IMG/VR virus record: IMGVR_UViG_3300021093_000101 | Coordinates: 1-53,949 of that record | DNA: 53,949 nt | Source: a virus | Direction: 5' to 3' (one strand) | Part shown: piece after piece, positions 1 to 53,949 of the stretch | How the letters are laid out: each line of letters starts with the position of its first letter | Numbering within the stretch: the first letter of the stretch is position 1 | Notes under the pieces: generated by a model | Seen by the model: the letters and a program-made list of their open reading frames with translations, nothing else | Database searches by the model: none | Told to the model about the DNA's origin: nothing | Made by a program: the position numbers and the translations under genes

Positions 1-172
1 CAAGCCTGCTAGGAATGAAACCTAGGTCTGGCCGGGTGATTTGCAAGAATTGCTCGGCTTCTTCTTTTGTTTCCCAAGGGAAAGTCATTGGCTGCGTCGT
101 GCCATCTTCATACCGAAGCGCAATACACCAGCCTCTATCGCATGGAGCAACAATAAGAGGAAGATCAACCAT
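1..172 (-). CDS. Hypothetical protein, 3' end missing (runs off left edge)
   Basis: A minus-strand reading frame starts with ATG at 172 and stays open to the window edge, giving at least 57 residues. The visible part begins MVDLPLIVAPCDRGW and contains an aromatic/acidic stretch (WETKEEAEQFL), which looks like a small folded domain. I do not recognise the family. It lies 9 bases downstream of the acidic gene at 182-424 on the same strand, so the two are probably co-transcribed. The C-terminus lies outside the window. Confidence 0.6.
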   Translation of the reverse strand, partial: MVDLPLIVAPCDRGWCIALRYEDGTTQPMTFPWETKEEAEQFLQITRPDLGFIPSRL

Positions 173-181
173 GACAAAATA

Positions 182-424
182 TTAGTTGCCAAACCCCCGT
201 CCGCTTGAGCGGACAAAAGGCCGCGCTGCTTCAAGCTCCTCAGTAATTTCCACGTCCATAGCCTCATCATCCTCGTCGCTTTCGTCGTCGCTGTACAAAA
301 TGTCTCCCAAATCGGCCATAGAACTTGCCGTCCAATCAAGCACGTCTTCTTTTGGCGAAAGAGGTTCAACGGTTTCTTCTGGCTCTTGAGACGGTTCAAA
401 GCGAGGTTCCCAAATGATTGCCAC
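182..424 (-). CDS. Small highly acidic hypothetical protein
   Basis: About 80 residues, dominated in the middle by Asp/Glu/Ser (DDESDEDDEAMDVEITEELE), with a short basic Gly-rich tail (RSSGRGFGN). The frame is open back to a TTG at 451. I prefer the GTG at 424 because a perfect TATAAT lies at 459-454, which would put the transcription start at about 447, inside the longer form. Very acidic small phage proteins are often DNA mimics or partners of replication proteins, but nothing here proves either. It follows the primase-helicase gene on the same strand. No family recognised. Confidence 0.55.
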   Translation of the reverse strand: MAIIWEPRFEPSQEPEETVEPLSPKEDVLDWTASSMADLGDILYSDDESDEDDEAMDVEITEELEAARPFVRSSGRGFGN

Positions 425-453
425 AGTATTTACAAAATTATGAACTAGCAATA

Positions 454-459
454 ATTATA
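454..459 (-). promoter_or_regulatory. Candidate -10 box (TATAAT) upstream of the acidic gene
   Basis: The minus strand reads TATAAT at 459-454, a perfect match to the sigma-70 -10 consensus, in the short gap between the primase-helicase stop (477) and the acidic gene. The -35 position shows only a weak TTTTAG-like hexamer. It could give the acidic gene its own promoter. Chance occurrence in AT-rich DNA is possible. Confidence 0.3.
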
Positions 460-476
460 GACGAGCCGTAATTCTT

Positions 477-2516
477 CTAAAAGAAATCTTCATCGTCAAG
501 AGAGTCATCGCTCTCCATGTCATCGAGCCAAGACGAGCTATTGCTCTTCTTTTCTTGACTCACAATGGGGGTGGTATCGCTCACGATGGGGGTGACAATG
601 GGGAAGTCCGTGTCGGGCTCTTCATAGTCCCAAGAATGGTAAAGTCTTGTTTTCTCGCCGTTGGGGCCGTCTTGGAAACTGCTCGTAATCAGACCCTGCC
701 GCCGCGCCACTTCCAACATCTTGCCAGTGGTGGCCACATCCCAGCTTCCAGAAACCATCGCCACTTGCTGCTTGGTCAGGCGATCATTCTTCCTATTATT
801 CACGGCGTTCACCACTTGATCAAGCTCTTCAGCAGAGCCACCAAGAGGGCCAGCGTACCGCCAGCCGTAGTTGAGAGTGTCGCGCTGGAGCATGTGCTTG
901 CCAGTGAGTCCACTTCTACTTTTCAGCCACTCAAAGACGAACTGGTTGGTATCTGGGTTGTTTTCCTGCCTGGTGAGCTTTACAACTTCACTAACGTTGT
1001 CTACAAAACTCGTAGAGTCGCGGAGCCCGCCATTCTTGTTGAGATGGTGAAGGATGAGGATGGAGCATTTGTAAGTGTTGGCAATATCACGAAGTCCGTA
1101 AATAACATCGCCAGCATTGCTCTTGATTAAATCAACATTCATGCCAGCAAGGCACGCTGTGAGAGAGTCAATGGTGACAAACAAAGGACGATGCTTTCTC
1201 ACATATTCTTCCAATTGTTTCATATGGGCGAAGCGCCAGTTTTCCCAGAAAGCAATGGTGCCTTGTTCAATGCCAGCATCTTGATAACCAATCACTCCAA
1301 GCTTTTCGCTGGTATCCACTAATGGCTCATCACTTTGAATGATGAGGCTTTTGCCTTTCATGCAACGGCGTCCTGACCATGGCTGGCCCAAAGCAATGTT
1401 GAGCGCCCAGTTGTAGGCCACTGTGCTCTTGCCAGTGCCGCCAGACGCTGCCAGTAGCATCACGCTTCCCAAAGGCATGATGCCTGCAATCAGCCAGTCC
1501 CTGCTTTTGTCAGAGTTGGCAATGGTAAGGGCATCAATGGTTTCAATTTCTTCTCTTCCATAAATGCGTCCTTTTGCCTCGTCAATGATTTTGTCAATGT
1601 TTTGCTGATTCATCTTCACGCCACGCTGTTCTAGCCAGGCGCTGGTTTCGTAAGCAATGCGAGCATCATTGGCATAAAGCCCCACCATTCCTTCAATGGT
1701 GGAAATGATTTCTTCATAAGAAGGCTTGCCATCGTGTCCGCTATGTTTGCTTTTGGAAACAATGGAGGAAAGAAGATCGTCTTTAGTGGCACCCTCTTGA
1801 ATATAATCAGCAAGATCTAAGCCATTGCCACTTGGTAAATTTTGCCACTCCCACGAACGAGGATCGGCATAAAGCCACTGCGCTCCAGGATTGTCGCTTT
1901 CAATTTCTTTCATGAAAGCAACGCCTTGCTCATCACGATCAGGCGCTAAAACAATCTTTTTATTCTTGAAAAGCTGACTGTAATCTCCGTTGGTGCGATA
2001 TTGCTTACTGCCGCCAAGGAAAGTAACGCTAGGAAGACCAATACTCCACACTGATTCGCAAGTGAGTTCGCCTTCTACAACAATGATTGGCAAGCCAGTG
2101 CGCTCGCTTTCAGCAATGGCTTCGTTGTATTTATAAGGAAGAATGTTGGCCTTGGCTTCCTGAAGCGCAATCTTATGGTTGGGGGAATGGTGGTCAATGG
2201 AAGGGAAGTCTTGCCAGATGCGCTTGCTTCCGCTGGTGTCGTCACGATGCACCACCACCACTTCCTTTCCATCGCGATCCCTGTAGGCGAAGTCATAGGA
2301 GCCAGGATCTCGCGCAGGCTTTTCCCAGCGTGTCATCGGCGCCAAGGCGTCCCTTATTTCGGCGCGGTGTGCCGGAGAAGGGTCGTGCCAGCAGTTGTAG
2401 CCACCGTTGGCCTTGTTAACGGTAAAGTCGTTGCCACCACAGGCGGGACAAAGGAATTTTCCTGGTTCCTTGCTCGGCTCTAGCTGGTCAAGGAATTCCA
2501 GGATCGAGAAGGCCAT
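477..2516 (-). CDS. Primase-helicase (Zn finger, TOPRIM, RecA-like ATPase)
   Basis: 679 residues. The N-terminus has a zinc-finger pattern (CPACGG at about 23-28, CWH at 42-44) as in phage primases. A TOPRIM-like domain follows: VVEGE at 146-150, LGGSKQ near 168, and the acidic APDRDEQG at 191-198. A RecA/DnaB-like ATPase has Walker A AASGGTGKST (356-365), Walker B LFVTID (445-450) and HHLNKNGG at about 490. The expected role is primer synthesis plus unwinding at the phage fork. The last 15 residues are strongly acidic and end in DEDFF; T7 gp4 also ends in an acidic tail with a terminal Phe that binds polymerase. No DNA polymerase gene is visible in the window, so the partner may be the host's. 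Confidence 0.93.
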   Translation of the reverse strand: MAFSILEFLDQLEPSKEPGKFLCPACGGNDFTVNKANGGYNCWHDPSPAHRAEIRDALAPMTRWEKPARDPGSYDFAYRDRDGKEVVVVHRDDTSGSKRIWQDFPSIDHHSPNHKIALQEAKANILPYKYNEAIAESERTGLPIIVVEGELTCESVWSIGLPSVTFLGGSKQYRTNGDYSQLFKNKKIVLAPDRDEQGVAFMKEIESDNPGAQWLYADPRSWEWQNLPSGNGLDLADYIQEGATKDDLLSSIVSKSKHSGHDGKPSYEEIISTIEGMVGLYANDARIAYETSAWLEQRGVKMNQQNIDKIIDEAKGRIYGREEIETIDALTIANSDKSRDWLIAGIMPLGSVMLLAASGGTGKSTVAYNWALNIALGQPWSGRRCMKGKSLIIQSDEPLVDTSEKLGVIGYQDAGIEQGTIAFWENWRFAHMKQLEEYVRKHRPLFVTIDSLTACLAGMNVDLIKSNAGDVIYGLRDIANTYKCSILILHHLNKNGGLRDSTSFVDNVSEVVKLTRQENNPDTNQFVFEWLKSRSGLTGKHMLQRDTLNYGWRYAGPLGGSAEELDQVVNAVNNRKNDRLTKQQVAMVSGSWDVATTGKMLEVARRQGLITSSFQDGPNGEKTRLYHSWDYEEPDTDFPIVTPIVSDTTPIVSQEKKSNSSSWLDDMESDDSLDDEDFF

Positions 2517-2612
2517 ATCGGGCAGGGCATCAGCAAAGCGTCACCATCATGGCAGGAACCGTGCCCCATGCAACTGGCCCGAACCATAAGAAATGCTGAT
2601 GGTTACAGGCAC

Positions 2613-2640
2613 TTGCGACTGGGCTGGTGCAGACTATTGT
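2613..2640 (+). promoter_or_regulatory. Candidate sigma-70-like promoter for the early plus-strand genes
   Basis: In the 147-base divergent gap between the primase-helicase and the RHH gene, TTGCGA (2613-2618) is followed after 16 bases by TATTGT (2635-2640). Both match the -35/-10 consensus at 4 of 6 positions. The site is 24 bases before the first plus-strand start. The match is modest. The rest of the gap shows no other feature I can name. Confidence 0.25.
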
Positions 2641-2663
2641 GCTGAAGTCCCCTCGCCCCTACC

Positions 2664-2894
2664 ATGCCCAAGAGCTTGTATGAGGGTGGAAAACGGCGTC
2701 GCCACTTCACCCTGTCCGATCATGCCTATGCCCATTTAAGCAGCATTGCTGCAGAAGCTCAGCTTTCCCGCAGCGAAGCCCTTGAACGCCTCATTCGCTC
2801 AGTACCACAATGGGAAGGCATTGCTTCTCTTGCGGACGATGCTTGGTCCATGGTCATTGATTACTCCCTTCCCGAAAACCATGATTCTTTCTGA
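2664..2894 (+). CDS. Ribbon-helix-helix (CopG-like) DNA-binding protein
   Basis: 76 residues. Residues about 11-44 fit a ribbon-helix-helix fold: a basic lead (GKRRRHFTL), the short beta-strand HFTLSDHAY, then helix-turn-helix LSSIAAEAQLSRSEALERLIRSV, the typical CopG/Arc layout. It is the first gene of the plus-strand early block and faces the primase-helicase across a divergent promoter gap, a classical position for an autoregulator. The ATG is preceded directly by ACC and has no visible Shine-Dalgarno. The last 14 bases overlap the next gene. Confidence 0.7.
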   Translation: MPKSLYEGGKRRRHFTLSDHAYAHLSSIAAEAQLSRSEALERLIRSVPQWEGIASLADDAWSMVIDYSLPENHDSF

Positions 2895-3138
2895 ACTGCT
2901 TGAAGTGCTGCATAAAGCAGAAGCCAAATATGGGGCTGATCTGCCAATTCTCCTTGCCTTTGAAGAAAGCGCAATGGACGAAGGCTATTCAGAAGATGCC
3001 ACTGAAGGCATTAGCGACGTGCGCGTTGTTAATGACTGGCCTCTTCCTGGAGAAAGCTTGATGACTTACGAGGGCGAACGCCCCAAGAAGCTTGTTATTT
3101 TTTATGACAACCACTACAAGCTTGATTCTTCCATCTAA
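2881..3138 (+). CDS. Hypothetical protein, early region
   Basis: 85 residues from the ATG at 2881 (context AAACCATG), overlapping the RHH gene by 14 bases, so probably translationally coupled. The sequence (MILSELLEVLHKAEAKYGAD, then many Asp/Glu) suggests a small mixed alpha/beta protein. The frame is open further upstream, but that part overlaps the RHH gene. No family recognised. Confidence 0.65.
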   Translation: MILSELLEVLHKAEAKYGADLPILLAFEESAMDEGYSEDATEGISDVRVVNDWPLPGESLMTYEGERPKKLVIFYDNHYKLDSSI

Positions 3139-3162
3139 TTGTCAACCCAAATCCTCGAAATC

Positions 3163-3987
3163 ATGTCTTCCCCTTTTGCTCAAGTTATCGAAATTACGCC
3201 TGAAATGGCGCAAAATTATTTATCCGCCAACGGCAACAATCGCCCTTTCTCCATCTCTTTGGCGCAAAAATATGCCAAGCAAATGGCTAACGGCGACTGG
3301 TACATAACTGGACAGGGAATTTCCTTGGCAGCAGACGGCTCGGTTCTTGACGGCCAGCATCGACTGCAGGGCATAATTGAACACAATTTCCCTGTCAAAA
3401 TGTTGGTCATGTACAACTGCGACAAAGAATCTTTTACAGTTCTCGACACGGGACGCTCTCGCAATGCCACTGACGTACTGAAAATTGCCGGTTGCGATAG
3501 TCATACAAAAATTATCTCCGCCGGTCTTCGATTGGTTATCCCATTGCTTATCAATCCTTCTAAATGGTTTGCCAGCTCGCAAGGAATTACCAATAAACAA
3601 ATTCGTCAAATGTGGGAAGACAACAAAGACCTTTGCTCTTGGGCTGCAGCTACAGCAAACATGAATAACAATAGAATTTTCTCCAAATCAGTATTCTTTA
3701 CTTTTTTATATTTTGCTGATAGCAGGGGCTGGGGCCACGAGGCTTTAGAGCGTTTTACGGAAGATTTCGTAGAATGCGCCGGACTAGAAAAGGGAAGTCC
3801 GATCTTGGCTTACAGGAATTATATTGCCGCCTATCGCCAGCAAGTAAACATGAACCAACAACGATTGGCGGCCCTCTCCTCGTTAATTAAATGCTTTAAT
3901 CAGACAATGGAAAGCAAGTATGTGGACAGCGATGGCTTTAAACCGCCGGAAAAAGGTTGCATCGCGTCATTGGTTTTTCCTGACTAA
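3163..3987 (+). CDS. ParB-like/DGQHR-motif protein
   Basis: About 274 residues. The key segment is ADGSVLDGQHRLQGI, the DGQHR motif of ParB/Srx-like nucleotide-binding folds and of DndB-type proteins, preceded by ITPEMAQNYL and ISLAQKYAKQM as in phage ParB-like domain proteins. LDTGRSRNATDVL follows, and the C-terminal half is helical. Members act in DNA binding or nuclease functions; here the role is unknown. A TTG at 3139, directly after the previous stop, would add 8 residues; I use the ATG at 3163. The neighbours are regulatory and recombination genes. Confidence 0.7.
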   Translation: MSSPFAQVIEITPEMAQNYLSANGNNRPFSISLAQKYAKQMANGDWYITGQGISLAADGSVLDGQHRLQGIIEHNFPVKMLVMYNCDKESFTVLDTGRSRNATDVLKIAGCDSHTKIISAGLRLVIPLLINPSKWFASSQGITNKQIRQMWEDNKDLCSWAAATANMNNNRIFSKSVFFTFLYFADSRGWGHEALERFTEDFVECAGLEKGSPILAYRNYIAAYRQQVNMNQQRLAALSSLIKCFNQTMESKYVDSDGFKPPEKGCIASLVFPD

Positions 3988-4038
3988 TTCGCGTGAAACA
4001 TCCTTTCTTTTTTTTACAACCCCAACGATTTTTAGACC

Positions 4039-4926
4039 ATGAATTTTCCCACTAATTCCATGAATGAAGCTATGCTCACTGAGCGTATGCTTGGCCATTT
4101 TTCTCCTCTTGAAATTACGCCTGAAGCCTTCAAAAAAGCTTACGAGCTTCCTATTGGTGAGCACGTTGAAAAGAATTACAAGGGCCTTTCCTATTTATCA
4201 TGGCCTTTTGCCTTCCGCTACCTCAACGAACAATTCCCTGGCACTTTTGTTGCCTTTGAAGAAAAGGAAGCTGGCTGGCCAGTGTTTGGTAAAGAAGGCT
4301 GTTGGCTGCTGCGTCCTTATTTGACGGATGGCATCAGGCGCACTCCTGCGCTGGTGTTTCCCATCATGGACAACAAGCACAATGCAGTGAAGGAGCTGGA
4401 TGCTCGTCAAGTGAGCGACAACATTCAACGGGCCAGCGTTAAATGCATTGCTACTTTCACTGGTCTTGGTCTCAAGCTCTATGCAGGCGAAGACATTCCC
4501 AAGGCGGATGATGCGCCAATAGAAGAGCAGCCCGCCCCAAAGTCTGCCCCTGAGGCCAAGACGGTTGCACCTTCTCCCAAGGAGGCTACTGGTGGCACTT
4601 CTAAAGAAGAGTTCAATGGGAAAGAAACCTTGCTTGCTTTCTGCAAAGCCAATCCTCTTGATTATGCAGACGAGCGCACCAGCATGATGGCTGGCAAGCG
4701 AGCCTTGGAAGCCATTGGGCTAGCCAAAGGCGAAGACATCAAGGACGGTGCCATGTTCGCCAATGTCGTGACCACCATGGTCAGCTCCTATATGAGCGAA
4801 AACGGCATCAAGATGACCAAGGCAACCATGGCAAAAGAGCTTGATACGCTTCGGGCCATTTGCGCCGAGGGTACTGCCGAACAAGCAGTGAAGGGAGTAA
4901 AGGTGCTGCTGGAAGGAAAAAAGTAG
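4039..4926 (+). CDS. Single-strand annealing protein, Sak3/DUF1071 type
   Basis: 295 residues. The N-terminal ~150 match the DUF1071/Sak3 recombinase pattern: YKGLSYLSWPFAFRYLNEQF, PALVFPIMDNKHNAV, and NIQRASVKCIATFTGLGLKLYAGED. Such proteins anneal complementary single strands during phage recombination and replication. A low-complexity Pro/Ala/Lys linker (about 155-190) joins a C-terminal helical domain (about 200-295) that I do not recognise. The partner nuclease is probably the RecB-like gene at 5279. The start has the ACCATG context with no Shine-Dalgarno. A terminator-like hairpin follows. Confidence 0.85.
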   Translation: MNFPTNSMNEAMLTERMLGHFSPLEITPEAFKKAYELPIGEHVEKNYKGLSYLSWPFAFRYLNEQFPGTFVAFEEKEAGWPVFGKEGCWLLRPYLTDGIRRTPALVFPIMDNKHNAVKELDARQVSDNIQRASVKCIATFTGLGLKLYAGEDIPKADDAPIEEQPAPKSAPEAKTVAPSPKEATGGTSKEEFNGKETLLAFCKANPLDYADERTSMMAGKRALEAIGLAKGEDIKDGAMFANVVTTMVSSYMSENGIKMTKATMAKELDTLRAICAEGTAEQAVKGVKVLLEGKK

Positions 4927-4936
4927 ACTTGGCGGC

Positions 4937-4955
4937 GGCCCGTCTCGCACGGGCC
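4937..4955 (+). terminator. Terminator-like hairpin after the annealase gene
   Basis: GGCCCGT and ACGGGCC form a perfect 7-bp GC-rich stem around a 5-base loop, 11 bases after the stop codon. Only TT follows, then mixed sequence, so the U-tract is poor. It may pause rather than terminate, or protect the transcript end. Confidence 0.4.
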
Positions 4956-5005
4956 TTCGCTGGCGTCATTGTTACAAACGAAGACGGCTCCTTTTTTGAT
5001 GGCCC

Positions 5006-5128
5006 ATGTCCCTGGCATTTTCCTTCCTGACAATTTTGGTGACCATCCTTCTGATGGTGGCAATCATGGGCATTTCCATTTTGATTGCATTATTGATTGA
5101 AAAACTTTTTGATTTGGATTCTTATTAA
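5006..5128 (+). CDS. 40-residue single-span membrane protein
   Basis: An ATG at 5006 opens a 40-residue frame that is almost wholly hydrophobic from residue 3 to about 31 (Leu/Ile/Val/Met with Ser/Thr), followed by a charged tail EKLFDLDSY. This is the signature of a small single-pass membrane protein. It stops 2 bases before the next small gene, which encodes an exported peptide, so the pair may work together at the envelope. No family recognised. An out-of-frame ATG at 4999 gives a less protein-like product. Confidence 0.55.
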   Translation: MSLAFSFLTILVTILLMVAIMGISILIALLIEKLFDLDSY

Positions 5129-5130
5129 CC

Positions 5131-5271
5131 ATGAAAACTATTTTTCTTTTTCTTTCCATCATTCTCCTGACTGCTCCTGCATTTGCCTGCAAGGAGCCCA
5201 TTACAAAAGTGGGCAAGAGCTGTCCGCTGGGCTACTACAGTTCAAGCGGCTATTGCATTCCTAGCAGATAG
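5131..5271 (+). CDS. 46-residue exported Cys-containing peptide
   Basis: The ATG at 5131 (context TTAACCATG) starts with a textbook signal peptide: MKT, a hydrophobic core of Ile/Phe/Leu, then TAPAFA-C. The mature part is about 27 residues, basic, with three Cys (ACKEP, SCPLG, YCIPS) and a YYSSSGYC stretch. The AFA-C junction fits signal peptidase I cleavage after AFA; the following Cys makes a lipoprotein just possible, although LAGC-type residues are lacking. It could be an envelope-active or superinfection-exclusion peptide (inference). A longer overlapping frame starting at 5183 belongs to the next gene. Confidence 0.6.
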   Translation: MKTIFLFLSIILLTAPAFACKEPITKVGKSCPLGYYSSSGYCIPSR

Positions 5272-5278
5272 AGGTAAA

Positions 5279-6076
5279 GTGGCTTGTCTGGATCTTTGTC
5301 TGGCAGCCACTGTGCCTTCTTTTGAGCGCTTTGAGCCCAACCGCATTAGCCTCAATGGCAAGAGGCACTATCAATGTGTGGGTTTTCCCAATGTGCCGGA
5401 GGGCATGCTGTTGCCCTCTGTCACCACTGTTTTATCTTCAATGGCGCCAGTGGCCAAGATCATGGCGCTTATCAATTGGCGCAAGCGTGTGGGAGACGAT
5501 GAAGCTAATCGCCGCACTCGCTTAGCAGCTAATCGTGGCACGTGGATGCACGGCGTGCTGGAAGACTATTTCGATGGGGAAGATATTGAGCATCATCTCG
5601 AAAAAGCTCCTGATTGGCAGCCCTATTTCCAAGCAGTGGAGCCTTTTCTGGAAGGAGTGGTCGAGCCAATTCTCGTGGAAAGCGCAGTGGCCTGGTACGA
5701 CACCAATCTCGGTATGGGCTACTCAGGCACGCTTGATATGGTGGCGCAAATGACCAGCGGCTCTATTGCCTTGGTCGATTGGAAGACCAGCTATAAGGAA
5801 AAGAAAGACTACCAACTGGCTGATTACAAGCGGCAACTTGGCGCTTATTCCATGGCAGCAGAACAAATGTACGACCAGCCCATTGACGAGGCTTGGTGCG
5901 TGATTGCCTGCTACGACCCAGAAGAAGAAGATAGCGAGCCGTCGCTGCAGCTAGTCCACCTCGATGGCTTTGAGCTGCTCAGCCAGCAGCGCATCATGGA
6001 AGACACCGTGAAGAGATACTTTAGCCAGTTCTACCCTGGCGGCAAGGCATTTGCGCTAACGATGGATAGGGGGTAA
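5279..6076 (+). CDS. PD-(D/E)XK exonuclease, RecB/Cas4-like
   Basis: About 265 residues. Motifs typical of the RecB-like PD-(D/E)XK family: an upstream helix with H (NRGTWMHGVLEDYFDG), GYSGTLDMVA (catalytic Asp), LVDWKTS (E/D-x-K equivalent) and YKRQLGAYSMAAEQ (the Q/Y helix). The likely role is processing DNA ends to give single strands for the annealase two genes upstream. I chose the GTG at 5279 because GAGG lies just before it; a GTG at 5312 is also possible. The frame is open back to 5183, but that would overlap the signal-peptide gene. Confidence 0.85.
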   Translation: MACLDLCLAATVPSFERFEPNRISLNGKRHYQCVGFPNVPEGMLLPSVTTVLSSMAPVAKIMALINWRKRVGDDEANRRTRLAANRGTWMHGVLEDYFDGEDIEHHLEKAPDWQPYFQAVEPFLEGVVEPILVESAVAWYDTNLGMGYSGTLDMVAQMTSGSIALVDWKTSYKEKKDYQLADYKRQLGAYSMAAEQMYDQPIDEAWCVIACYDPEEEDSEPSLQLVHLDGFELLSQQRIMEDTVKRYFSQFYPGGKAFALTMDRG

Positions 6077-6126
6077 GATTGGCAAGCCCTGCGGGGCATC
6101 AACCATCACTCCCCTGGAGAAACACC

Positions 6127-6375
6127 ATGGCCAATCGGCCTCCTATCACTGCCGCCATCGACCTCACCCCTGAATTGCTTAATGCAATGAAGAAGGCTGG
6201 TCCCAATGATCGCGGCAACTATTCCCTTGACATGGCAGTCTGGGAAAATACCAAAAAGACTTCTGAGCGCTCGCCTGGTTTTACGGGCAGCATCAAAGTG
6301 AAGGGCGCAGACAAGGACAGCCCCAAGGGCTATGCCTCAGTTTGGCAAAACAGTGGTTCCGACGATCTGTTCTGA
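6127..6375 (+). CDS. Small protein with SSB-like acidic tip
   Basis: 82 residues from the ATG at 6127, with GGAGA about 6 bases upstream. Near the middle, TKKTSERSPGFTGSIKVKG resembles small phage proteins of the DUF736-like type (hxDFTGSIxV), followed by a short beta-rich part (GYASVWQ). It ends NSGSDDLF, an acidic-aromatic tip like the C-terminus of single-strand binding proteins. It sits directly after the annealase and nuclease genes. A role in ssDNA binding or as a recombination accessory is inference. Confidence 0.6.
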   Translation: MANRPPITAAIDLTPELLNAMKKAGPNDRGNYSLDMAVWENTKKTSERSPGFTGSIKVKGADKDSPKGYASVWQNSGSDDLF

Positions 6376-6378
6376 ATC

Positions 6379-6573
6379 ATGATCTCCCCAAGACCAGAAA
6401 AGAAAGATCCGCTCGTAGAGTTATTGGCATTGCTTATTGGATTTGGCCTTGCTTTTCTTTTGGCTCTTGGGGCTGGTTGGGCATGGACGGCCATTTGGCC
6501 GTCTTTGCCTTTCTGGCCCATCGTCTATCTTTCTTGGATTGCCATTGCCCTTTGTAATCGCGTTGGATCATGA
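6379..6573 (+). CDS. Small membrane protein, two predicted spans
   Basis: 64 residues. A polar start (MISPRPEKKDPLVE) leads into two hydrophobic segments, about 13-34 (LLALLIGFGLAFLLALGAGW) and 38-58 (IWPSLPFWPIVYLSWIAIAL), ending in CNRVGS. It starts 3 bases after the previous stop and overlaps the next gene (ATGA), so it belongs to the same transcript. It could be envelope-directed. No family recognised. Confidence 0.6.
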   Translation: MISPRPEKKDPLVELLALLIGFGLAFLLALGAGWAWTAIWPSLPFWPIVYLSWIAIALCNRVGS

Positions 6574-7160
6574 CCCTCTTAAATGACAATCAAATTGCCA
6601 AGTTTGCAGAGAATGACATTTTTTTGCCCTACGTTGGCGAAAAACGGCGCACTCTTGACAATGGCACGAAAGCAATTTCCTATGGGCTTTCGCAGGCAGG
6701 ATATGACATCCGCCTGTCCTCAGTGGAATTTTTAGTGTTCGACACGCTTCCGTTTGAAGGCGACGAGGACATTATTGATGCCAAAAATTTTACGCTGCAG
6801 CCAGAAGAAGCCAAGCTTCATGAGCAGGAAGATGGCGCCGCCTATTTTATTCTTCCATCAATGAGCTACGGTCTTGGCACCAGCCTTGAGCTGATCAACA
6901 TGCCAGACAATGTGTTTGCAATGGTGGAAGGCAAAAGCACCTATGGGCGCTGTGGCCTTATTGCTAACATTCTTCCCATTGAACCTGGCTGGTCTGGCTA
7001 TTTGACCATGTGCCTAATCAACCCTACGGGCTTTCCAATGAAGCTCTACGCCAATGAAGGCATTGCACAGGTGGTCATGTGGGAAATTGATCCCGTGGGG
7101 AAGGCTTATGAAGGTCTCTACCAGAAACAATCCGCTAGGGTGCAACTAGCTGCCGTGTAG
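6570..7160 (+). CDS. dCTP deaminase/dUTPase family protein with altered active site
   Basis: 196 residues, a full-length match to the trimeric dCTP deaminase/dUTPase fold: SYGLSQAGYDIRLS (37-50), MVEGKSTYGRCGL (118-130), IEPGWSGYLTM (137-147) and YANEGIAQVVMWE (160-172). In normal dCTP deaminases the segment after EPGWxG reads TIEISN, its Glu being the catalytic residue (E138 in E. coli Dcd). Here the codons give TMCLIN, with Cys148 at that position. It may be inactive, a dUTP binder, or changed in specificity. The start overlaps the previous gene by ATGA. It is grouped with thyX, consistent with nucleotide-pool control. Confidence 0.85.
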   Translation: MTLLNDNQIAKFAENDIFLPYVGEKRRTLDNGTKAISYGLSQAGYDIRLSSVEFLVFDTLPFEGDEDIIDAKNFTLQPEEAKLHEQEDGAAYFILPSMSYGLGTSLELINMPDNVFAMVEGKSTYGRCGLIANILPIEPGWSGYLTMCLINPTGFPMKLYANEGIAQVVMWEIDPVGKAYEGLYQKQSARVQLAAV

Positions 7161-7163
7161 GCA

Positions 7164-7541
7164 TTGAGCGCTCTTGAAGATCAATTCCTTAGCCTTTGGC
7201 AGGCTCATTATCCTCAGTGGTCTCTAGAAAGAGAATTCTCTGATATTGAAGCTTGGGAAAAAGACTATCAAGAGCGCTACGCCCGTTCAAAACGAAGCAA
7301 AAGGTATCGCCTTGACTTTGCTCACCCCCTCTCTCGCACTGGCGTCGAAATACAAGGCGGCGTATATTCTCGTGGTCGTCATGTCACAGGCAGCGGCTAC
7401 GAGCGCGATTGTAAAAAATACAATCTTGCCTATACAAGCGGTTGGACGATTTTTCTCCTCACGTCTACCATGGCCAAAGATTCCGCTTGGCTCGCCGTGA
7501 TTGCTGAACATATTGCTCAACAATGCCAGAAGCTTCATTGA
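7164..7541 (+). CDS. Putative PD-(D/E)XK endonuclease (Vsr/resolvase-like)
   Basis: 125 residues. RLDFAHPLSRTGVEIQGG gives the D-(x)n-ExQ arrangement of small Vsr-like or MutH-like nucleases, followed by GYERDCKKYNLAYTSGWTIF, a conserved helix and strand of that fold in phage nucleases. It probably cuts branched or mismatched DNA during recombination. No ATG lies near; the frame begins with TTG 3 bases after the deaminase-like gene. The 3' end overlaps a convergent gene by 77 bases. Confidence 0.6.
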   Translation: MSALEDQFLSLWQAHYPQWSLEREFSDIEAWEKDYQERYARSKRSKRYRLDFAHPLSRTGVEIQGGVYSRGRHVTGSGYERDCKKYNLAYTSGWTIFLLTSTMAKDSAWLAVIAEHIAQQCQKLH

Positions 7542-7824
7542 GAATTTCGTCTGCTGCCTGCAAGTCATTGTCGCGTTGAGCAAGAGCTTGACGAAGCTGA
7601 ATGTTTTCTAGCATCAAGCTTTGCAAGGCAGTTTGCATGGAAGACCATCCTTCAAGCAAATTCTTTGCCACTGGTTTTAATTGATCCAAGCTTGAGCATT
7701 CATCAATAGCGCGACGATTAACAGTTAGCGCAAATTCACGCTCCGTGGAATGCTCGAACGGACCCATGGCACCAATAATATTTTCACCATTGTAAGAAAG
7801 ACTCACGGGAATACAAAACTGCAT
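7465..7824 (-). CDS. Coiled-coil hypothetical protein
   Basis: 119 residues from the ATG at 7824 (MQFCIPVSL), with GGAAGA about 7 bases upstream; an ATG further upstream would add 7 residues. The N-terminal half looks beta-rich; residues about 55-105 are heptad-like (LENIQLRQALAQRDNDLQAA), suggesting a coiled coil, and the tail is basic-aromatic (RRAKRNLWPW). It lies on the opposite strand to its neighbours and its 3' end overlaps the nuclease gene by 77 bases. No family recognised. Confidence 0.55.
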   Translation of the reverse strand: MQFCIPVSLSYNGENIIGAMGPFEHSTEREFALTVNRRAIDECSSLDQLKPVAKNLLEGWSSMQTALQSLMLENIQLRQALAQRDNDLQAADEILNEASGIVEQYVQQSRRAKRNLWPW

Positions 7825-7940
7825 GATTATTCTTCCGCTCTCCATAGCCTAAGTCGAAATGATTCCGCTTTGCTTTTGAAGAGCCTGCCAAAAAGCCGAG
7901 AATGCCGCACTATTGATTTCGGAAAGCCGATGGTTTATGC

Positions 7941-8189
7941 TTGGCAAGCCTTGCAACCACTGCTTTGAACGAAGAATCTTGGCGACTTTTGGACGATTTC
8001 GCTCTTGCTGCTATGCAGCAACTGGCCATGACTTGTGCACCCAATACCATTGGCGATCCGAAGAATTTTGAGCAATGGTGCGATGGAGTGGCGAAATGTT
8101 CTTATTTCATGGCTAGTTGCATGATGGAACAACGCAATAAAACTCATGAAATTATTTTGGATGCCATTGAAGGCAAGGAGGCAGAATGA
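7941..8189 (+). CDS. Small helical hypothetical protein
   Basis: 82 residues from a TTG at 7941; another TTG at 7965 is equally possible. The product is rich in Met, Cys and helical residues (AAMQQLAMTCAP, FMASCMMEQRNKTHE). It overlaps thyX by ATGA and ends with the strong AAGGAGG that serves thyX, so its translation is probably coupled to thyX. No family recognised. Confidence 0.55.
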   Translation: MASLATTALNEESWRLLDDFALAAMQQLAMTCAPNTIGDPKNFEQWCDGVAKCSYFMASCMMEQRNKTHEIILDAIEGKEAE

Positions 8190-8896
8190 AGAAAGCATGT
8201 TTAGATCCGCTTGGTGATGGCATTAGTTCTGTACGATTGCTTGATTCCATGGGGAATAGCCTTTCTGTTGTCAATGATGCTCGTCAGTCTTTTGCTACGG
8301 AAAGCGAGCAATGGACAGAACGAGATGGCAAGCTTCTTCGCTACCTTGCAAGCCATCATCACACTTCTCCTTTCAGGGGTGTGGTATTTAAATGGGCAGT
8401 AAAGGCTCCTTTGTTTGTTGCTAGGCAATGGTGGAAGCATACGGTGGCTTCCACTTATGTGGACGATCAACTGGGCTGGAATGAAAAAAGCTTTCGCTAT
8501 TGCTCTGCAGAGGAAGCTGAGTTTTACACTCCCATCATTTTCATGAAACAAAGCGAGAGCAATAGGCAGGCCTCTGACGGACCCTTGGATGCTAACTCTC
8601 AGCAACTGGCTCTGAACCAATACGTGAGGGCCACGGAGGCTTGCAAGAGCGCCTATGAAGGGCTTTTGTTGACTGGCGTGAGCAAGGAACAGGCTCGTGC
8701 CGTGCTGCCTTCAGCTCTATACACTTCCTTCATTTGGACCTGCTCCCTTCAGGCTCTATTTCATTTCATCTCCTTGCGCATGGACAAGGGCGCCCAAGGC
8801 GAAATCGTGGCTTACGCTAGAGCCTTGCTTGAGCTTGGCGAGCCAGTGGCTCCTGAAGCCTTTGACGCCTTTGCTGAAAACAACTACCAATTCTGA
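8186..8896 (+). CDS. thyX: Flavin-dependent thymidylate synthase ThyX
   Basis: 236 residues, the usual length. It converts dUMP to dTMP using FAD and methylene-THF. The fold is supported by LRYLASHHHTSPFRG (51-65) and by the C-terminal SLQALFHFISLRMDKGAQGE. The signature region reads RQWWKHTVAS...GWNEKSFRY (80-105): Lys-His-Thr stands where RHR is usual, and about 6 extra residues (YVDDQLG) precede NExSxRY. Related KH variants occur in phages and cyanobacteria. AAGGAGG at 8175-8181 is a strong ribosome site. The start overlaps the upstream small gene. Confidence 0.92.
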   Translation: MKKACLDPLGDGISSVRLLDSMGNSLSVVNDARQSFATESEQWTERDGKLLRYLASHHHTSPFRGVVFKWAVKAPLFVARQWWKHTVASTYVDDQLGWNEKSFRYCSAEEAEFYTPIIFMKQSESNRQASDGPLDANSQQLALNQYVRATEACKSAYEGLLLTGVSKEQARAVLPSALYTSFIWTCSLQALFHFISLRMDKGAQGEIVAYARALLELGEPVAPEAFDAFAENNYQF

Positions 8897-8898
8897 CC

Positions 8899-9276
8899 AT
8901 GCACGATTCCGTGAATAGCCCCTCTCATTACCAGGGCGCCATTGAATGTATTGAGGCCATTGAAGCTTCTATGAGCAACGAAGCCTTTAAGGGCATGCTC
9001 AAGGGCAACATCCTTAAATATATTTGGCGCTACGAAGGCAAAAATGGCCTGGAAGATTTGCGCAAAGCTCAATGGTACTTAGAGCGTCTCATTTATGCAG
9101 TTGAATGCGAGGGTGACACTGCTCAAAGAGTGGCGAAGGTAATGGAGGAAGCTTTTGCTATTCATTATGACCCCGATGATTACATGGCCAGCGGCTGTCC
9201 CGATGGGTTCTGTCCCATGCCATCTGTCAGAACAGGCCCTTCCGAGCCCATGTTTCAGCCAGTTCACGACGCATAA
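8899..9276 (+). CDS. DUF3310 protein (T7 gp1.7-like)
   Basis: 125 residues. VNSPSHYQGAIECIEAI, then KGMLKGNILKYIWRYEGKNG and LEDLRKAQWYLERL, is the DUF3310 pattern found in many phages; T7 gp1.7, a nucleotide kinase, carries the same domain. It begins 3 bases after thyX (context GACCATG), supporting a role in dNTP metabolism, though the exact reaction is not shown. The last ~45 residues are a Cys/Pro-rich tail (SGCPDGFCPMPS) not needed for the domain. A terminator follows. Confidence 0.85.
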   Translation: MHDSVNSPSHYQGAIECIEAIEASMSNEAFKGMLKGNILKYIWRYEGKNGLEDLRKAQWYLERLIYAVECEGDTAQRVAKVMEEAFAIHYDPDDYMASGCPDGFCPMPSVRTGPSEPMFQPVHDA

Positions 9277-9752
9277 AGCATTGATAATTTACTAAAAGGA
9301 AAGGGGCTCACAGAGGCCCCTTTTTCATGCAATGGCAGCGCTCGGTGGGTGGCTTCGCACCATGCTTCCCAGTCACTTAAGTCAGTGTGGGCGCTTACAA
9401 AACTATGAGCATAAATCCAGCTCATTAATTTTTCTTCCCTTTCTGGCGTCCAGAATTCTTTTGGTCGCCACCATTCAAAGAGCAAGAGGCTTCCCTTGTC
9501 TGCATTGCAAGACAAGCACGATGGAGCATTATTCCACTTGGCAAAATGAGGACCGCCTTTGCTCTTGGGAACAATATGGTCAATGGTCAGCTTTTCGTTC
9601 CATCGTCCACAATAGGCACAAGCGCAATGACCGAACGGTCCTCTTGTGGGATAATCTTCAAAAATACTTTTGCGATAACGACGCTTAGCATCACCAGGGC
9701 GTAATTCATGCAGAGAGTGGAGAAGTTCATTGGGTCCATTTCTCATCCCCAT
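9264..9752 (-). CDS. HNH endonuclease
   Basis: About 162 residues from the ATG at 9752; the frame is open to 9833. The motif set is complete: CAYCG (zinc pair), LTIDHIVPKSKGGP (the DH of HNH), NNAPSCLSCNADKG (Asn and second Cys pair). It could be a homing or DNA-processing nuclease. It lies on the minus strand against its plus-strand neighbours, which suits a mobile HNH gene. Its last ~20 codons run through the terminator hairpin of the DUF3310 gene, and the stop lies inside that gene. Confidence 0.85.
   Translation of the reverse strand: MGMRNGPNELLHSLHELRPGDAKRRYRKSIFEDYPTRGPFGHCACAYCGRWNEKLTIDHIVPKSKGGPHFAKWNNAPSCLSCNADKGSLLLFEWWRPKEFWTPEREEKLMSWIYAHSFVSAHTDLSDWEAWCEATHRALPLHEKGASVSPFPFSKLSMLYAS
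9299..9325 (+). terminator. Intrinsic terminator after the thyX/DUF3310 block
   Basis: AAAGGGGCTC, a 3-base loop and GAGGCCCCTTTTT form a stem of about 7 GC-rich pairs plus A-T pairs, with one bulged G, followed by five T residues. It lies 22 bases after the DUF3310 stop codon. The sequence also codes for the C-terminus of the antisense HNH gene. Confidence 0.75.
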
Positions 9753-9793
9753 GGCAATATTTAATTGGCCTGAATCTAGCTTAAAGGGAAAAA

Positions 9794-10048
9794 ATGATGA
9801 TGGTGGAATGTTTAGAATGGACAAAATGCTCATTCAAAATGAATGCCTGGCAGGCTAAACTTGCTGATTTTGCAGTGGTTCTCACCTCTGGCATGTTGCT
9901 TGCTACGGGCGGAATGATGATGAGCATTGGTCAGCAACAAGTGCAAATTACCACGCAAGTAGAAAATATCACTCACAAGCTTGATACTCTCACTGAAAGC
10001 ATTAAAGAACTAGAAAATCGTGTGCGCTCTTTGGAAATTCAGCGCTAA
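9794..10048 (+). CDS. Membrane protein with coiled coil, lysis region
   Basis: 84 residues from the ATG at 9794, preceded by AAAGGG at a suitable distance; an internal ATG at 9839 is possible. One hydrophobic span (about 23-45, FAVVLTSGMLLATGGMMMSI) is followed by a coiled coil (about 48-84, VENITHKLDTLTESIKELEN). It is the first gene of a short run ending in the C39-like peptidase, so a holin or holin-accessory role is reasonable inference. No family match is certain. Confidence 0.6.
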   Translation: MMMVECLEWTKCSFKMNAWQAKLADFAVVLTSGMLLATGGMMMSIGQQQVQITTQVENITHKLDTLTESIKELENRVRSLEIQR

Positions 10049-10076
10049 GCTTAAATAAATTGCTCTATTTATTGTC

Positions 10077-10217
10077 ATGGGCGCTGCTGAATGGTTCGTA
10101 ATTGGTGGCATTGTCATTGCCGCCGTTGATGAAATTGTTAATCGTTCTTCTCTGAAAGAAAATTCCACCTTGCAACTGCTGCTAGGTATTTTGAAGCGCG
10201 TTTTTCCAAAGCGCTGA
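10077..10217 (+). CDS. 46-residue small membrane protein, holin candidate
   Basis: ATG at 10077. The sequence begins MGAAEWFVIGGIVIAAVDEI, one hydrophobic segment running into DEI, then NRSSLKENSTLQLLLGILKRVF, an amphipathic second segment, and ends KR. Small proteins of this shape (hydrophobic N-terminus, DEI, LKxNSxLQLxL) are, from memory, common in cyanophages near lysis genes. With the adjacent coiled-coil membrane protein and peptidase it may form the lysis unit. Its role is inferred from position. Confidence 0.6.
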   Translation: MGAAEWFVIGGIVIAAVDEIVNRSSLKENSTLQLLLGILKRVFPKR

Positions 10218-10260
10218 TCTCGGCAGGGGCCATAGAATTAAGGCAGCTCTGCCCAAAACT

Positions 10261-10932
10261 ATGGCCTTCATTCGCTTGACCAGCGCTGCTAAATATTTCA
10301 ATGGTGAAAGCCATCAATTGGCGGCCTGGAACTGGCTGGAAGCAGAGCTAACAAAAGCTCAGTTGGAGGAGTTTGCCGAAATGTACAGGGCAGCTCCTGC
10401 TCCTAAGCCCTCAAATCCCCTACAAGTGCCCTATTTCAGCCAGAGGGACAATGCCTCGGGACAGGGCTATAGAGAGTGTTTCAGCAGCTCCTGCGCAATG
10501 CTGGCGGCTTTCTACGGGAAGGTCAGCAGCGATGATGAATACAATCGCATTAGGCAGCGCTATGGCGATTCCACTGATGCTCAAGCACAGGTAAAAACAC
10601 TTCAGCATCTTGGTCTTTCTCCATTGTTTCGGCAAAATATGAGCCTGCCAGAATTACAGGCAGAAATTAATGCTGGACGCCCAGTGGCTGTTGGCTGGCT
10701 TCGTAAAGGCTCTTATATAAACCCTTCGGGCGATGGTCATTGGAGCGTGGCAGTTGGTCACACCAGTACAAGCACCATCATGCATGACCCCTATGGCGCC
10801 TGTGATTTAGCAAAAGGCATCTACCCAAGTGGACAAGGGGGTAAATTTGCTCATTATGCAAACAAATTCTGGATTCCGCGCTGGCTAGTCAAGTCTCAAA
10901 ATGATGGATGGGCAGTTCTCATTAGACCATGA
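10261..10932 (+). CDS. C39-like cysteine peptidase, probable endolysin
   Basis: 223 residues. A helical N-terminal domain (about 1-55) precedes a C39-like (papain-fold) domain: VPYFSQRDNASGQGYRECFS, with Gln and catalytic Cys; AMLAAFYG; GRPVAVGWLRKGS; GHWSVAVGH, with catalytic His; and HDPYGA, with Asp. Such genes take the lysin place in several cyanophages. Likely target: peptidoglycan cross-links. Two small membrane proteins lie upstream. The 3' end overlaps the next gene by 4 bases (ATGA). Confidence 0.8.
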   Translation: MAFIRLTSAAKYFNGESHQLAAWNWLEAELTKAQLEEFAEMYRAAPAPKPSNPLQVPYFSQRDNASGQGYRECFSSSCAMLAAFYGKVSSDDEYNRIRQRYGDSTDAQAQVKTLQHLGLSPLFRQNMSLPELQAEINAGRPVAVGWLRKGSYINPSGDGHWSVAVGHTSTSTIMHDPYGACDLAKGIYPSGQGGKFAHYANKFWIPRWLVKSQNDGWAVLIRP

Positions 10933-11336
10933 CAAACGAAACTATTGTTAATGCATTGTGCTACGAAGTGGCAATGTGGGCTGTTGAAAGATGGCCTTCA
11001 ATTGCTTTTCAACCATGGTTCAAGCTTCTAATTGAACATTGTCGCCCGTTCTGGACAGAATGGAAAACGCAGCTCACCATGCAAAAAGTGGATGAGCAAG
11101 CAAAAAAATTAGTGGAGCAATGGGAAAAAGAAGAAAGAGAAATAGTGGCAAATAAACTCGCCTCTAAAGCTCAAAAGATGTTTCCAAAGGCTACTGTCAC
11201 GCCCCTGCCCAATGCGATTGTCCCTTCAGTAATGATCGTCCACGAAGCCCCTCCAGAAGCATCAGATGAGGTAAAGGCCCTTGGCGGAGAATTGCGCATC
11301 ACTTGGACTCTCGATGGCGAAAACCGACCCAGCTAA
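10929..11336 (+). CDS. Hypothetical protein downstream of the lysin
   Basis: 135 residues, start overlapping the peptidase stop (GACCATGA). Helical, with Trp in the first half (WAVERWPSIAFQPWFKLLIE), then a charged helix (KLVEQWEKEEREIVANKLASKAQ) and a Pro-rich C-terminal part ending in a beta-rich RITWTLDG. No clear membrane span. It may be a lysis or envelope accessory; no family recognised. Confidence 0.6.
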   Translation: MTNETIVNALCYEVAMWAVERWPSIAFQPWFKLLIEHCRPFWTEWKTQLTMQKVDEQAKKLVEQWEKEEREIVANKLASKAQKMFPKATVTPLPNAIVPSVMIVHEAPPEASDEVKALGGELRITWTLDGENRPS

Positions 11337-11360
11337 AATAGTAAAAGTTGATTAAAGGCC

Positions 11361-11486
11361 ATGACTTTTGTCTTGGGAGCATTTCTATTTGCAACAGGCT
11401 TGTTCATGGCCTCTCATCGCGCTCGTCATCGTCTAATCGCCTGCTCTTCACAGCCTTCGCTTCAGCATCCAGGCCCAACCAAATAA
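11361..11486 (+). CDS. Possible 41-residue membrane peptide
   Basis: ATG at 11361 in the context GGCCATG, 24 bases after the previous stop. The product starts MTFVLGAFLFATGLFMAS, one hydrophobic span, followed by a basic His/Arg stretch (HRARHRL), as in a single-pass protein with a positive inside tail. The last 83 bases overlap the convergent gene at 11404-11781. Length and overlap make this tentative. Confidence 0.4.
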   Translation: MTFVLGAFLFATGLFMASHRARHRLIACSSQPSLQHPGPTK

Positions 11487-11781
11487 GATTGTGAAGCCGC
11501 ATGTAATGGCTTAAACCGTCGGAATAGTCCAAACCAAACACTTCGTATAGAGCATGGCGGTAAGAACCCCTATCTTCCACTTCAGCTCTATGCATTAGTT
11601 TCATAATTTGCCTAAAGGCACGACCTCGTTGCTCCGTATCGAGGCTATGCCACCAAGCGTCGTCTTCTGCTTTTTCCCTTGTTTCAGCTTCGCGCCACAC
11701 TTGCCGCAAAGCCTTCATCTCGCTTCCATTGAGCCAGTCAAAGATGGATCGCTTTTGATCATCTCCTTCAAAATCAGCCAT
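11404..11781 (-). CDS. Hypothetical charged helical protein
   Basis: 125 residues, helical throughout, rich in Arg/Glu/Asp and Trp (WREAETREKAEDDAWWHSL) with a highly charged end (RRLDDDERDERP). It overlaps the upstream small gene by 67 bases and is the last gene of the long minus-strand block. No family recognised; position gives no clear role. Confidence 0.6.
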   Translation of the reverse strand: MADFEGDDQKRSIFDWLNGSEMKALRQVWREAETREKAEDDAWWHSLDTEQRGRAFRQIMKLMHRAEVEDRGSYRHALYEVFGLDYSDGLSHYMRLHNLIWLGLDAEAKAVKSRRLDDDERDERP

Positions 11782-11945
11782 TTCTGCATTTCCTGATAGT
11801 GGTAATCGTACCAGCTTTCAATGGCTTCGCACAGTCCTTTCTGCGCATTTGAAGGGCCATCATGCATTAGCTCTTGCAGGGCGTCGGCAATGCTTTCAAC
11901 TTGCGTTTGGTAATGATCGCAAGAGAAAATGGTGGTCGTAGTCAT
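11715..11945 (-). CDS. Small helical hypothetical protein
   Basis: 76 residues from the ATG at 11945 (MTTTTIFSCDHYQ). The sequence VESIADALQELMHDG and CEAIESWYDYHYQEMQKWL suggests two helices with an aromatic patch. A TTG 21 bases upstream would add 7 residues. Its 3' end overlaps the next minus-strand gene by 67 bases. No family recognised. Confidence 0.5.
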   Translation of the reverse strand: MTTTTIFSCDHYQTQVESIADALQELMHDGPSNAQKGLCEAIESWYDYHYQEMQKWLILKEMIKSDPSLTGSMEAR

Positions 11946-11975
11946 GGCAGATTTAAGGCTGCTCAAAGCTTAGCC

Positions 11976-12935
11976 TTAAAACTCGCCGCAATCAATGGTC
12001 ACTGCATCAATGGTTGCGCCACTAATCGTAGTGGTGGCCGAGATAAGCCCGCCAGTAATGGCCACATTATTCGCATCTTGAGTGGCGATAGTGCCAAGGC
12101 CTAATGAAGTGCGAGCCGTGGAGCCACTTTCAATGACAAAGGCACTTCCATTGCCAACAATAAAACCACCATCACCGGGAGTGAGTCCTCCGATGGCTGT
12201 TAATGCAGCACTATAAGCCTGCACATCCACGCCAATCTCAAGATCTAGATTGACCCTTGCGTCAGCAGCGTTAGCAGCCCCTGTGCCGCCATAGGCCACA
12301 CCAATCGCCGCGCCCTGCCAAGTGCCTCCGCTAATAGTGCCAACAGTAGTAAGAGAGGAGGAGACGATGGAGGAGCCAAGTGTGGTGGAGCTTAAAACGC
12401 TCGTCCCATTGATTTTGTATTCTTTACCGCTGGCCAGACTTAAGTGCTCGCTGGAAGTCCAGGCATCAGTGGAATCAACCCAAGTAAAAGTTTTATTGGT
12501 GCTGCCCAGCAGTGTAATGCCACCCCCATCGGCACCAGCATCAGAAGGGCTGTCAACTTTACCAAGCTCTAAATTTTTATCTTTAATCTCAACAGTAGTG
12601 CTATTTACAAAAGTAGTGGTTCCAGAAACCGTAAGATTGCCAACAACACTAAAATTTCCGTTGACTGTAAAGCCGGAAACCGTAGCCCCAGAAAAATCTA
12701 CTGGTCCGCTATAAATCTTTTTTCCGCTAATTGTTTGCTCACCAGTGAGCGTGACAAAAGCTCCTTTACCTCCAATGGTTTCAATGGTTGTGGCAGTGCC
12801 ACCGGCTCCGCCAGTGCCTTTGCCATAGTAAAGAATATCATCAACTTCGTTAAAAGCAAGTTCAGCATTGGCCAGGCTTGAAGGGGCGCCAGCCGAGCCA
12901 GACGAACGGCGCTTAATGCGTACAGTGTTGGCCAC
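11976..12935 (-). CDS. Tail fibre/adhesion protein, repeat-rich
   Basis: 319 residues starting at a GTG with GGAGG about 9 bases upstream. The N-terminus MANTVRIKRRSSGSAGAP and the phrases LANAELAFNEVDDILYYGKG and GVAYGGTGAANAADARVNL are typical of cyanophage fibre proteins. The rest is Gly/Ser/Thr/Val rich with a short period (ISATTTISGATIDAVTID), as in beta-solenoid or trimeric fibre shafts. Probable role: distal receptor-binding fibre. It is the last and most distal gene of the fibre cluster. Confidence 0.8.
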   Translation of the reverse strand: MANTVRIKRRSSGSAGAPSSLANAELAFNEVDDILYYGKGTGGAGGTATTIETIGGKGAFVTLTGEQTISGKKIYSGPVDFSGATVSGFTVNGNFSVVGNLTVSGTTTFVNSTTVEIKDKNLELGKVDSPSDAGADGGGITLLGSTNKTFTWVDSTDAWTSSEHLSLASGKEYKINGTSVLSSTTLGSSIVSSSLTTVGTISGGTWQGAAIGVAYGGTGAANAADARVNLDLEIGVDVQAYSAALTAIGGLTPGDGGFIVGNGSAFVIESGSTARTSLGLGTIATQDANNVAITGGLISATTTISGATIDAVTIDCGEF

Positions 12936-13345
12936 TAAAAATTACCTCCGTCCGTAAGTGCCGTAAGAGTGGTAGAAGAGTTTGCCAGAAACTTTTGGCT
13001 CCCTCCATCATAAACAAGCACGCTACCATTCGTTTTTGCACTAATATCTACATCCACCAATGCTGCAAGTTCTAACGTTTGCCAGTACATGTCAAAGTTA
13101 ACATTGCTGGCTTTGCTTAACACTTGATTGGTGGTGCCACTGGTAATAATGCCGGGACCAGGCACACCCTGCGGCCCATCGCTTTGCAGTTCAATCACTA
13201 CATCATCCGTCGCCTCAACAGAAATAATGGAAGAAAAATTAGCAACGATTTCCACATTGTTACTGTCAACTTCTTCTACCAATACGGAGGATTGTTGACC
13301 AACAATTTCAACAGTACTTGACGATTGCTCAACAATGACTGTCAT
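12935..13345 (-). CDS. Fibre-associated protein with collagen-like turn
   Basis: 136 residues. The first ~55 are Val/Glu/Ser-rich beta-type sequence; then comes a short collagen-like turn GPQGVPGPG, then SGTTNQVLSKASNVNFDMYWQTL. The same order (Gly-Pro turn, SGGSAGN, KQSATNYDAAWT) occurs in the protein at 13977-14642, so the two N-terminal parts are related. Its stop overlaps the GTG start of the fibre gene by one base. Probably a fibre linker or adaptor. Confidence 0.7.
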   Translation of the reverse strand: MTVIVEQSSSTVEIVGQQSSVLVEEVDSNNVEIVANFSSIISVEATDDVVIELQSDGPQGVPGPGIITSGTTNQVLSKASNVNFDMYWQTLELAALVDVDISAKTNGSVLVYDGGSQKFLANSSTTLTALTDGGNF

Positions 13346-13680
13346 TTGCAGCTAAGACCAAGATTAATAAAAGCAGCGCCTTCTAAAAGATAATAAGAAT
13401 CATTGGTTGGTTCCGTCACGAGAATGTCATATTGTCCTTGCTCGGTGATGCCGCTAGTTCCAGAAGCTTCTAGGCGAATTTTAAAAATGCCACTTGGCTC
13501 GCTCACGTAGTTTACGGCAAAATCAGCAAGTTTTTCAACGCCTAGACGATCATAAAGCTTGGATACCACTGTATATCCACTCATATTCACTGGCACGCCA
13601 GAAGGATCTTTGTATTGAACTTGCAGCTCAAACGTGGCTCCCTGATAAATCGTAATATCATGTTTACCAGGAGTGACCAT
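13342..13680 (-). CDS. Beta-sandwich structural protein, baseplate/fibre adaptor-like (copy 1)
   Basis: 112 residues. HDITIYQGATFELQVQYKDP, VNMSGYTVVSKLYD and SGIFKIRLEASGTSGIT give an all-beta domain like the N-terminal domains of baseplate upper-protein (BppU) type adaptors. It is a paralogue of the gene at 14645-14986: same length, same QxATFxL...xxSGYT...SGxFxxxL...TSGI spacing. Overlap with the next gene is 4 bases. Probable role: attaching fibres to the tail tip. Confidence 0.65.
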   Translation of the reverse strand: MVTPGKHDITIYQGATFELQVQYKDPSGVPVNMSGYTVVSKLYDRLGVEKLADFAVNYVSEPSGIFKIRLEASGTSGITEQGQYDILVTEPTNDSYYLLEGAAFINLGLSCK

Positions 13681-13710
13681 GATTAAACTCTTGAGCGTCT
13701 ATAAAATATT

Positions 13711-13968
13711 TTAGACAACTTCTTGCCAGCCAATTAGTCCAGTGGCTTCTTGGGAAGAACTACATTCAATGGTAAGGGCTAATACATCGCTTACGCCCGA
13801 AGCATTTGTGCCTAATGAAAGAGCTAAACCACTTTCAGGACTAAACTCAATATCACTTCTTGCCGCAATTAAACCTCCGCCTACAACAGTGCCGCCACTA
13901 AATGTGCCGCTTGCCATCGTTTCCACATTGCCCCTGCCATTGGCAGAGCCGCGAACGATTTGTCCCAT
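13711..13968 (-). CDS. Small Gly/Ser-rich structural protein
   Basis: 85 residues beginning MGQIVRGSANGRGNVETMAS, followed by Gly/Thr/Val beta-type sequence (FSGGTVVGGGLIAARSDIEF) and Ser-rich strands. It lies between two related fibre/adaptor gene pairs and ends with LIGWQEVV. No family recognised; a fibre-associated role is inferred from composition and place. Confidence 0.6.
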   Translation of the reverse strand: MGQIVRGSANGRGNVETMASGTFSGGTVVGGGLIAARSDIEFSPESGLALSLGTNASGVSDVLALTIECSSSQEATGLIGWQEVV

Positions 13969-13976
13969 GGTAAAAA

Positions 13977-14642
13977 TTAAGCGAGAAGACCAAGAGTTTG
14001 AAGGGCGACAATCACGCCACTCACGGCAGCATTCACTTCATCAACTGTGGCACCACCGCTGGGAATAGCAATGCCAGACGGCTGCACCGTTGCACTTGCT
14101 CCATAGAAGCCCAAAACATCAGAAGCTTCTCCAATAATCAAGCCTGAGCCAGCAGAAATGGTGCCGGAAATAGTAGGAGAAAGGACGATGGAGGAAGAAT
14201 AAGTGCCGCTAGTGACAGTGGCATTATTCGTGACAGTGCCAGACAGCGTGATTGAAGATAAAACTGTATTTTCGATGGCAGAATTGTCAATGGTGCAATT
14301 ATCAATAACTGCATTAGAAAGTGCTGTGCCATCAGCCGTGCCGCTGCTAATGGTTGCATCCGTAATCGTTGGCGCCGTAATTGTTGCACCATCTACAATG
14401 CCGCCCGCAATCGTGCCTGCATTGGTAACAGTGCCAGACAATGTGGCTGCATTTAACGTTAAGCCAGAAGCTTCGCCGGTCCAAGCGGCATCGTAATTAG
14501 TGGCGCTTTGCTTAACAAGGATGTTGCCAGCACTGCCGCCAGAAGGCATTGTGTCGCCACCAATTGGCCCTTGCACGCCAGGAATAGAAAGGCCAAGCTC
14601 AGTGGTTTCGCCACTAACAACAGTAATAATAATGTCAGCCAT
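13977..14642 (-). CDS. Fibre protein with pentapeptide-like repeats
   Basis: 221 residues. A beta-rich N-terminus with a Gly-Pro turn (GVQGPIGG) leads into about 100 residues with a period of five, such as AVIDN CTIDN SAIEN TVLSS, resembling the right-handed four-sided beta-helix of pentapeptide-repeat proteins although the central Leu/Phe is less regular. The C-terminus is helical (EVNAAVSGVIVALQTL). The N-terminal part is related to that of the protein at 12935-13345. Probable fibre shaft. Confidence 0.7.
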   Translation of the reverse strand: MADIIITVVSGETTELGLSIPGVQGPIGGDTMPSGGSAGNILVKQSATNYDAAWTGEASGLTLNAATLSGTVTNAGTIAGGIVDGATITAPTITDATISSGTADGTALSNAVIDNCTIDNSAIENTVLSSITLSGTVTNNATVTSGTYSSSIVLSPTISGTISAGSGLIIGEASDVLGFYGASATVQPSGIAIPSGGATVDEVNAAVSGVIVALQTLGLLA

Positions 14643-14644
14643 AA

Positions 14645-14986
14645 TTAATTCCTAGAGCAAGTGCCAGAAACAGTGCAGGCTCCCTTGAGCCAATAATAAC
14701 GATCACCGCTTCCCGCAGTTGCACTCACATCATACTTATACGAGCCAGCTTCAATGCCACTTGTCGTTGCAGGAGAAAGCTCTAATTGAAACACTCCACT
14801 GGCTGCATTAGTAATTGTGGGCGTAAAACTTGCAACAATGGAATGATCAATAACGCCACAAATATCGCTATCAATCGTGTAGCCAGAAAGATTAATGGGC
14901 GTACCGCCACTTTCCGTGACGGTTAGCTCCAAGCGAAAAGTTGCGTTTTGCAACACAACAATATCGTAAGTGGCGGGATAAATCAT
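14645..14986 (-). CDS. Beta-sandwich structural protein, baseplate/fibre adaptor-like (copy 2)
   Basis: 113 residues. YDIVVLQNATFRLELTVTES, INLSGYTIDSDI, SGVFQLELSPATTSGIEAG and YYWLKGACTVSG align position by position with the protein at 13342-13680. The gene pair 13977/14645 repeats the layout of the pair 12935/13342, showing duplication of a two-gene unit. It ends with a Cys pair (CTVSGTC). Confidence 0.65.
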   Translation of the reverse strand: MIYPATYDIVVLQNATFRLELTVTESGGTPINLSGYTIDSDICGVIDHSIVASFTPTITNAASGVFQLELSPATTSGIEAGSYKYDVSATAGSGDRYYWLKGACTVSGTCSRN

Positions 14987-14992
14987 GCCCCA

Positions 14993-15241
14993 TTACGGCT
15001 CTTGATTCTTTTCATTGTAGCCAAGTGCTTCGCCATATTCAGCGGCAAGCGAATAAAATGCGTCAATGATGTTTTGAGGAGCATATCCGCAACCAAGAGC
15101 AAATTGATAAAACTGTCTGGTCAAGCCAAAAGCATTTACTTCCTGGCATTGATGAATAATTTCCTGATAACCAGCCGTATCAAAAGTGGTTTCTGCAGAC
15201 CAGCGATGGGAAAAGGAATAGGAATCAACAACAGCAGCCAT
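14993..15241 (-). CDS. Hypothetical protein, fibre region
   Basis: About 82 residues from the ATG at 15241; a TTG/GTG-type start further upstream would place the start inside a terminator hairpin. Aromatic-rich (SYSFSHRW, LTRQFYQFALGCGYAPQN, DAFYSLAAEYGEALGY) and helical. It is unlike the repeat-type fibre proteins around it. No family recognised; perhaps a fibre assembly protein. Confidence 0.6.
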   Translation of the reverse strand: MAAVVDSYSFSHRWSAETTFDTAGYQEIIHQCQEVNAFGLTRQFYQFALGCGYAPQNIIDAFYSLAAEYGEALGYNEKNQEP

Positions 15242-15246
15242 GGCAA

Positions 15247-15282
15247 AAGAAAAGGGCCAGTCCATAGACTAGCCCTTCTTTT
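15247..15282 (-). terminator. Hairpin terminator (works best on the minus strand)
   Basis: GGGC, one mismatch and AGTC, loop CATA, then GACT, mismatch and GCCC, extended by A/T pairs, give a long stem flanked by A-rich and T-rich tracts. Read on the minus strand, the stem is followed by a CTTTTCTTTTG tract. It would end transcripts from the two small genes just upstream. The plus strand also gives a T-rich flank, so it may act both ways. Confidence 0.65.
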
Positions 15283-15289
15283 CCTATTG

Positions 15290-15427
15290 TCAACCGCCTT
15301 GTCCGCGACTAAGTTTGCGACCATGGCTTGACTTGCTATTTTTGCCTTGGCCCTGGCGAGTGCGCTTAGGCTTGCTGATGATGAGGCGCTTAGAGCTTGA
15401 TGCTCCCACCTTGCTTTTGACTGCCAT
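15290..15427 (-). CDS. 45-residue basic protein
   Basis: ATG at 15427 overlaps the stop of the upstream gene (TAATG), so the two are coupled. The product is strongly basic and Ser/Gly rich: MAVKSKVGASSSKRLIISKP, then KRTRQGQGKNSK and ending GRKLSRGQGG. It is probably unstructured and could bind nucleic acid or pack against the virion. A terminator lies 8 bases downstream. No family recognised. Confidence 0.55.
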   Translation of the reverse strand: MAVKSKVGASSSKRLIISKPKRTRQGQGKNSKSSHGRKLSRGQGG

Positions 15428-15621
15428 TATTCAGCAGCCTCCTCTTCAGCAGAAACTTCGGCAGTCTCAACGGCTTTCTCTTCAGAAGAAAAAACCAGAC
15501 CGTCAAGCATGTTTTGCAGCAATCCTCCCGCCATATTAATAAGCGTGGCATCTTGGGTAAGGCGAGCATTGACATAAGCATTGACTGCAGTGATCAGCTC
15601 GCTTTTTTTGCAAGGCATCAT
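15427..15621 (-). CDS. Small acidic-tailed protein
   Basis: 64 residues: KKSELITAVNAYVNARLTQD and ATLINMAGGLLQNMLDGLVF form two helices, followed by an Ala/Glu tail (EEKAVETAEVSAEEEAAE). It is followed directly by a very basic small protein sharing the TAATG junction, an acidic/basic pair that might associate. No family recognised. Confidence 0.55.
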   Translation of the reverse strand: MMPCKKSELITAVNAYVNARLTQDATLINMAGGLLQNMLDGLVFSSEEKAVETAEVSAEEEAAE

Positions 15622-15686
15622 ATCAAATGAAAGCAGGCTTTATTTTAACCATAAAATTCAACCATTCATAGTCGGATGGGTCAAAA

Positions 15687-18191
15687 TTAAGCAAGTCGAT
15701 AAGAGACAAAAGTGTTGGCGGCTGTGCGACGGCTTACAAATCGGCCAGAATTAGCAGCCGTAACAATTGCGCTTCCAACGATAGTGTGACCAGTGTTGCC
15801 AGCAACTGTTACAGAGTTAGTGGCACCAGTGTTAATAATGGACCATTCAAAAGCAAAGTTTGTATAAAGGCTATTAAATCCTGCTTCAGCATTTGTACCA
15901 GTCGGTAAAGTCATCGTAACTGCAGCCGCAGTTGTTGAGGTGATGATACCAGTTTTCATGTTGGCAATGGTAATAGTTGCACTTGTATTAACTGCAGCCG
16001 GGGTTACTTGGTGGTAGCCAATTACGCCTTCCCGTGTAATACGCATGCGTTCAGTTGATGAAGCAGCACCATCCGATGTTGTCGAAAATACGAGCCTTCC
16101 AGGCATATCATTGTCCCCGCTAGTGCCATCAACATCTGCCCTAATTTCAGCTCCATTAACAAAATCAGTACCATCAGCACCTTGAAAACTGATCCGGCCA
16201 ATATTATGGTTGATAGGCACTAAAGTAGTATCATTCTTGCTAATTCCGGCTGATTTTGCAAAAATTAAATTTGGGGCCAAAGCATTTGCCACTATTCCAG
16301 CAACAATTGCCATGGAAGCGGTAGTATTGCTGGTGCCTTCTACTTGAAAACTTGCGCTGGTAGTGGCGCTATTATGAAATCCATCACGCAAACTTTCCTC
16401 CTCTCCCACACAAAATCCACCAGGAACGACGCTGGCTGTAAGAACACCAGCGGCCCAAAAGTTTGTGGCGGAAGACTTCACCTGTAACGTTTGTAATGTG
16501 AGAATACTAGGACTGCCAGCATTCAACCCAATTTCTAAATAAGTAGAAGGATCAGTAAAATTATCTGTAAGGAGAATTGCGGGATTGTTGTACGTGTCAA
16601 TATGAAGCTTGGAAGTCGGATTATTTGTTCCAATTCCCACTTCGCCAAACGAGGAAATTCTCATCACTTCATCTAAGCTGGTGCCGCCAGTATTGACAGA
16701 AAAAATCAATGCGCCTGGCATTACATCGGCGGCTGGTGCGCCATCTATTTCTGCAACGATGCGTGCAGCAGAAACAAATTGCGCCCCATCACTTCCCTGG
16801 AAATCAATTTGACCACATCTGTCATTGTCCGTAACAATAGTATTGCTGCCAATGGCACTGCCGCCAGTCCTGGCAAATACCATGAATGGGCCGTTTGCAT
16901 CAGCGGTGGCATTATGAATTAGAGCAAGTGATCCCCAAGATCCAGCCGCTGTAGTACCACTGCCTTCAATTTGCAATGGAGTGGTAAAAGTGCTGTTGTA
17001 AAAATTTGCACGCGCAGTAGAATTTCCAATTAAAAACCGTCGCGAAGTATCAAAACGAGCCGCTTCAACGCCACTAATAGCAACAGCAATAGTATCTCCA
17101 GCAGGATTCCAAAAACCACTGTTTAAATCAGTGCTAAATGCGTATGATGGTGCACCAACGGCTCCAGAACCAGCCTGGAAGGGATTGGTGCCACTTGCCG
17201 TGACACTTGTTGCAGATAATGTTCCAGTTGTTGTAATGTTTTGAGAGCCAAAATCTGGGGCAATTTTGGTGCCAGCGATGGCGGCAGAAGTATTTACATC
17301 AGCATTAACAATCGCTCCAGAAGCAATGGCTGTTACACCAGCATCGCTAATTGTTACATCGCCCGTAACTGCAGTGGAAGTGGCAACATTGCTTGCATTG
17401 CCAAGCAAAATATTGCCAGCCGTCATTGTCGCCAATTTGCTATAGGCAATGGCGGCAGCACTGTTTATATCAGCATTTACAATTGTGTCATTCGCAATCA
17501 TTGTGCTGGTAACCGTGCCACTGTCACCAGTAGTAACTACTGTGCCCGTTACATTGGGGAAAGTGATCGTCCTGTCGGCTGTTGGGTCGATCACGGCAAG
17601 AGTGGTTTCAAAGCTATCGTCCGTGCTGCCTTCAAAAACCAAACTGCCAGTGGTGCCTATTAAAAGCTCCCCAGTAACCGTGCCGCCAGCTTTTGGCAAT
17701 GCTGCATTGGCCAGGTCGTAAGCCGCCTTTACGGCAGTAGAAGAAGCAATGGTGGTAGAGCTAGTAGTGCTTGTGCTATCGCTAACTTTGCTTTGCAATC
17801 CAGAAGGCGTAACTGCCCTAATCGCATCAGTGCCCGCCTGTGTTTCCGCTGGTGTCGCCAGTTCAACTAAACCAACGACAGTTTCAGTGCCAGAAGGCGT
17901 GAGATTGATAAAAGCACTGCCTGTGTAGTATTTCAAGCCTGGTGTGGTCAGGCTATTATCCACCCATAGTTCGCCCAAAGAATTGCCAGCACTGCCAGCG
18001 GGTACGGCATTTGGAGCGGCACTTCCTACATGCGCTGGCCCCACTTTCACCACTCCCCCATTGCTATCCTTGAAGAATAATGCAGGCGTTCCAGAAGCAG
18101 TATTGATGGCAAGTTGTCCATCTACTAAGCCTGACGCAGTGGGGCGCTTGTCAGCAGTGGACGAACGAAGATGCTTGAGGGTGGAAGCCAT
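15687..18191 (-). CDS. Large tail fibre protein
   Basis: 834 residues. The N-terminus (LRSSTADKRPTASGLVDGQL, then INTASGTPALFFKD) is the recurrent attachment module of cyanophage fibres. Next come a Gly-rich segment with YYTGSAFINL, a Thr/Ser/Ala-rich shaft with imperfect repeats such as GAIVNADVNTSAAIAGTKI, and a C-terminal part with two copies of the phrase IxFQGxDGxxFVxxAxIxAxxDG, typical of fibre tips. Probable receptor-binding fibre. It is the longest fibre gene here. Confidence 0.85.
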   Translation of the reverse strand: MASTLKHLRSSTADKRPTASGLVDGQLAINTASGTPALFFKDSNGGVVKVGPAHVGSAAPNAVPAGSAGNSLGELWVDNSLTTPGLKYYTGSAFINLTPSGTETVVGLVELATPAETQAGTDAIRAVTPSGLQSKVSDSTSTTSSTTIASSTAVKAAYDLANAALPKAGGTVTGELLIGTTGSLVFEGSTDDSFETTLAVIDPTADRTITFPNVTGTVVTTGDSGTVTSTMIANDTIVNADINSAAAIAYSKLATMTAGNILLGNASNVATSTAVTGDVTISDAGVTAIASGAIVNADVNTSAAIAGTKIAPDFGSQNITTTGTLSATSVTASGTNPFQAGSGAVGAPSYAFSTDLNSGFWNPAGDTIAVAISGVEAARFDTSRRFLIGNSTARANFYNSTFTTPLQIEGSGTTAAGSWGSLALIHNATADANGPFMVFARTGGSAIGSNTIVTDNDRCGQIDFQGSDGAQFVSAARIVAEIDGAPAADVMPGALIFSVNTGGTSLDEVMRISSFGEVGIGTNNPTSKLHIDTYNNPAILLTDNFTDPSTYLEIGLNAGSPSILTLQTLQVKSSATNFWAAGVLTASVVPGGFCVGEEESLRDGFHNSATTSASFQVEGTSNTTASMAIVAGIVANALAPNLIFAKSAGISKNDTTLVPINHNIGRISFQGADGTDFVNGAEIRADVDGTSGDNDMPGRLVFSTTSDGAASSTERMRITREGVIGYHQVTPAAVNTSATITIANMKTGIITSTTAAAVTMTLPTGTNAEAGFNSLYTNFAFEWSIINTGATNSVTVAGNTGHTIVGSAIVTAANSGRFVSRRTAANTFVSYRLA

Positions 18192-18243
18192 AAGAATGGA
18201 AGCCGAACCAAAAGGCGGCGGTTAATTTTGCTCTATTCTAAAG

Positions 18244-18417
18244 CTAAGTATATTCTCCTTCGTCAATAACACTATTTGTTTCGTTAATAACATAATCTAG
18301 ATCGTCCCATGCAGTGTAATAAAACGCACTAGCAACTTTTACGAGCACCTGTCCCGGTGCTCCGTAAGGAGGAACTTCTGTCCCTGAATAAACAAATTGC
18401 GCGGGACGATGTGGCAT
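18244..18417 (-). CDS. 57-residue hypothetical protein between two fibre genes
   Basis: ATG at 18417 with GGGAGAA about 6 bases upstream, a clear ribosome site. The product starts MPHRPAQFVYSGTEVPPYG, then a beta-type segment (QVLVKVASAFYYTAWDDLDY) and an acidic end (IDEGEYT). It fills the 254-base gap between two large fibre genes. No family recognised; perhaps a small fibre chaperone or decoration. Confidence 0.7.
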   Translation of the reverse strand: MPHRPAQFVYSGTEVPPYGAPGQVLVKVASAFYYTAWDDLDYVINETNSVIDEGEYT

Positions 18418-18445
18418 TTATTTTCTCCCATAACTTGACAAAAAA

Positions 18446-20698
18446 TTAATAAGAACCATCATCTAGCGTGCCAATCGTCATAACACCCGTGCCAGAGGCT
18501 ACTAAGACTTCCGAAGATCCTCTTACGACGCCAGTTGTGCCACTTGTTGCAATTTGTATTTTTGACCAAATCAATTCATTAAAATCCTCTTGACTCGCCA
18601 CCCCGGAAGCCACTGGAACAAGAGAGCTGCCATCAACAAGCACGTCTTGATCGGAAATGCCAGCGACAGCACTCGCCAGTTCAACTTTCGTCCAAGTGGA
18701 TCCAGTGCCTTCTGATAGCACCCAATTGCCTATGGATAGGGCGACATTGGGGGCTGGAGTTGAGCCAACGCCACTTGCAGTAACAATAAGATAAATGCCA
18801 TTATTGCTCGTATTGGGCGAAGACAACGGCGAGCCTACAGTCAGACCGGCTTCAATGCCATAAGAGTTAATGCTTTCAACAACATTGCCGGAAGCATTAT
18901 AAGTGCCACCAAAACGAAGATTGATCTGAGTGGGACTGCCATATCCCAAATTCAACCAATAACCATTAATACTAGGGCTAACCTCGCCCACCCAAATATA
19001 GGCAGAACGGTCATTAGGATTAACCCACCACTGTCCAGCAAATTCAGGCGTTGGGGCGCTTTCGCTAATCTGAGCGATGCCATAATCGGCAAGTTGCTGA
19101 GCGGTGACACTATTCTCAGCTAAAAATGTACTATCAAATGTGCCTGTAGTGATTTTGCTGGTGTCAAGATCTGGAATGTCAGAAGCCTGTAAAGTGGCTT
19201 GCGCTGTCACAATATGACCTTGAGCATCAATTGTTACTGATCCCGCATAAGTGCCCGCAATTGCTACGTTGCTATGGTCAATGACGCCTAAAGCATCCAC
19301 GGCCAAGCCAGCGCCAGGTCGCATTGCCCCTGTGTCCCCACTTGTCGCAATCGGCAAGTCTGCTGCAACTAAGTTTCTAAAGGTGGGAGCGGCATCAACT
19401 CCAGTGGAAGGTCCTGCAAAAATTTGATTGGCTACTTGCGTGTCAAGAGTGGTGGTAATTGTTGCCGAAAAATTATCTGGATAGGCAACAGAAAAAGCAA
19501 TGGGAGTGGAATCGGCAAAAGTGAGCGTGCCAATTGCAGCTTGACGCTCCCAAGTGCCACCATCCCACGTGTATTCAATTTTGGTCGAATCATCAAACCA
19601 TTTTTGTCCTACAAACGTGCCATTGCCCACAGGCGCATTTGCGGCAACAATAGAGGAAGAATTGTCGGCAAGTTTGATTGCAGTGATGCCACTATCTGCA
19701 ATTTGAGAACTTCCCACTGCCCCATCGGCAATCTTTGCCTGGGTGATGGCATCATCAAGAACGTTAATTGTCACCACTGCGTCAGCAGCAAGTTTCCCAG
19801 CCTCAATGCCGCTTGCCGCGATCTTGGCATTAGTAATTGCTCCATCGGCTAAATTGGCAGTTAAAACGCCGCCAGCGGCAATTTGCAGGCCGCTAATTGT
19901 TGCGCTGGTAATCTTGCTGCCAGGCACACTGCCATCGGCCAAATTGAGCTTGGCATAAGCAATGGTGGCATCGGCAATTTTGTCGTTTGTAATTGCTAAC
20001 GCCCCAAGAGCCGTAGTGTTCACTGCTCCGGCAGCAAATTTAGCGCTAGTAATGCCTTCATCTGCCAGCGCCAATGTGCCAACTGCTCCATTAGCAAGTC
20101 TTGACGCTTCAATGGTGGAAGCAGCAATATCAGCGTTGACGATGGTGCCATCAGCAATTTTGGCTGAAGTGATGGCTCCATTCGCCACCTTTGCCGTGAT
20201 TACAGCACTATCAGCTAATGCCGCAGAGCTGAGACCCGAAGCGCTGATCTTGGCAGTGGTAACATTGCCATCAGCAATTTTGTCAGTGGTAACTGCACTG
20301 TCCCCGATGCCCGCAGTGGGCATAACCACTTGCTGATAGTCGCCTGCTGAATAAATAAAAAGATTACTATCAGTAGTGCGAAACCATCCGCGTCCGCCAA
20401 AATTATCAGCTACAGGCGCCGTGCTTTGTTCTGCAATGGAACTATCATTGGCCAGCTTGATGGCCGTGATTGCACCAGTGGCAATGGCGGCGGAGCCAAG
20501 CTTGACAGTACTGGCTTGATTAAGCTTGCTTAAATCAATATTGCCACTTGCCGTTAGCGCAATGCCATTCTGAACAAACTGATTGGCTTTGATTTTCTTG
20601 GTTTCGCTAGAACTAATATCAACAATGGCCAGCAAATCATTCGCTGCCAGAGCGGCTCCAGAAAGCTCTGTAAGCTGTGAAATAGTTTGGTCGGCCAT
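18446..20698 (-). CDS. Large tail fibre protein with decapeptide repeats
   Basis: 750 residues. The N-terminal module MADQTISQLTELSGAALAAN, followed by DLLAIVDISSSETKKI, is a common phage fibre attachment sequence. Residues about 130-345 are a near-perfect array of 10-residue repeats of the type IADGAITTAK, followed by GxxWFDDSTKIEYTWDGGTW and later beta-rich domains (WWVNPNDRSAYIWVGE). The regular decapeptide suggests a beta-helical or trimeric shaft. Probable side or central fibre. Confidence 0.85.
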   Translation of the reverse strand: MADQTISQLTELSGAALAANDLLAIVDISSSETKKIKANQFVQNGIALTASGNIDLSKLNQASTVKLGSAAIATGAITAIKLANDSSIAEQSTAPVADNFGGRGWFRTTDSNLFIYSAGDYQQVVMPTAGIGDSAVTTDKIADGNVTTAKISASGLSSAALADSAVITAKVANGAITSAKIADGTIVNADIAASTIEASRLANGAVGTLALADEGITSAKFAAGAVNTTALGALAITNDKIADATIAYAKLNLADGSVPGSKITSATISGLQIAAGGVLTANLADGAITNAKIAASGIEAGKLAADAVVTINVLDDAITQAKIADGAVGSSQIADSGITAIKLADNSSSIVAANAPVGNGTFVGQKWFDDSTKIEYTWDGGTWERQAAIGTLTFADSTPIAFSVAYPDNFSATITTTLDTQVANQIFAGPSTGVDAAPTFRNLVAADLPIATSGDTGAMRPGAGLAVDALGVIDHSNVAIAGTYAGSVTIDAQGHIVTAQATLQASDIPDLDTSKITTGTFDSTFLAENSVTAQQLADYGIAQISESAPTPEFAGQWWVNPNDRSAYIWVGEVSPSINGYWLNLGYGSPTQINLRFGGTYNASGNVVESINSYGIEAGLTVGSPLSSPNTSNNGIYLIVTASGVGSTPAPNVALSIGNWVLSEGTGSTWTKVELASAVAGISDQDVLVDGSSLVPVASGVASQEDFNELIWSKIQIATSGTTGVVRGSSEVLVASGTGVMTIGTLDDGSY
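19650..20310 (-). repeat. Array of about 20 decapeptide (30-base) repeats in a fibre gene
   Basis: Consecutive units read, for example, IADGNVTTAK, VANGAITSAK, IADGTIVNAD, LADEGITSAK, LADGAITNAK, IADGAVGSSQ. Eleven units are followed by one 12-residue unit and about eight more units. At DNA level the units are diverged but share the phrase ATCGGCAATTTT in the plus-strand reading. Confidence 0.8.
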
Positions 20699-20740
20699 CT
20701 TAAAAGACTATTCCTGATAATGGGATTCTAGCGATGATCA

Positions 20741-21622
20741 TTAATCATCCACCTCTTTTAGTAAAGCGTCCACCGTATATTCGCTCAAGTTAATCTTGTC
20801 AAGATTTTCTTGTAGCACGTAAGAAGGAGCCTGCCCCACTTGTAATTTCACTTCGCCAGTGGTCAAAAAATCTACAGCGCATGAAATAATATTGTCGCTT
20901 CTTACTTCCACGCCAGCGCGAGTGACAACAGCTTCAAATTGATACCACACGTCTAAATTGCTGCCATACGACATTTCTGTTGCTAAAAACAAAGAAGCCT
21001 CAAATGCACTGCCAGTTTCCACTCTCTGAATAAGTTGCAGCAGAAGCAAAGGAGTTTCTTCGTTCGCAATTGTGTCGTAGCCAAACAACACATCAATACT
21101 TCCATTGCCGCTAATAAGCCCAGCGGAATATTGCTGTCTAAATTTGTCGCTCAAGCTTGTAATATCAACGGCTTCTCTTTCAGTGTTAAGCGTATAACCA
21201 GTCACTTTTCCTAGCGTATTAAAATTAGTGTCTTCTATGCTTATTTCTACGGTTAATGGTTCGCCCTCAAAAGAAACCAAGGCAATTTCATTGTCTCGAT
21301 TATTGTTGATAGCGTCGTTAAACTGCGAAAAACCTCTTAATCCGCCAAGAGTATTGACATTCACATAGAACGCCGCCCTGTTTAAAGATACGGTTGTATC
21401 TGTCCAGCTCCAAAATGATGGGGGAAGAAATGCAAGCCCGCGAGGATCCTCTGTAGTGATGGTAATAAAATCACCAGTCAAAAGATCTTCTTCGGAACCG
21501 TCGAAACCAAATCTATTCAGAGTGGTATTAATATCGTCCGAAACAATTGATTTAGAAAGCACAATTTTTTGCGTGCTTCTCCGCAGTTTAACTACGCCAT
21601 TATGCCCTGCAAATAGCGTCAT
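20741..21622 (-). CDS. Tail-tube-like structural protein
   Basis: 293 residues. The start MTLFAGHNGVVKLRR resembles that of the neighbour (MAFYTGRSGSLSFG). The central part, VTGYTLNTEREAVDITSL then FRQQYSAGLISGNGSIDVLF, fits the tail-tube pattern (strand, Asp-Ile-Thr-Ser, then Gly-Ser-Ile strand). It sits between the fibre genes and the tip gene, away from the main tail tube gene at 36282. Possibly a tip or distal tube ring. Confidence 0.65.
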   Translation of the reverse strand: MTLFAGHNGVVKLRRSTQKIVLSKSIVSDDINTTLNRFGFDGSEEDLLTGDFITITTEDPRGLAFLPPSFWSWTDTTVSLNRAAFYVNVNTLGGLRGFSQFNDAINNNRDNEIALVSFEGEPLTVEISIEDTNFNTLGKVTGYTLNTEREAVDITSLSDKFRQQYSAGLISGNGSIDVLFGYDTIANEETPLLLLQLIQRVETGSAFEASLFLATEMSYGSNLDVWYQFEAVVTRAGVEVRSDNIISCAVDFLTTGEVKLQVGQAPSYVLQENLDKINLSEYTVDALLKEVDD

Positions 21623-21627
21623 AACAA

Positions 21628-22110
21628 TTAAACAACGGTTTCAACAAAGTCACCATCCATCGTAAATTGAATGGGAACAGTCGAAAGTTCTCCAGTGGAG
21701 ACGGCGATACCAGCGGAAGTAATATAGGCCCAAAATTTAATATCATCGCTTGAATCCCCGCCTACGTTTAATTGAAGAAACACGCGGTCTGCTTCAGTAA
21801 TATTTCCAGTTTTGTGAATAGCGCCACTCAGAAGAGTGTTAAAACCATAGAGCGTATTACTTTCTGCGCCCTCAAGCCGATAATAAATTAATGTGGCACT
21901 GCCAGTAGCACCCTTAACGCCAGGGGTAAAGGTATTAACACCACTATCAATGGAGTTGGTGGAAATTAGCTCAACAGTAGTATCTAAGTTCCAATCACGA
22001 ATTTTTGCCACTTGACGAATATTAGTGGGCGCTGTCAGCGAACTAGAAGGCGCTGTGCTATCCGTTGTGCCAAACGACAGGCTTCCAGAGCGGCCAGTAT
22101 AGAAAGCCAT
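21628..22110 (-). CDS. Tail-tube-like structural protein, short paralogue
   Basis: 160 residues. KIRDWNLDTTVELISTNSID then FTPGVKGATGSATLIYYRLE is the tail-tube signature (W..D...E...T.S, then G..G.A). It ends FTMDGDFVETVV, a typical last strand. It is followed after 5 bases by the longer relative at 20741-21622. Since 36282-36860 is the better major tail tube, these two are probably tail-tip or baseplate rings with the same fold. Confidence 0.65.
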   Translation of the reverse strand: MAFYTGRSGSLSFGTTDSTAPSSSLTAPTNIRQVAKIRDWNLDTTVELISTNSIDSGVNTFTPGVKGATGSATLIYYRLEGAESNTLYGFNTLLSGAIHKTGNITEADRVFLQLNVGGDSSDDIKFWAYITSAGIAVSTGELSTVPIQFTMDGDFVETVV

Positions 22111-22150
22111 GGATAATCAATAAGTCTTTTGATTGTATTCTAAAAGCATT

Positions 22151-25100
22151 TTATTCGGGGCGGCCATCAATGGTAAACAATCCAGCCACTCTTGATGCCA
22201 AGCCATTACTAATAAGTGAAAGGCCATTGGCATCCACGCCATGCTCTACGCCACGCACTGTCACTTCTCCTTCTTCATCCATCGCCACTTCTGTCACTTT
22301 AAACACACGCTTATTGCGAATGGCCGTGCCAAGCACAAAGATATTGCCAGCAAAGCCTGCCAATGACGAAGCCGTGTTATTACTCACAACAACATTAGAG
22401 CGGGCAACTGTCCCAGAAGTGGTGGCATCAGGATCATACAGAAGAAACTGATACGAACCATTGCTTACGGTGCCAGCTAGCGGCAAATTCAAAACTCCTC
22501 CCTCTCCAATGCTGCCCGTTTGAATGCCATTCCATTGGTTCTGCGCAAGCTCTACATAGATGTAGCCGCCAGGGGCCACAAAGCTATCCGTGGGGAAAGT
22601 TTTAAATTCAATGGCGCGGCGAGAATGGCGCTTCACTTGACAAAGATATTTGGCCAGCTTGATGGCCTGTTCCCTATTTGTTATGAATCTTGATGCGTCG
22701 ATTGTTTCGCGAATTGCCAAATCAGGACTTAATGTATTTCCATTTATGTCGTTTGTGAGGTAAACTTCTACGCTATTATTGCGCGGAAACACGCCATCGC
22801 GTTCATTTTGCCTATAAATTACTGTAAGAATTACATCTTCGGTGTTGCTGCCATAATCGATAAACTCTTCTTTATAACTATCCTCCAAAATGTTACCAGG
22901 ACTAAATAGGGCCGTGATGGGAATAGTTCTTGAGATTGCACCAGTATTTCTGTCGTAAGGTACTGCAGGAATCAGGGCGTCTCGACCATCTTTTTTGACG
23001 AGCTCTAACAAGCTAAACCCTGCAACGGATGCCCAAAACTCACGCCAAGAAGAAGGCTCTGCAATAATACCATCCATAAACAATCGGTTGACTTCGCAAA
23101 ACTTTTTACTCCTGGCAAGCTCTTCTAAATCAACAGAAAATGGAACGCCCGTTGGTGCATTTCCAGCATATTTGCCAATGCCATCATTTACATCCAAAAT
23201 GGTATCTATAAAAATATCTGGCGCTGTATTGGCATGGCCATTAGCGGTGGGAGATAAATATTGAAAATTTGGTTGTCCCCATGCGATGCCACTCACTGTT
23301 CCAGAAGTTCGCAACAATCTTGACTTGCGTCCCTGCGTGACAAACATTGTCAGCGAACGCAAATCTTGAACATTACGACCAGAATATAAATTCAATCCCA
23401 CTAGTGAAAGATCGCTATATAAGCCAGCAAAAGTTGTAAATGGCTCAGTAATTTGCTCTGTAACTGCCGTTAAAGTAAGCTCTGGACCGTTGTCAAACGA
23501 GGTTTGATATTGTGTGTCAGCAGTATTGCTAAACAAATCCCATTCGTTGGTTTTGATTGGAGAATTATTCAATGGGGGAAGCATATTTGTGCTATTAACC
23601 ACTCGCCCCGTAAAGGTCAGTGTTCTTCCGCCGCCAAGACTAATGCGGGCACTACTGCCACTATTTTCCAGATAAAAGAAACGATACAAGGAACCTTCAT
23701 TAAGAGCCCTGCTCCTGAATTCAGACGTTGTGTCATGAATGGGTTCTAGTTCAAAGTGCCAATTGGCAGCATTGTTCACTCCTGTTTGTCCAGAATTGAA
23801 TCGCAGATAAATAAAATTATCGTTATCTGCGGCACGTCTCACTGCAAAAATACCCTTTACATAGGAAAAATTACTGTCTCCAGAACGCTTATATTTCATC
23901 AAAAATAAAGATGTGCGCAGTTTGATGCCATTGTCGCTAATGGGATAGCCTGTAACGTTTCTACTGCCATATTTTTCTTGTCGCCCGCTAATCCTCCGAA
24001 AAACTCGTGCCTTTAGTGCTAGGTCAATAATGTGACATGGAGAAAGCGTTTCGTAGCTTGCTTTTTCAATTTTTACTAATGCTTTTGTAAAGAAATAATC
24101 ATCTGATCTTGTTCCAGCGTTAATTTCGTTTTGATAATCAATATAGGCCTGAAGGTCCGCTCGTTCCTGTGTTGTTAATAAGCGCTTGAAGACAAGGCGC
24201 GTCGAAGGGCGAGCAAGGCCTCCTCTCACCGAAGTAACTTGAGTGACTTCCAATTCACGAATGCGGTTATTTCTCAATAAATCTTGCGGGGTTCTAGCGT
24301 TAGGGCTATCGTCTTCTGCCAACAAATCATCAACCACCCTTCTTAAGCGCACATAATTGGGATCGCTATCTGCAAGAGCTTGTGCACTTTCAGCGGCAGT
24401 ATTGGCGCTGTAAGGCACGCTAGGGGCAAGTCCAGCTTCTACGCAGCGAAGCGTGACAGTCATGTTGCCATCATCGGTAGAGCCTCTGTTGACAGTGACA
24501 ACGCTAAATTGAGCAGATCCAAGTTTGAAAATTGCTGCATTGTCAAACGCAGAAGACAATGCCCGTCGTTGATCAGCAGCCTCTTCTTCAACAGTAGTAC
24601 TTTGTTGAGTGACGGTAGATGCAAGAGTGATCCTCAAAGTGGTTCCAACTGCAATGGGGCGAAGAGTTGAGGAAGGCGCAGAAGCCCCCCACGCGCTTAA
24701 CGATGATGCAGTGATACCATTTATGGCACTTTCTTCCCTTCCGGCCTGATTGCGAATAATAATATCTACATTGATTGGTACTGGCGAATAAACCCCAAAT
24801 CTATTAGCAATGGCGGGCGATAAAGCATGGCTAAAACCATCCCCGGCAGAAGTGGAAGACGATGGAACAATGCGATATAAATTACGACTACCCACGCCAC
24901 TGGCAGCGGGATCTGCCTCGCCATTACCCCCAATTCTTAAGTCATTACCGCGAATAATACCAGTGCTATTAGGGCGAAAATAAAGCCAATAGTTTTGAGC
25001 AATGAGATCGCGAAGAGGAGTTTGGCCAAAAGCAGCGCGTTGATAATCAATAGCGCCAATACCACCGGCCCCAAGAACAAGTAACATTTGCACATATTGA

Positions 25101-25531
25101 CTGCTGCCAAAACTTTTTACAGACGACCATAAAAGCGAAGTAGCTACTCTTACTCCGCCATTGGAATTAGTAGTTGTATTTGTATAAATTAAAATGACTG
25201 GATCGCCATATTTAGCGAGATCTTGAACAGTATTAAACCCAAAGCGTGGCGCAAATACATCATCGCGAGTTTGTTGGCGCTGGCCTGGTTGGTTCGGAGG
25301 GGACGGGCGAGGCGCCAAAAGCACTGCCGCTACTTGAAATAAAATGCCAACAATAGTTAAAATTGTAGTAACAATGGCAGGAAAATTTCGCGCATCTAAA
25401 ATTGTTCCCTCTTTGATATCGCGATATTCATTTTGCTCTAAAACAAAATCTAAATATTGCTCTTTTGTGATCCCAAGACTTTCAATTAATTGATACTCGT
25501 AGGGCAATAATTTGCGATAATTATTTTTCAT
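22151..25531 (-). CDS. Tail tip/host-specificity protein (gpJ/hub-like)
   Basis: About 1126 residues from the ATG at 25531, which overlaps the previous stop (TGATG) and has GGCGGAG upstream. The N-terminal ~70 include a hydrophobic span (FPAIVTTILTIVGILFQVAA), common in gpJ-type tip proteins, then RPSPPNQPGQ and a tail-hub-like domain (FNTVQDLAKYGDPVILIYTN; VLGAGGIGAIDYQRAAFGQT). The middle has RKSRLLRTSGTVSGIAWGQP; the end is beta-rich. Place after the K/L/M-like genes matches lambda gene order. Probable role: tail tip and early host contact. Confidence 0.8.
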   Translation of the reverse strand: MKNNYRKLLPYEYQLIESLGITKEQYLDFVLEQNEYRDIKEGTILDARNFPAIVTTILTIVGILFQVAAVLLAPRPSPPNQPGQRQQTRDDVFAPRFGFNTVQDLAKYGDPVILIYTNTTTNSNGGVRVATSLLWSSVKSFGSSQYVQMLLVLGAGGIGAIDYQRAAFGQTPLRDLIAQNYWLYFRPNSTGIIRGNDLRIGGNGEADPAASGVGSRNLYRIVPSSSTSAGDGFSHALSPAIANRFGVYSPVPINVDIIIRNQAGREESAINGITASSLSAWGASAPSSTLRPIAVGTTLRITLASTVTQQSTTVEEEAADQRRALSSAFDNAAIFKLGSAQFSVVTVNRGSTDDGNMTVTLRCVEAGLAPSVPYSANTAAESAQALADSDPNYVRLRRVVDDLLAEDDSPNARTPQDLLRNNRIRELEVTQVTSVRGGLARPSTRLVFKRLLTTQERADLQAYIDYQNEINAGTRSDDYFFTKALVKIEKASYETLSPCHIIDLALKARVFRRISGRQEKYGSRNVTGYPISDNGIKLRTSLFLMKYKRSGDSNFSYVKGIFAVRRAADNDNFIYLRFNSGQTGVNNAANWHFELEPIHDTTSEFRSRALNEGSLYRFFYLENSGSSARISLGGGRTLTFTGRVVNSTNMLPPLNNSPIKTNEWDLFSNTADTQYQTSFDNGPELTLTAVTEQITEPFTTFAGLYSDLSLVGLNLYSGRNVQDLRSLTMFVTQGRKSRLLRTSGTVSGIAWGQPNFQYLSPTANGHANTAPDIFIDTILDVNDGIGKYAGNAPTGVPFSVDLEELARSKKFCEVNRLFMDGIIAEPSSWREFWASVAGFSLLELVKKDGRDALIPAVPYDRNTGAISRTIPITALFSPGNILEDSYKEEFIDYGSNTEDVILTVIYRQNERDGVFPRNNSVEVYLTNDINGNTLSPDLAIRETIDASRFITNREQAIKLAKYLCQVKRHSRRAIEFKTFPTDSFVAPGGYIYVELAQNQWNGIQTGSIGEGGVLNLPLAGTVSNGSYQFLLYDPDATTSGTVARSNVVVSNNTASSLAGFAGNIFVLGTAIRNKRVFKVTEVAMDEEGEVTVRGVEHGVDANGLSLISNGLASRVAGLFTIDGRPE

Positions 25532-25938
25532 CACTCCGCCCAATAATACTTGCCTTTGGTTACTGTAGCAAATGGCAAACGAGTCACATGCTTACCGGGA
25601 CTTAGCATTAGACAGGATTCGCCATCGATAATAACGGCCATTGCAATGCCGCCTGATGGGGATGGCAAGCAAAAAAGTGCTCCAGGAATGGCTTCGTGAA
25701 TGCATTGACCATATTGTCGCAATAATTTTAAAATTTGGCGAATACTGATGTCTTGTGGACTATGTTCTTTGTATAAATTTTCAAATTGTTTCCGAAAATC
25801 AGTTAACCCTAAACGCTTTCTTGCTTCCATGCATAAAGCAAAGCAATTGGTTCTGCCAGTTCCATCGGAAGGACTGGACGACCAGTCGTATTTCATGCCA
25901 ATTAAATCGTTAAAAGACGGCGATGGAGAAGAAGTCAT
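25531..25938 (-). CDS. NlpC/P60-like tail assembly protein, degenerate
   Basis: 135 residues. LIGMKYDWSSSPSDGTGRTN followed by CFALCMEARKRLG matches the NlpC/P60 start (active Cys in the DC.GL position, here NC). EAIPGALFCLPSPSGGIAMAV is the next conserved strand, where a catalytic His (HVGI) is expected but IAMAV is present. It therefore looks structural rather than active. The place, between an L-like and a J-like gene, equals lambda gpK. Overlaps neighbours on both sides by 1-4 bases. Confidence 0.65.
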   Translation of the reverse strand: MTSSPSPSFNDLIGMKYDWSSSPSDGTGRTNCFALCMEARKRLGLTDFRKQFENLYKEHSPQDISIRQILKLLRQYGQCIHEAIPGALFCLPSPSGGIAMAVIIDGESCLMLSPGKHVTRLPFATVTKGKYYWAE

Positions 25939-26471
25939 TGAAGAAAAAGGTCAGCGCTAAGAGGAAGAATACCAACTAAATTGCGGGACAAGGAACGCGC
26001 AGGGAAATTAGCTCCCACGCTATCCATTGCTCCCCTGAATCTAAGCTCAATGGTAGTTTCTGAAAAAGCAGAGCCAATGCCAAGGTAACGCTCGGAATAA
26101 GTTTTAATTACAGCATCATTAGCATTGATCCAGTCAGTGGTTAATTTTAACCGGCTCAAGCGATTTCCGTTTCCTTGCTCGACCAAGCGCACGGCCACCT
26201 CTACATTTGGAAACAATATTTGCATTAATGAATTGTCTCCTCCTGAACTGGAAACTATTCCCTCTACGCGAAAAGGAACAAATGAATATCTTTGGCCGTC
26301 TTTAGTTCGTTGTTCATTAATAAAATAATTTTGATAGCGATGGATAACGGTGCCTCTTTCGGCGCCAAGCGTAATAGTATCGCTTGTACTTAAAGCAGCA
26401 AGCTGATTGGCAGTGCTACTGCTTGTAAAAGCAACAAGTTCAAAATACTGTACAATGCGAATATTGCTCAT
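25935..26471 (-). CDS. Minor tail protein (gpL-like position)
   Basis: 178 residues, all-beta in character: VQYFELVAFTSSSTANQLAA, RYSFVPFRVEGIVSSSGG, NVEVAVRLVEQGNGNRLSRL, then TTIELRFRGAMD. Conserved phage distal-tail proteins of this size lie just before the NlpC-like gene. It probably connects tail tube and tip. Family not named with certainty. Confidence 0.6.
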   Translation of the reverse strand: MSNIRIVQYFELVAFTSSSTANQLAALSTSDTITLGAERGTVIHRYQNYFINEQRTKDGQRYSFVPFRVEGIVSSSGGDNSLMQILFPNVEVAVRLVEQGNGNRLSRLKLTTDWINANDAVIKTYSERYLGIGSAFSETTIELRFRGAMDSVGANFPARSLSRNLVGILPLSADLFLQ

Positions 26472-26473
26472 TG

Positions 26474-26857
26474 CTACACCAAGTCGGCAATTAATTTAAC
26501 ACCCACACTGCTAATATTTCGATAAACAGATTGAATGGTTGGAGCCTCGGCATAAAACCATAAAGTTTGAGCCGGAGCTCTTACTAAATTAATAGTGGCC
26601 GTAGACAAACCAGCAAACACCTCTACGGGCAAAGCAAAACCAATGCCTTGTCCCTGCTGTGTATTGTAGTGGTTAATAATTGCCTGTACAGTGCTTTCCG
26701 GCACATTAGCAAATTCAAGTTCTAAATTAAACCCAAAAGGACGATTGCCAAAGCTGCGGCGAATTGTTTTTCCAGATAATGCACGATAAATTTTTACGGG
26801 ATATTCGCCAGTTGTTAATTGCCGATTTGTTGGCTTTAATGATGGAAAATTAGCCAT
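26474..26857 (-). CDS. Minor tail protein (gpM-like position)
   Basis: 127 residues: TTGEYPVKIYRALSGKTIRR, RPFGFNLELEFANVPESTVQ, then INHYNTQQGQGIGFALP, a pattern of small distal-tail proteins that follow the tape measure. Two bases separate it from the tape measure start side and 2 from the next gene. Probable tail-tip ring component. Confidence 0.65.
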   Translation of the reverse strand: MANFPSLKPTNRQLTTGEYPVKIYRALSGKTIRRSFGNRPFGFNLELEFANVPESTVQAIINHYNTQQGQGIGFALPVEVFAGLSTATINLVRAPAQTLWFYAEAPTIQSVYRNISSVGVKLIADLV

Positions 26858-26859
26858 GA

Positions 26860-29800
26860 TTAACGAAGGCCAATACGACGGCGAGAATTGGGAGAGTTAG
26901 CGAGACGGTCAAGAGCAATAGTGGCTCCACGAGAAGCGCCTTCCCTGACAGCTATTCTACGAGTTTCGGCCATAGCAACTTCCAACTGGGCTCTATCCAC
27001 ATATTCCACGCCATTAATAGTCGTACTTTGGAAACTCATTGATAATACAGGAGTCGTAGCATTATTGCTTGCAGTATTGCCCATGCGATCACGAATGCTC
27101 GTGTCTTGAAGTTGCACTGGAATTGAACGACCATCAGGAAGCGGAACAATGGCTTCGTTGTAGCGCCCTTCTCCGACCAGTCCAAGCGTTGGGCCGGTAA
27201 CCATGCCTCCATTGGCAAATGGCGTTACGGGGAATGGTTCCCAGCCGCCAGTGGCAATGCCACCATTGGCCCCAAAACGCCCGCCAAGAAATCTAGGCAC
27301 TCTTAAGGCGCCAGTGCCAGAAAGATTATTGCTGGCCGTGGCGAGAGAACCACCTCCACCACCTCCACCAAACAATCCTCCTAAACCACTAAAAGCACTG
27401 CCCAAGCCAGCAACACTCATGAGGATGCTGCCGATACCACCAAGAACGCCAGATGTGCCTCCGCTTTGAATTTGTTGCACGCCAGCAGCAATACCCAATA
27501 CTGAGCCAGCGGCGGCGCCAAGAGTTTGCACTGCTCTTCCAAGTGCTTGCCCAAAGCTACTACCTTGTCTTTGAGTTTCTTGAGTGCCAGCAGCTAAAAC
27601 ATTGCTAGCCATTTCAGTTTGCTGACTGATGCCAAATGTAGCATTTGAAAACACGTCTCTAGTGGCAGCAATGGATTGCATATAATCTTCTTGAACGCTA
27701 GTGAGAGAGCTAAGTTGTTCAGAAATGCCAGCAAAATTAACGCTTGTATCCCCCATTGCTTGTGCATATGTAACGCCAGTCATGTCTACACCTGCTCCGC
27801 CAAGTAAACCAGCAAGACCTCCAACAGCAGTAGTTGCTGTCTGTCCAGAAGGAGCAGCACCACCTCCTATTGCATTGGTAAGTTCTTTAATCGCTTTTGT
27901 ATTGTCAATTGTGGCATTTGTATTGGCTTCTACTGGCGTAGCTGCTTTCTTTTGTTCTTCGTCTATGCCTGGAATATTTTTAGGAAGGAACATATCTCTT
28001 AAGCTTTCCTGGAAGAATTTTTCCACTGGGGCCATGGTGAAGTCCAGGAAAATTGTCAATACACGATCAGTAAGAGCTTCTTGGAACTGCTTTAACGCAT
28101 CAGTTGCATCTTCACCTTTAATAACGGCCTTCAAGAAGCCTTTGTAGTCATTGCTTGTGCTCTTGACGAAATCATCAATCAATGCACGAGTTTGCTCAAG
28201 ATTTCTCTTCACCTCTTGCAGGCGATAGATTTCGTCTTCCTTTTCCTTGGAAATACCTTTGTTTTCTTGACGAATCCTGAGACGACGTTCTTCTTCGTCG
28301 GAAATAGCACGCAGCAGTTTAAGTTCTTCTTTTAAATTAGCAATAACTTTATCGCTAATTCCTTCTTTTTTGAGTAGATTATTTTCATCGATAAGCTTGT
28401 TGGCTTCGGGGAGTAATTTTCTAAGCTTCTCTATTAAATCATTTTGAATTTTGTTTCTCTTATTTGCTTCGTCTGTCGTAATAATTCCATCTTTAACTTT
28501 TTGATTGTTTTCTTCAATAACTCTTGTCGCCTCTGCGATGCCAGCGTTGATCCTTTCTTGGATTTCATATTTTTGCATGGCTGCATCTAAGTCGTCACCT
28601 TCCAGCCCTTGAGCCTCAAGACGATTCCTTTCCGCAAGTAATGAATTTTGAAGCTTTTGTTCTGCTGGAGAGAAAATTGACGCCACATAATTTTCCAGCG
28701 CTAATTGAATTTTGCCATAAGCAATCTCTTCCGCTTGCAGGAGAATTAAGTTTTCTTTGCGTTGTGCAATTTCTACTTGCTGAGCCGCTAACGCATCACG
28801 CTTTTCACTGCCAGGCACTTTGCGGGGGGCGCCAGGACCAACTGCCTCGGGAGCCAAGGAAGCCAAGTGTCCAAGCTGGAAGTTGCCCTCTGGAGTGGTC
28901 ACTTGCGCCATTAGTCCTCCTCTGCCTCCCACTTGACCATATTGGCCAATGGAAGCGCCTGGTTTCAGGGCAATGGGAGTACCTTGGGGAGTGAGATAGT
29001 CAATGGCGTTATAGCCATGCCCAGCAGCACCCCTAGACGTGCCAAAACTGCTTGCCGCCTTCCCGCCGATTTCCAAATACTTATCCACTAAATAACGCAA
29101 AGTCTTTTCTGTCATGCCAGCCGCTTGTGCGTGGAGATGAGGACCAGTAGAACGTCCTCGCGTGAGAGCGTCTTGGGACAAAGCTCCACCAGTTGTTGCT
29201 ACTGTCCCAGGCAGAGCGGCGCCGCCAGCCACGCTTCCTTGCGCCAAAAGCACAGCGCTACGTGCTTTAAGCAGCGCCGATTGCCTTTCCATTTCGATTT
29301 GAGACAATTCTTTCTGCAGGCGAATGGCTGCTTTTTGAAAGCTATTGGCACGAGCTTCTTGAAGATCAAACTCAGCATTGATCATGCTCATGCGATGCTC
29401 GTGCAGTTGCTCAATGCGATCAATTTCTGCTTGAGTGAAAGCCTTGGCAAGCTGGTCTTGAAGGTTGTAGTAACTTTCAAGGTTAGTTGTTTTAGTATCT
29501 TGGAGCGTATTTTCTGCTTGCGTAGCGGCAGGATCAGGCTTGTTTAGTCCAAGCTGGGCGGCCCTTCGTTTTGCCACCTCTAAGTCTGCTCGCCCTTCGG
29601 TTTCTACTTTCTCGAGTGGCTCCTTCAGTTTATTTAACGACCCAAGCAAAAAGCCTTTGGTTGCTTCCTCGCCTACTTCTACACCAAGCCGCTCGGCCTC
29701 TCTTTTTTGCGCTGGAGTTAGAGTAATGAACTCGACCACTTTACCACCAGGAGCATTCCTTTTCGTGCCCGTTGTACCCTCTATCTGTTGAATAAAACCT

Positions 29801-32800
29801 TCCAAATCTTGCCTGTCCGCTTTGTTCTCGGCAAGAGTCCTTTCTATCATGGCCACGTTGCCGGTTCTGCGGGCATCCGCCATTGAGTCGATAGCTTGCT
29901 TGGCTCTGTCTGCCGCCTCTTTCGCGCTATTTCCTACTGACAAAAATGCAGCAGCGAGACTTCCCAAGAGGACAACTACCGCCCCAATACCAGTGCCAAT
30001 TAACAGTCCCTTGATGGCAAGCCCAAAAGCAGTCGTTGCTCCACTGGCGCCTAACGTGGCGATTTGCGCCCCCGTGGCTTGAACACCAAGAATCCTGTAG
30101 GCGGCAGCTAAAATAGTTGCGCCTGCTGCCCCGCTCCTGCTTATGCCCTCAACGGCTTGCATCGTATTCAGCGTTCCCATTAAAAGCAACGCCGCTAGCT
30201 TGGCCGCATTAAAGCCTAGAACTAACAAAGCAAGATTGCCAATAACAGAAGTAAGATTTCCTCCTAGAAATGTAAACAATGGGTTGAGAACATTGCCAAT
30301 TATTCCGGCCAAATTCATTGTAAAAGTAGCCGCTTTTTGTACTTCCGCCACGAAGGCTTCAATATTTTTAACTTGTTGAGCAATAGCTGGATCTTTTGCG
30401 GCTTCGTTTAAAGATTCATACTTGGCAGTCAAAGCTGCAACATTCTGCTCGGCGGCCTTAATTTCCTTGGCATCGGCTCCACCAGTCTTCAAAGCGGAAA
30501 CATCCGATTGAGCAGCCTCTAATTGCTTTCTTACTCTGTCCTGCTCGCCCATGGCGATTTGAGCCGCAGCGGAAATCTCCCTCATCGCTCCCCCGAGTGG
30601 TCCCAGAATGGCTTGCGCCGCAGCATTAGCCAATGGAGCGAAGCTTTCCAATGTGCGCTGGAAATCGCCGCCAACAGTATTCAACAAACCCTGCAACGAC
30701 CTACCCGCTGCTTGAGCGCCAGTGCCAAAACGATTCATCAATTCATCACTTACCTTCGCAAACACTTCTCTAAATTTGCCGCCGACAAACACTCCATCTT
30801 CCATCGCCTTGCTGAAATCCTTGACGGACATGCCAGCGGCTTTTGCAAAGATGGCCAAGGCACCAGGCAGTACGTCGCCTAACTGTCCTTTAAGTTCTTC
30901 GCTCATGATTTGCCCCTTGCTGGCCATTTGCCCAAAGGCATAAATCACTCGCTCCGCTTTGTCTGGAGTGAGCTGAAGGGCTGCAGTGGCGGCACTGATG
31001 CCGGTAAAGAGTTTTTCAATGGACCCCGAATCGAAGCCAGTGGGGGCCATGGAAGCATAAAGACGAGTGAAGCCCGTGCGTGTGGTTTCTAGATTGAGGC
31101 CAAAGGCTCGCTGTACGTTGTCCACGTACAACAGCTCCTTGGCGAACGTGCCGGTGTCTTGCGTTGCCGTTTGTAACGCATTATTGTATTGTTGTTGACT
31201 CTTGGCCGCATTGAGCACTTGACCAGGGAGGCTCGTAATAAAAGCAAGGCCCTTATAGGCAGTGCCGTAGAGCAACACTTGCTTTGTTGCCATTAAAAAT
31301 TCACCGCCGATCTCACGCAAGCCGCCAAGGAGAGGCACTTGCGAAGCTCGAAAGTTTTTCATTGATGCGCTAGCCACGTCCAAGACCGTCTTAAACTTCT
31401 CCATTTGACTGCCTGGACCGATGAACGTGGCGGGGCCTTGACGCCCTCCCAGTGGTAAAGTGTCCGACGGAAAGCCACCAGGAGGCACATAGCCCTGTCC
31501 AGTAAAACCGCCTCCACCTCCTCCACCGCCGCCTCTTTCTAGTGATCTCCTGAATCCAATGATGCCAGCTTCTTGCTCGAGAACCGCACGCTCTCGTTCC
31601 GCCGAGCGTTCATAAGCTCGCCTAATCCGATCTTCTTGCGCCGCATTGGCGCCAGTCATCCCAGCGGGCGGAAGACGTAGCTGGCTTGAGCCTCCCATCG
31701 CATATCTTTGTCCAGCACTAAAGCCCATTTGCTGCGCGATGGTATTAAAAATACCTTGCACACCTGGATCTTTGCGCTTAGAAGCAAACGTTTGTCCTGC
31801 TCCAGGCAGTAAGCCTCGATTTAATTCTTGGCGTAAAGCTACAAATGCTGCTCGTGCGGCATTGCGAGCGTCAATGGCCGCAGCCTTGTTGATAGCCTCT
31901 TGGAATTTCTGTCTTTCTTCCAATGGCAATACCTTGCCTGTCATGTCGATCTTGGCTCGCCCAGCACCCACCTCTGGCGCCCTGTATGAGGGTTGATCAG
32001 CTAACATGCGCTGAAAGCCCTTTGTGCCGCCTGCAGCAGGTAACAGGCGTCCACTCATTTGCGTGGCTATGGCATTTTGAAAATCAATGACAATAGCCTT
32101 CTGGATGGCGCTAGCGAATTTACGCGCATCCAGCATTTCGCGAGATGGCAACACACCTGCAATTTTTCCTGCAGAAAGTGCACGTAACGTTGTGGCCGCA
32201 TTGTTCATTGCGTCCGCAAGTTTGCGAGTAGATTGCGGAAGGTAACTGTTAGCAGAGAAGGCCTCGGCAAACATTTGCGTGCTCTTGCGCAGTTGTTCGT
32301 AGAAATTCCGAACAACTTGCTCTTGAGCACCTATGCCTCCACCAGTCTGTCGGCCTGGCGCAAGCAATCGTCCTGTTATAGGAGGAATCATTTTTGCCGC
32401 GATTTGCGCGGCGTATTGACTAGCGCCTTGAAGGTTTTGCGCAAAACGATCGAAAGATTTTAACTCTGTTTTTAATACTTGTCCGTCAAAAATTTCAGCA
32501 ACTTTAATTTCTACAACTTTGAAATAACTAGCAAGAATTGCATCGACACGTTTCTTTAATGTTTCTATGGAAAGAGCAAGTTTTCCAGAAGGTCCTTCTG
32601 GAAACATAGGCCCTCCAGCGGCAAAAATCGCTTGGAGACCAGTTGCAACAGACGCCTTTTGTGCACTTGTCCTGCTAATACTTGGGAGCAAGCCAGCAGG
32701 ACTCGCCTCTGGAGGGGCTGCCGACAGCAAACGCCCGGATGATGATGGTCCCGCAAAAACGCGCTGTGGCGTTACTGCTGGCCAAGAAATCGCGGGAAGA

Positions 32801-34101
32801 CTTTTTTGCGCCGCCAGTTTTGCTTGATTGCCTGCCTGCCTCAACAGAACAGAACCCACCTCTGTGATTACGACTTTGACAATATTGTCAAGCGTAATAG
32901 TACGCTGCCCCGCTTGAATTAATCTTTGGACAGTGGCATTTATGCCTTCCAAGCTTTGCTTCGCCAATGACTTTGTAGAGCCCCTAGCAAAACCAGCCAA
33001 TGCGGCGACGCCTCCAACCCCTAAGGCGCCTATTAACATCGCTTCTCCGCCTACTTCCAGAGCTTTATGAAGAGCCTGCAAGCTAACCTCTTGTACTACG
33101 CCAGTTAGGCCAGCGGTATCACCAATGCTAAGGCGACCCAGTTGCCTTCCAACTCCCAATACTCCCATGCCGCCAAGCTTGGTTAGTCCGCCGGTCACGC
33201 CAGCTCCAATACCTTTAGCGCCACCAACAATCGCTCCGGTTGCACCACCTCCTAATGCACCTAACGCTCCTCCACGCACTCCAGACCTTGTGGCAGCTCT
33301 TCTTCCCTCTTCAAAGCTCGTTTCAAAAGCAAAACCAAGAGACCTACCAGCGCTGCGCAACAGTGCAAGTAGCCGATCTAAGGCTTGGCTGATTCGCGTT
33401 TCGCCTTTTGCAATACTGGATTCAATTCCAAGAACAAGCCCTTCCCCAGTGTCTTTGCCAATCTTTTCTGTTTTTTTCGATGGAGATCGAGTGTCAAGGC
33501 TGGTGCGCAATTTTTCAAGGACAGCATTGCCCATTTTTGCCGCCGCCTGACCGGCCTCCGTTGTTCCATCGAGAAGCTTATTAATAAGCCCTTTGTTGGC
33601 GTCATCAGCAGCCAACTCAAAGCCCTGGCGTAATTGCTTTTTAATTTCCTCAGTTGACTTGCTAAGGTCAATTCCACCAATGCCTTCGTCAATTGCTGTT
33701 TGTGCAACACGTCGAATCGCGTTTTTATCAAAACCTCCTTCTCTGACCAGTATGCGAGTTAAATTTTGCAACTCTTTAACGCGAGCAGCGCCGCCAGCGG
33801 TGCGCTGTCCAATCACTCCTGCCTTTCCGGCAGAGGCGGGCGGCATTGTCGCCAAAGTCCTGGCTAGTTCTTGAGCCCTTTCTAGTTCTTTTTTAAGATT
33901 GGTATTAACTTCAACGTAAAATTTCTTATCGCTTATATAACGATTTAAAAGTCTAAATTCACTAACAATTTTTGTTCTGTCAAATTTGACGCTTAGATTG
34001 ATTGACTGACCAGCAAGATCTGTGCCAAGACGATTTAACTGCCCGCGAAAATGGCTAAGATCTAAACCTACCTTTAGCAGAAGTTCAGCGTCTTGAGCCA
34101 C
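26860..34101 (-). CDS. Tape measure protein with embedded M23-like peptidase motifs
   Basis: 2413 residues from a GTG; sets tail length and helps DNA delivery. Long helical N-terminal third; tape-measure domain about 935-1125 (YGTAYKGLAFITSLPGQVLN; FGQMASKGQIMSEELKGQLG); hydrophobic spans near 1300-1400 (IGNLALLVLGFNAAKLAALL; GIGAVVVLLGSLAAAFLSVG); coiled coils 1760-2060; Gly-rich end. At about 1650-1745 lie M23/LytM motifs in unusual order: GRSTGPHLH (His1655, His1657), then GHGYNAIDYLTPQGTPIA (His1695, Asp1701), then LGHL (His1745). In ordinary M23 enzymes GRSTGPHLH comes last. A peptidoglycan-cutting role during injection is inference. Confidence 0.92.
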   Translation of the reverse strand: MAQDAELLLKVGLDLSHFRGQLNRLGTDLAGQSINLSVKFDRTKIVSEFRLLNRYISDKKFYVEVNTNLKKELERAQELARTLATMPPASAGKAGVIGQRTAGGAARVKELQNLTRILVREGGFDKNAIRRVAQTAIDEGIGGIDLSKSTEEIKKQLRQGFELAADDANKGLINKLLDGTTEAGQAAAKMGNAVLEKLRTSLDTRSPSKKTEKIGKDTGEGLVLGIESSIAKGETRISQALDRLLALLRSAGRSLGFAFETSFEEGRRAATRSGVRGGALGALGGGATGAIVGGAKGIGAGVTGGLTKLGGMGVLGVGRQLGRLSIGDTAGLTGVVQEVSLQALHKALEVGGEAMLIGALGVGGVAALAGFARGSTKSLAKQSLEGINATVQRLIQAGQRTITLDNIVKVVITEVGSVLLRQAGNQAKLAAQKSLPAISWPAVTPQRVFAGPSSSGRLLSAAPPEASPAGLLPSISRTSAQKASVATGLQAIFAAGGPMFPEGPSGKLALSIETLKKRVDAILASYFKVVEIKVAEIFDGQVLKTELKSFDRFAQNLQGASQYAAQIAAKMIPPITGRLLAPGRQTGGGIGAQEQVVRNFYEQLRKSTQMFAEAFSANSYLPQSTRKLADAMNNAATTLRALSAGKIAGVLPSREMLDARKFASAIQKAIVIDFQNAIATQMSGRLLPAAGGTKGFQRMLADQPSYRAPEVGAGRAKIDMTGKVLPLEERQKFQEAINKAAAIDARNAARAAFVALRQELNRGLLPGAGQTFASKRKDPGVQGIFNTIAQQMGFSAGQRYAMGGSSQLRLPPAGMTGANAAQEDRIRRAYERSAERERAVLEQEAGIIGFRRSLERGGGGGGGGGFTGQGYVPPGGFPSDTLPLGGRQGPATFIGPGSQMEKFKTVLDVASASMKNFRASQVPLLGGLREIGGEFLMATKQVLLYGTAYKGLAFITSLPGQVLNAAKSQQQYNNALQTATQDTGTFAKELLYVDNVQRAFGLNLETTRTGFTRLYASMAPTGFDSGSIEKLFTGISAATAALQLTPDKAERVIYAFGQMASKGQIMSEELKGQLGDVLPGALAIFAKAAGMSVKDFSKAMEDGVFVGGKFREVFAKVSDELMNRFGTGAQAAGRSLQGLLNTVGGDFQRTLESFAPLANAAAQAILGPLGGAMREISAAAQIAMGEQDRVRKQLEAAQSDVSALKTGGADAKEIKAAEQNVAALTAKYESLNEAAKDPAIAQQVKNIEAFVAEVQKAATFTMNLAGIIGNVLNPLFTFLGGNLTSVIGNLALLVLGFNAAKLAALLLMGTLNTMQAVEGISRSGAAGATILAAAYRILGVQATGAQIATLGASGATTAFGLAIKGLLIGTGIGAVVVLLGSLAAAFLSVGNSAKEAADRAKQAIDSMADARRTGNVAMIERTLAENKADRQDLEGFIQQIEGTTGTKRNAPGGKVVEFITLTPAQKREAERLGVEVGEEATKGFLLGSLNKLKEPLEKVETEGRADLEVAKRRAAQLGLNKPDPAATQAENTLQDTKTTNLESYYNLQDQLAKAFTQAEIDRIEQLHEHRMSMINAEFDLQEARANSFQKAAIRLQKELSQIEMERQSALLKARSAVLLAQGSVAGGAALPGTVATTGGALSQDALTRGRSTGPHLHAQAAGMTEKTLRYLVDKYLEIGGKAASSFGTSRGAAGHGYNAIDYLTPQGTPIALKPGASIGQYGQVGGRGGLMAQVTTPEGNFQLGHLASLAPEAVGPGAPRKVPGSEKRDALAAQQVEIAQRKENLILLQAEEIAYGKIQLALENYVASIFSPAEQKLQNSLLAERNRLEAQGLEGDDLDAAMQKYEIQERINAGIAEATRVIEENNQKVKDGIITTDEANKRNKIQNDLIEKLRKLLPEANKLIDENNLLKKEGISDKVIANLKEELKLLRAISDEEERRLRIRQENKGISKEKEDEIYRLQEVKRNLEQTRALIDDFVKSTSNDYKGFLKAVIKGEDATDALKQFQEALTDRVLTIFLDFTMAPVEKFFQESLRDMFLPKNIPGIDEEQKKAATPVEANTNATIDNTKAIKELTNAIGGGAAPSGQTATTAVGGLAGLLGGAGVDMTGVTYAQAMGDTSVNFAGISEQLSSLTSVQEDYMQSIAATRDVFSNATFGISQQTEMASNVLAAGTQETQRQGSSFGQALGRAVQTLGAAAGSVLGIAAGVQQIQSGGTSGVLGGIGSILMSVAGLGSAFSGLGGLFGGGGGGGSLATASNNLSGTGALRVPRFLGGRFGANGGIATGGWEPFPVTPFANGGMVTGPTLGLVGEGRYNEAIVPLPDGRSIPVQLQDTSIRDRMGNTASNNATTPVLSMSFQSTTINGVEYVDRAQLEVAMAETRRIAVREGASRGATIALDRLANSPNSRRRIGLR

Positions 34102-34137
34102 GTTTACACTGTTGCCACTATTCTCTTAATTCTATAG

Positions 34138-34536
34138 TCATTGCTCTTGATTGCGCCCGGCAAAAGCTTTTAGTTCATCTGCCAAGAGAGCAATAACGCG
34201 ACCATCCATCACGCGCTCTTTCATGAGACGCTGAAGCACAATAAGACTCTCATCCGTCACTCCATCTTCTTTTTTGATTGCTTTGGTATCAAATGGCAGG
34301 AAATCTTCTGGTTTAATCTTGCTCTTCTTGCCCGCCATCATTCCAGCAGCCATGGCGCCAAGCTTTGCCGTGGCCAGGCTTTCCGTATTGTATTTAGTAA
34401 TATCGTGCTTCTCTAAAAATTTCAGGGCAAGCTTTACATCGTGAACGCGCTGCTTTCCAAAATTATGCGCATACCAACGATCATCCTTATAGTCGGACGA
34501 ACAGAGGCGAAAATACACCTCGTTCCAATTGGTCAT
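34138..34536 (-). CDS. Tail assembly chaperone, T-like part made by -1 frameshift
   Basis: 132 residues if started at the ATG at 34536, but the same frame is open back to the A7 slippery run at 34605-34611 in the upstream G-like gene. A -1 shift there gives a fusion of about 325 residues, as lambda gpGT. The joining segment includes SSSVAEQLEDQARHFLKN. The sequence is helical (HDVKLALKFLEKHDITKYN; KLGAMAAGMMAGKKSKIKPE). It lies directly before the tape measure, the expected place. Independent initiation at the ATG cannot be excluded. Confidence 0.8.
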   Translation of the reverse strand: MTNWNEVYFRLCSSDYKDDRWYAHNFGKQRVHDVKLALKFLEKHDITKYNTESLATAKLGAMAAGMMAGKKSKIKPEDFLPFDTKAIKKEDGVTDESLIVLQRLMKERVMDGRVIALLADELKAFAGRNQEQ

Positions 34537-34565
34537 GTTTTTTAGGAAATGACGCGCTTGGTCCT

Positions 34566-35114
34566 CTAGCTGTTCTGCGACTGAGCTGGAGCTTTCCTTT
34601 GAGCTTTTTTTGCTGCGGTGTTAGCCTCCTTGACTTCTGCGTCTTGCTCAGCAGCAATAAATTCAACCACTTTTGTGATAATAGAACGAGGCAGGCCCTT
34701 GGTGTCTTCTAAGTCCCAATCAGACAGGTCTTGCCATTCGTTGTCAATCATGCCCTGACCTCGAGAGCGCATAAAGGCAGTAACCATGCGAGCATTAATG
34801 GCTTCCACGGAAGTAGTGCCAGTAATCATTGCAAGAGTTTCGTCAGTGAAGTCTGACAGCAGTTCTGCTTCGCTAATAGCACCACCGCCTTGAAGAAGGG
34901 CAAATGCTTCATCCAAGGGGATTTCCTTCGATGCAGCAATGCGCTTGGCCAATTGAACGGCACGAATGGTGGCTTGGCTTTGAAGCTTGCTGATTTCCTC
35001 TTGCTCAATGGCTTCCGCCACAAGCCAGCCATTGTATTTCTTCAGTCGAATGTCAGGAAGAAGATCGAAATAATCTTCAGCCTTAGTTTGGACTAGGAAG
35101 CTGTACTTGCTCAT
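34566..35114 (-). CDS. Tail assembly chaperone, G-like
   Basis: 182 residues from the ATG at 35114; a TTG two codons earlier is possible. Begins MSKYSFLVQTKAEDYFDLLP; helical middle (AVQLAKRIAASKEIPLDEAF; TGTTSVEAINARMVTAFMRS); basic Ala/Lys/Gln end. The slippery Lys169-Lys170 codons lie 12 residues before the stop. As in lambda, the short form should be the main product and the shifted G-T form the minor one, both coating the tape measure during tail assembly. Confidence 0.8.
   Translation of the reverse strand: MSKYSFLVQTKAEDYFDLLPDIRLKKYNGWLVAEAIEQEEISKLQSQATIRAVQLAKRIAASKEIPLDEAFALLQGGGAISEAELLSDFTDETLAMITGTTSVEAINARMVTAFMRSRGQGMIDNEWQDLSDWDLEDTKGLPRSIITKVVEFIAAEQDAEVKEANTAAKKAQRKAPAQSQNS
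34605..34611 (-). promoter_or_regulatory. -1 ribosomal frameshift site (A AAA AAA)
   Basis: Within the G-like gene, codons GCA AAA AAA GCT give the heptamer A AAA AAA followed by G. A Shine-Dalgarno-like AAGGAGG (plus-strand 34625-34631) ends 13 bases before it, the kind of stimulator known for bacterial dnaX. After a -1 shift the frame runs without a stop into the T-like frame; without a shift, translation stops 12 codons on. Gene position, heptamer, stimulator and open -1 frame all agree. Confidence 0.85.
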
Positions 35115-35340
35115 GATCAAGAATGTTTAGCAAAGCGTTGAACACTTTCACTCGTTCATGACTGGAGCGAAATTCTTTGGGAATCTCGACCAGGAACGAA
35201 TGGTTGTCGTTTGAAATTCTAATGGTGGTTTCGCGACAAGCAACAAGACAAAGAATGCCAGCTTGTAAAGCAGTGCCTTCTATTTCGTTGTTAATAGCGT
35301 GGACTGTTTTATCATGGCTATGGAGATAGTCAATTTTCAT
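35083..35340 (-). CDS. Small hypothetical protein before the tail chaperones
   Basis: 85 residues: DKTVHAINNEIEGTALQAGI, VACRETTIRISNDNHSFLVE, FRSSHERVKVFNALLNILDH. A small alpha/beta protein. The ATG overlaps the upstream stop (TAATG) and its own end overlaps the G-like gene by 32 bases, so all three are translationally linked. No family recognised; perhaps a tail assembly factor. Confidence 0.55.
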   Translation of the reverse strand: MKIDYLHSHDKTVHAINNEIEGTALQAGILCLVACRETTIRISNDNHSFLVEIPKEFRSSHERVKVFNALLNILDHEQVQLPSPN

Positions 35341-35810
35341 TAGGACGAAAATGCTGCTCGTATCCTATTTAATAATTCTTGCTTAATTTCACTGGTGTCA
35401 AATTTTTGAGGCACTGCAAGCTCATCAGTCCATTCGCGAGGTTTTAAATTTGTTTTGGATCCATCGTGGACATAACGGGCGTAAGCCTGACCGGCCTCGT
35501 TCTTGGCGTCCCACTTCCAACTGGCCATGGCAGTAGTAGGCGACAGCGTGACGTTGCAATTTTCCACGCCACTGTCGTACAGTTTTCCATAATCGTAAAT
35601 ATCGCGAGGACTGTCAGCGTCTCGTATTAGCGCCGTAGAGCTTTTGCGCTTAGTTTCCCCTGGATAGTCCCATTTAGGCGTTTTAAATTGCTGTTCCCAA
35701 TATTTTTCATTAATGTCTTCCCAAACCCACTGCTCAAAAGCTTGCGCTAATTTATTGGCCAAAACTTGAGCATTGCGCATGCGAGCGCCAGTAATCGTAA
35801 TGACGCTCAT
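35340..35810 (-). CDS. HK97 gp10-like tail-completion/neck protein
   Basis: 156 residues from the ATG at 35810, which overlaps the upstream stop (ATGA). RNAQVLANKLAQAFEQWVWE is the amphipathic start; ADSPRDIYDYGKLYDSGVEN, then ASWKWDAKNEAGQAYARYVH is the conserved core of gp10-type proteins (RDT.xLxxSI...A.YA.yvh). It occupies the joint between head and tail. Its place just before the tail chaperone region fits. Confidence 0.7.
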   Translation of the reverse strand: MSVITITGARMRNAQVLANKLAQAFEQWVWEDINEKYWEQQFKTPKWDYPGETKRKSSTALIRDADSPRDIYDYGKLYDSGVENCNVTLSPTTAMASWKWDAKNEAGQAYARYVHDGSKTNLKPREWTDELAVPQKFDTSEIKQELLNRIRAAFSS

Positions 35811-36217
35811 GATGGATATAAATGACGAAGCACTAGTTCGGGAATTACAAAACGACAACGTTCGTAAGCCACGTCGTCTCCAGGGGAATAACGAGGTGTG
35901 GAGTCAGGAAATCTTCTGATTATTCTTTCCATTGCCTCTGCGATTTCCTTGCCGTCGGGATTGTATTGGACTAAAATCACTTCCCAAAGCTGCCGTATTT
36001 TTACGGTGCCCCCCAAGGGCGAACGAGGGGAAAGCTCAGGATATTGTCGCATTGTCACTTCTAAGCCCACTGCTCTCCATTCGCTTGGCACGCTCTTTTG
36101 CCCCACCACGTACACGGCAGGAATAGAAGAGCCGTCTGGCAGGATGTACGAGCCGATTAAGCTTGGAGCGGCGTCCAGAAGCTCTGTGATGGTTTCGCGA
36201 AGTTGAGAGACATTCAT
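35807..36217 (-). CDS. Tail terminator/minor neck protein candidate
   Basis: 136 residues: LRETITELLDAAPSLIGSYI, SSIPAVYVVGQKSVPSEWRA, GGTVKIRQLWEVILVQYNPD, AMERIIRRFPDSTPRYSPGD. The size and alpha/beta pattern match small terminator or completion proteins found between tail tube and neck genes. A named family cannot be assigned. A terminator hairpin lies 15 bases upstream, so it may have a separate promoter or rely on read-through. Confidence 0.55.
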   Translation of the reverse strand: MNVSQLRETITELLDAAPSLIGSYILPDGSSIPAVYVVGQKSVPSEWRAVGLEVTMRQYPELSPRSPLGGTVKIRQLWEVILVQYNPDGKEIAEAMERIIRRFPDSTPRYSPGDDVAYERCRFVIPELVLRHLYPS

Positions 36218-36231
36218 AATGCCATGCTAAG

Positions 36232-36259
36232 AAAGAAAAAGCCTCCCGCAGGGGAGGCT
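36232..36259 (-). terminator. Strong intrinsic terminator after the tail tube gene
   Basis: On the minus strand AGCCTCCC, a 4-base loop and GGGAGGCT form a perfect 8-bp stem, followed by TTTTTCTTTC. It lies about 23 bases after the stop of the gene at 36282-36860. It would set a high tail tube level and lower expression of the neck and tail genes beyond it. Confidence 0.9.
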
Positions 36260-36281
36260 AAGGAAACCATGGGAGGGAAGG

Positions 36282-36860
36282 TCAGGAGTTGGGAGCAGTC
36301 GGAATGATGCTGCCAGCCTCTTCGGCGTTTTGATGGATGCCGATGCGACCACGGCTGGTCAGGTCGAAGGTCACTTCCACGAGGTTATCGGCAGGATAGC
36401 TCTCGTTGTAGTTCATAACGCAGGCAACAAAGGCCACGCGGTCATAGTAGTAAGTGTTGCCCGAAGCACCCAGTTGCTTGTTGATTTCCACATACACTTC
36501 GTGGTTTTTGTCATACCGCGAAGCACTAATGGTTTGGAAAGCTTCGTCGAAGCTATTGGGAATGAAGACGGTGCCATCAACGTCCTTCTGGAAGTAGGAG
36601 GTGATGGAAGCAGTGGCTTGGCTGGTAACGATCACGCTATCAGCAAAACCGCCGCCGCCAAGCAGATAGAATTCGGTGTTGCCATCGTTAAAGGCAACAG
36701 TGGCGGTAGTAGCTGCTTGCAGCGTATAAAGGGTGGGAGCGCCGCTAACAGTGAAAGTAGCGCCGCTTTGAGTGATGGTAGGACGAGCCGTCCCTGCAAT
36801 TGAGCCAACACGAACAATAACGTCTTGGCTCTTAACCAATTCTGTGGGGTGGTAGAGCAT
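36282..36860 (-). CDS. Major tail tube protein
   Basis: 192 residues: LVKSQDVIVRVGSIAGTARP, a Gly-rich turn (YLLGGGGFADSVIVTSQATA), then VDGTVFIPNSFDEAFQTIS, EVYVEINKQLGASGNTYYYD and NLVEVTFDLTSRGRIG. A beta-rich protein of the correct size with the closing strand usual in tail tubes. A strong terminator directly after it, in a region of weak signals elsewhere, points to a highly expressed structural gene. Confidence 0.75.
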   Translation of the reverse strand: MLYHPTELVKSQDVIVRVGSIAGTARPTITQSGATFTVSGAPTLYTLQAATTATVAFNDGNTEFYLLGGGGFADSVIVTSQATASITSYFQKDVDGTVFIPNSFDEAFQTISASRYDKNHEVYVEINKQLGASGNTYYYDRVAFVACVMNYNESYPADNLVEVTFDLTSRGRIGIHQNAEEAGSIIPTAPNS

Positions 36861-36899
36861 GATGATGCCTCAACAATGGAGAGAGAAAGTGGTCGAGCG

Positions 36900-37289
36900 T
36901 CAGACGTTCTGAACGCTTCCTTTGCCAACCAGTCTAAAAATTCCTCTGATTGGCGTGCCTAAGAATTGCCAATAATGTTCAGCAATTTGTTCATTAGGCA
37001 ATAGCTCAAACCGTCCTTCTCTTCCATTGATTGTGGCAGCAGCGGAGCTTCCAGGAGAGACGCCAGAGAGAGCCAAGGGGCTCGTCAATCTTCCCTCCAT
37101 GTAAACAGCCGTATTATCTGCACCAAGCAAATAATCGTACTGAGGATTCCGCTTTTGCCTCAAGGTGGCATAATACGTGACGCCCGAAGACAATGGCACG
37201 TAATTACCAGTGGATTGATCAACGGCATAGCCAGAAGCCACTGACCACACAAGCGTGGCATTAGCTAAAGGCAGGAGACCATTGATCAT
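36900..37289 (-). CDS. Head-tail connector/head closure protein candidate
   Basis: 129 residues, beta-rich: TLVWSVASGYAVDQSTGNYV, GVTYYATLRQKRNPQYDYLL, NTAVYMEGRLTSPLALSGVS, GREGRFELLPNEQIAEHYWQ and GTPIRGIFRLVGKG. Position between an adaptor-like protein and the tail tube, with a 4-base overlap to the adaptor, fits a stopper. No family named. Confidence 0.6.
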   Translation of the reverse strand: MINGLLPLANATLVWSVASGYAVDQSTGNYVPLSSGVTYYATLRQKRNPQYDYLLGADNTAVYMEGRLTSPLALSGVSPGSSAAATINGREGRFELLPNEQIAEHYWQFLGTPIRGIFRLVGKGSVQNV

Positions 37290-37600
37290 ACAACGAAGCC
37301 AATAGAAGAAGAACCAGCGACGGTTTCAAGCATTCGTTTGAACTCTTGGCCATATTGAGTGGCATTGAGTCCTTCGCCATACACTTTGCCTTCTGTGGCA
37401 CCAATTTGGATGCCCATTTGAGCCAATTGAATGGCGATAATGTGAGCCGCAAGGTGCTTTACTGCCCTGTCGGTTTGGCTACCAAACACATCAGCCGACG
37501 CATCGGCAGTTGCTTCAGTGATAGCCCCGTTCACAATTCCCGATGGATGGGGAGTGAATTCAGGGAAGCGCTCTAGAAAGCTTGCGTAGGTGACGGCCAT
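37286..37600 (-). CDS. Head-tail adaptor (DUF4054-like)
   Basis: 104 residues: MAVTYASFLERFPEFTPHPS, then a helical part ITEATADASADVFGSQTDRA, VKHLAAHIIAIQLAQMGIQI and YGQEFKRMLETVAG. The F..RFPEF start and xxLAAHxxA helix are the pattern of DUF4054/gp6-like adaptors that dock on the portal ring. Its neighbours agree. Confidence 0.75.
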   Translation of the reverse strand: MAVTYASFLERFPEFTPHPSGIVNGAITEATADASADVFGSQTDRAVKHLAAHIIAIQLAQMGIQIGATEGKVYGEGLNATQYGQEFKRMLETVAGSSSIGFVV

Positions 37601-37602
37601 GA

Positions 37603-37989
37603 TTATGCCTTTCCAGTGCGAATAGCTTCCAAACGCTTGTTAATGGCATTACGAATGCGCACTCGCCCTTCAATCTTTTTCCAATCGCCCAATTGCTCGG
37701 GATCATGGATAAGTTCAACAGTGCGAATGGCTTCGACGAGAGGAAGTTGAGAAAGAGTGCGAACATCCTGCGGAATGTTTTCTACAGTCAGTTGCTCTTT
37801 AAGCTCTTCGATGGCACCAATGGCCATAAGACGTTTAACGGTCCTGTTTTCCCGAGCTACTTTCCATTGACCCTCAGGCACTTCTTGGTTAAGACCAGGA
37901 GTGAGTTGGATCATTCCTCCGTCGGTGATAATGCCAAAGCCACCTTCACGCGGCGGGTTTTCAAGTTCGGGGCGATAAGCAATAAGCAT
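37603..37989 (-). CDS. Hypothetical protein in the head-neck region
   Basis: 128 residues: LIAYRPELENPPREGGFGII, DGGMIQLTPGLNQEVPEGQW, NRTVKRLMAIGAIEELKEQL, then a charged C-terminal helix (WKKIEGRVRIRNAINKRLEA). The first half looks like a small beta domain, the second helical. It stands between capsid and adaptor, where small head or spacer proteins are common. No family recognised. Confidence 0.6.
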   Translation of the reverse strand: MLIAYRPELENPPREGGFGIITDGGMIQLTPGLNQEVPEGQWKVARENRTVKRLMAIGAIEELKEQLTVENIPQDVRTLSQLPLVEAIRTVELIHDPEQLGDWKKIEGRVRIRNAINKRLEAIRTGKA

Positions 37990-38042
37990 TTGATGTTCAA
38001 AAAGAACTGTTGATTAGCTTAACGCCCCTCCCTTGACTACGC

Positions 38043-38951
38043 TCAAGCCGATTCTTGAACGTAAATGACGCTCTTGGGATAGTACAGAGCGACACCACCC
38101 ACACGGGCATGAGCAGGAACGATGAATTCCAGACCACGCTGCTGGGGCGGGAACAGTTCAAGCGGCTGAGGAATGTGCAGTTGCACTTTCTCGGGGTCAC
38201 GCTTGTACACCACCATCCGATTGGTGTTGAGCACGCTATTGCCAGCATCAAGCTGGTTCAGAGGCTCAACGTTACGGATGTAGGGGTTGGTGCGCAGGAA
38301 GTATTCCAGCACGGTCACATCCGAGGAGTCCGAATTACGACGAGTGGAGATCTCGCGGTAATCGTCATAAGCCATCAGGATGGTGTCGGGCTGCTCCTTC
38401 ATCTTGGAAGCGTTGATGATGGCAGTCACGCCATAGTTCAACAGTTCCAGCATTTCCTGAGCAGTGGTGCCGCTGCTGGTGAACCACTTGTCAGCAGTCA
38501 CCACATCAACGGTGGAGTTGTTCAGGAAGCCAGCCAGACCAACGGACGACTCTCCGAAGAAGGCCACATCTTCCACTTTCTCTTCGTAAGCACGACGCAC
38601 TGCAGAAGCACGGCGTTGCTCAAGAGCAATGTTGGCCATTTGAGCAGCACGCAGTTCTTGAACGGTGTAGCCGAAGCTGCCGCCAAACGAACGGATGTTG
38701 ATGCTCTTTTCCACCTGGCTGATGTCGGCACGGGGCAGATCATCGGCAGCATCCGCAATCAGACGGAACTCACCAGTGGAGTCCATGATGCGGTAGGTGA
38801 AGGTTTGGGCGCCAGGACCAGCTTCGCTGGTTACAGGCAGAATGGTCGGGTATTTGATGTCAGCGTACTGAACTTCAAACACCTGAGGGCGGATAAATTC
38901 AAGCTGACGCTCAAGAAAGAGCCCAGCTTCGTCCATGCGAAAATCAGACAT
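38043..38951 (-). CDS. Major capsid protein (DUF2184-like, HK97 fold)
   Basis: 302 residues from the ATG at 38951 with GGAGG about 8 bases upstream (a start at 38969 would include the ribosome site). EAGLFLERQLEFIRPQVFEV then YADIKYPTILPVTSEAGPGA; FGGSFGYTVQELRAAQMANI; LEQRRASAVRRAYEEKVEDV; FFGESSVGLAGFLN; the end ARVGGVALYYPKSVIYVQ. This is the DUF2184 capsid pattern. Next to a cement protein and a protease-scaffold, it is the head's main subunit. Confidence 0.9.
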   Translation of the reverse strand: MSDFRMDEAGLFLERQLEFIRPQVFEVQYADIKYPTILPVTSEAGPGAQTFTYRIMDSTGEFRLIADAADDLPRADISQVEKSINIRSFGGSFGYTVQELRAAQMANIALEQRRASAVRRAYEEKVEDVAFFGESSVGLAGFLNNSTVDVVTADKWFTSSGTTAQEMLELLNYGVTAIINASKMKEQPDTILMAYDDYREISTRRNSDSSDVTVLEYFLRTNPYIRNVEPLNQLDAGNSVLNTNRMVVYKRDPEKVQLHIPQPLELFPPQQRGLEFIVPAHARVGGVALYYPKSVIYVQESA

Positions 38952-38965
38952 TTGGGGGCCTCCTA

Positions 38966-39526
38966 TCAAGTGTCAGCGGTGAGGGTGAACGAAGGGCCGT
39001 TCAACTCAACAATCGCCAGGCCGGAGCCAGTGACGGAAGTGAGATAGCGAGCGTTCGACAGAACAGCGCTCTTGTTGGCAATAGCATCGCCAGTAAACTG
39101 ACCGGCATATTTAACGCCAGTAGCAGTGTGAATGACGCGCACTGCAGTGGCGGGGGTGCAATCGCCATGCACGTACACGGCAACAGCGCCTTCGTTGGCC
39201 ACGTTCAGCACTTGCTCATCCTTCACGCCAGGACGGCTGTTGGAATCAAGAGCGGTTTCGTCCACATAGGTGAGGACATTGAGGCCAACAACGGTTTCGC
39301 CAGTACCACCAAGAGTCTTGGCAGAATTAGCAACAGTGCCGCCGGAAGCATAAGCAACGACATTACCGAAGGCGATAACAGCGTTGGTTTCATTGACATA
39401 GGTGCCAATGGTATTGTCGCGAATGTCGGACAGTTGACCTTCCAGCAGGGGATCATGCTCCAGGGCATAAGCCTGTTGCACACCACCAGCGGTAGGAGAG
39501 CCCGAAGCAGTAAAAACTACAGCCAT
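38966..39526 (-). CDS. Capsid decoration/cement protein
   Basis: 186 residues, beta-rich: GVQQAYALEHDPLLEGQLSD, NAVIAFGNVVAYASGGTVAN, VVGLNVLTYVDETALDSNSR, LNVANEGAVAVYVHGDCTPA. Typical of structural cement or trimeric decoration proteins that lie between protease/scaffold and capsid genes in DUF2184-type phages. GGAGCG precedes the ATG. Confidence 0.75.
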   Translation of the reverse strand: MAVVFTASGSPTAGGVQQAYALEHDPLLEGQLSDIRDNTIGTYVNETNAVIAFGNVVAYASGGTVANSAKTLGGTGETVVGLNVLTYVDETALDSNSRPGVKDEQVLNVANEGAVAVYVHGDCTPATAVRVIHTATGVKYAGQFTGDAIANKSAVLSNARYLTSVTGSGLAIVELNGPSFTLTADT

Positions 39527-39529
39527 GGA

Positions 39530-40723
39530 TCAGCGCTCCTTAGAGACGGAGAGGGGGTTTTTCCAAGCGTTCTGCAGCTTTTCCATATAGGAAGCAGGAG
39601 CAGAAGCAGGAGTGGCGATGGAAGCAACGGCTTTGCGAAGCTCATCAGTGGTGGCAGAGTCGCTGCGAGGAGCAGCTTCGGCCAGAGTGTCAAACATGGC
39701 AGTCACATAATCGTCGGAACGCTCCGACAGATCAGCATCGCCACGAACGGCCTTGATAGAGGCTTCCATGATCTCACGGGCAGTTTTGCCAGCAAAATCA
39801 AAAGCCGAATCAAGAGAAGGACGAGCTTTGTCAATCAGAGCAATGCGCTCTTCAACAAGGCTGTCCACGTTGACTTGCTCAGCAGCGTCAAGCTCTTGCT
39901 TAAGGCTTGCCACCTCTTCAGCGAGGGCATCGGCGCGGCCTTCGGCAGCGTCGCATTTGCCTTGCATTTCTTTTTGCATGGCGTCCATTTCTTCCTTCAT
40001 TTTGGAAGCTTCGGACATCATGGCATCGTACTTTTTCTTCATGTCCTCGTAAGACATGCGGGCGTCGTCGCGTTCTTTAGTGATCGCCAGAGCTACGCTC
40101 TCGCTCACTTCAAACTCGGCGCCATCAAAATTGACCTTTGCAGTCATAGATGGTTCCTCAATGGTGGGAATCAGTGAAGGATCAGCAGCATCTAGACGAT
40201 CTAGATGAAGCTTCACTTGCGGGCCTGCGCGGCCCCGACGAACAACGGCCACGTGATTACCATTAATGGCACGTTGAATGCCATCGTAGTTCTCGCCGCC
40301 GTCAGTGACGCCAGGCGTAGGATCGTAATCAACCCTGTAGCCAGCGCTGACCTCCTTTGCATCTCCCCGCATAATGCGTGCAATAGCTTCTTGATCAGTA
40401 ATGGTCATGACGGCACGGACAAAGCCGTTGTCATAAACAATTTCTGAGCCAGTGAAGCCCACTTGATAGTCCTTTGTATTGGCGCTATCTAGTAGTACGG
40501 GAGGATGCTCAAAGGTGATTGCTTTGCCCGCAAATGAGGCCAAGCTTTCGGGAGACGCCACTTCTGTTTCAGGACGATATTCACGCCTAATGGAACCATC
40601 GGCATCGGTGTAATGTTGTACACCAGTGCGAGCAATGGTTGCCCAAGCACGAAGATAACCCTCAGGGGTTAGCTCGTACTTGTCAATGGGCGCGATGTCG
40701 TAACGAAAACATGTGTCGCTCAT
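39530..40723 (-). CDS. Prohead protease-scaffold fusion (DUF2213-like)
   Basis: 397 residues. N-terminal protease of the DUF2213 type: ITFEHPP (His73), AKEVSAGYR (Ser126), INGNHVAVV (His157), which fits the Ser/His/His set of phage head proteases. From about 195 the protein is a long charged coiled coil (KKKYDAMMSEASKMKEEMDA; ALAEEVASLKQELDAAEQVN) and ends in a helical part, as a scaffold. One gene thus provides maturation protease and internal scaffold. It starts the capsid transcript. Confidence 0.85.
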   Translation of the reverse strand: MSDTCFRYDIAPIDKYELTPEGYLRAWATIARTGVQHYTDADGSIRREYRPETEVASPESLASFAGKAITFEHPPVLLDSANTKDYQVGFTGSEIVYDNGFVRAVMTITDQEAIARIMRGDAKEVSAGYRVDYDPTPGVTDGGENYDGIQRAINGNHVAVVRRGRAGPQVKLHLDRLDAADPSLIPTIEEPSMTAKVNFDGAEFEVSESVALAITKERDDARMSYEDMKKKYDAMMSEASKMKEEMDAMQKEMQGKCDAAEGRADALAEEVASLKQELDAAEQVNVDSLVEERIALIDKARPSLDSAFDFAGKTAREIMEASIKAVRGDADLSERSDDYVTAMFDTLAEAAPRSDSATTDELRKAVASIATPASAPASYMEKLQNAWKNPLSVSKER

Positions 40724-40784
40724 ATATTAAAAATAACAAAATAAATGTATTAAACTACGATTCTTGTTCCATAGGTGAAACACC
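40724..40784. promoter_or_regulatory. AT-rich divergent promoter region
   Basis: Sixty-one bases between the protease-scaffold start (minus) and the HTH gene (plus) are very AT-rich, with TAATAC and TTATTTTG on the minus strand and TATTAAACT on the plus strand. The block would fit divergent promoters and an operator for the HTH protein. I could not identify a symmetrical operator. Confidence 0.35.
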
Positions 40785-41087
40785 GTGCGTCATTTGCTCA
40801 ATAGCACGACCAATGTTCTCAACATGCCTCACCTAGAGCGACGCATGCTTGTGGCTCAGCGCATGAAGGAGGCGCGTTTACATAGCGGCATGTCACAAAG
40901 AGACATTGCCAAAGAACTACACATTGGAGCAGCCACTTACTGCCGCATGGAAAGAGGAGAAAGCGAGCCGTCAGCAGTGCAAATTACGACACTCAGTGGT
41001 CTCTATGGAGTGACGGTGCTGTGGCTTCTTGGTCTGCCTAATTTCGTCGTAACTGTTGATCAATCCTCTTCATCGTCATCGTCTTGA
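40785..41087 (+). CDS. HTH (XRE/Cro-like) regulator
   Basis: 100 residues from a GTG with AGGTG about 8 bases upstream, or 87 from the ATG at 40824. The domain is a classic XRE helix-turn-helix: RMKEARLHSGMSQRDIAKEL, HIGAATYCRMERGESEPSAV, LSGLYGVTVLWLLGL. It ends in seven Ser encoded by a TCATCG-type run. It stands alone on the plus strand, facing the capsid operon, so it may control late genes. No integrase is visible, so lysogeny is not implied. The 3' end overlaps a convergent gene by 28 bases. Confidence 0.85.
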   Translation: MRHLLNSTTNVLNMPHLERRMLVAQRMKEARLHSGMSQRDIAKELHIGAATYCRMERGESEPSAVQITTLSGLYGVTVLWLLGLPNFVVTVDQSSSSSSS

Positions 41088-41371
41088 AGCCCTTCAAGCT
41101 GATTCTCAATGCCAGTCATTACATAAGATTTGGCAATGGCTTCAGCTTCAAAAACAAGCATTTTCACAGGATCAAAATACTCATGGGGCTTGTCATAGCT
41201 ATTCACAACAAAAATGTGAGTTTCATCTAGTCGCCCATTCTTAAAATGCTGCTCCTCGACTAGCCGCCAATTGGAAGTGTCACGATGTTCGTGAGCAGAA
41301 AGAATGCACAGCGCCTTCATCACGCCAATGCCATCTTCCTCATCTTCAATAACGCGCACGTATTCGCTCAC
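41060..41371 (-). CDS. Acidic hypothetical protein
   Basis: 103 residues: RVIEDEEDGIGVMKALCILS, WRLVEEQHFKNGRLDETHIF, PVKMLVFEAEAIAKSYVM, ending GLQDDDDEED. The acidic end is coded by the same bases as the Ser run of the convergent HTH gene. An alpha/beta protein of unknown role. It overlaps the upstream gene by 4 bases. Confidence 0.6.
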   Translation of the reverse strand: MSEYVRVIEDEEDGIGVMKALCILSAHEHRDTSNWRLVEEQHFKNGRLDETHIFVVNSYDKPHEYFDPVKMLVFEAEAIAKSYVMTGIENQLEGLQDDDDEED

Positions 41372-41718
41372 TGTTCCTTATTGCGACTTTCCACCATTGT
41401 AATGATGCGATTAGCCCACGCCCTGCCTGCATCTCCGCCCCATAGAAGCCATGCAATGTAACCAGCATCATTTTCGCCACCGCTTTTATTCTTTTCGTGA
41501 CGAGAAAAGAATGCCGCCATTCGTTTAATCGTCGCATAGCTGATTTTGCTACCACCGGCTAAATCACCAGCCCGCGCCACTCCACTGCCAATGCCCTGCT
41601 TGCCAGCTTCTTGGGTGGTCAAACCACCTTTGCCATGTTTCTTGCGAAGTTCAAGGCCGCGACGCGCTGCAGACCTTACAGACGATGGAGGGGCGAATGA
41701 TTCAGCGTCGCCCCTCAA
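41368..41718 (-). CDS. Conserved small phage protein (head-associated motif)
   Basis: 116 residues if begun at the TTG at 41718, which overlaps the previous stop (TTGA) and follows GGAAAGGA; the frame is open to 41805. APPSSVRSAARRGLELRKKH, LTTQEAGKQGIGSGVARAGD and KISYATIKRMAAFFSRHEKN form a conserved block that I recall in phage portal- or protease-linked proteins, often fused to larger ones. Here it is free-standing. Function unknown. Confidence 0.65.
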   Translation of the reverse strand: MRGDAESFAPPSSVRSAARRGLELRKKHGKGGLTTQEAGKQGIGSGVARAGDLAGGSKISYATIKRMAAFFSRHEKNKSGGENDAGYIAWLLWGGDAGRAWANRIITMVESRNKEQ

Positions 41719-41969
41719 TCCTTTCCCATGGAATCTTCCACTTCTTTTTCTTCCATTTCGTTTTCCTCTTCTTCGCCCATAATGGTCATGACATAGCTGT
41801 CCCAATATTCATCACTCTTTCCTTGGCGGCTCATGCCAGCTTCTGACAAAGCAATTGCAATTGCTTGCTTGCGATTTGTAACAGGCTTTTTATCGCTGCC
41901 CTTAAGGGTGCCAGCCTTAAATTCACGCATCACCTTGCGAACTTTGGCTTGCTTTTGCTTGCTAGTCAT
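41715..41969 (-). CDS. DUF6496-like small protein
   Basis: 84 residues from the ATG at 41969. QKQAKVRKVMREFKAGTLKG then SDKKPVTNRKQAIAIALSEA is the DUF6496-type pattern, a short basic helical motif widespread in phages; the tail is acidic (GEEEENEMEEKEVEDSMGKD). The gene is coupled to the next one. Function unknown, probably linked to head proteins. Confidence 0.65.
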   Translation of the reverse strand: MTSKQKQAKVRKVMREFKAGTLKGSDKKPVTNRKQAIAIALSEAGMSRQGKSDEYWDSYVMTIMGEEEENEMEEKEVEDSMGKD

Positions 41970-41973
41970 GATC

Positions 41974-42690
41974 CTATGGGAAAAAAGTAATGGGCGCTGT
42001 TTCAATATTAACGCCTGGCCACACTTTGCCTCGATGCAAAATTAATGCAGTCATCACGCGCTCGGCTAAGAAAGAAATATAACGACAGTTATATCCTTCA
42101 ATTTGCATAATTTGCTTTTGATGGTTGTCCCAAATAGGCCACATACAGTCAAGAAGCGTTTGCATAATTTCGCAATAGTTTGCATGGTACCCTCGCGCCA
42201 TGATATGACCAAAGAAAACATTCTGATTGAATGCTTGTTCAAGATCAGTGCGGGAAATTGGCATGAAGCCTTTGTCAGCCGCCCATAAAGCAGCTTCGAT
42301 GCCATTCATGCCTTCATGCCCTTCACGGTATTGACGGGCGATGGAAAAAGGAAAGTTGACAGGCTCTGGAATATAAACCGTATCTTCCTTAGAAGGTTCT
42401 AATGCTTCATCGCTCCATTGCCTGCGATATTGAGCATTGCCAATAAATTCATCAGTGGCATTATTAATAAGCCAATAAATACCAGTGAGTTCTGACCACC
42501 ATTTGTTATACGACGAAATATTGTGACCAGCATTGTCCAAAAGCCATCCCGCATGATTTAATTGCAATTGTTCTGCCATGGAAAGATTTTCAGCCCCTAA
42601 TTTCATCCAATACAAAGAAGCGGAGGAGGAATAGCGAGGTTCATTGTCTCCATGACACATCACATAGAGATGGTGATCTTCAGCTTTCAT
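41974..42690 (-). CDS. DUF4422-type glycosyltransferase
   Basis: 238 residues. LTGIYWLINNATDEFIGNAQ followed by YRRQW is the hallmark of DUF4422 (ELTGLYWaWKN...yiGlcHYRR), a family with capsular polysaccharide and galactofuranosyl transferases; YEIMQTLLD- and FMPISRTDLEQ-like segments follow. The His of HYRR is Gln here (QYRR). It overlaps the GT32-like gene by 11 bases, so the two are co-translated. The acceptor is unknown. First of six glycan-related genes inside the head module. Confidence 0.75.
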   Translation of the reverse strand: MKAEDHHLYVMCHGDNEPRYSSSASLYWMKLGAENLSMAEQLQLNHAGWLLDNAGHNISSYNKWWSELTGIYWLINNATDEFIGNAQYRRQWSDEALEPSKEDTVYIPEPVNFPFSIARQYREGHEGMNGIEAALWAADKGFMPISRTDLEQAFNQNVFFGHIMARGYHANYCEIMQTLLDCMWPIWDNHQKQIMQIEGYNCRYISFLAERVMTALILHRGKVWPGVNIETAPITFFP

Positions 42691-43393
42691 AAACCTGCCT
42701 CGCCGCCCATAGTTCGTTGTAATTGTTCACGCCTTTGGCTCCCACGCCAGTCAAATCGCCGCCACCAGAAGGCTTGCTCCATGCAAAAATGGTGCCATCG
42801 GGCAGCACAAATGCACGATTTTTTTGTTGATGAGTGGGAGTGAGTTCAAGATAGTCGCCATAAATAAAATCAGCATCGCCTCCGTTCATGGCCAATGCCT
42901 GTCCGAGCAACGTAGGACCAGTGGGGCACAGTGGAGTAATGCCATAGTATTTTTCTTGACAATTGCCGACAATTAAATCAATTGCATTTTGCAGGGCAAA
43001 GTTATTAGGTTTTGAATAGAGAACAGTGGTAGCGCACGCCCAACTGGTATAACTAAAACGTTGAATGTCTCTAAATGCAAGCCATTTAATTCTGTCGCCA
43101 AGCTCTACTGGCGTAACGCAACGAATAGCAATATCAAAATACCATCCGCCAAGTTTATTGAGAAGACAAAATCTTCCTAAATCAGCCTTGTAAGAATAGG
43201 GCCGAAGCGAATCATAAGCTTCAACCACAGAAGAACAATAATTGTCTGCAATAAATTGGCGAAGCGTGGTTTTGTCGTAAATGGTATGCGTGGCATTTGG
43301 AAACGCTTGTTTAATAGTGCCAGTGGCGTATTGAAGAAAAGGAGAGAGCGATTGATCTTCGCTATCAGAAAGATAAATTTGTGAAATGTGCAT
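42680..43393 (-). CDS. GT32-like glycosyltransferase
   Basis: About 237 residues. SYKADLGRFCLLNKLGGWYF then DIAIRCV matches the DXD region of GT32/Och1-type enzymes (YKADLaRy.iLy..GGiYlDlD), with DIA in place of DXD. PTGPTLLGQALAMNGGDADF is the second conserved block. The enzyme class moves sugars from nucleotide donors. The third position of DXD is changed, so activity is open. It lies 2 bases after the GT4 gene. Confidence 0.75.
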   Translation of the reverse strand: MHISQIYLSDSEDQSLSPFLQYATGTIKQAFPNATHTIYDKTTLRQFIADNYCSSVVEAYDSLRPYSYKADLGRFCLLNKLGGWYFDIAIRCVTPVELGDRIKWLAFRDIQRFSYTSWACATTVLYSKPNNFALQNAIDLIVGNCQEKYYGITPLCPTGPTLLGQALAMNGGDADFIYGDYLELTPTHQQKNRAFVLPDGTIFAWSKPSGGGDLTGVGAKGVNNYNELWAARQVYES

Positions 43394-43395
43394 GA

Positions 43396-44616
43396 TCAAT
43401 CAATGCGAGCGGGAGTGCCAAAACCTTTAAATTCTTTTTGTTTAGTGGTCGCCAATGTACGCTCCACTGCTTTCAGCATTTGCTTGGTGACGTAAGGCCA
43501 AGTGAATGGCTTTTCATGCACGCGATTAAAACACCACTGCCCTGCCTTCGCCAATTCATCGCGGTTTGCATAGTACCAATCCAAAATGTCGCAAAGACTT
43601 TCGGGCGATGCTTGACCGCGCTCTAGTCCATAGTTTCTATCAGTTTCCCAGCTTTCAATGGCAATGCGAGGAATGTCATGAAAAATTTCTTTCAAGCTTG
43701 TATGGTCGGGAACAATTTGAGCCACGCCAGTTGCGGCATGTTCAGTGTTTACAAGCCCCCAACCCTCACCTAGACAAGTATTGATGCCCACGTCTGCAGC
43801 ATTGTACACTTCGTTAAGTTTTTCAACAGGAAGGCAATTATGAGTGGAGAATTGTGGGCTACTAAGAATAAGTTTGCCAGTTGGGTCGTAGCCTTTATCG
43901 CGAGCCACTCGCTTAAACAACGGAACAATTTCCCATCCCATATCTTTGGCGCCCATATTGAGCCATAGGCGAGCATCTGGCTTATCTTTTGCAAATTGAA
44001 CGAAGCCTTTGATGGTTAAATCAATGCGCTTGCGAGGCTGATTTCTGTTGCCATTGAAGACGATAAACACATCTTCTGGCACTCCCAAGCTCTTTCGGCA
44101 TTCATTCTTATCAATGGGAAAAAATTTAGTGAAATCAGTGCCGTGACCAATGATGTCAATTGGCTTGGTGTAGCCCATTTTTTCAAGCTCAAGCTTGCCA
44201 AATTCTGTGTAGGTGGCAAGTCCATCCCATTCGTTAATGCTCTCTAGAAGCTCCGGGAAAAGCCCGTAGCTGTCAATAGGAGTGTAGGTGAACCACTTAA
44301 AGCCAATGCTTTCCTGGAAGGGCTTAGCTGCTTTCCAGAGACTGATAGCGCACCAAATATCATTTGTCACCCACACCAAGTCGGGTTTAATAATTTGAAC
44401 TAGTTCGCCAATGCGATGAGAGCCAAACGGGTCGGAACCATGCACCATGGCTGGATACATTTTGCAATATTCGTGCATTGGCGTAGGGTCACCATGCCAA
44501 TTTACTGCGAGCACATGCACTTCATGCTCTTTTGCCAATGCGGGCAGAAGATATTCCGCCACTCGCCCAAAACCAGTTTGCACACTTGCGTCGCCGCAAT
44601 AAAGAATTTTGGCCAC
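43396..44616 (-). CDS. GT4-family glycosyltransferase
   Basis: 406 residues, two Rossmann domains (GT-B). N-terminal ILYCGDASVQTGFGRVAEYL and HVLAVNWHGD; linker IIGHGTDFTKFFPI; C-terminal NGNRNQPRKRIDLTIKGFVQ, DVGINTCLGEGWGLVNTEHA, with the Glu-x7-Glu-like donor loop (GEGWGLVNTE). These are GT4 retaining-transferase signatures. Likely donor UDP- or GDP-sugar. It starts the minus-strand transferase trio, divergent from the FAD oxidoreductase with 61 bases between. Confidence 0.88.
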   Translation of the reverse strand: MAKILYCGDASVQTGFGRVAEYLLPALAKEHEVHVLAVNWHGDPTPMHEYCKMYPAMVHGSDPFGSHRIGELVQIIKPDLVWVTNDIWCAISLWKAAKPFQESIGFKWFTYTPIDSYGLFPELLESINEWDGLATYTEFGKLELEKMGYTKPIDIIGHGTDFTKFFPIDKNECRKSLGVPEDVFIVFNGNRNQPRKRIDLTIKGFVQFAKDKPDARLWLNMGAKDMGWEIVPLFKRVARDKGYDPTGKLILSSPQFSTHNCLPVEKLNEVYNAADVGINTCLGEGWGLVNTEHAATGVAQIVPDHTSLKEIFHDIPRIAIESWETDRNYGLERGQASPESLCDILDWYYANRDELAKAGQWCFNRVHEKPFTWPYVTKQMLKAVERTLATTKQKEFKGFGTPARID

Positions 44617-44677
44617 AAAACCATTAAAGCTTGCTCAATAATACAAGGCTTTTAGACTGTGGCAAAGGGAAGGCGAC

Positions 44678-45658
44678 ATGCGCATCGCAATTATTGGCGC
44701 GGGATGGACTGGCTGTCATTTAGCGGCAACGCTCATGAAGGAGCATGAAATTATCCTTATTGATAAGGAAGGGCAGCCTTTTTGCGGCACGTCACAAATC
44801 AATCAAAATCGCTTGCATCTTGGTTATCACTACGCCAGGAATAAAGCCACCCGAGATATGTGCCGCAATACATTTGCTCGATTTATGCAGGATTATGGCC
44901 ACCTAACGGATGGCATGAACAATAATTTCTATGCCGTGCCGCAAAACGAAAGTTTGTTGGACTATGGCACCATTGCTCAAATTTTTAGCGATGGTTGGGA
45001 GCATGAGGAGGTAAGCGCTTCGTTTCTTTTGCAGACAGAAGCCGTCATTCGCACGCAAGAGCGCTTCATCTCGCCATTGGCGGCACAGCGCTTTTTTGCC
45101 GACTTGCTAAAAGATGTGCTTTGGCAAGAAGATATTAAGCAAAGTGATATTAATGGATTAAAAGAAAAATATGATTTAGTGCTGGACTGCACAAACAATA
45201 CTTTGCTTCGTCCTTTGCACAATGACTATTTTGAAACAGTGGCAATGTTTCTCTATAGCAAGAAGAAGACTTTGCCCTTTGACGCCCTCACTTATATTGA
45301 CGGCCCATTGTTCTCTTTCTATCCCTACGAGCACGGTTTAGTTTCTTTTAGCCACGTAGAGGATAGCATCATTGATGCGGCCAAAATGCCCATTGCTTGC
45401 TATCCATGCAGCACCACTAAGCTGAAGCAGGCAAGAGAAAGGGCTGAACTGCATGCAAGACTTTACTGGCCATCTATGAATGATTACTTGTCTTACGAAG
45501 AAACAGTGGTATCAATGAAAAGTAAGCGAGCAAATGCCAGCGCTTATAGGGCTCCGTTATTTCGCCAGCAAGATAATTTGCTCTCCATTTTTACAGGCAA
45601 AATTCAAGGCATTTATGCCATTGAAGAGCGCGTAAGGCAAACCATTCAAGGCTTATAA
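44678..45658 (+). CDS. FAD-dependent oxidoreductase (DAO-like)
   Basis: 326 residues. IAIIGAGWTGCHLAATLMKE then EIILIDKEGQPFCGTS is the GxGxxG dinucleotide-binding start with the acidic end of strand 2; NQNRLHLGYHYARN resembles the conserved ASxxNxGxxHxGxYY block of DAO-type flavoenzymes. Length and setting among sugar genes also recall UDP-galactopyranose mutase, but its motifs are not clear. It is the only plus-strand gene in the glycan block; AAGGGAAGG precedes the ATG. Its 3' end overlaps the isomerase gene by 13 bases. Confidence 0.75.
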   Translation: MRIAIIGAGWTGCHLAATLMKEHEIILIDKEGQPFCGTSQINQNRLHLGYHYARNKATRDMCRNTFARFMQDYGHLTDGMNNNFYAVPQNESLLDYGTIAQIFSDGWEHEEVSASFLLQTEAVIRTQERFISPLAAQRFFADLLKDVLWQEDIKQSDINGLKEKYDLVLDCTNNTLLRPLHNDYFETVAMFLYSKKKTLPFDALTYIDGPLFSFYPYEHGLVSFSHVEDSIIDAAKMPIACYPCSTTKLKQARERAELHARLYWPSMNDYLSYEETVVSMKSKRANASAYRAPLFRQQDNLLSIFTGKIQGIYAIEERVRQTIQGL

Positions 45659-46356
45659 ATTTCAGCAAAAAGATGATATTCGCCTGGATGTCGCTGACAG
45701 TGCAACAATTCGCGCACCACTGCTTGCGAATAACCACTACTTCTTAATGCGCTAGCAAAATTAATATGATCGTCATCTTCAACGATGCGACCAATGTCTT
45801 TATCACTTACATGCACATGGGCAATATATGGAAAGTAACCGTACAACACATCAGCGGGGCATTGATCTTCTAACCATGAATTAGAAGTGTCGATCATGGT
45901 ACGCACTGCCTTAAATTGATATGGAAGTATGGCTTCTACGATTTCGCTAACTGTAAAAAAATAATTTCCCCCATAATGTCTCGCAATTGGTTCAATGCAA
46001 ATGATGGTATTGTTTTCCGCAAAATCATCGTCAAATTTCTTTAATACGCTTAGCAATGTATGGTAACTACCTTTACGCAGGCCGGGACTGCCGAGAACCA
46101 TGCGCTGTAAATGCAAGCGCTGTGCACATTCTAAAAGCCATTTGAAATGTTTTTCCAAGTTGCAAGTATCGGTGAAAGAGTCAATGGGGACGCCCCAAAA
46201 CAATGATTGAGCTGAATAAATTTGCAAATAACCAGTAAATAACTGTTGGCGCCGCGCCGGTACAACTTCCAAAAGCTCAATGCCATCAGGAAGATGCAAC
46301 AATACTTCGCTTTGATTTTCAGGCTCCCACCCGATGGCGCTAATTCCGAGTTTCAT
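45646..46356 (-). CDS. Sugar phosphate isomerase/epimerase (TIM barrel)
   Basis: 236 residues from the ATG at 46356. GISAIGWEPENQSEVL starts the barrel; CIEPIARHYGGNYFFTVSEI carries the first metal Glu, MIDTSNSW the Asp, HVHVSDKDIG the His pair, and HLFAEIYKP the last Glu, the set found in AP-endonuclease-2/xylose-isomerase-like epimerases. It probably interconverts a sugar or keto-sugar. It overlaps the SDR gene (17 bases), so they form a pair. Confidence 0.8.
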   Translation of the reverse strand: MKLGISAIGWEPENQSEVLLHLPDGIELLEVVPARRQQLFTGYLQIYSAQSLFWGVPIDSFTDTCNLEKHFKWLLECAQRLHLQRMVLGSPGLRKGSYHTLLSVLKKFDDDFAENNTIICIEPIARHYGGNYFFTVSEIVEAILPYQFKAVRTMIDTSNSWLEDQCPADVLYGYFPYIAHVHVSDKDIGRIVEDDDHINFASALRSSGYSQAVVRELLHCQRHPGEYHLFAEIYKP

Positions 46357-47089
46357 CGACAAATTCCTTAATTCCCTTTAAAGATGATTGGGCGTCGCAG
46401 ATATAGCCAGTGGGAGAAAAAATTGTGCGGTAGTCGTAGCGCACTGTCTGGCCGTAATTTACTTTGTCAATATACTCTGGAAAACATTCCTTCAAGAGAA
46501 TAGTGGTATCCAATGGTTCGGGGAATAAATTAATAACGCGATTGGCAGGTGCATTTTGCGTGTCTTCCCAAAGATGATTTAAGTTGTACCATTGATAAAA
46601 AGAATTGCCATTAATTTTGTCAATGTTATTGTCGTTAATTAAGTCAAATAAGATGTTCTTTTTGATGAGGCGATGGAAAAGAGCGGGCAGGCGAATGATT
46701 GTCACTTCTTTGATGGACAATGGCCTCACTAGCATTTCAAACAAAAAGCGATTACTCCCATAGTCCACCCCGTTCATGCGCGGGAAATACCTTTCATCCA
46801 CTAATAATGGCGAGTGCAAATATACGTCAATGGTGGAATAGACAAAAACTTTTCTCGCCTGTGCACGTTGAAGTACGCTGACAATATTGATAATATTTTC
46901 CAGATCGGCCAGTGGCTGTTGATTTACCTTCCATTTTGCTGCTGGCAGGCAAGCTAGATATAAAGCATCAATGTATGGACAAACAGCAGGTAGCTCTTCA
47001 ATATTTTGCGAATTGAAGCAATAATCAAAACCAGTCTGTTCGCGCAGCACTGAGCCGATTAAGCCCGTGCTTCCCACCAGAACCTTCAT
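46340..47089 (-). CDS. NAD-dependent sugar epimerase/dehydratase (SDR)
   Basis: 249 residues. VLVGSTGLIGSVLREQ is the extended-SDR GxxGxxG motif; LYLACLPAAKW and VFVYSTIDVY hold the catalytic Ser/Thr strand; YGSNRFLFEMLV stands for YxxxK with Arg in place of Lys; IRLPALFH follows. Relatives are dTDP-4-dehydrorhamnose reductase-like and NAD epimerases, though this one is shorter than most (usual 280-330). Likely step: nucleotide-sugar modification. It directly follows MuF on the minus strand. Confidence 0.78.
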   Translation of the reverse strand: MKVLVGSTGLIGSVLREQTGFDYCFNSQNIEELPAVCPYIDALYLACLPAAKWKVNQQPLADLENIINIVSVLQRAQARKVFVYSTIDVYLHSPLLVDERYFPRMNGVDYGSNRFLFEMLVRPLSIKEVTIIRLPALFHRLIKKNILFDLINDNNIDKINGNSFYQWYNLNHLWEDTQNAPANRVINLFPEPLDTTILLKECFPEYIDKVNYGQTVRYDYRTIFSPTGYICDAQSSLKGIKEFVDETRN

Positions 47090-47105
47090 GCCAAATCAGC
47101 AATGG

Positions 47106-47783
47106 TCACACTATAACGGCGGGAGCTTGTTGGCGAAAGTATTCAACTGAACACTTGCATCTAGCTCTGCATGCACATCGCTGTCCCGGCATAGGGAGGC
47201 TTCCAATAGGGACGATTCCACGAGCGGCATAGTCCAAACAATCTTGACAATGCTGCGCCTGTGCGTCTAATTTGCGTCGCATGAGAGAGAATCCTCGTTC
47301 TTGTTCACGAAGTTCTGTTCCCTGCCAGTAAGAACCACGAACGCTTTGAGCATATAAGCCAATGCGAGCCATAGCCATGGGAGTAGAAACGCGGCTAGAA
47401 AGCAAATCGCGAACAAAATTTTGAAGATAACCATATTCCAAACGAAGCCTTTGACCAATACGACCAAATTCTGCACTTCCCATAGTCTCTCTTCCGCCAT
47501 AGCCAATAATTGCTGCTTGAATATGAGCGCTTTTAATTGCTTCGCGGACACTCCCTTGCCATTGATCAAGCGTAATTTGGCCATCACTCAGCATGCGCGT
47601 ATAGCGCTTTAACAAGCTTTCCAGTTTATCAATGCGCTTATCCACCAATTGGCCAACTGAAGCCTTGCTTAAAAATTTGCCGCGCTCATCTCGGTAACGA
47701 CCAGTAATACGGTCATAAGACCAGGCAGCGTCCATTCTCGCGGACAACACTGCCTGTCTAAATGAAGACAAATCATTCAGCAT
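47106..47783 (-). CDS. MuF-like minor head protein
   Basis: 225 residues from the ATG at 47783, overlapping the portal stop. An N-terminal helical part has RITGRYRDERGKFLSKASVG and LTLDQWQ-type sequence (ITLDQWQGSVREAIKSAHIQ). The C-terminal Cys-rich end, HCQDCLDYAARGIVPIGSLP then GQRCACRARCKCSVEY, is the MuF-type HxxC...C finger (C..C...G..PpG...C...C.C). It follows portal, the standard order. Role: minor capsid protein, perhaps ejected. Confidence 0.8.
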   Translation of the reverse strand: MLNDLSSFRQAVLSARMDAAWSYDRITGRYRDERGKFLSKASVGQLVDKRIDKLESLLKRYTRMLSDGQITLDQWQGSVREAIKSAHIQAAIIGYGGRETMGSAEFGRIGQRLRLEYGYLQNFVRDLLSSRVSTPMAMARIGLYAQSVRGSYWQGTELREQERGFSLMRRKLDAQAQHCQDCLDYAARGIVPIGSLPMPGQRCACRARCKCSVEYFRQQAPAVIV

Positions 47784-49824
47784 CGCCAGCTTCCAAGAGA
47801 TCCTGAAATTTTGCAGGCGCTTCTTCTTTCCATTCGGACAATGCCTTGTCAATGTCCTCGTCGGAAATAAAAGCAGCTTCATCGATGCCGCCAAGCATCA
47901 ACCCTTCCACTTTCATGGGATCAATAGCATCCACCTTGCTGCTCACATTCTTGGCTGGTCCGCGCCGTTCGGGGTCGGGATCGGCTTTGCGCTTGCGAGC
48001 AACAATAGTCTGACGCTCTTCTTTGCTCATCGCCTGAGCCTTGGCCTGCGGCAAGCATTTAGGCTTGCCTTCTTTTTCTTCGCGGCCACCACAAGGCCCA
48101 AGAATTTCACCATTAGCACCAATCCTCACCCATTTTTCCTTAAACCATTGCTCAAGATCATCAGCATGAATTTCTCCTTCATCGCCCTTAAAAGCGCCAC
48201 TTAAAGAGCCATGCTTTTTCTTATACATCTCTTTATAGCTTTTTACCACATAACCACTCGCATAAGCCGAAGGCCACACCTTAAACTTTGCCTTTGCCGC
48301 AGCAGTAGCGCGGGAATGAAGCTCCTTGTCTGTGAATTTTACGTCGCCACGAATCTCTTCTAAATCTCGCGGCAGAAACAAACCAGCGGCATCTGCCACC
48401 TCCCGACTTCCGTCCATGGGAAGAGTGCCATTCTCTTCATTCAATGGGTCGCGTCCGCCAGGGGGCACATTCATTTTTCCCGGCTGCATCGGCAACTCGC
48501 GAACCACAGACGGATCAAGCGTGAGTTCCATGGACCATTCCGAGCCGCCATAGCGAGCATCTGCCACTTCCTTCGGAGTGAGCACGCCCAGTTGGATGTA
48601 ACGACCATCAACAGCAGCCACGCGAGCCCTTACGTCTGCCTTTTCGCGCTCATTAAGTTCAAACAAATCATTAAACTTGACGCGCCACGATTCAGGCAAG
48701 CGTCCACTAGTTGGGCCAGTGCGACTCAACATGATGTATTCCATCAACTTCTTCAGGGGACGATGGAAAGTGGCTTGTTGGTAATCTGCCAACGTTTTAG
48801 CAAAATCACGCTCTTCGCTTCTGCCAGTAGAGCCAAGGCCACTAGGGCTTTCGCCAAACAAAATCGTATGAGGAATCTTGGAGGCGCCAATAATATCCAC
48901 GCGCATTTTTTCCAGGATCTCGCCCACGCCGCCAAAATTGCGACTAATAAAAGCCAGCTCTTCTTTTTCTGCATCAATGGCATAGCCGCGATAAACGCTC
49001 TTGCTCATATCGTTTAGCACAAGACGATCCCTTACGTCTTTCTCCTTACCAGCAGCAAGCATTTGTGACAGGCCACGAATTTTATGCACAAAAATATCAA
49101 ACTCGCTTAAAAGCGTGGCAGCAGAATTTAAGCCGGTCCAGTAGTGCTTAAAGCTTTCATAGACAGTCTGCAAACTGCTCATTCCCCACCCATAGTTTCT
49201 CTGCCTAATGCGATAGGGAAGCCAGTCACCATCAAAGCGCAAAATGCGATCTTTATGAATGTACGTAAGCTGGGGCTGGCGGATGAGATCGCCAGAAATA
49301 ATTTGATAGTACGTTGCCTTGGAATAGTCGTATAGATTCTCTTCGTTGATAACTGGCGCAATCTGCCAGCGATCCAGCACTTCCATGCCTTCCACGGCAT
49401 AAATCTTGCTTTTGTCCACTGGCTGGTCAGCGGGACGACCATCGTCGATGTAAAGAAGAATGACAGAGCCGCCGTAAAGCCTTGCATTTTTGCTGGCTAG
49501 CATAAAATTTTCAAGGATGTGCAAGTCCTCAATCGCTTGCTCCACTCCCACCACTTCCTCAGCAGCAGCGCCTTCTCCTCCAAACAGCACCTTGAAGCCC
49601 TTGCGCGTGGCCTGTTCTGCATAGATGTCCACAATGCGACGCGGCAACCATTCGCCATAGAGAGCTTCAAGCTCCTCTTGAGCCAAGAAAACAATGGGCT
49701 GAGCGTTGGTATAAAGACTCTTGTCCCTGCCTGGCATTCCCATGCCCGTCAGAGCATTGGCAAGACCATCGTTCCGCAGGCCAGCGGCAGTGGCATGTCC
49801 TAAATCTACGCTTTCTTCAGACAT
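47773..49824 (-). CDS. Portal protein (DUF1073-like) with C-terminal extra domain
   Basis: 683 residues. The portal part, about 25-450: VDIYAEQATRKGFKVLFGGE, NARLYGGSVILLYIDDGRPA, VHKIRGLSQMLAAGKEKDVR, IPHTILFGESPSGLGSTGRS, matches DUF1073 portals (ILFGxSPxGlgATGxxe). From about 500 an unusual domain follows: AKFKVWPSAYASGYVVKSYK, LEQWFKEKWVRIGANGEILG, PCGG and KPKCLPQAKAQAMSKEERQT, a pattern seen as free or fused domain in aquatic phages. The portal forms the packaging ring at the capsid vertex. Confidence 0.88.
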   Translation of the reverse strand: MSEESVDLGHATAAGLRNDGLANALTGMGMPGRDKSLYTNAQPIVFLAQEELEALYGEWLPRRIVDIYAEQATRKGFKVLFGGEGAAAEEVVGVEQAIEDLHILENFMLASKNARLYGGSVILLYIDDGRPADQPVDKSKIYAVEGMEVLDRWQIAPVINEENLYDYSKATYYQIISGDLIRQPQLTYIHKDRILRFDGDWLPYRIRQRNYGWGMSSLQTVYESFKHYWTGLNSAATLLSEFDIFVHKIRGLSQMLAAGKEKDVRDRLVLNDMSKSVYRGYAIDAEKEELAFISRNFGGVGEILEKMRVDIIGASKIPHTILFGESPSGLGSTGRSEERDFAKTLADYQQATFHRPLKKLMEYIMLSRTGPTSGRLPESWRVKFNDLFELNEREKADVRARVAAVDGRYIQLGVLTPKEVADARYGGSEWSMELTLDPSVVRELPMQPGKMNVPPGGRDPLNEENGTLPMDGSREVADAAGLFLPRDLEEIRGDVKFTDKELHSRATAAAKAKFKVWPSAYASGYVVKSYKEMYKKKHGSLSGAFKGDEGEIHADDLEQWFKEKWVRIGANGEILGPCGGREEKEGKPKCLPQAKAQAMSKEERQTIVARKRKADPDPERRGPAKNVSSKVDAIDPMKVEGLMLGGIDEAAFISDEDIDKALSEWKEEAPAKFQDLLEAGDAE

Positions 49825-49890
49825 TGTTCAGAATGATGGGCTTGTCACTATTCTAGAAGCGGTTAAGATGTGCAGGAAGTTTTGGTGTTT

Positions 49891-50388
49891 ATGCCCACTC
49901 CCATTGAATTTGTCTTCTCCGAAGAGGAAAGAAAGCAAGCGATGGAGGAGGGATTGAGGCGGCAAGGCGTCAACGAAGCCAAAGGACTTCGTGGGCGGAA
50001 TAAAGGGGCGGCAGTGGGCCAGAAGGCTCTTGACATTCATTTGCTTGGCGCGGCGGGGGAAATGGCAGTAGCTTCATATTTGGGCATGAAAGACCACCTT
50101 TATAAAGAAAGCGAGGCTAGACGCGGTTCAGACGACTTGCCTGGCATCGATATAAAAACACGCTCGAAACACTCATACGATTTAATTGTGCAACGTAGTG
50201 AAAATCCAGCAAAAAAGTTTATCCTGGTTACTATTGAAAACAAAACCACTTTCATTCATGGCTGGTGTTATGGCCATGAAGCCATGCAGGAACAATATTG
50301 GGCTGACCCAGCACGGGGGCGTCCTGCATATTTCGTTCCTAAGGAAGCTTTAAAACCATTGTCGTCTCTTCAAGATGCTGCGCTGTAG
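49891..50388 (+). CDS. PD-(D/E)XK nuclease-like protein next to terminase
   Basis: 165 residues from the ATG at 49891; AGGAAG lies 11 bases upstream. HLLGAAGEMAVASYLGM (helix with Glu), GSDDLPGIDIKTRSKHSYDL (Asp ... Ile-x-Lys) gives the E-x(n)-D-x(n)-IxK order of PD-(D/E)XK folds; FILVTIENKTTFIHGWCYGH is the next strand. It overlaps terL by 14 bases, suggesting a packaging-linked or replication-end role. It does not resemble a small terminase. Confidence 0.65.
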   Translation: MPTPIEFVFSEEERKQAMEEGLRRQGVNEAKGLRGRNKGAAVGQKALDIHLLGAAGEMAVASYLGMKDHLYKESEARRGSDDLPGIDIKTRSKHSYDLIVQRSENPAKKFILVTIENKTTFIHGWCYGHEAMQEQYWADPARGRPAYFVPKEALKPLSSLQDAAL

Positions 50389-51748
50389 TGAATTTGCCGA
50401 GCATGTGCTAAAAACGCCGTTATGGCCGCGTCAACAACGTGTGCTCAATAGCTTGTTTGAAGATAAAATCAGCCATGCCATTTGGTCGATGGGACGACGC
50501 AGTGGCAAAACTTTCATGGCATCAGTGGCTGCCACTTACATGGCATTCTGTCAAGACGAAGTGTTCCGTAGGAAGGTCAGGAAAGGGGAAAAGTGGTATG
50601 TGGTGACAGTGGCTAACGACTTGGGACAGTCCAAGATTGCTCTTGATAACATTCGCCAATTAATTATCAACAGCCCTTTAGAGCAAGAAATTGTTCGCGA
50701 AACAGCGTTAGAAATTGAACTAAGCAATGGCTGTGTGTTCCAAGCCATTCCAGCATCGGCACGCGCCTCTCGGGGTAAAGCAGTATGTGCAGTGGTTATG
50801 GACGAGCTGGCTTTCTCAATTGATGGTGATGCAAATAGGGGCGCTGAAGCGATGTACACAGCTCTTGCCCCTTCCATTGCTCAGTTCGGGAAATACGGAA
50901 AAGTTATTGAACTTTCATCGCCATGGTTGACAAGTGGTTTGTTTTATGACCATTTCAAACAAGCTCAAAGCGGCGACTTTCCTGGCATGCAAGCTTTGCA
51001 AATTCCCACCTGGGAAATCAATCCAAGCCTGCCTTTTGATTGCGACTTCCTGCAAAACGCCAGGAAGAAAGACGAAGAATCGTTTTGGGTGGAATATGGC
51101 GCTCAGTTTAGAAGCAATAATGCCGTGCTATTGGCGCCAGAGATTGTAGATATTGCTGTGAATAAAGACCGCACCATTCTTCCTCCAAAGAAAGAATTTA
51201 TGGGCACCTATGTGCTAGCCCTTGACCCTGCCCGTGGCGGCGTGGGCCGAGACGATTACACGGCTTGCATTGTTCATTACGAAGGCCAAAGGCTAATCGT
51301 GGACAAGTTTCATTCCTTCGAGCCTGATTTTGATATTGCTGGCAAGAAAGAAGTAAATATTGCAAAGGTGGAAGAATGGATTAAAGAACACCATCGCATT
51401 TACGACTTTGCCAGCATCGTGCTTGACCAGTTCAACTCCAGCGGCACCATCCAGACTCTTGCAAAAGAATTTCCCGTGGCAGAACTTGCCTGGTCAGTAA
51501 GTACCAAAATGAAAGCATTTAGCAAGATGAAAGAGCTTTTTAATGCTGGGCTTATGGAGCTATACCCCCACAAAAAAGCAGTGTGGCAACTTAAAAACTT
51601 GGGAGTTATTTATAGGCAGAGTGGGCAATGGAGCGTCACTGGTGGTAAAGAAACTGGCGTGGACGACTTTGCTTTTGCACTAGCTGGTGCCATTCTTGAA
51701 GCATCAAAAGACGATGATATTGATTGGCTGAATAGTCTCATTCGCTAA
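50375..51748 (+). CDS. terL: Terminase large subunit
   Basis: 457 residues. ATPase: MGRRSGKTFMAS (Walker A 40-46), CAVVMDELAF (Walker B, 138-146), VIELSSPW (motif III). Nuclease: YVLALDPARGGVGRDDYTAC (first Asp 284), IVLDQFNSSG (second Asp), GVDDFAFALAGA (third). It pumps DNA into the procapsid and cuts concatemers. Length is typical. No small-subunit gene is evident on either side: upstream lies a nuclease-like gene, downstream three small genes of unknown role. Confidence 0.95.
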   Translation: MLRCSEFAEHVLKTPLWPRQQRVLNSLFEDKISHAIWSMGRRSGKTFMASVAATYMAFCQDEVFRRKVRKGEKWYVVTVANDLGQSKIALDNIRQLIINSPLEQEIVRETALEIELSNGCVFQAIPASARASRGKAVCAVVMDELAFSIDGDANRGAEAMYTALAPSIAQFGKYGKVIELSSPWLTSGLFYDHFKQAQSGDFPGMQALQIPTWEINPSLPFDCDFLQNARKKDEESFWVEYGAQFRSNNAVLLAPEIVDIAVNKDRTILPPKKEFMGTYVLALDPARGGVGRDDYTACIVHYEGQRLIVDKFHSFEPDFDIAGKKEVNIAKVEEWIKEHHRIYDFASIVLDQFNSSGTIQTLAKEFPVAELAWSVSTKMKAFSKMKELFNAGLMELYPHKKAVWQLKNLGVIYRQSGQWSVTGGKETGVDDFAFALAGAILEASKDDDIDWLNSLIR

Positions 51749-51823
51749 TCGCAAATAGCAAATGGCCTGACAGTGTGTAGAATTTTCAACATTGCTGAAA
51801 AAGCATTTTTATGAAAATTAACG

Positions 51824-52000
51824 ATGAACAACTTTGATTTATCACTAAAAGAGGCCACTTATTTAGTGGCCTTGCTAGAGGCAGACAATCAAACGGCCCT
51901 GCAGCTTCTTTCTGCGGATCATTTTTACGAGCCTTCTTTGCTTCCTCGCCTCAAAAAGCATCAGCAAGGCTTGAAACAGCAACAGTTAAATCCGGCGTAG
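51824..52000 (+). CDS. 58-residue hypothetical protein after terL
   Basis: ATG at 51824: starts MNNFDLSLKEATYLVALLEA, then ALQLLSADHFYEPSLLPRLK and a Gln/Lys-rich end. It is a small two-helix protein. The bases at 51853-51871 form a 7-bp perfect hairpin (GGCCACT, loop, AGTGGCC) inside the gene, which could act as attenuator. An out-of-frame 8-codon ORF (51811-51837) overlaps the start. Between terL and this gene are 75 bases without other features. No family recognised. Confidence 0.55.
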   Translation: MNNFDLSLKEATYLVALLEADNQTALQLLSADHFYEPSLLPRLKKHQQGLKQQQLNPA

Positions 52001-52025
52001 ACTAGGAAAACACGCCTTACTTCCC

Positions 52026-52265
52026 ATGGCTCTCTCTGCAGCGGCTGAGGAGGCTTTTCATGCGGCAATTGAAGCTGCTTATGCCATGGAAGATGCAGTG
52101 AAGCTATGGGGAAGAGAAGATAGGAGATCTTTGCTGGCCTATGAAACGTATGAGGCCCGCATGCAAAAATATTACGAATTAACACACAATTATCGCGAAC
52201 GCTTTTGGAGCAGGATTTGCAGCAAGGAGCCATGGCTGCCCAATTGTCGCCTATATGATGTGTAG
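52026..52265 (+). CDS. 79-residue hypothetical protein
   Basis: ATG at 52026 (context TTCCCATG). ALSAAAEEAFHAAIEAAYAM is a helix; SLLAYETYEARMQKYYELTH and RERFWSRICSKEPWLPN follow, with many aromatic and charged residues. It may be a small helical binding protein. A candidate small terminase by position and helical content only; no HTH motif can be shown. Confidence 0.55.
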   Translation: MALSAAAEEAFHAAIEAAYAMEDAVKLWGREDRRSLLAYETYEARMQKYYELTHNYRERFWSRICSKEPWLPNCRLYDV

Positions 52266-52267
52266 CC

Positions 52268-52396
52268 ATGGTGAAGTTTTGCTTTTCGCTCCATGGCAAT
52301 CGCTATGAAGAGTGGGTGCCGTTTCACTGGGCTCGTCATAGAAATAAGCAATTGTTCCTAGAAGGCGCTGCCGTATACTGGTCGGAAGTCTGCTAA
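52268..52396 (+). CDS. 42-residue hypothetical protein
   Basis: ATG at 52268, 2 bases after the previous stop. The product VKFCFSLHGNRYEEWVPFHW then RHRNKQLFLEGAAVYW is aromatic-rich with a mixed charge and looks like a small beta/alpha protein. It is the last plus-strand gene before the non-coding RNA-like region. No family recognised. Confidence 0.5.
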   Translation: MVKFCFSLHGNRYEEWVPFHWARHRNKQLFLEGAAVYWSEVC

Positions 52397-52438
52397 GCTT
52401 CTTAAGCTTCCTGCAGGAGCCCACTAGGCGCCTAGTGG
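52395..52438. repeat. Cluster of three short palindromes
   Basis: Three inverted repeats follow one another: AAGCTT CTT AAGCTT (52395-52409), TCCTGCAGGA (52409-52418, perfect) and CCACTAGGCGCCTAGTGG (52421-52438, perfect 18 bases). They occupy the start of the longest non-coding stretch in the window. Possible binding or processing sites for packaging or replication; the function is unknown. Confidence 0.7.
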
Positions 52439-52447
52439 TATTTAATA

Positions 52448-52469
52448 GGGGAGGGCTTCGGCTCTCTCC
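52448..52469 (+). ncRNA. UUCG-tetraloop RNA hairpin
   Basis: GGGGAGGGC, loop TTCG, GCTCTCTCC gives a 9-bp stem with two G-U pairs closed by C(UUCG)G, one of the most stable RNA tetraloops. The G-U pairs mean the hairpin is better as plus-strand RNA than as its complement, so it probably acts in a plus-strand transcript, perhaps as RNA 3'-end protection with the terminator 2 bases downstream. Confidence 0.65.
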
Positions 52470-52471
52470 GC

Positions 52472-52498
52472 CCAACATCCTCGTCAATGTTGGTTTTT
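52472..52498 (+). terminator. Intrinsic terminator downstream of terL transcript
   Basis: CCAACAT, 8-base loop, ATGTTGG, then TTTTT: a clean 7-bp stem plus U-tract on the plus strand. It would end transcription from terL and its three small followers, or process it before the structured RNA region. Confidence 0.85.
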
Positions 52499-52532
52499 AG
52501 GGATTCCGTGGTTTTGTAGGCCCCTGGTATCC

Positions 52533-52552
52533 TGGGCGAGTTGAAGCGCCCA
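52533..52552 (+). ncRNA. Hairpin between terminator and three-way junction
   Basis: TGGGCG, loop AGTTGAAG, CGCCCA: a perfect 6-bp GC-rich stem. It lies between the terminator (ending 52498) and the junction-like RNA (52563). It may be part of one larger RNA spanning 52500-52615. The remaining bases 52499-52532 show only a weak pairing (GGATTCC with GGTATCC). Confidence 0.45.
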
Positions 52553-52562
52553 TGATGAAGCA

Positions 52563-52615
52563 AGGCAGAGCACTGGCCGCACCAGTTGATCGTCTATTGC
52601 GACGAAACTCTGCCT
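52563..52615 (+). ncRNA. Predicted compact three-way-junction RNA
   Basis: AGGCAGAG pairs with CTCTGCCT (8 bp) and encloses two perfect 5-bp hairpins: ACTGG-CCGCA-CCAGT and TCGTC-TATTGC-GACGA, with only 1, 3 and 2 unpaired bases at the joint. The 53-base element ends 4 bases before the tRNA. It has the layout of a small ribozyme or tRNA-like processing element, but the hammerhead core is not matched (no CUGAUGA). No known family is recognised. Confidence 0.5.
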
Positions 52616-52619
52616 CTTC

Positions 52620-52695
52620 GCCCCTGTAGCCCAATCAGGCAGTAGGCAAACGACTTAAAATCGTTCAAGTGCAGGTTCAAATCCTGCCAGGGGCA
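52620..52695 (+). tRNA. tRNA with anticodon UAA (Leu by anticodon; short variable loop)
   Basis: A full cloverleaf of 76 bases: acceptor GCCCCTG/CAGGGGC (7 bp), weak D arm GCC/GGC with GG in the loop, anticodon stem AACGA/TCGTT with loop CTTAAAA (anticodon TAA), variable CAAGT, T arm GCAGG-TTCAAAT-CCTGC, discriminator A, and no encoded CCA. The anticodon reads UUA (Leu). Bacterial tRNA-Leu normally has a long variable arm, whereas this has five bases, a class I shape. The charging identity is therefore uncertain. Confidence 0.9.
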
Positions 52696-52741
52696 TCTGG
52701 TAAGCTAAAAGAACGTTCACCCTTTTAGGGGCGCATGCAAG

Positions 52742-52763
52742 CCAGGCACGGAACGGGGCCTGG
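52742..52763 (+). promoter_or_regulatory. Leader hairpin before the 33-residue ORF
   Basis: CCAGGC, 10-base loop ACGGAACGGG, GCCTGG forms a 6-bp stem that ends about 6 bases before the GGAGG of the small ORF at 52780. It could influence ribosome access. The 46 bases between tRNA and hairpin include CCC-TTTTA-GGG, another weak stem. Confidence 0.4.
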
Positions 52764-52779
52764 ATCATGGAGGAACGCC

Positions 52780-52881
52780 ATGAACAAGCTCATGCTTGTG
52801 AAGCTTCAGCTTCTAAAAGCCGCTCGGCTTCGCGAGGCCCAGTTGGCTTCAATCACTGGCTATCGCCTTTGCCTCGCTTGA
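52780..52881 (+). CDS. 33-residue basic helical peptide with strong ribosome site
   Basis: GGAGG lies 7 bases before the ATG at 52780, the best ribosome site in this part. The product MNKLMLVKLQLLKAARLREA then QLASITGYRLCLA is a Leu/Lys/Arg amphipathic helix. The stop is 3 bases before the convergent DUF4278-like gene. It may be a real microprotein co-transcribed with the tRNA. Family unknown. Confidence 0.5.
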   Translation: MNKLMLVKLQLLKAARLREAQLASITGYRLCLA

Positions 52882-52884
52882 GGC

Positions 52885-53043
52885 TTATTTCCAGCCGCTC
52901 TTGTCTATTTGGCAAGGGCGGTATTTTTGTCCTCTGTATTTCAGCCAAAGTGCAGGGCGATGCACCCATTGCCACCAAGAAGTGAATTCTTCGGCGGCCT
53001 CTTCCTTGTAGTAAGGCACACCACGGTACACAAGTGTAGTCAT
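52885..53043 (-). CDS. DUF4278-like small protein
   Basis: 52 residues from the ATG at 53043: TTLVYRGVPYYKEEAAEEFT, then LKYRGQKYRP. The LxYRGVxY and YRGQxY pair is the DUF4278 pattern, nearly confined to cyanobacteria and their phages. Function is unknown. It supports a cyanobacterial host. The frame is open 17 codons upstream without a better start. Confidence 0.7.
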   Translation of the reverse strand: MTTLVYRGVPYYKEEAAEEFTSWWQWVHRPALWLKYRGQKYRPCQIDKSGWK

Positions 53044-53127
53044 TGCTACGAAAGCAATTTCTTCAATGCTACGCCTGTAAAATTGCTCAATCATTCTCTT
53101 GCTGCTACATTAATTGTTAAGAAAATA

Positions 53128-53325
53128 TTATTCCTCTTGTTTGTGAATGTAAGTTTTAAGCTCATGCAAATAAGTTCTTAATTGAGCAGCTTTCGCTAGG
53201 TGCCAAGGGTCACGATGGAGGAAATATAAGCGCATGTGTTCATCAACTGCTTTTAACAATTGATGAATAATGGGATTCCATGGCGCTCTAATGGGCGTGT
53301 TGAACGTCCGTTTGCGCTCGTCCAT
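53128..53325 (-). CDS. Small basic hypothetical protein
   Basis: 65 residues from the ATG at 53325 (AAGGGCG just upstream; an upstream start would add 7). PIRAPWNPIIHQLLKAVDEH then LYFLHRDPWHLAKAAQLRTY is helical, rich in His/Arg/Leu, ending in a helix LHELKTYIHKQEE. It overlaps the metallophosphoesterase gene by 38 bases. No family recognised. Confidence 0.55.
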   Translation of the reverse strand: MDERKRTFNTPIRAPWNPIIHQLLKAVDEHMRLYFLHRDPWHLAKAAQLRTYLHELKTYIHKQEE

Positions 53326-53860
53326 CGCCCTTGAAATAGGCAACAATGTCTTCTAATGCTACAGGCGTAAAATTGTTTCTCTCTACACATCCGTTGAAAT
53401 AACGACGATCAACATCTCCATCTTTAAGCACTAAATGGCAATGCAAGTGTCCATGAACATTGCCTTGATAGTGCCCTTGAAGATTATCGGGATGCACGGG
53501 AATGTGCGTGAAGATAAGGCCGCCAAGCATGGTAGAACCACCATGGTAGAAATGAGCGCCACGAATGTCTTCAAAATGCTCTGCGTAATCTTTAAGCTTA
53601 AAACAATCATGATTGCCCCTTATCAAAATCTTTCTTCCATTACACTTAGCCAAGTTAGCTAAGCCACTCCTAGGAATTGCAACGTCGCCCAAGTGATACA
53701 CAGTGTCTTTAGCTTTGACCACGGAGTTCCATCGCTCCACCATTGTCTCGTCCATTTCTTCAACAGAATCAAAAGGACGCAATGGGGAACCATCGGGCTG
53801 GATGAACGACAAGCTTTTGGCATGTCCCCAGTGGGTGTCTCCAATGACAAAGGCGCTCAT
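53288..53860 (-). CDS. Calcineurin-like metallophosphoesterase
   Basis: 190 residues with all metallophosphatase motifs in order: FVIGDTHWGH (D-x-H), YHLGDVAI (GD), ILIRGNHD (GNHD), FTHIPVH (H), NVHGHLH (GHxH). Such phage enzymes are phosphodiesterases or phosphatases with substrates such as cyclic nucleotides or RNA termini; substrate not known here. An upstream terminator lies 7 bases before the start, so it probably has its own promoter or escapes by read-through. Confidence 0.88.
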   Translation of the reverse strand: MSAFVIGDTHWGHAKSLSFIQPDGSPLRPFDSVEEMDETMVERWNSVVKAKDTVYHLGDVAIPRSGLANLAKCNGRKILIRGNHDCFKLKDYAEHFEDIRGAHFYHGGSTMLGGLIFTHIPVHPDNLQGHYQGNVHGHLHCHLVLKDGDVDRRYFNGCVERNNFTPVALEDIVAYFKGDGRAQTDVQHAH

Positions 53861-53866
53861 GAGAAA

Positions 53867-53882
53867 GGGGGCTTTCGCCCCC
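53867..53882 (-). terminator. Hairpin terminator before the metallophosphoesterase gene
   Basis: On the minus strand GGGGGC, loop GAAA (a GNRA tetraloop), GCCCCC, then TTTCTC. A 6-bp all-GC stem with moderate U-tract, 7 bases after the stop of the partial gene at the right edge. The stem and loop are perfect; the tail is weak. Confidence 0.6.
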
Positions 53883-53889
53883 TAGCCTA

Positions 53890-53949
53890 TCAAGCCCGAC
53901 CGTAAGAAGGTAGGTCGTAATTTGGTGCCTCAAAGAAAGCAATTTGCCT
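53890..53949 (-). CDS. Hypothetical protein, 5' part missing (runs in from right edge)
   Basis: The last 19 codons and stop of a minus-strand gene: ends RQIAFFEAPNYDLPSYGRA. It stops just before a hairpin terminator, which supports coding. The upstream part lies outside the window. If the contig were circular with 3n+2 bases missing at the joint, it would continue in frame from the gene at 1-172. Family unknown. Confidence 0.45.
   Translation of the reverse strand, partial: RQIAFFEAPNYDLPSYGRA

Follow-up and report, generated by a model that had tools for sequence, protein, structure and literature searches.

We found that a virus whose closest cultured relative is Synechococcus phage S-CBS4 carries, inside its head gene module, a conserved and exchangeable island of genes for glycan synthesis. 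The DNA analysed, hereafter the window, is the whole of an uncultivated IMG/VR virus record of 53,949 bases. Between positions 41974 and 47089 it contains six open and intact ORFs, separated by overlaps or short gaps (Table 1), as the preliminary description had stated. This arrangement is far beyond chance, having been found again in dozens of independent contigs. We consider it somewhat more probable than otherwise (roughly 0.55) that the products of the island build a sugar decoration specific to the lineage and attach it, most likely to virion proteins of the fibre, tail or capsid surface.

Table 1. Features of the glycan island and of its surroundings in the window.
Feature	Length	Coordinates	Strand	Basis and remarks
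Portal protein with C-terminal DUF5872 domain		47773..49824	-	Pfam Phage_portal_3 2.2e-63, DUF5872 2e-12; left anchor of the site
MuF-like head morphogenesis protein		47106..47894	-	phrog_24776 8.6e-79; 60% to S-CBS4 gp13; directly precedes the island
SDR-like NDP-sugar reductase/epimerase (putative)	249 aa	46340..47089	-	AF2 and Foldseek; first gene of the optional module
Xylose-isomerase-like TIM barrel	238 aa	45646..46362	-	Pfam AP_endonuc_2 1.6e-10
FAD-dependent DAO/GR2-type oxidoreductase	326 aa	44678..45658	+	Pfam DAO 1.1e-7
Divergent intergenic segment	61 bp	44617..44677	.	-10-like boxes conserved in each direction, from comparison of 43 distinct homologous gaps
GT4 glycosyltransferase	406 aa	43396..44616	-	Pfam Glycos_transf_1 9.1e-7; constant gene of the island
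GT32-like transferase	239 aa	42680..43399	-	Pfam Gly_transf_sug 4.1e-6, above cut-off
DUF4422 putative glycosyltransferase	238 aa	41974..42690	-	Pfam DUF4422 1.2e-14
DUF2213 head maturation protease		39530..40723	-	Pfam DUF2213 1e-43; right anchor of the site

The portal and MuF genes on one side and the protease, cement protein and major capsid protein genes on the other do flank the island, as described earlier, but the protease is further set apart from it by a DUF6496 gene, two small ORFs and an inverted HTH gene. This small HTH regulator (40785-41087, + strand) breaks the head module; every relative examined has it there too, likewise inverted. The orientation of the FAD gene, missed in the preliminary description, had to be corrected: the other five island genes and the head genes lie on the opposite strand, and the FAD gene is convergent with the TIM gene and divergent from the GT4 gene. 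The island genes are poorer in GC (0.41-0.46) than those for the portal, MuF, protease, cement and capsid proteins (0.47-0.55). The real start of the MuF-like gene is probably internal to the listed ORF. The DUF5872 domain occupies residues 498-604 of the window's portal protein, and the S-CBS4 portal is shorter in that part. Elsewhere in the window, the tape measure protein (26860-34101, 2413 residues) has a segment similar to an M23-type peptidase motif (GPHLHAQAAG...GHGYNAIDYLTPQG), and a tRNA-Leu (taa) gene is located near the right end (52620-52695).

The family assignments made earlier hold for all six proteins, five through Pfam matches above curated cut-offs and the SDR protein, which has no Pfam match, through its AF2 model (pLDDT 82) and Foldseek matches of this model to UDP-galactose 4-epimerase (1.7e-9) and RmlD. 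The SDR protein has the Rossmann-fold cofactor motif of extended SDRs, GxTGxxG (GSTGLIG), while its catalytic YxxxK is replaced by YxxxR, which is invariant in the aligned phage and bacterial relatives. The TIM protein (41.5 bits against a cut-off of 31.1) retains the metal ligands E124, D158, H184 and E218, likewise invariant in phage and bacterial relatives, and matches, weakly, the NCBIfam model of IolO, a 5-keto-L-gluconate epimerase (3.7e-7); we regard it as a putative metal-dependent keto-sugar epimerase. The AF2 model of the FAD protein (pLDDT 91) matches glycine oxidase (6.8e-14) and D-amino acid oxidase; the protein carries the dinucleotide-binding motif of the DAO/GR2 family, GxGxxG (GAGWTG), and a second motif, SNQNRLHxGxHYxR, conserved from phage to bacterium. 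The GT4 protein (29 bits against a cut-off of 26.4) has the EX7E motif of its family (EGWGLVNTE in the window), found in 122 of 123 sequences. We call the next protein GT32-like only, because its DxD motif is degenerate despite the domain score above cut-off: the window reads GGWYFDIAIR, 89 of 90 sequences have the form GGWYxDIx, and a non-acidic residue takes the place of the second D in these forms. Both this degenerate DxD and the YxxxR of the SDR protein are lineage-wide. The DUF4422 protein has the motif QYRR, and the copies of relatives are 33-76% identical to it. No clear membrane helix was detected in any of the six proteins. Sequence searches of the PDB with the FAD, SDR and TIM proteins returned nothing useful, and among 50,697 annotated phage records only the GT4 protein has relatives, the other five having none.

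To follow the site through its relatives, we scanned viral contigs with the GT4, FAD and head protease proteins, and obtained 114 loci spanning it, 78 of them with distinct GT4 sequences. All 78 distinct complete loci of S-CBS4-like cyanophages have GT4 at the site. GT4 is also present in 21 of 21 loci reached through the protease, an anchor with no bias towards glycosyltransferases. The GT32-like gene, usually next after GT4, is present in 68 and the DUF4422 gene in 59 of the 78. The SDR-TIM-FAD trio, in contrast, is complete in 46 loci and wholly absent from 32, with not a single partial case; the FAD gene has the inverted orientation in every one of the 46. An extra, unassigned gene, GTx, adjoins FAD on the same strand in 38 of them; it is missing from the window and a group of its close relatives. 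GTx encodes about 230 residues (for example L045:9244-9939 and L006:9306-9995), and the L045 copy has no Pfam or NCBIfam match. Where the trio is absent, GT4 is mostly followed by other genes of sugar tailoring: a C-methyltransferase with CmcI/Methyltransf_24, a radical SAM-SPASM protein, an epimerase with a DegT-like aminotransferase, or an FkbM methyltransferase. The constancy of GT4, the all-or-none trio and the other tailoring genes in its stead together make this a conserved, exchangeable glycan island. The preliminary description had called for a search for the six genes in other cyanophages, and the site proved not to be unique to the window; in the relatives the island occupies this same position among the head genes, not another. 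The six genes are there, but the idea of one indivisible six-gene insertion is rejected, as GT4 is constant, the GT32-like gene common, DUF4422 variable and the trio optional. One alternative cassette includes a protein of 410-430 residues (SWDCFDTLVTR...; L161:7445-8737 and L073:12575-13816) that is possibly HAD-like; the L161 copy has no Pfam match. HNH endonuclease genes occur at differing points inside the islands of relatives (L006:12414-12953, L232:9459-9875, L271:8712-9212), and such insertions possibly help module exchange.

S-CBS4 itself (gp12-gp24, HQ698895), a phage of Synechococcus CB0101, has its genes in the same sequence: portal, MuF, GT4, further glycan genes, DUF6496, two small ORFs, inverted HTH, DUF2213 protease, cement and capsid. 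Its GT4 (gp14), at the same site, is 63% identical to that of the window. It lacks, however, the SDR, TIM, FAD, GT32-like and DUF4422 genes, and has instead a galactosyltransferase-like gene and a methyltransferase gene behind GT4, and an HNH gene.

Bacterial relatives of the FAD protein, which we located in 29 genome contigs, indicate that the trio belongs together. In Aestuariibacter salexigens FAD, SDR and TIM are contiguous in a polysaccharide locus, downstream of a Wzm/Wzt-type transporter pair. In a Sulfurovaceae MAG, SDR, TIM and FAD are fused in that order in one 830-residue ORF with no internal stop, followed by a relative of GTx. In Pelagibacter and Prochlorococcus contigs FAD adjoins a different SDR-like gene. 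Phage and bacterial trio proteins are 22-33% identical, and share the FAD motif, the four TIM ligands and the SDR YxxxR described above. The bacterial fusion and adjacency point to a single pathway for SDR, TIM and FAD, and we regard the trio as one functional unit; its chemistry we deduce from the enzyme families. Operons pairing an oxidoreductase with TIM barrels resembling sugar phosphate isomerases/epimerases process 3-keto-glycosides (PMC10628242), and this, together with the IolO-like TIM protein, leads us to propose oxidation, epimerization and reduction of a sugar by the trio.

All six island genes are under purifying selection: their median dN/dS values are 0.034-0.074, compared with 0.041 for the portal and 0.102 for the capsid protein. 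With motifs that are nearly universal, this argues against the dead active sites considered in the preliminary description, and we reject the possibility that the enzymes are dead. The sequences nevertheless diverge fast. Among phages whose portals are 0.86-0.92 identical, the mean identity is about 0.6 for SDR and FAD but 0.94 for the capsid protein. The genes are functional, and their quick divergence is what a surface trait would lead one to expect. The window's TIM (0.54-0.57) falls below all 51 comparable pairs (minimum 0.66), but its FAD is inside the range of other pairs and its SDR merely at the lower edge, so exchange of trio alleles within the lineage is only suggested.

We then considered expression. 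The preliminary description took the position among late genes to favour a virion role; the place is indeed conserved in the head module. Taken by itself, the location argues only weakly for a virion target, since FAD runs antisense to the late genes and between it and GT4 there is a conserved stretch resembling a divergent promoter. In 43 distinct sequences a segment of 61-80 bp separates GT4 from the divergent FAD or GTx, whereas where the trio is missing GT4 comes about 40 bp after MuF, and these loci showed no divergent segment of this kind. The GT4-side site of the window (TTGCCA-16-TATTAT, 44665-44638; score 10/12) belongs to the top two matches within 38-54 kb. Promoter counts over this region showed no excess above shuffles, so only cross-species conservation argues for a divergent promoter; the segment probably has promoter activity, and GT4 may have a promoter of its own. 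Being on the + strand, FAD is outside the late leftward transcript. Late co-transcription of all six genes is thus rejected, for the window as for every other trio-bearing locus, and GT4 possibly being under its own promoter speaks against taking co-expression with the head genes for granted. The location in a late module is suggestive of late expression of the island, not proof of it.

The conserved motifs and purifying selection make it plausible, as proposed earlier, that the set can make and transfer an unusual sugar. The FAD enzyme would oxidize a host NDP-sugar (or an already transferred sugar) to a keto sugar, which the metal-dependent TIM barrel would epimerize and the SDR enzyme reduce to a rare sugar. 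A cytoplasmic protein would receive its first residue from GT4; extension of the glycan would fall to the GT32-like and DUF4422 enzymes, joined in relatives by GTx. By swapping the tailoring module, phages would acquire a different surface sugar in each lineage, comparable to O-antigen serotype switching. Fibre proteins rich in serine and threonine (20-26%) are, by composition alone, candidate acceptors. Against decoration of the virion we count the replaced second D of the GT32-like protein, the replaced catalytic Lys of the SDR protein and the DAO fold, since enzymes of this fold oxidize amines more often than sugars. We searched 12 records, the window and 11 relatives (11 of the 12 are 67-79 kb), and found no sugar-nucleotidyltransferase, no WecA-type polyprenyl-phosphate sugar transferase and no Wzx-type flippase (PF01943). 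Lacking sugar-nucleotide genes of their own in these records, the islands must draw on host nucleotide sugars. The simplest reading would be direct glycosylation of a cytoplasmic acceptor, for example a virion protein before release.

The main rival, in our view unlikely though to be taken seriously, is that the island alters cytoplasmic precursors of the host LPS, O-antigen or capsule, thereby blocking superinfection or adsorption to debris. The bacterial trio relatives, found near Wzm/Wzt-type export, glycosyltransferase and sugar-nucleotide genes, suit such a role equally well, and quick divergence and swapping of tailoring modules also suit an arms race at the host surface. Moreover, an integrase is encoded in three of the 12 records, the window not among them, and some of these phages may therefore be capable of lysogenic conversion. 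The missing polyprenyl-phosphate sugar transferase and flippase, however, speak against it, as do the lack of a gtr-type GT2 enzyme (PF00535) in the window and of membrane proteins in the island; a fixed place in the head module and mostly integrase-free records fit a lytic virion role better. Judged by the GT2-type enzyme, flippase and integrase, none of which the window has, the island differs from the Gtr seroconversion modules of temperate phages, which it resembles in having phage glycosyltransferases that vary between relatives. The bacterial O-antigen and capsule loci of Aestuariibacter salexigens and the Sulfurovaceae MAG have the same trio, contiguous or fused, beside glycosyltransferases, but possess export or sugar-nucleotide genes, and the phages have neither.

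It is improbable that FAD, TIM and SDR form a catabolic or salvage pathway for keto-glycosides, with the glycosyltransferases as unrelated passengers. The 3-keto-glycoside operons and the weak IolO similarity would allow it, but in phages the trio always occurs with GT4 (46/46), it adjoins GTx in the bacterial MAG and in most phage loci, and its bacterial relatives lie in biosynthetic polysaccharide loci. Slightly less probable still is the sugar-coating of modified phage DNA bases against restriction, a known role of phage glycosyltransferases (PMC12619734), because the 12 records have no thymidylate-synthase-type hydroxymethylase (PF00303), the window having ThyX and a dCTP-deaminase-like protein instead, and the island lies in the head module, away from replication genes; a search for Tet/JBP (PF12851) gave no match, but its control was likewise silent.

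To our knowledge, glycosylation of phage virions is known mainly from mycobacteriophages. According to two papers that cite Freeman 2023 (PMC12619734, PMC11600133), mycobacteriophages glycosylate capsid and tail-tube proteins, and one of their clusters has tandem glycosyltransferases beside an O-methyltransferase. S-CBS4-like phages also have tandem glycosyltransferases and methyltransferases. The two papers mention no redox/isomerase module, in contrast to the putative three-enzyme sugar-remodelling module of the cyanophages, which is fixed in the head module and exchanged between relatives. Virion glycosylation itself is thus already known in other phages; the phage SDR-TIM-FAD unit is previously undescribed.

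Tentatively, and with somewhat less confidence than in decoration of the virion as such, we propose that the fixed slot in the head module is a phage serotype locus for exchangeable cassettes that would set the virion sugar type of each lineage. In one of them, the FAD-TIM-YxxxR-reductase unit would convert a host nucleotide sugar into a new rare sugar. The trio would represent an uncharacterized three-enzyme sugar pathway that these phages share with bacterial surface-polysaccharide loci, and the natural 830-residue fusion is a ready target for biochemistry. If the island decorates virions, the constant presence of GT4 among the head genes would have an explanation open to test, and a whole group of aquatic (freshwater) cyanophages would possess a dedicated, swappable glycan locus.
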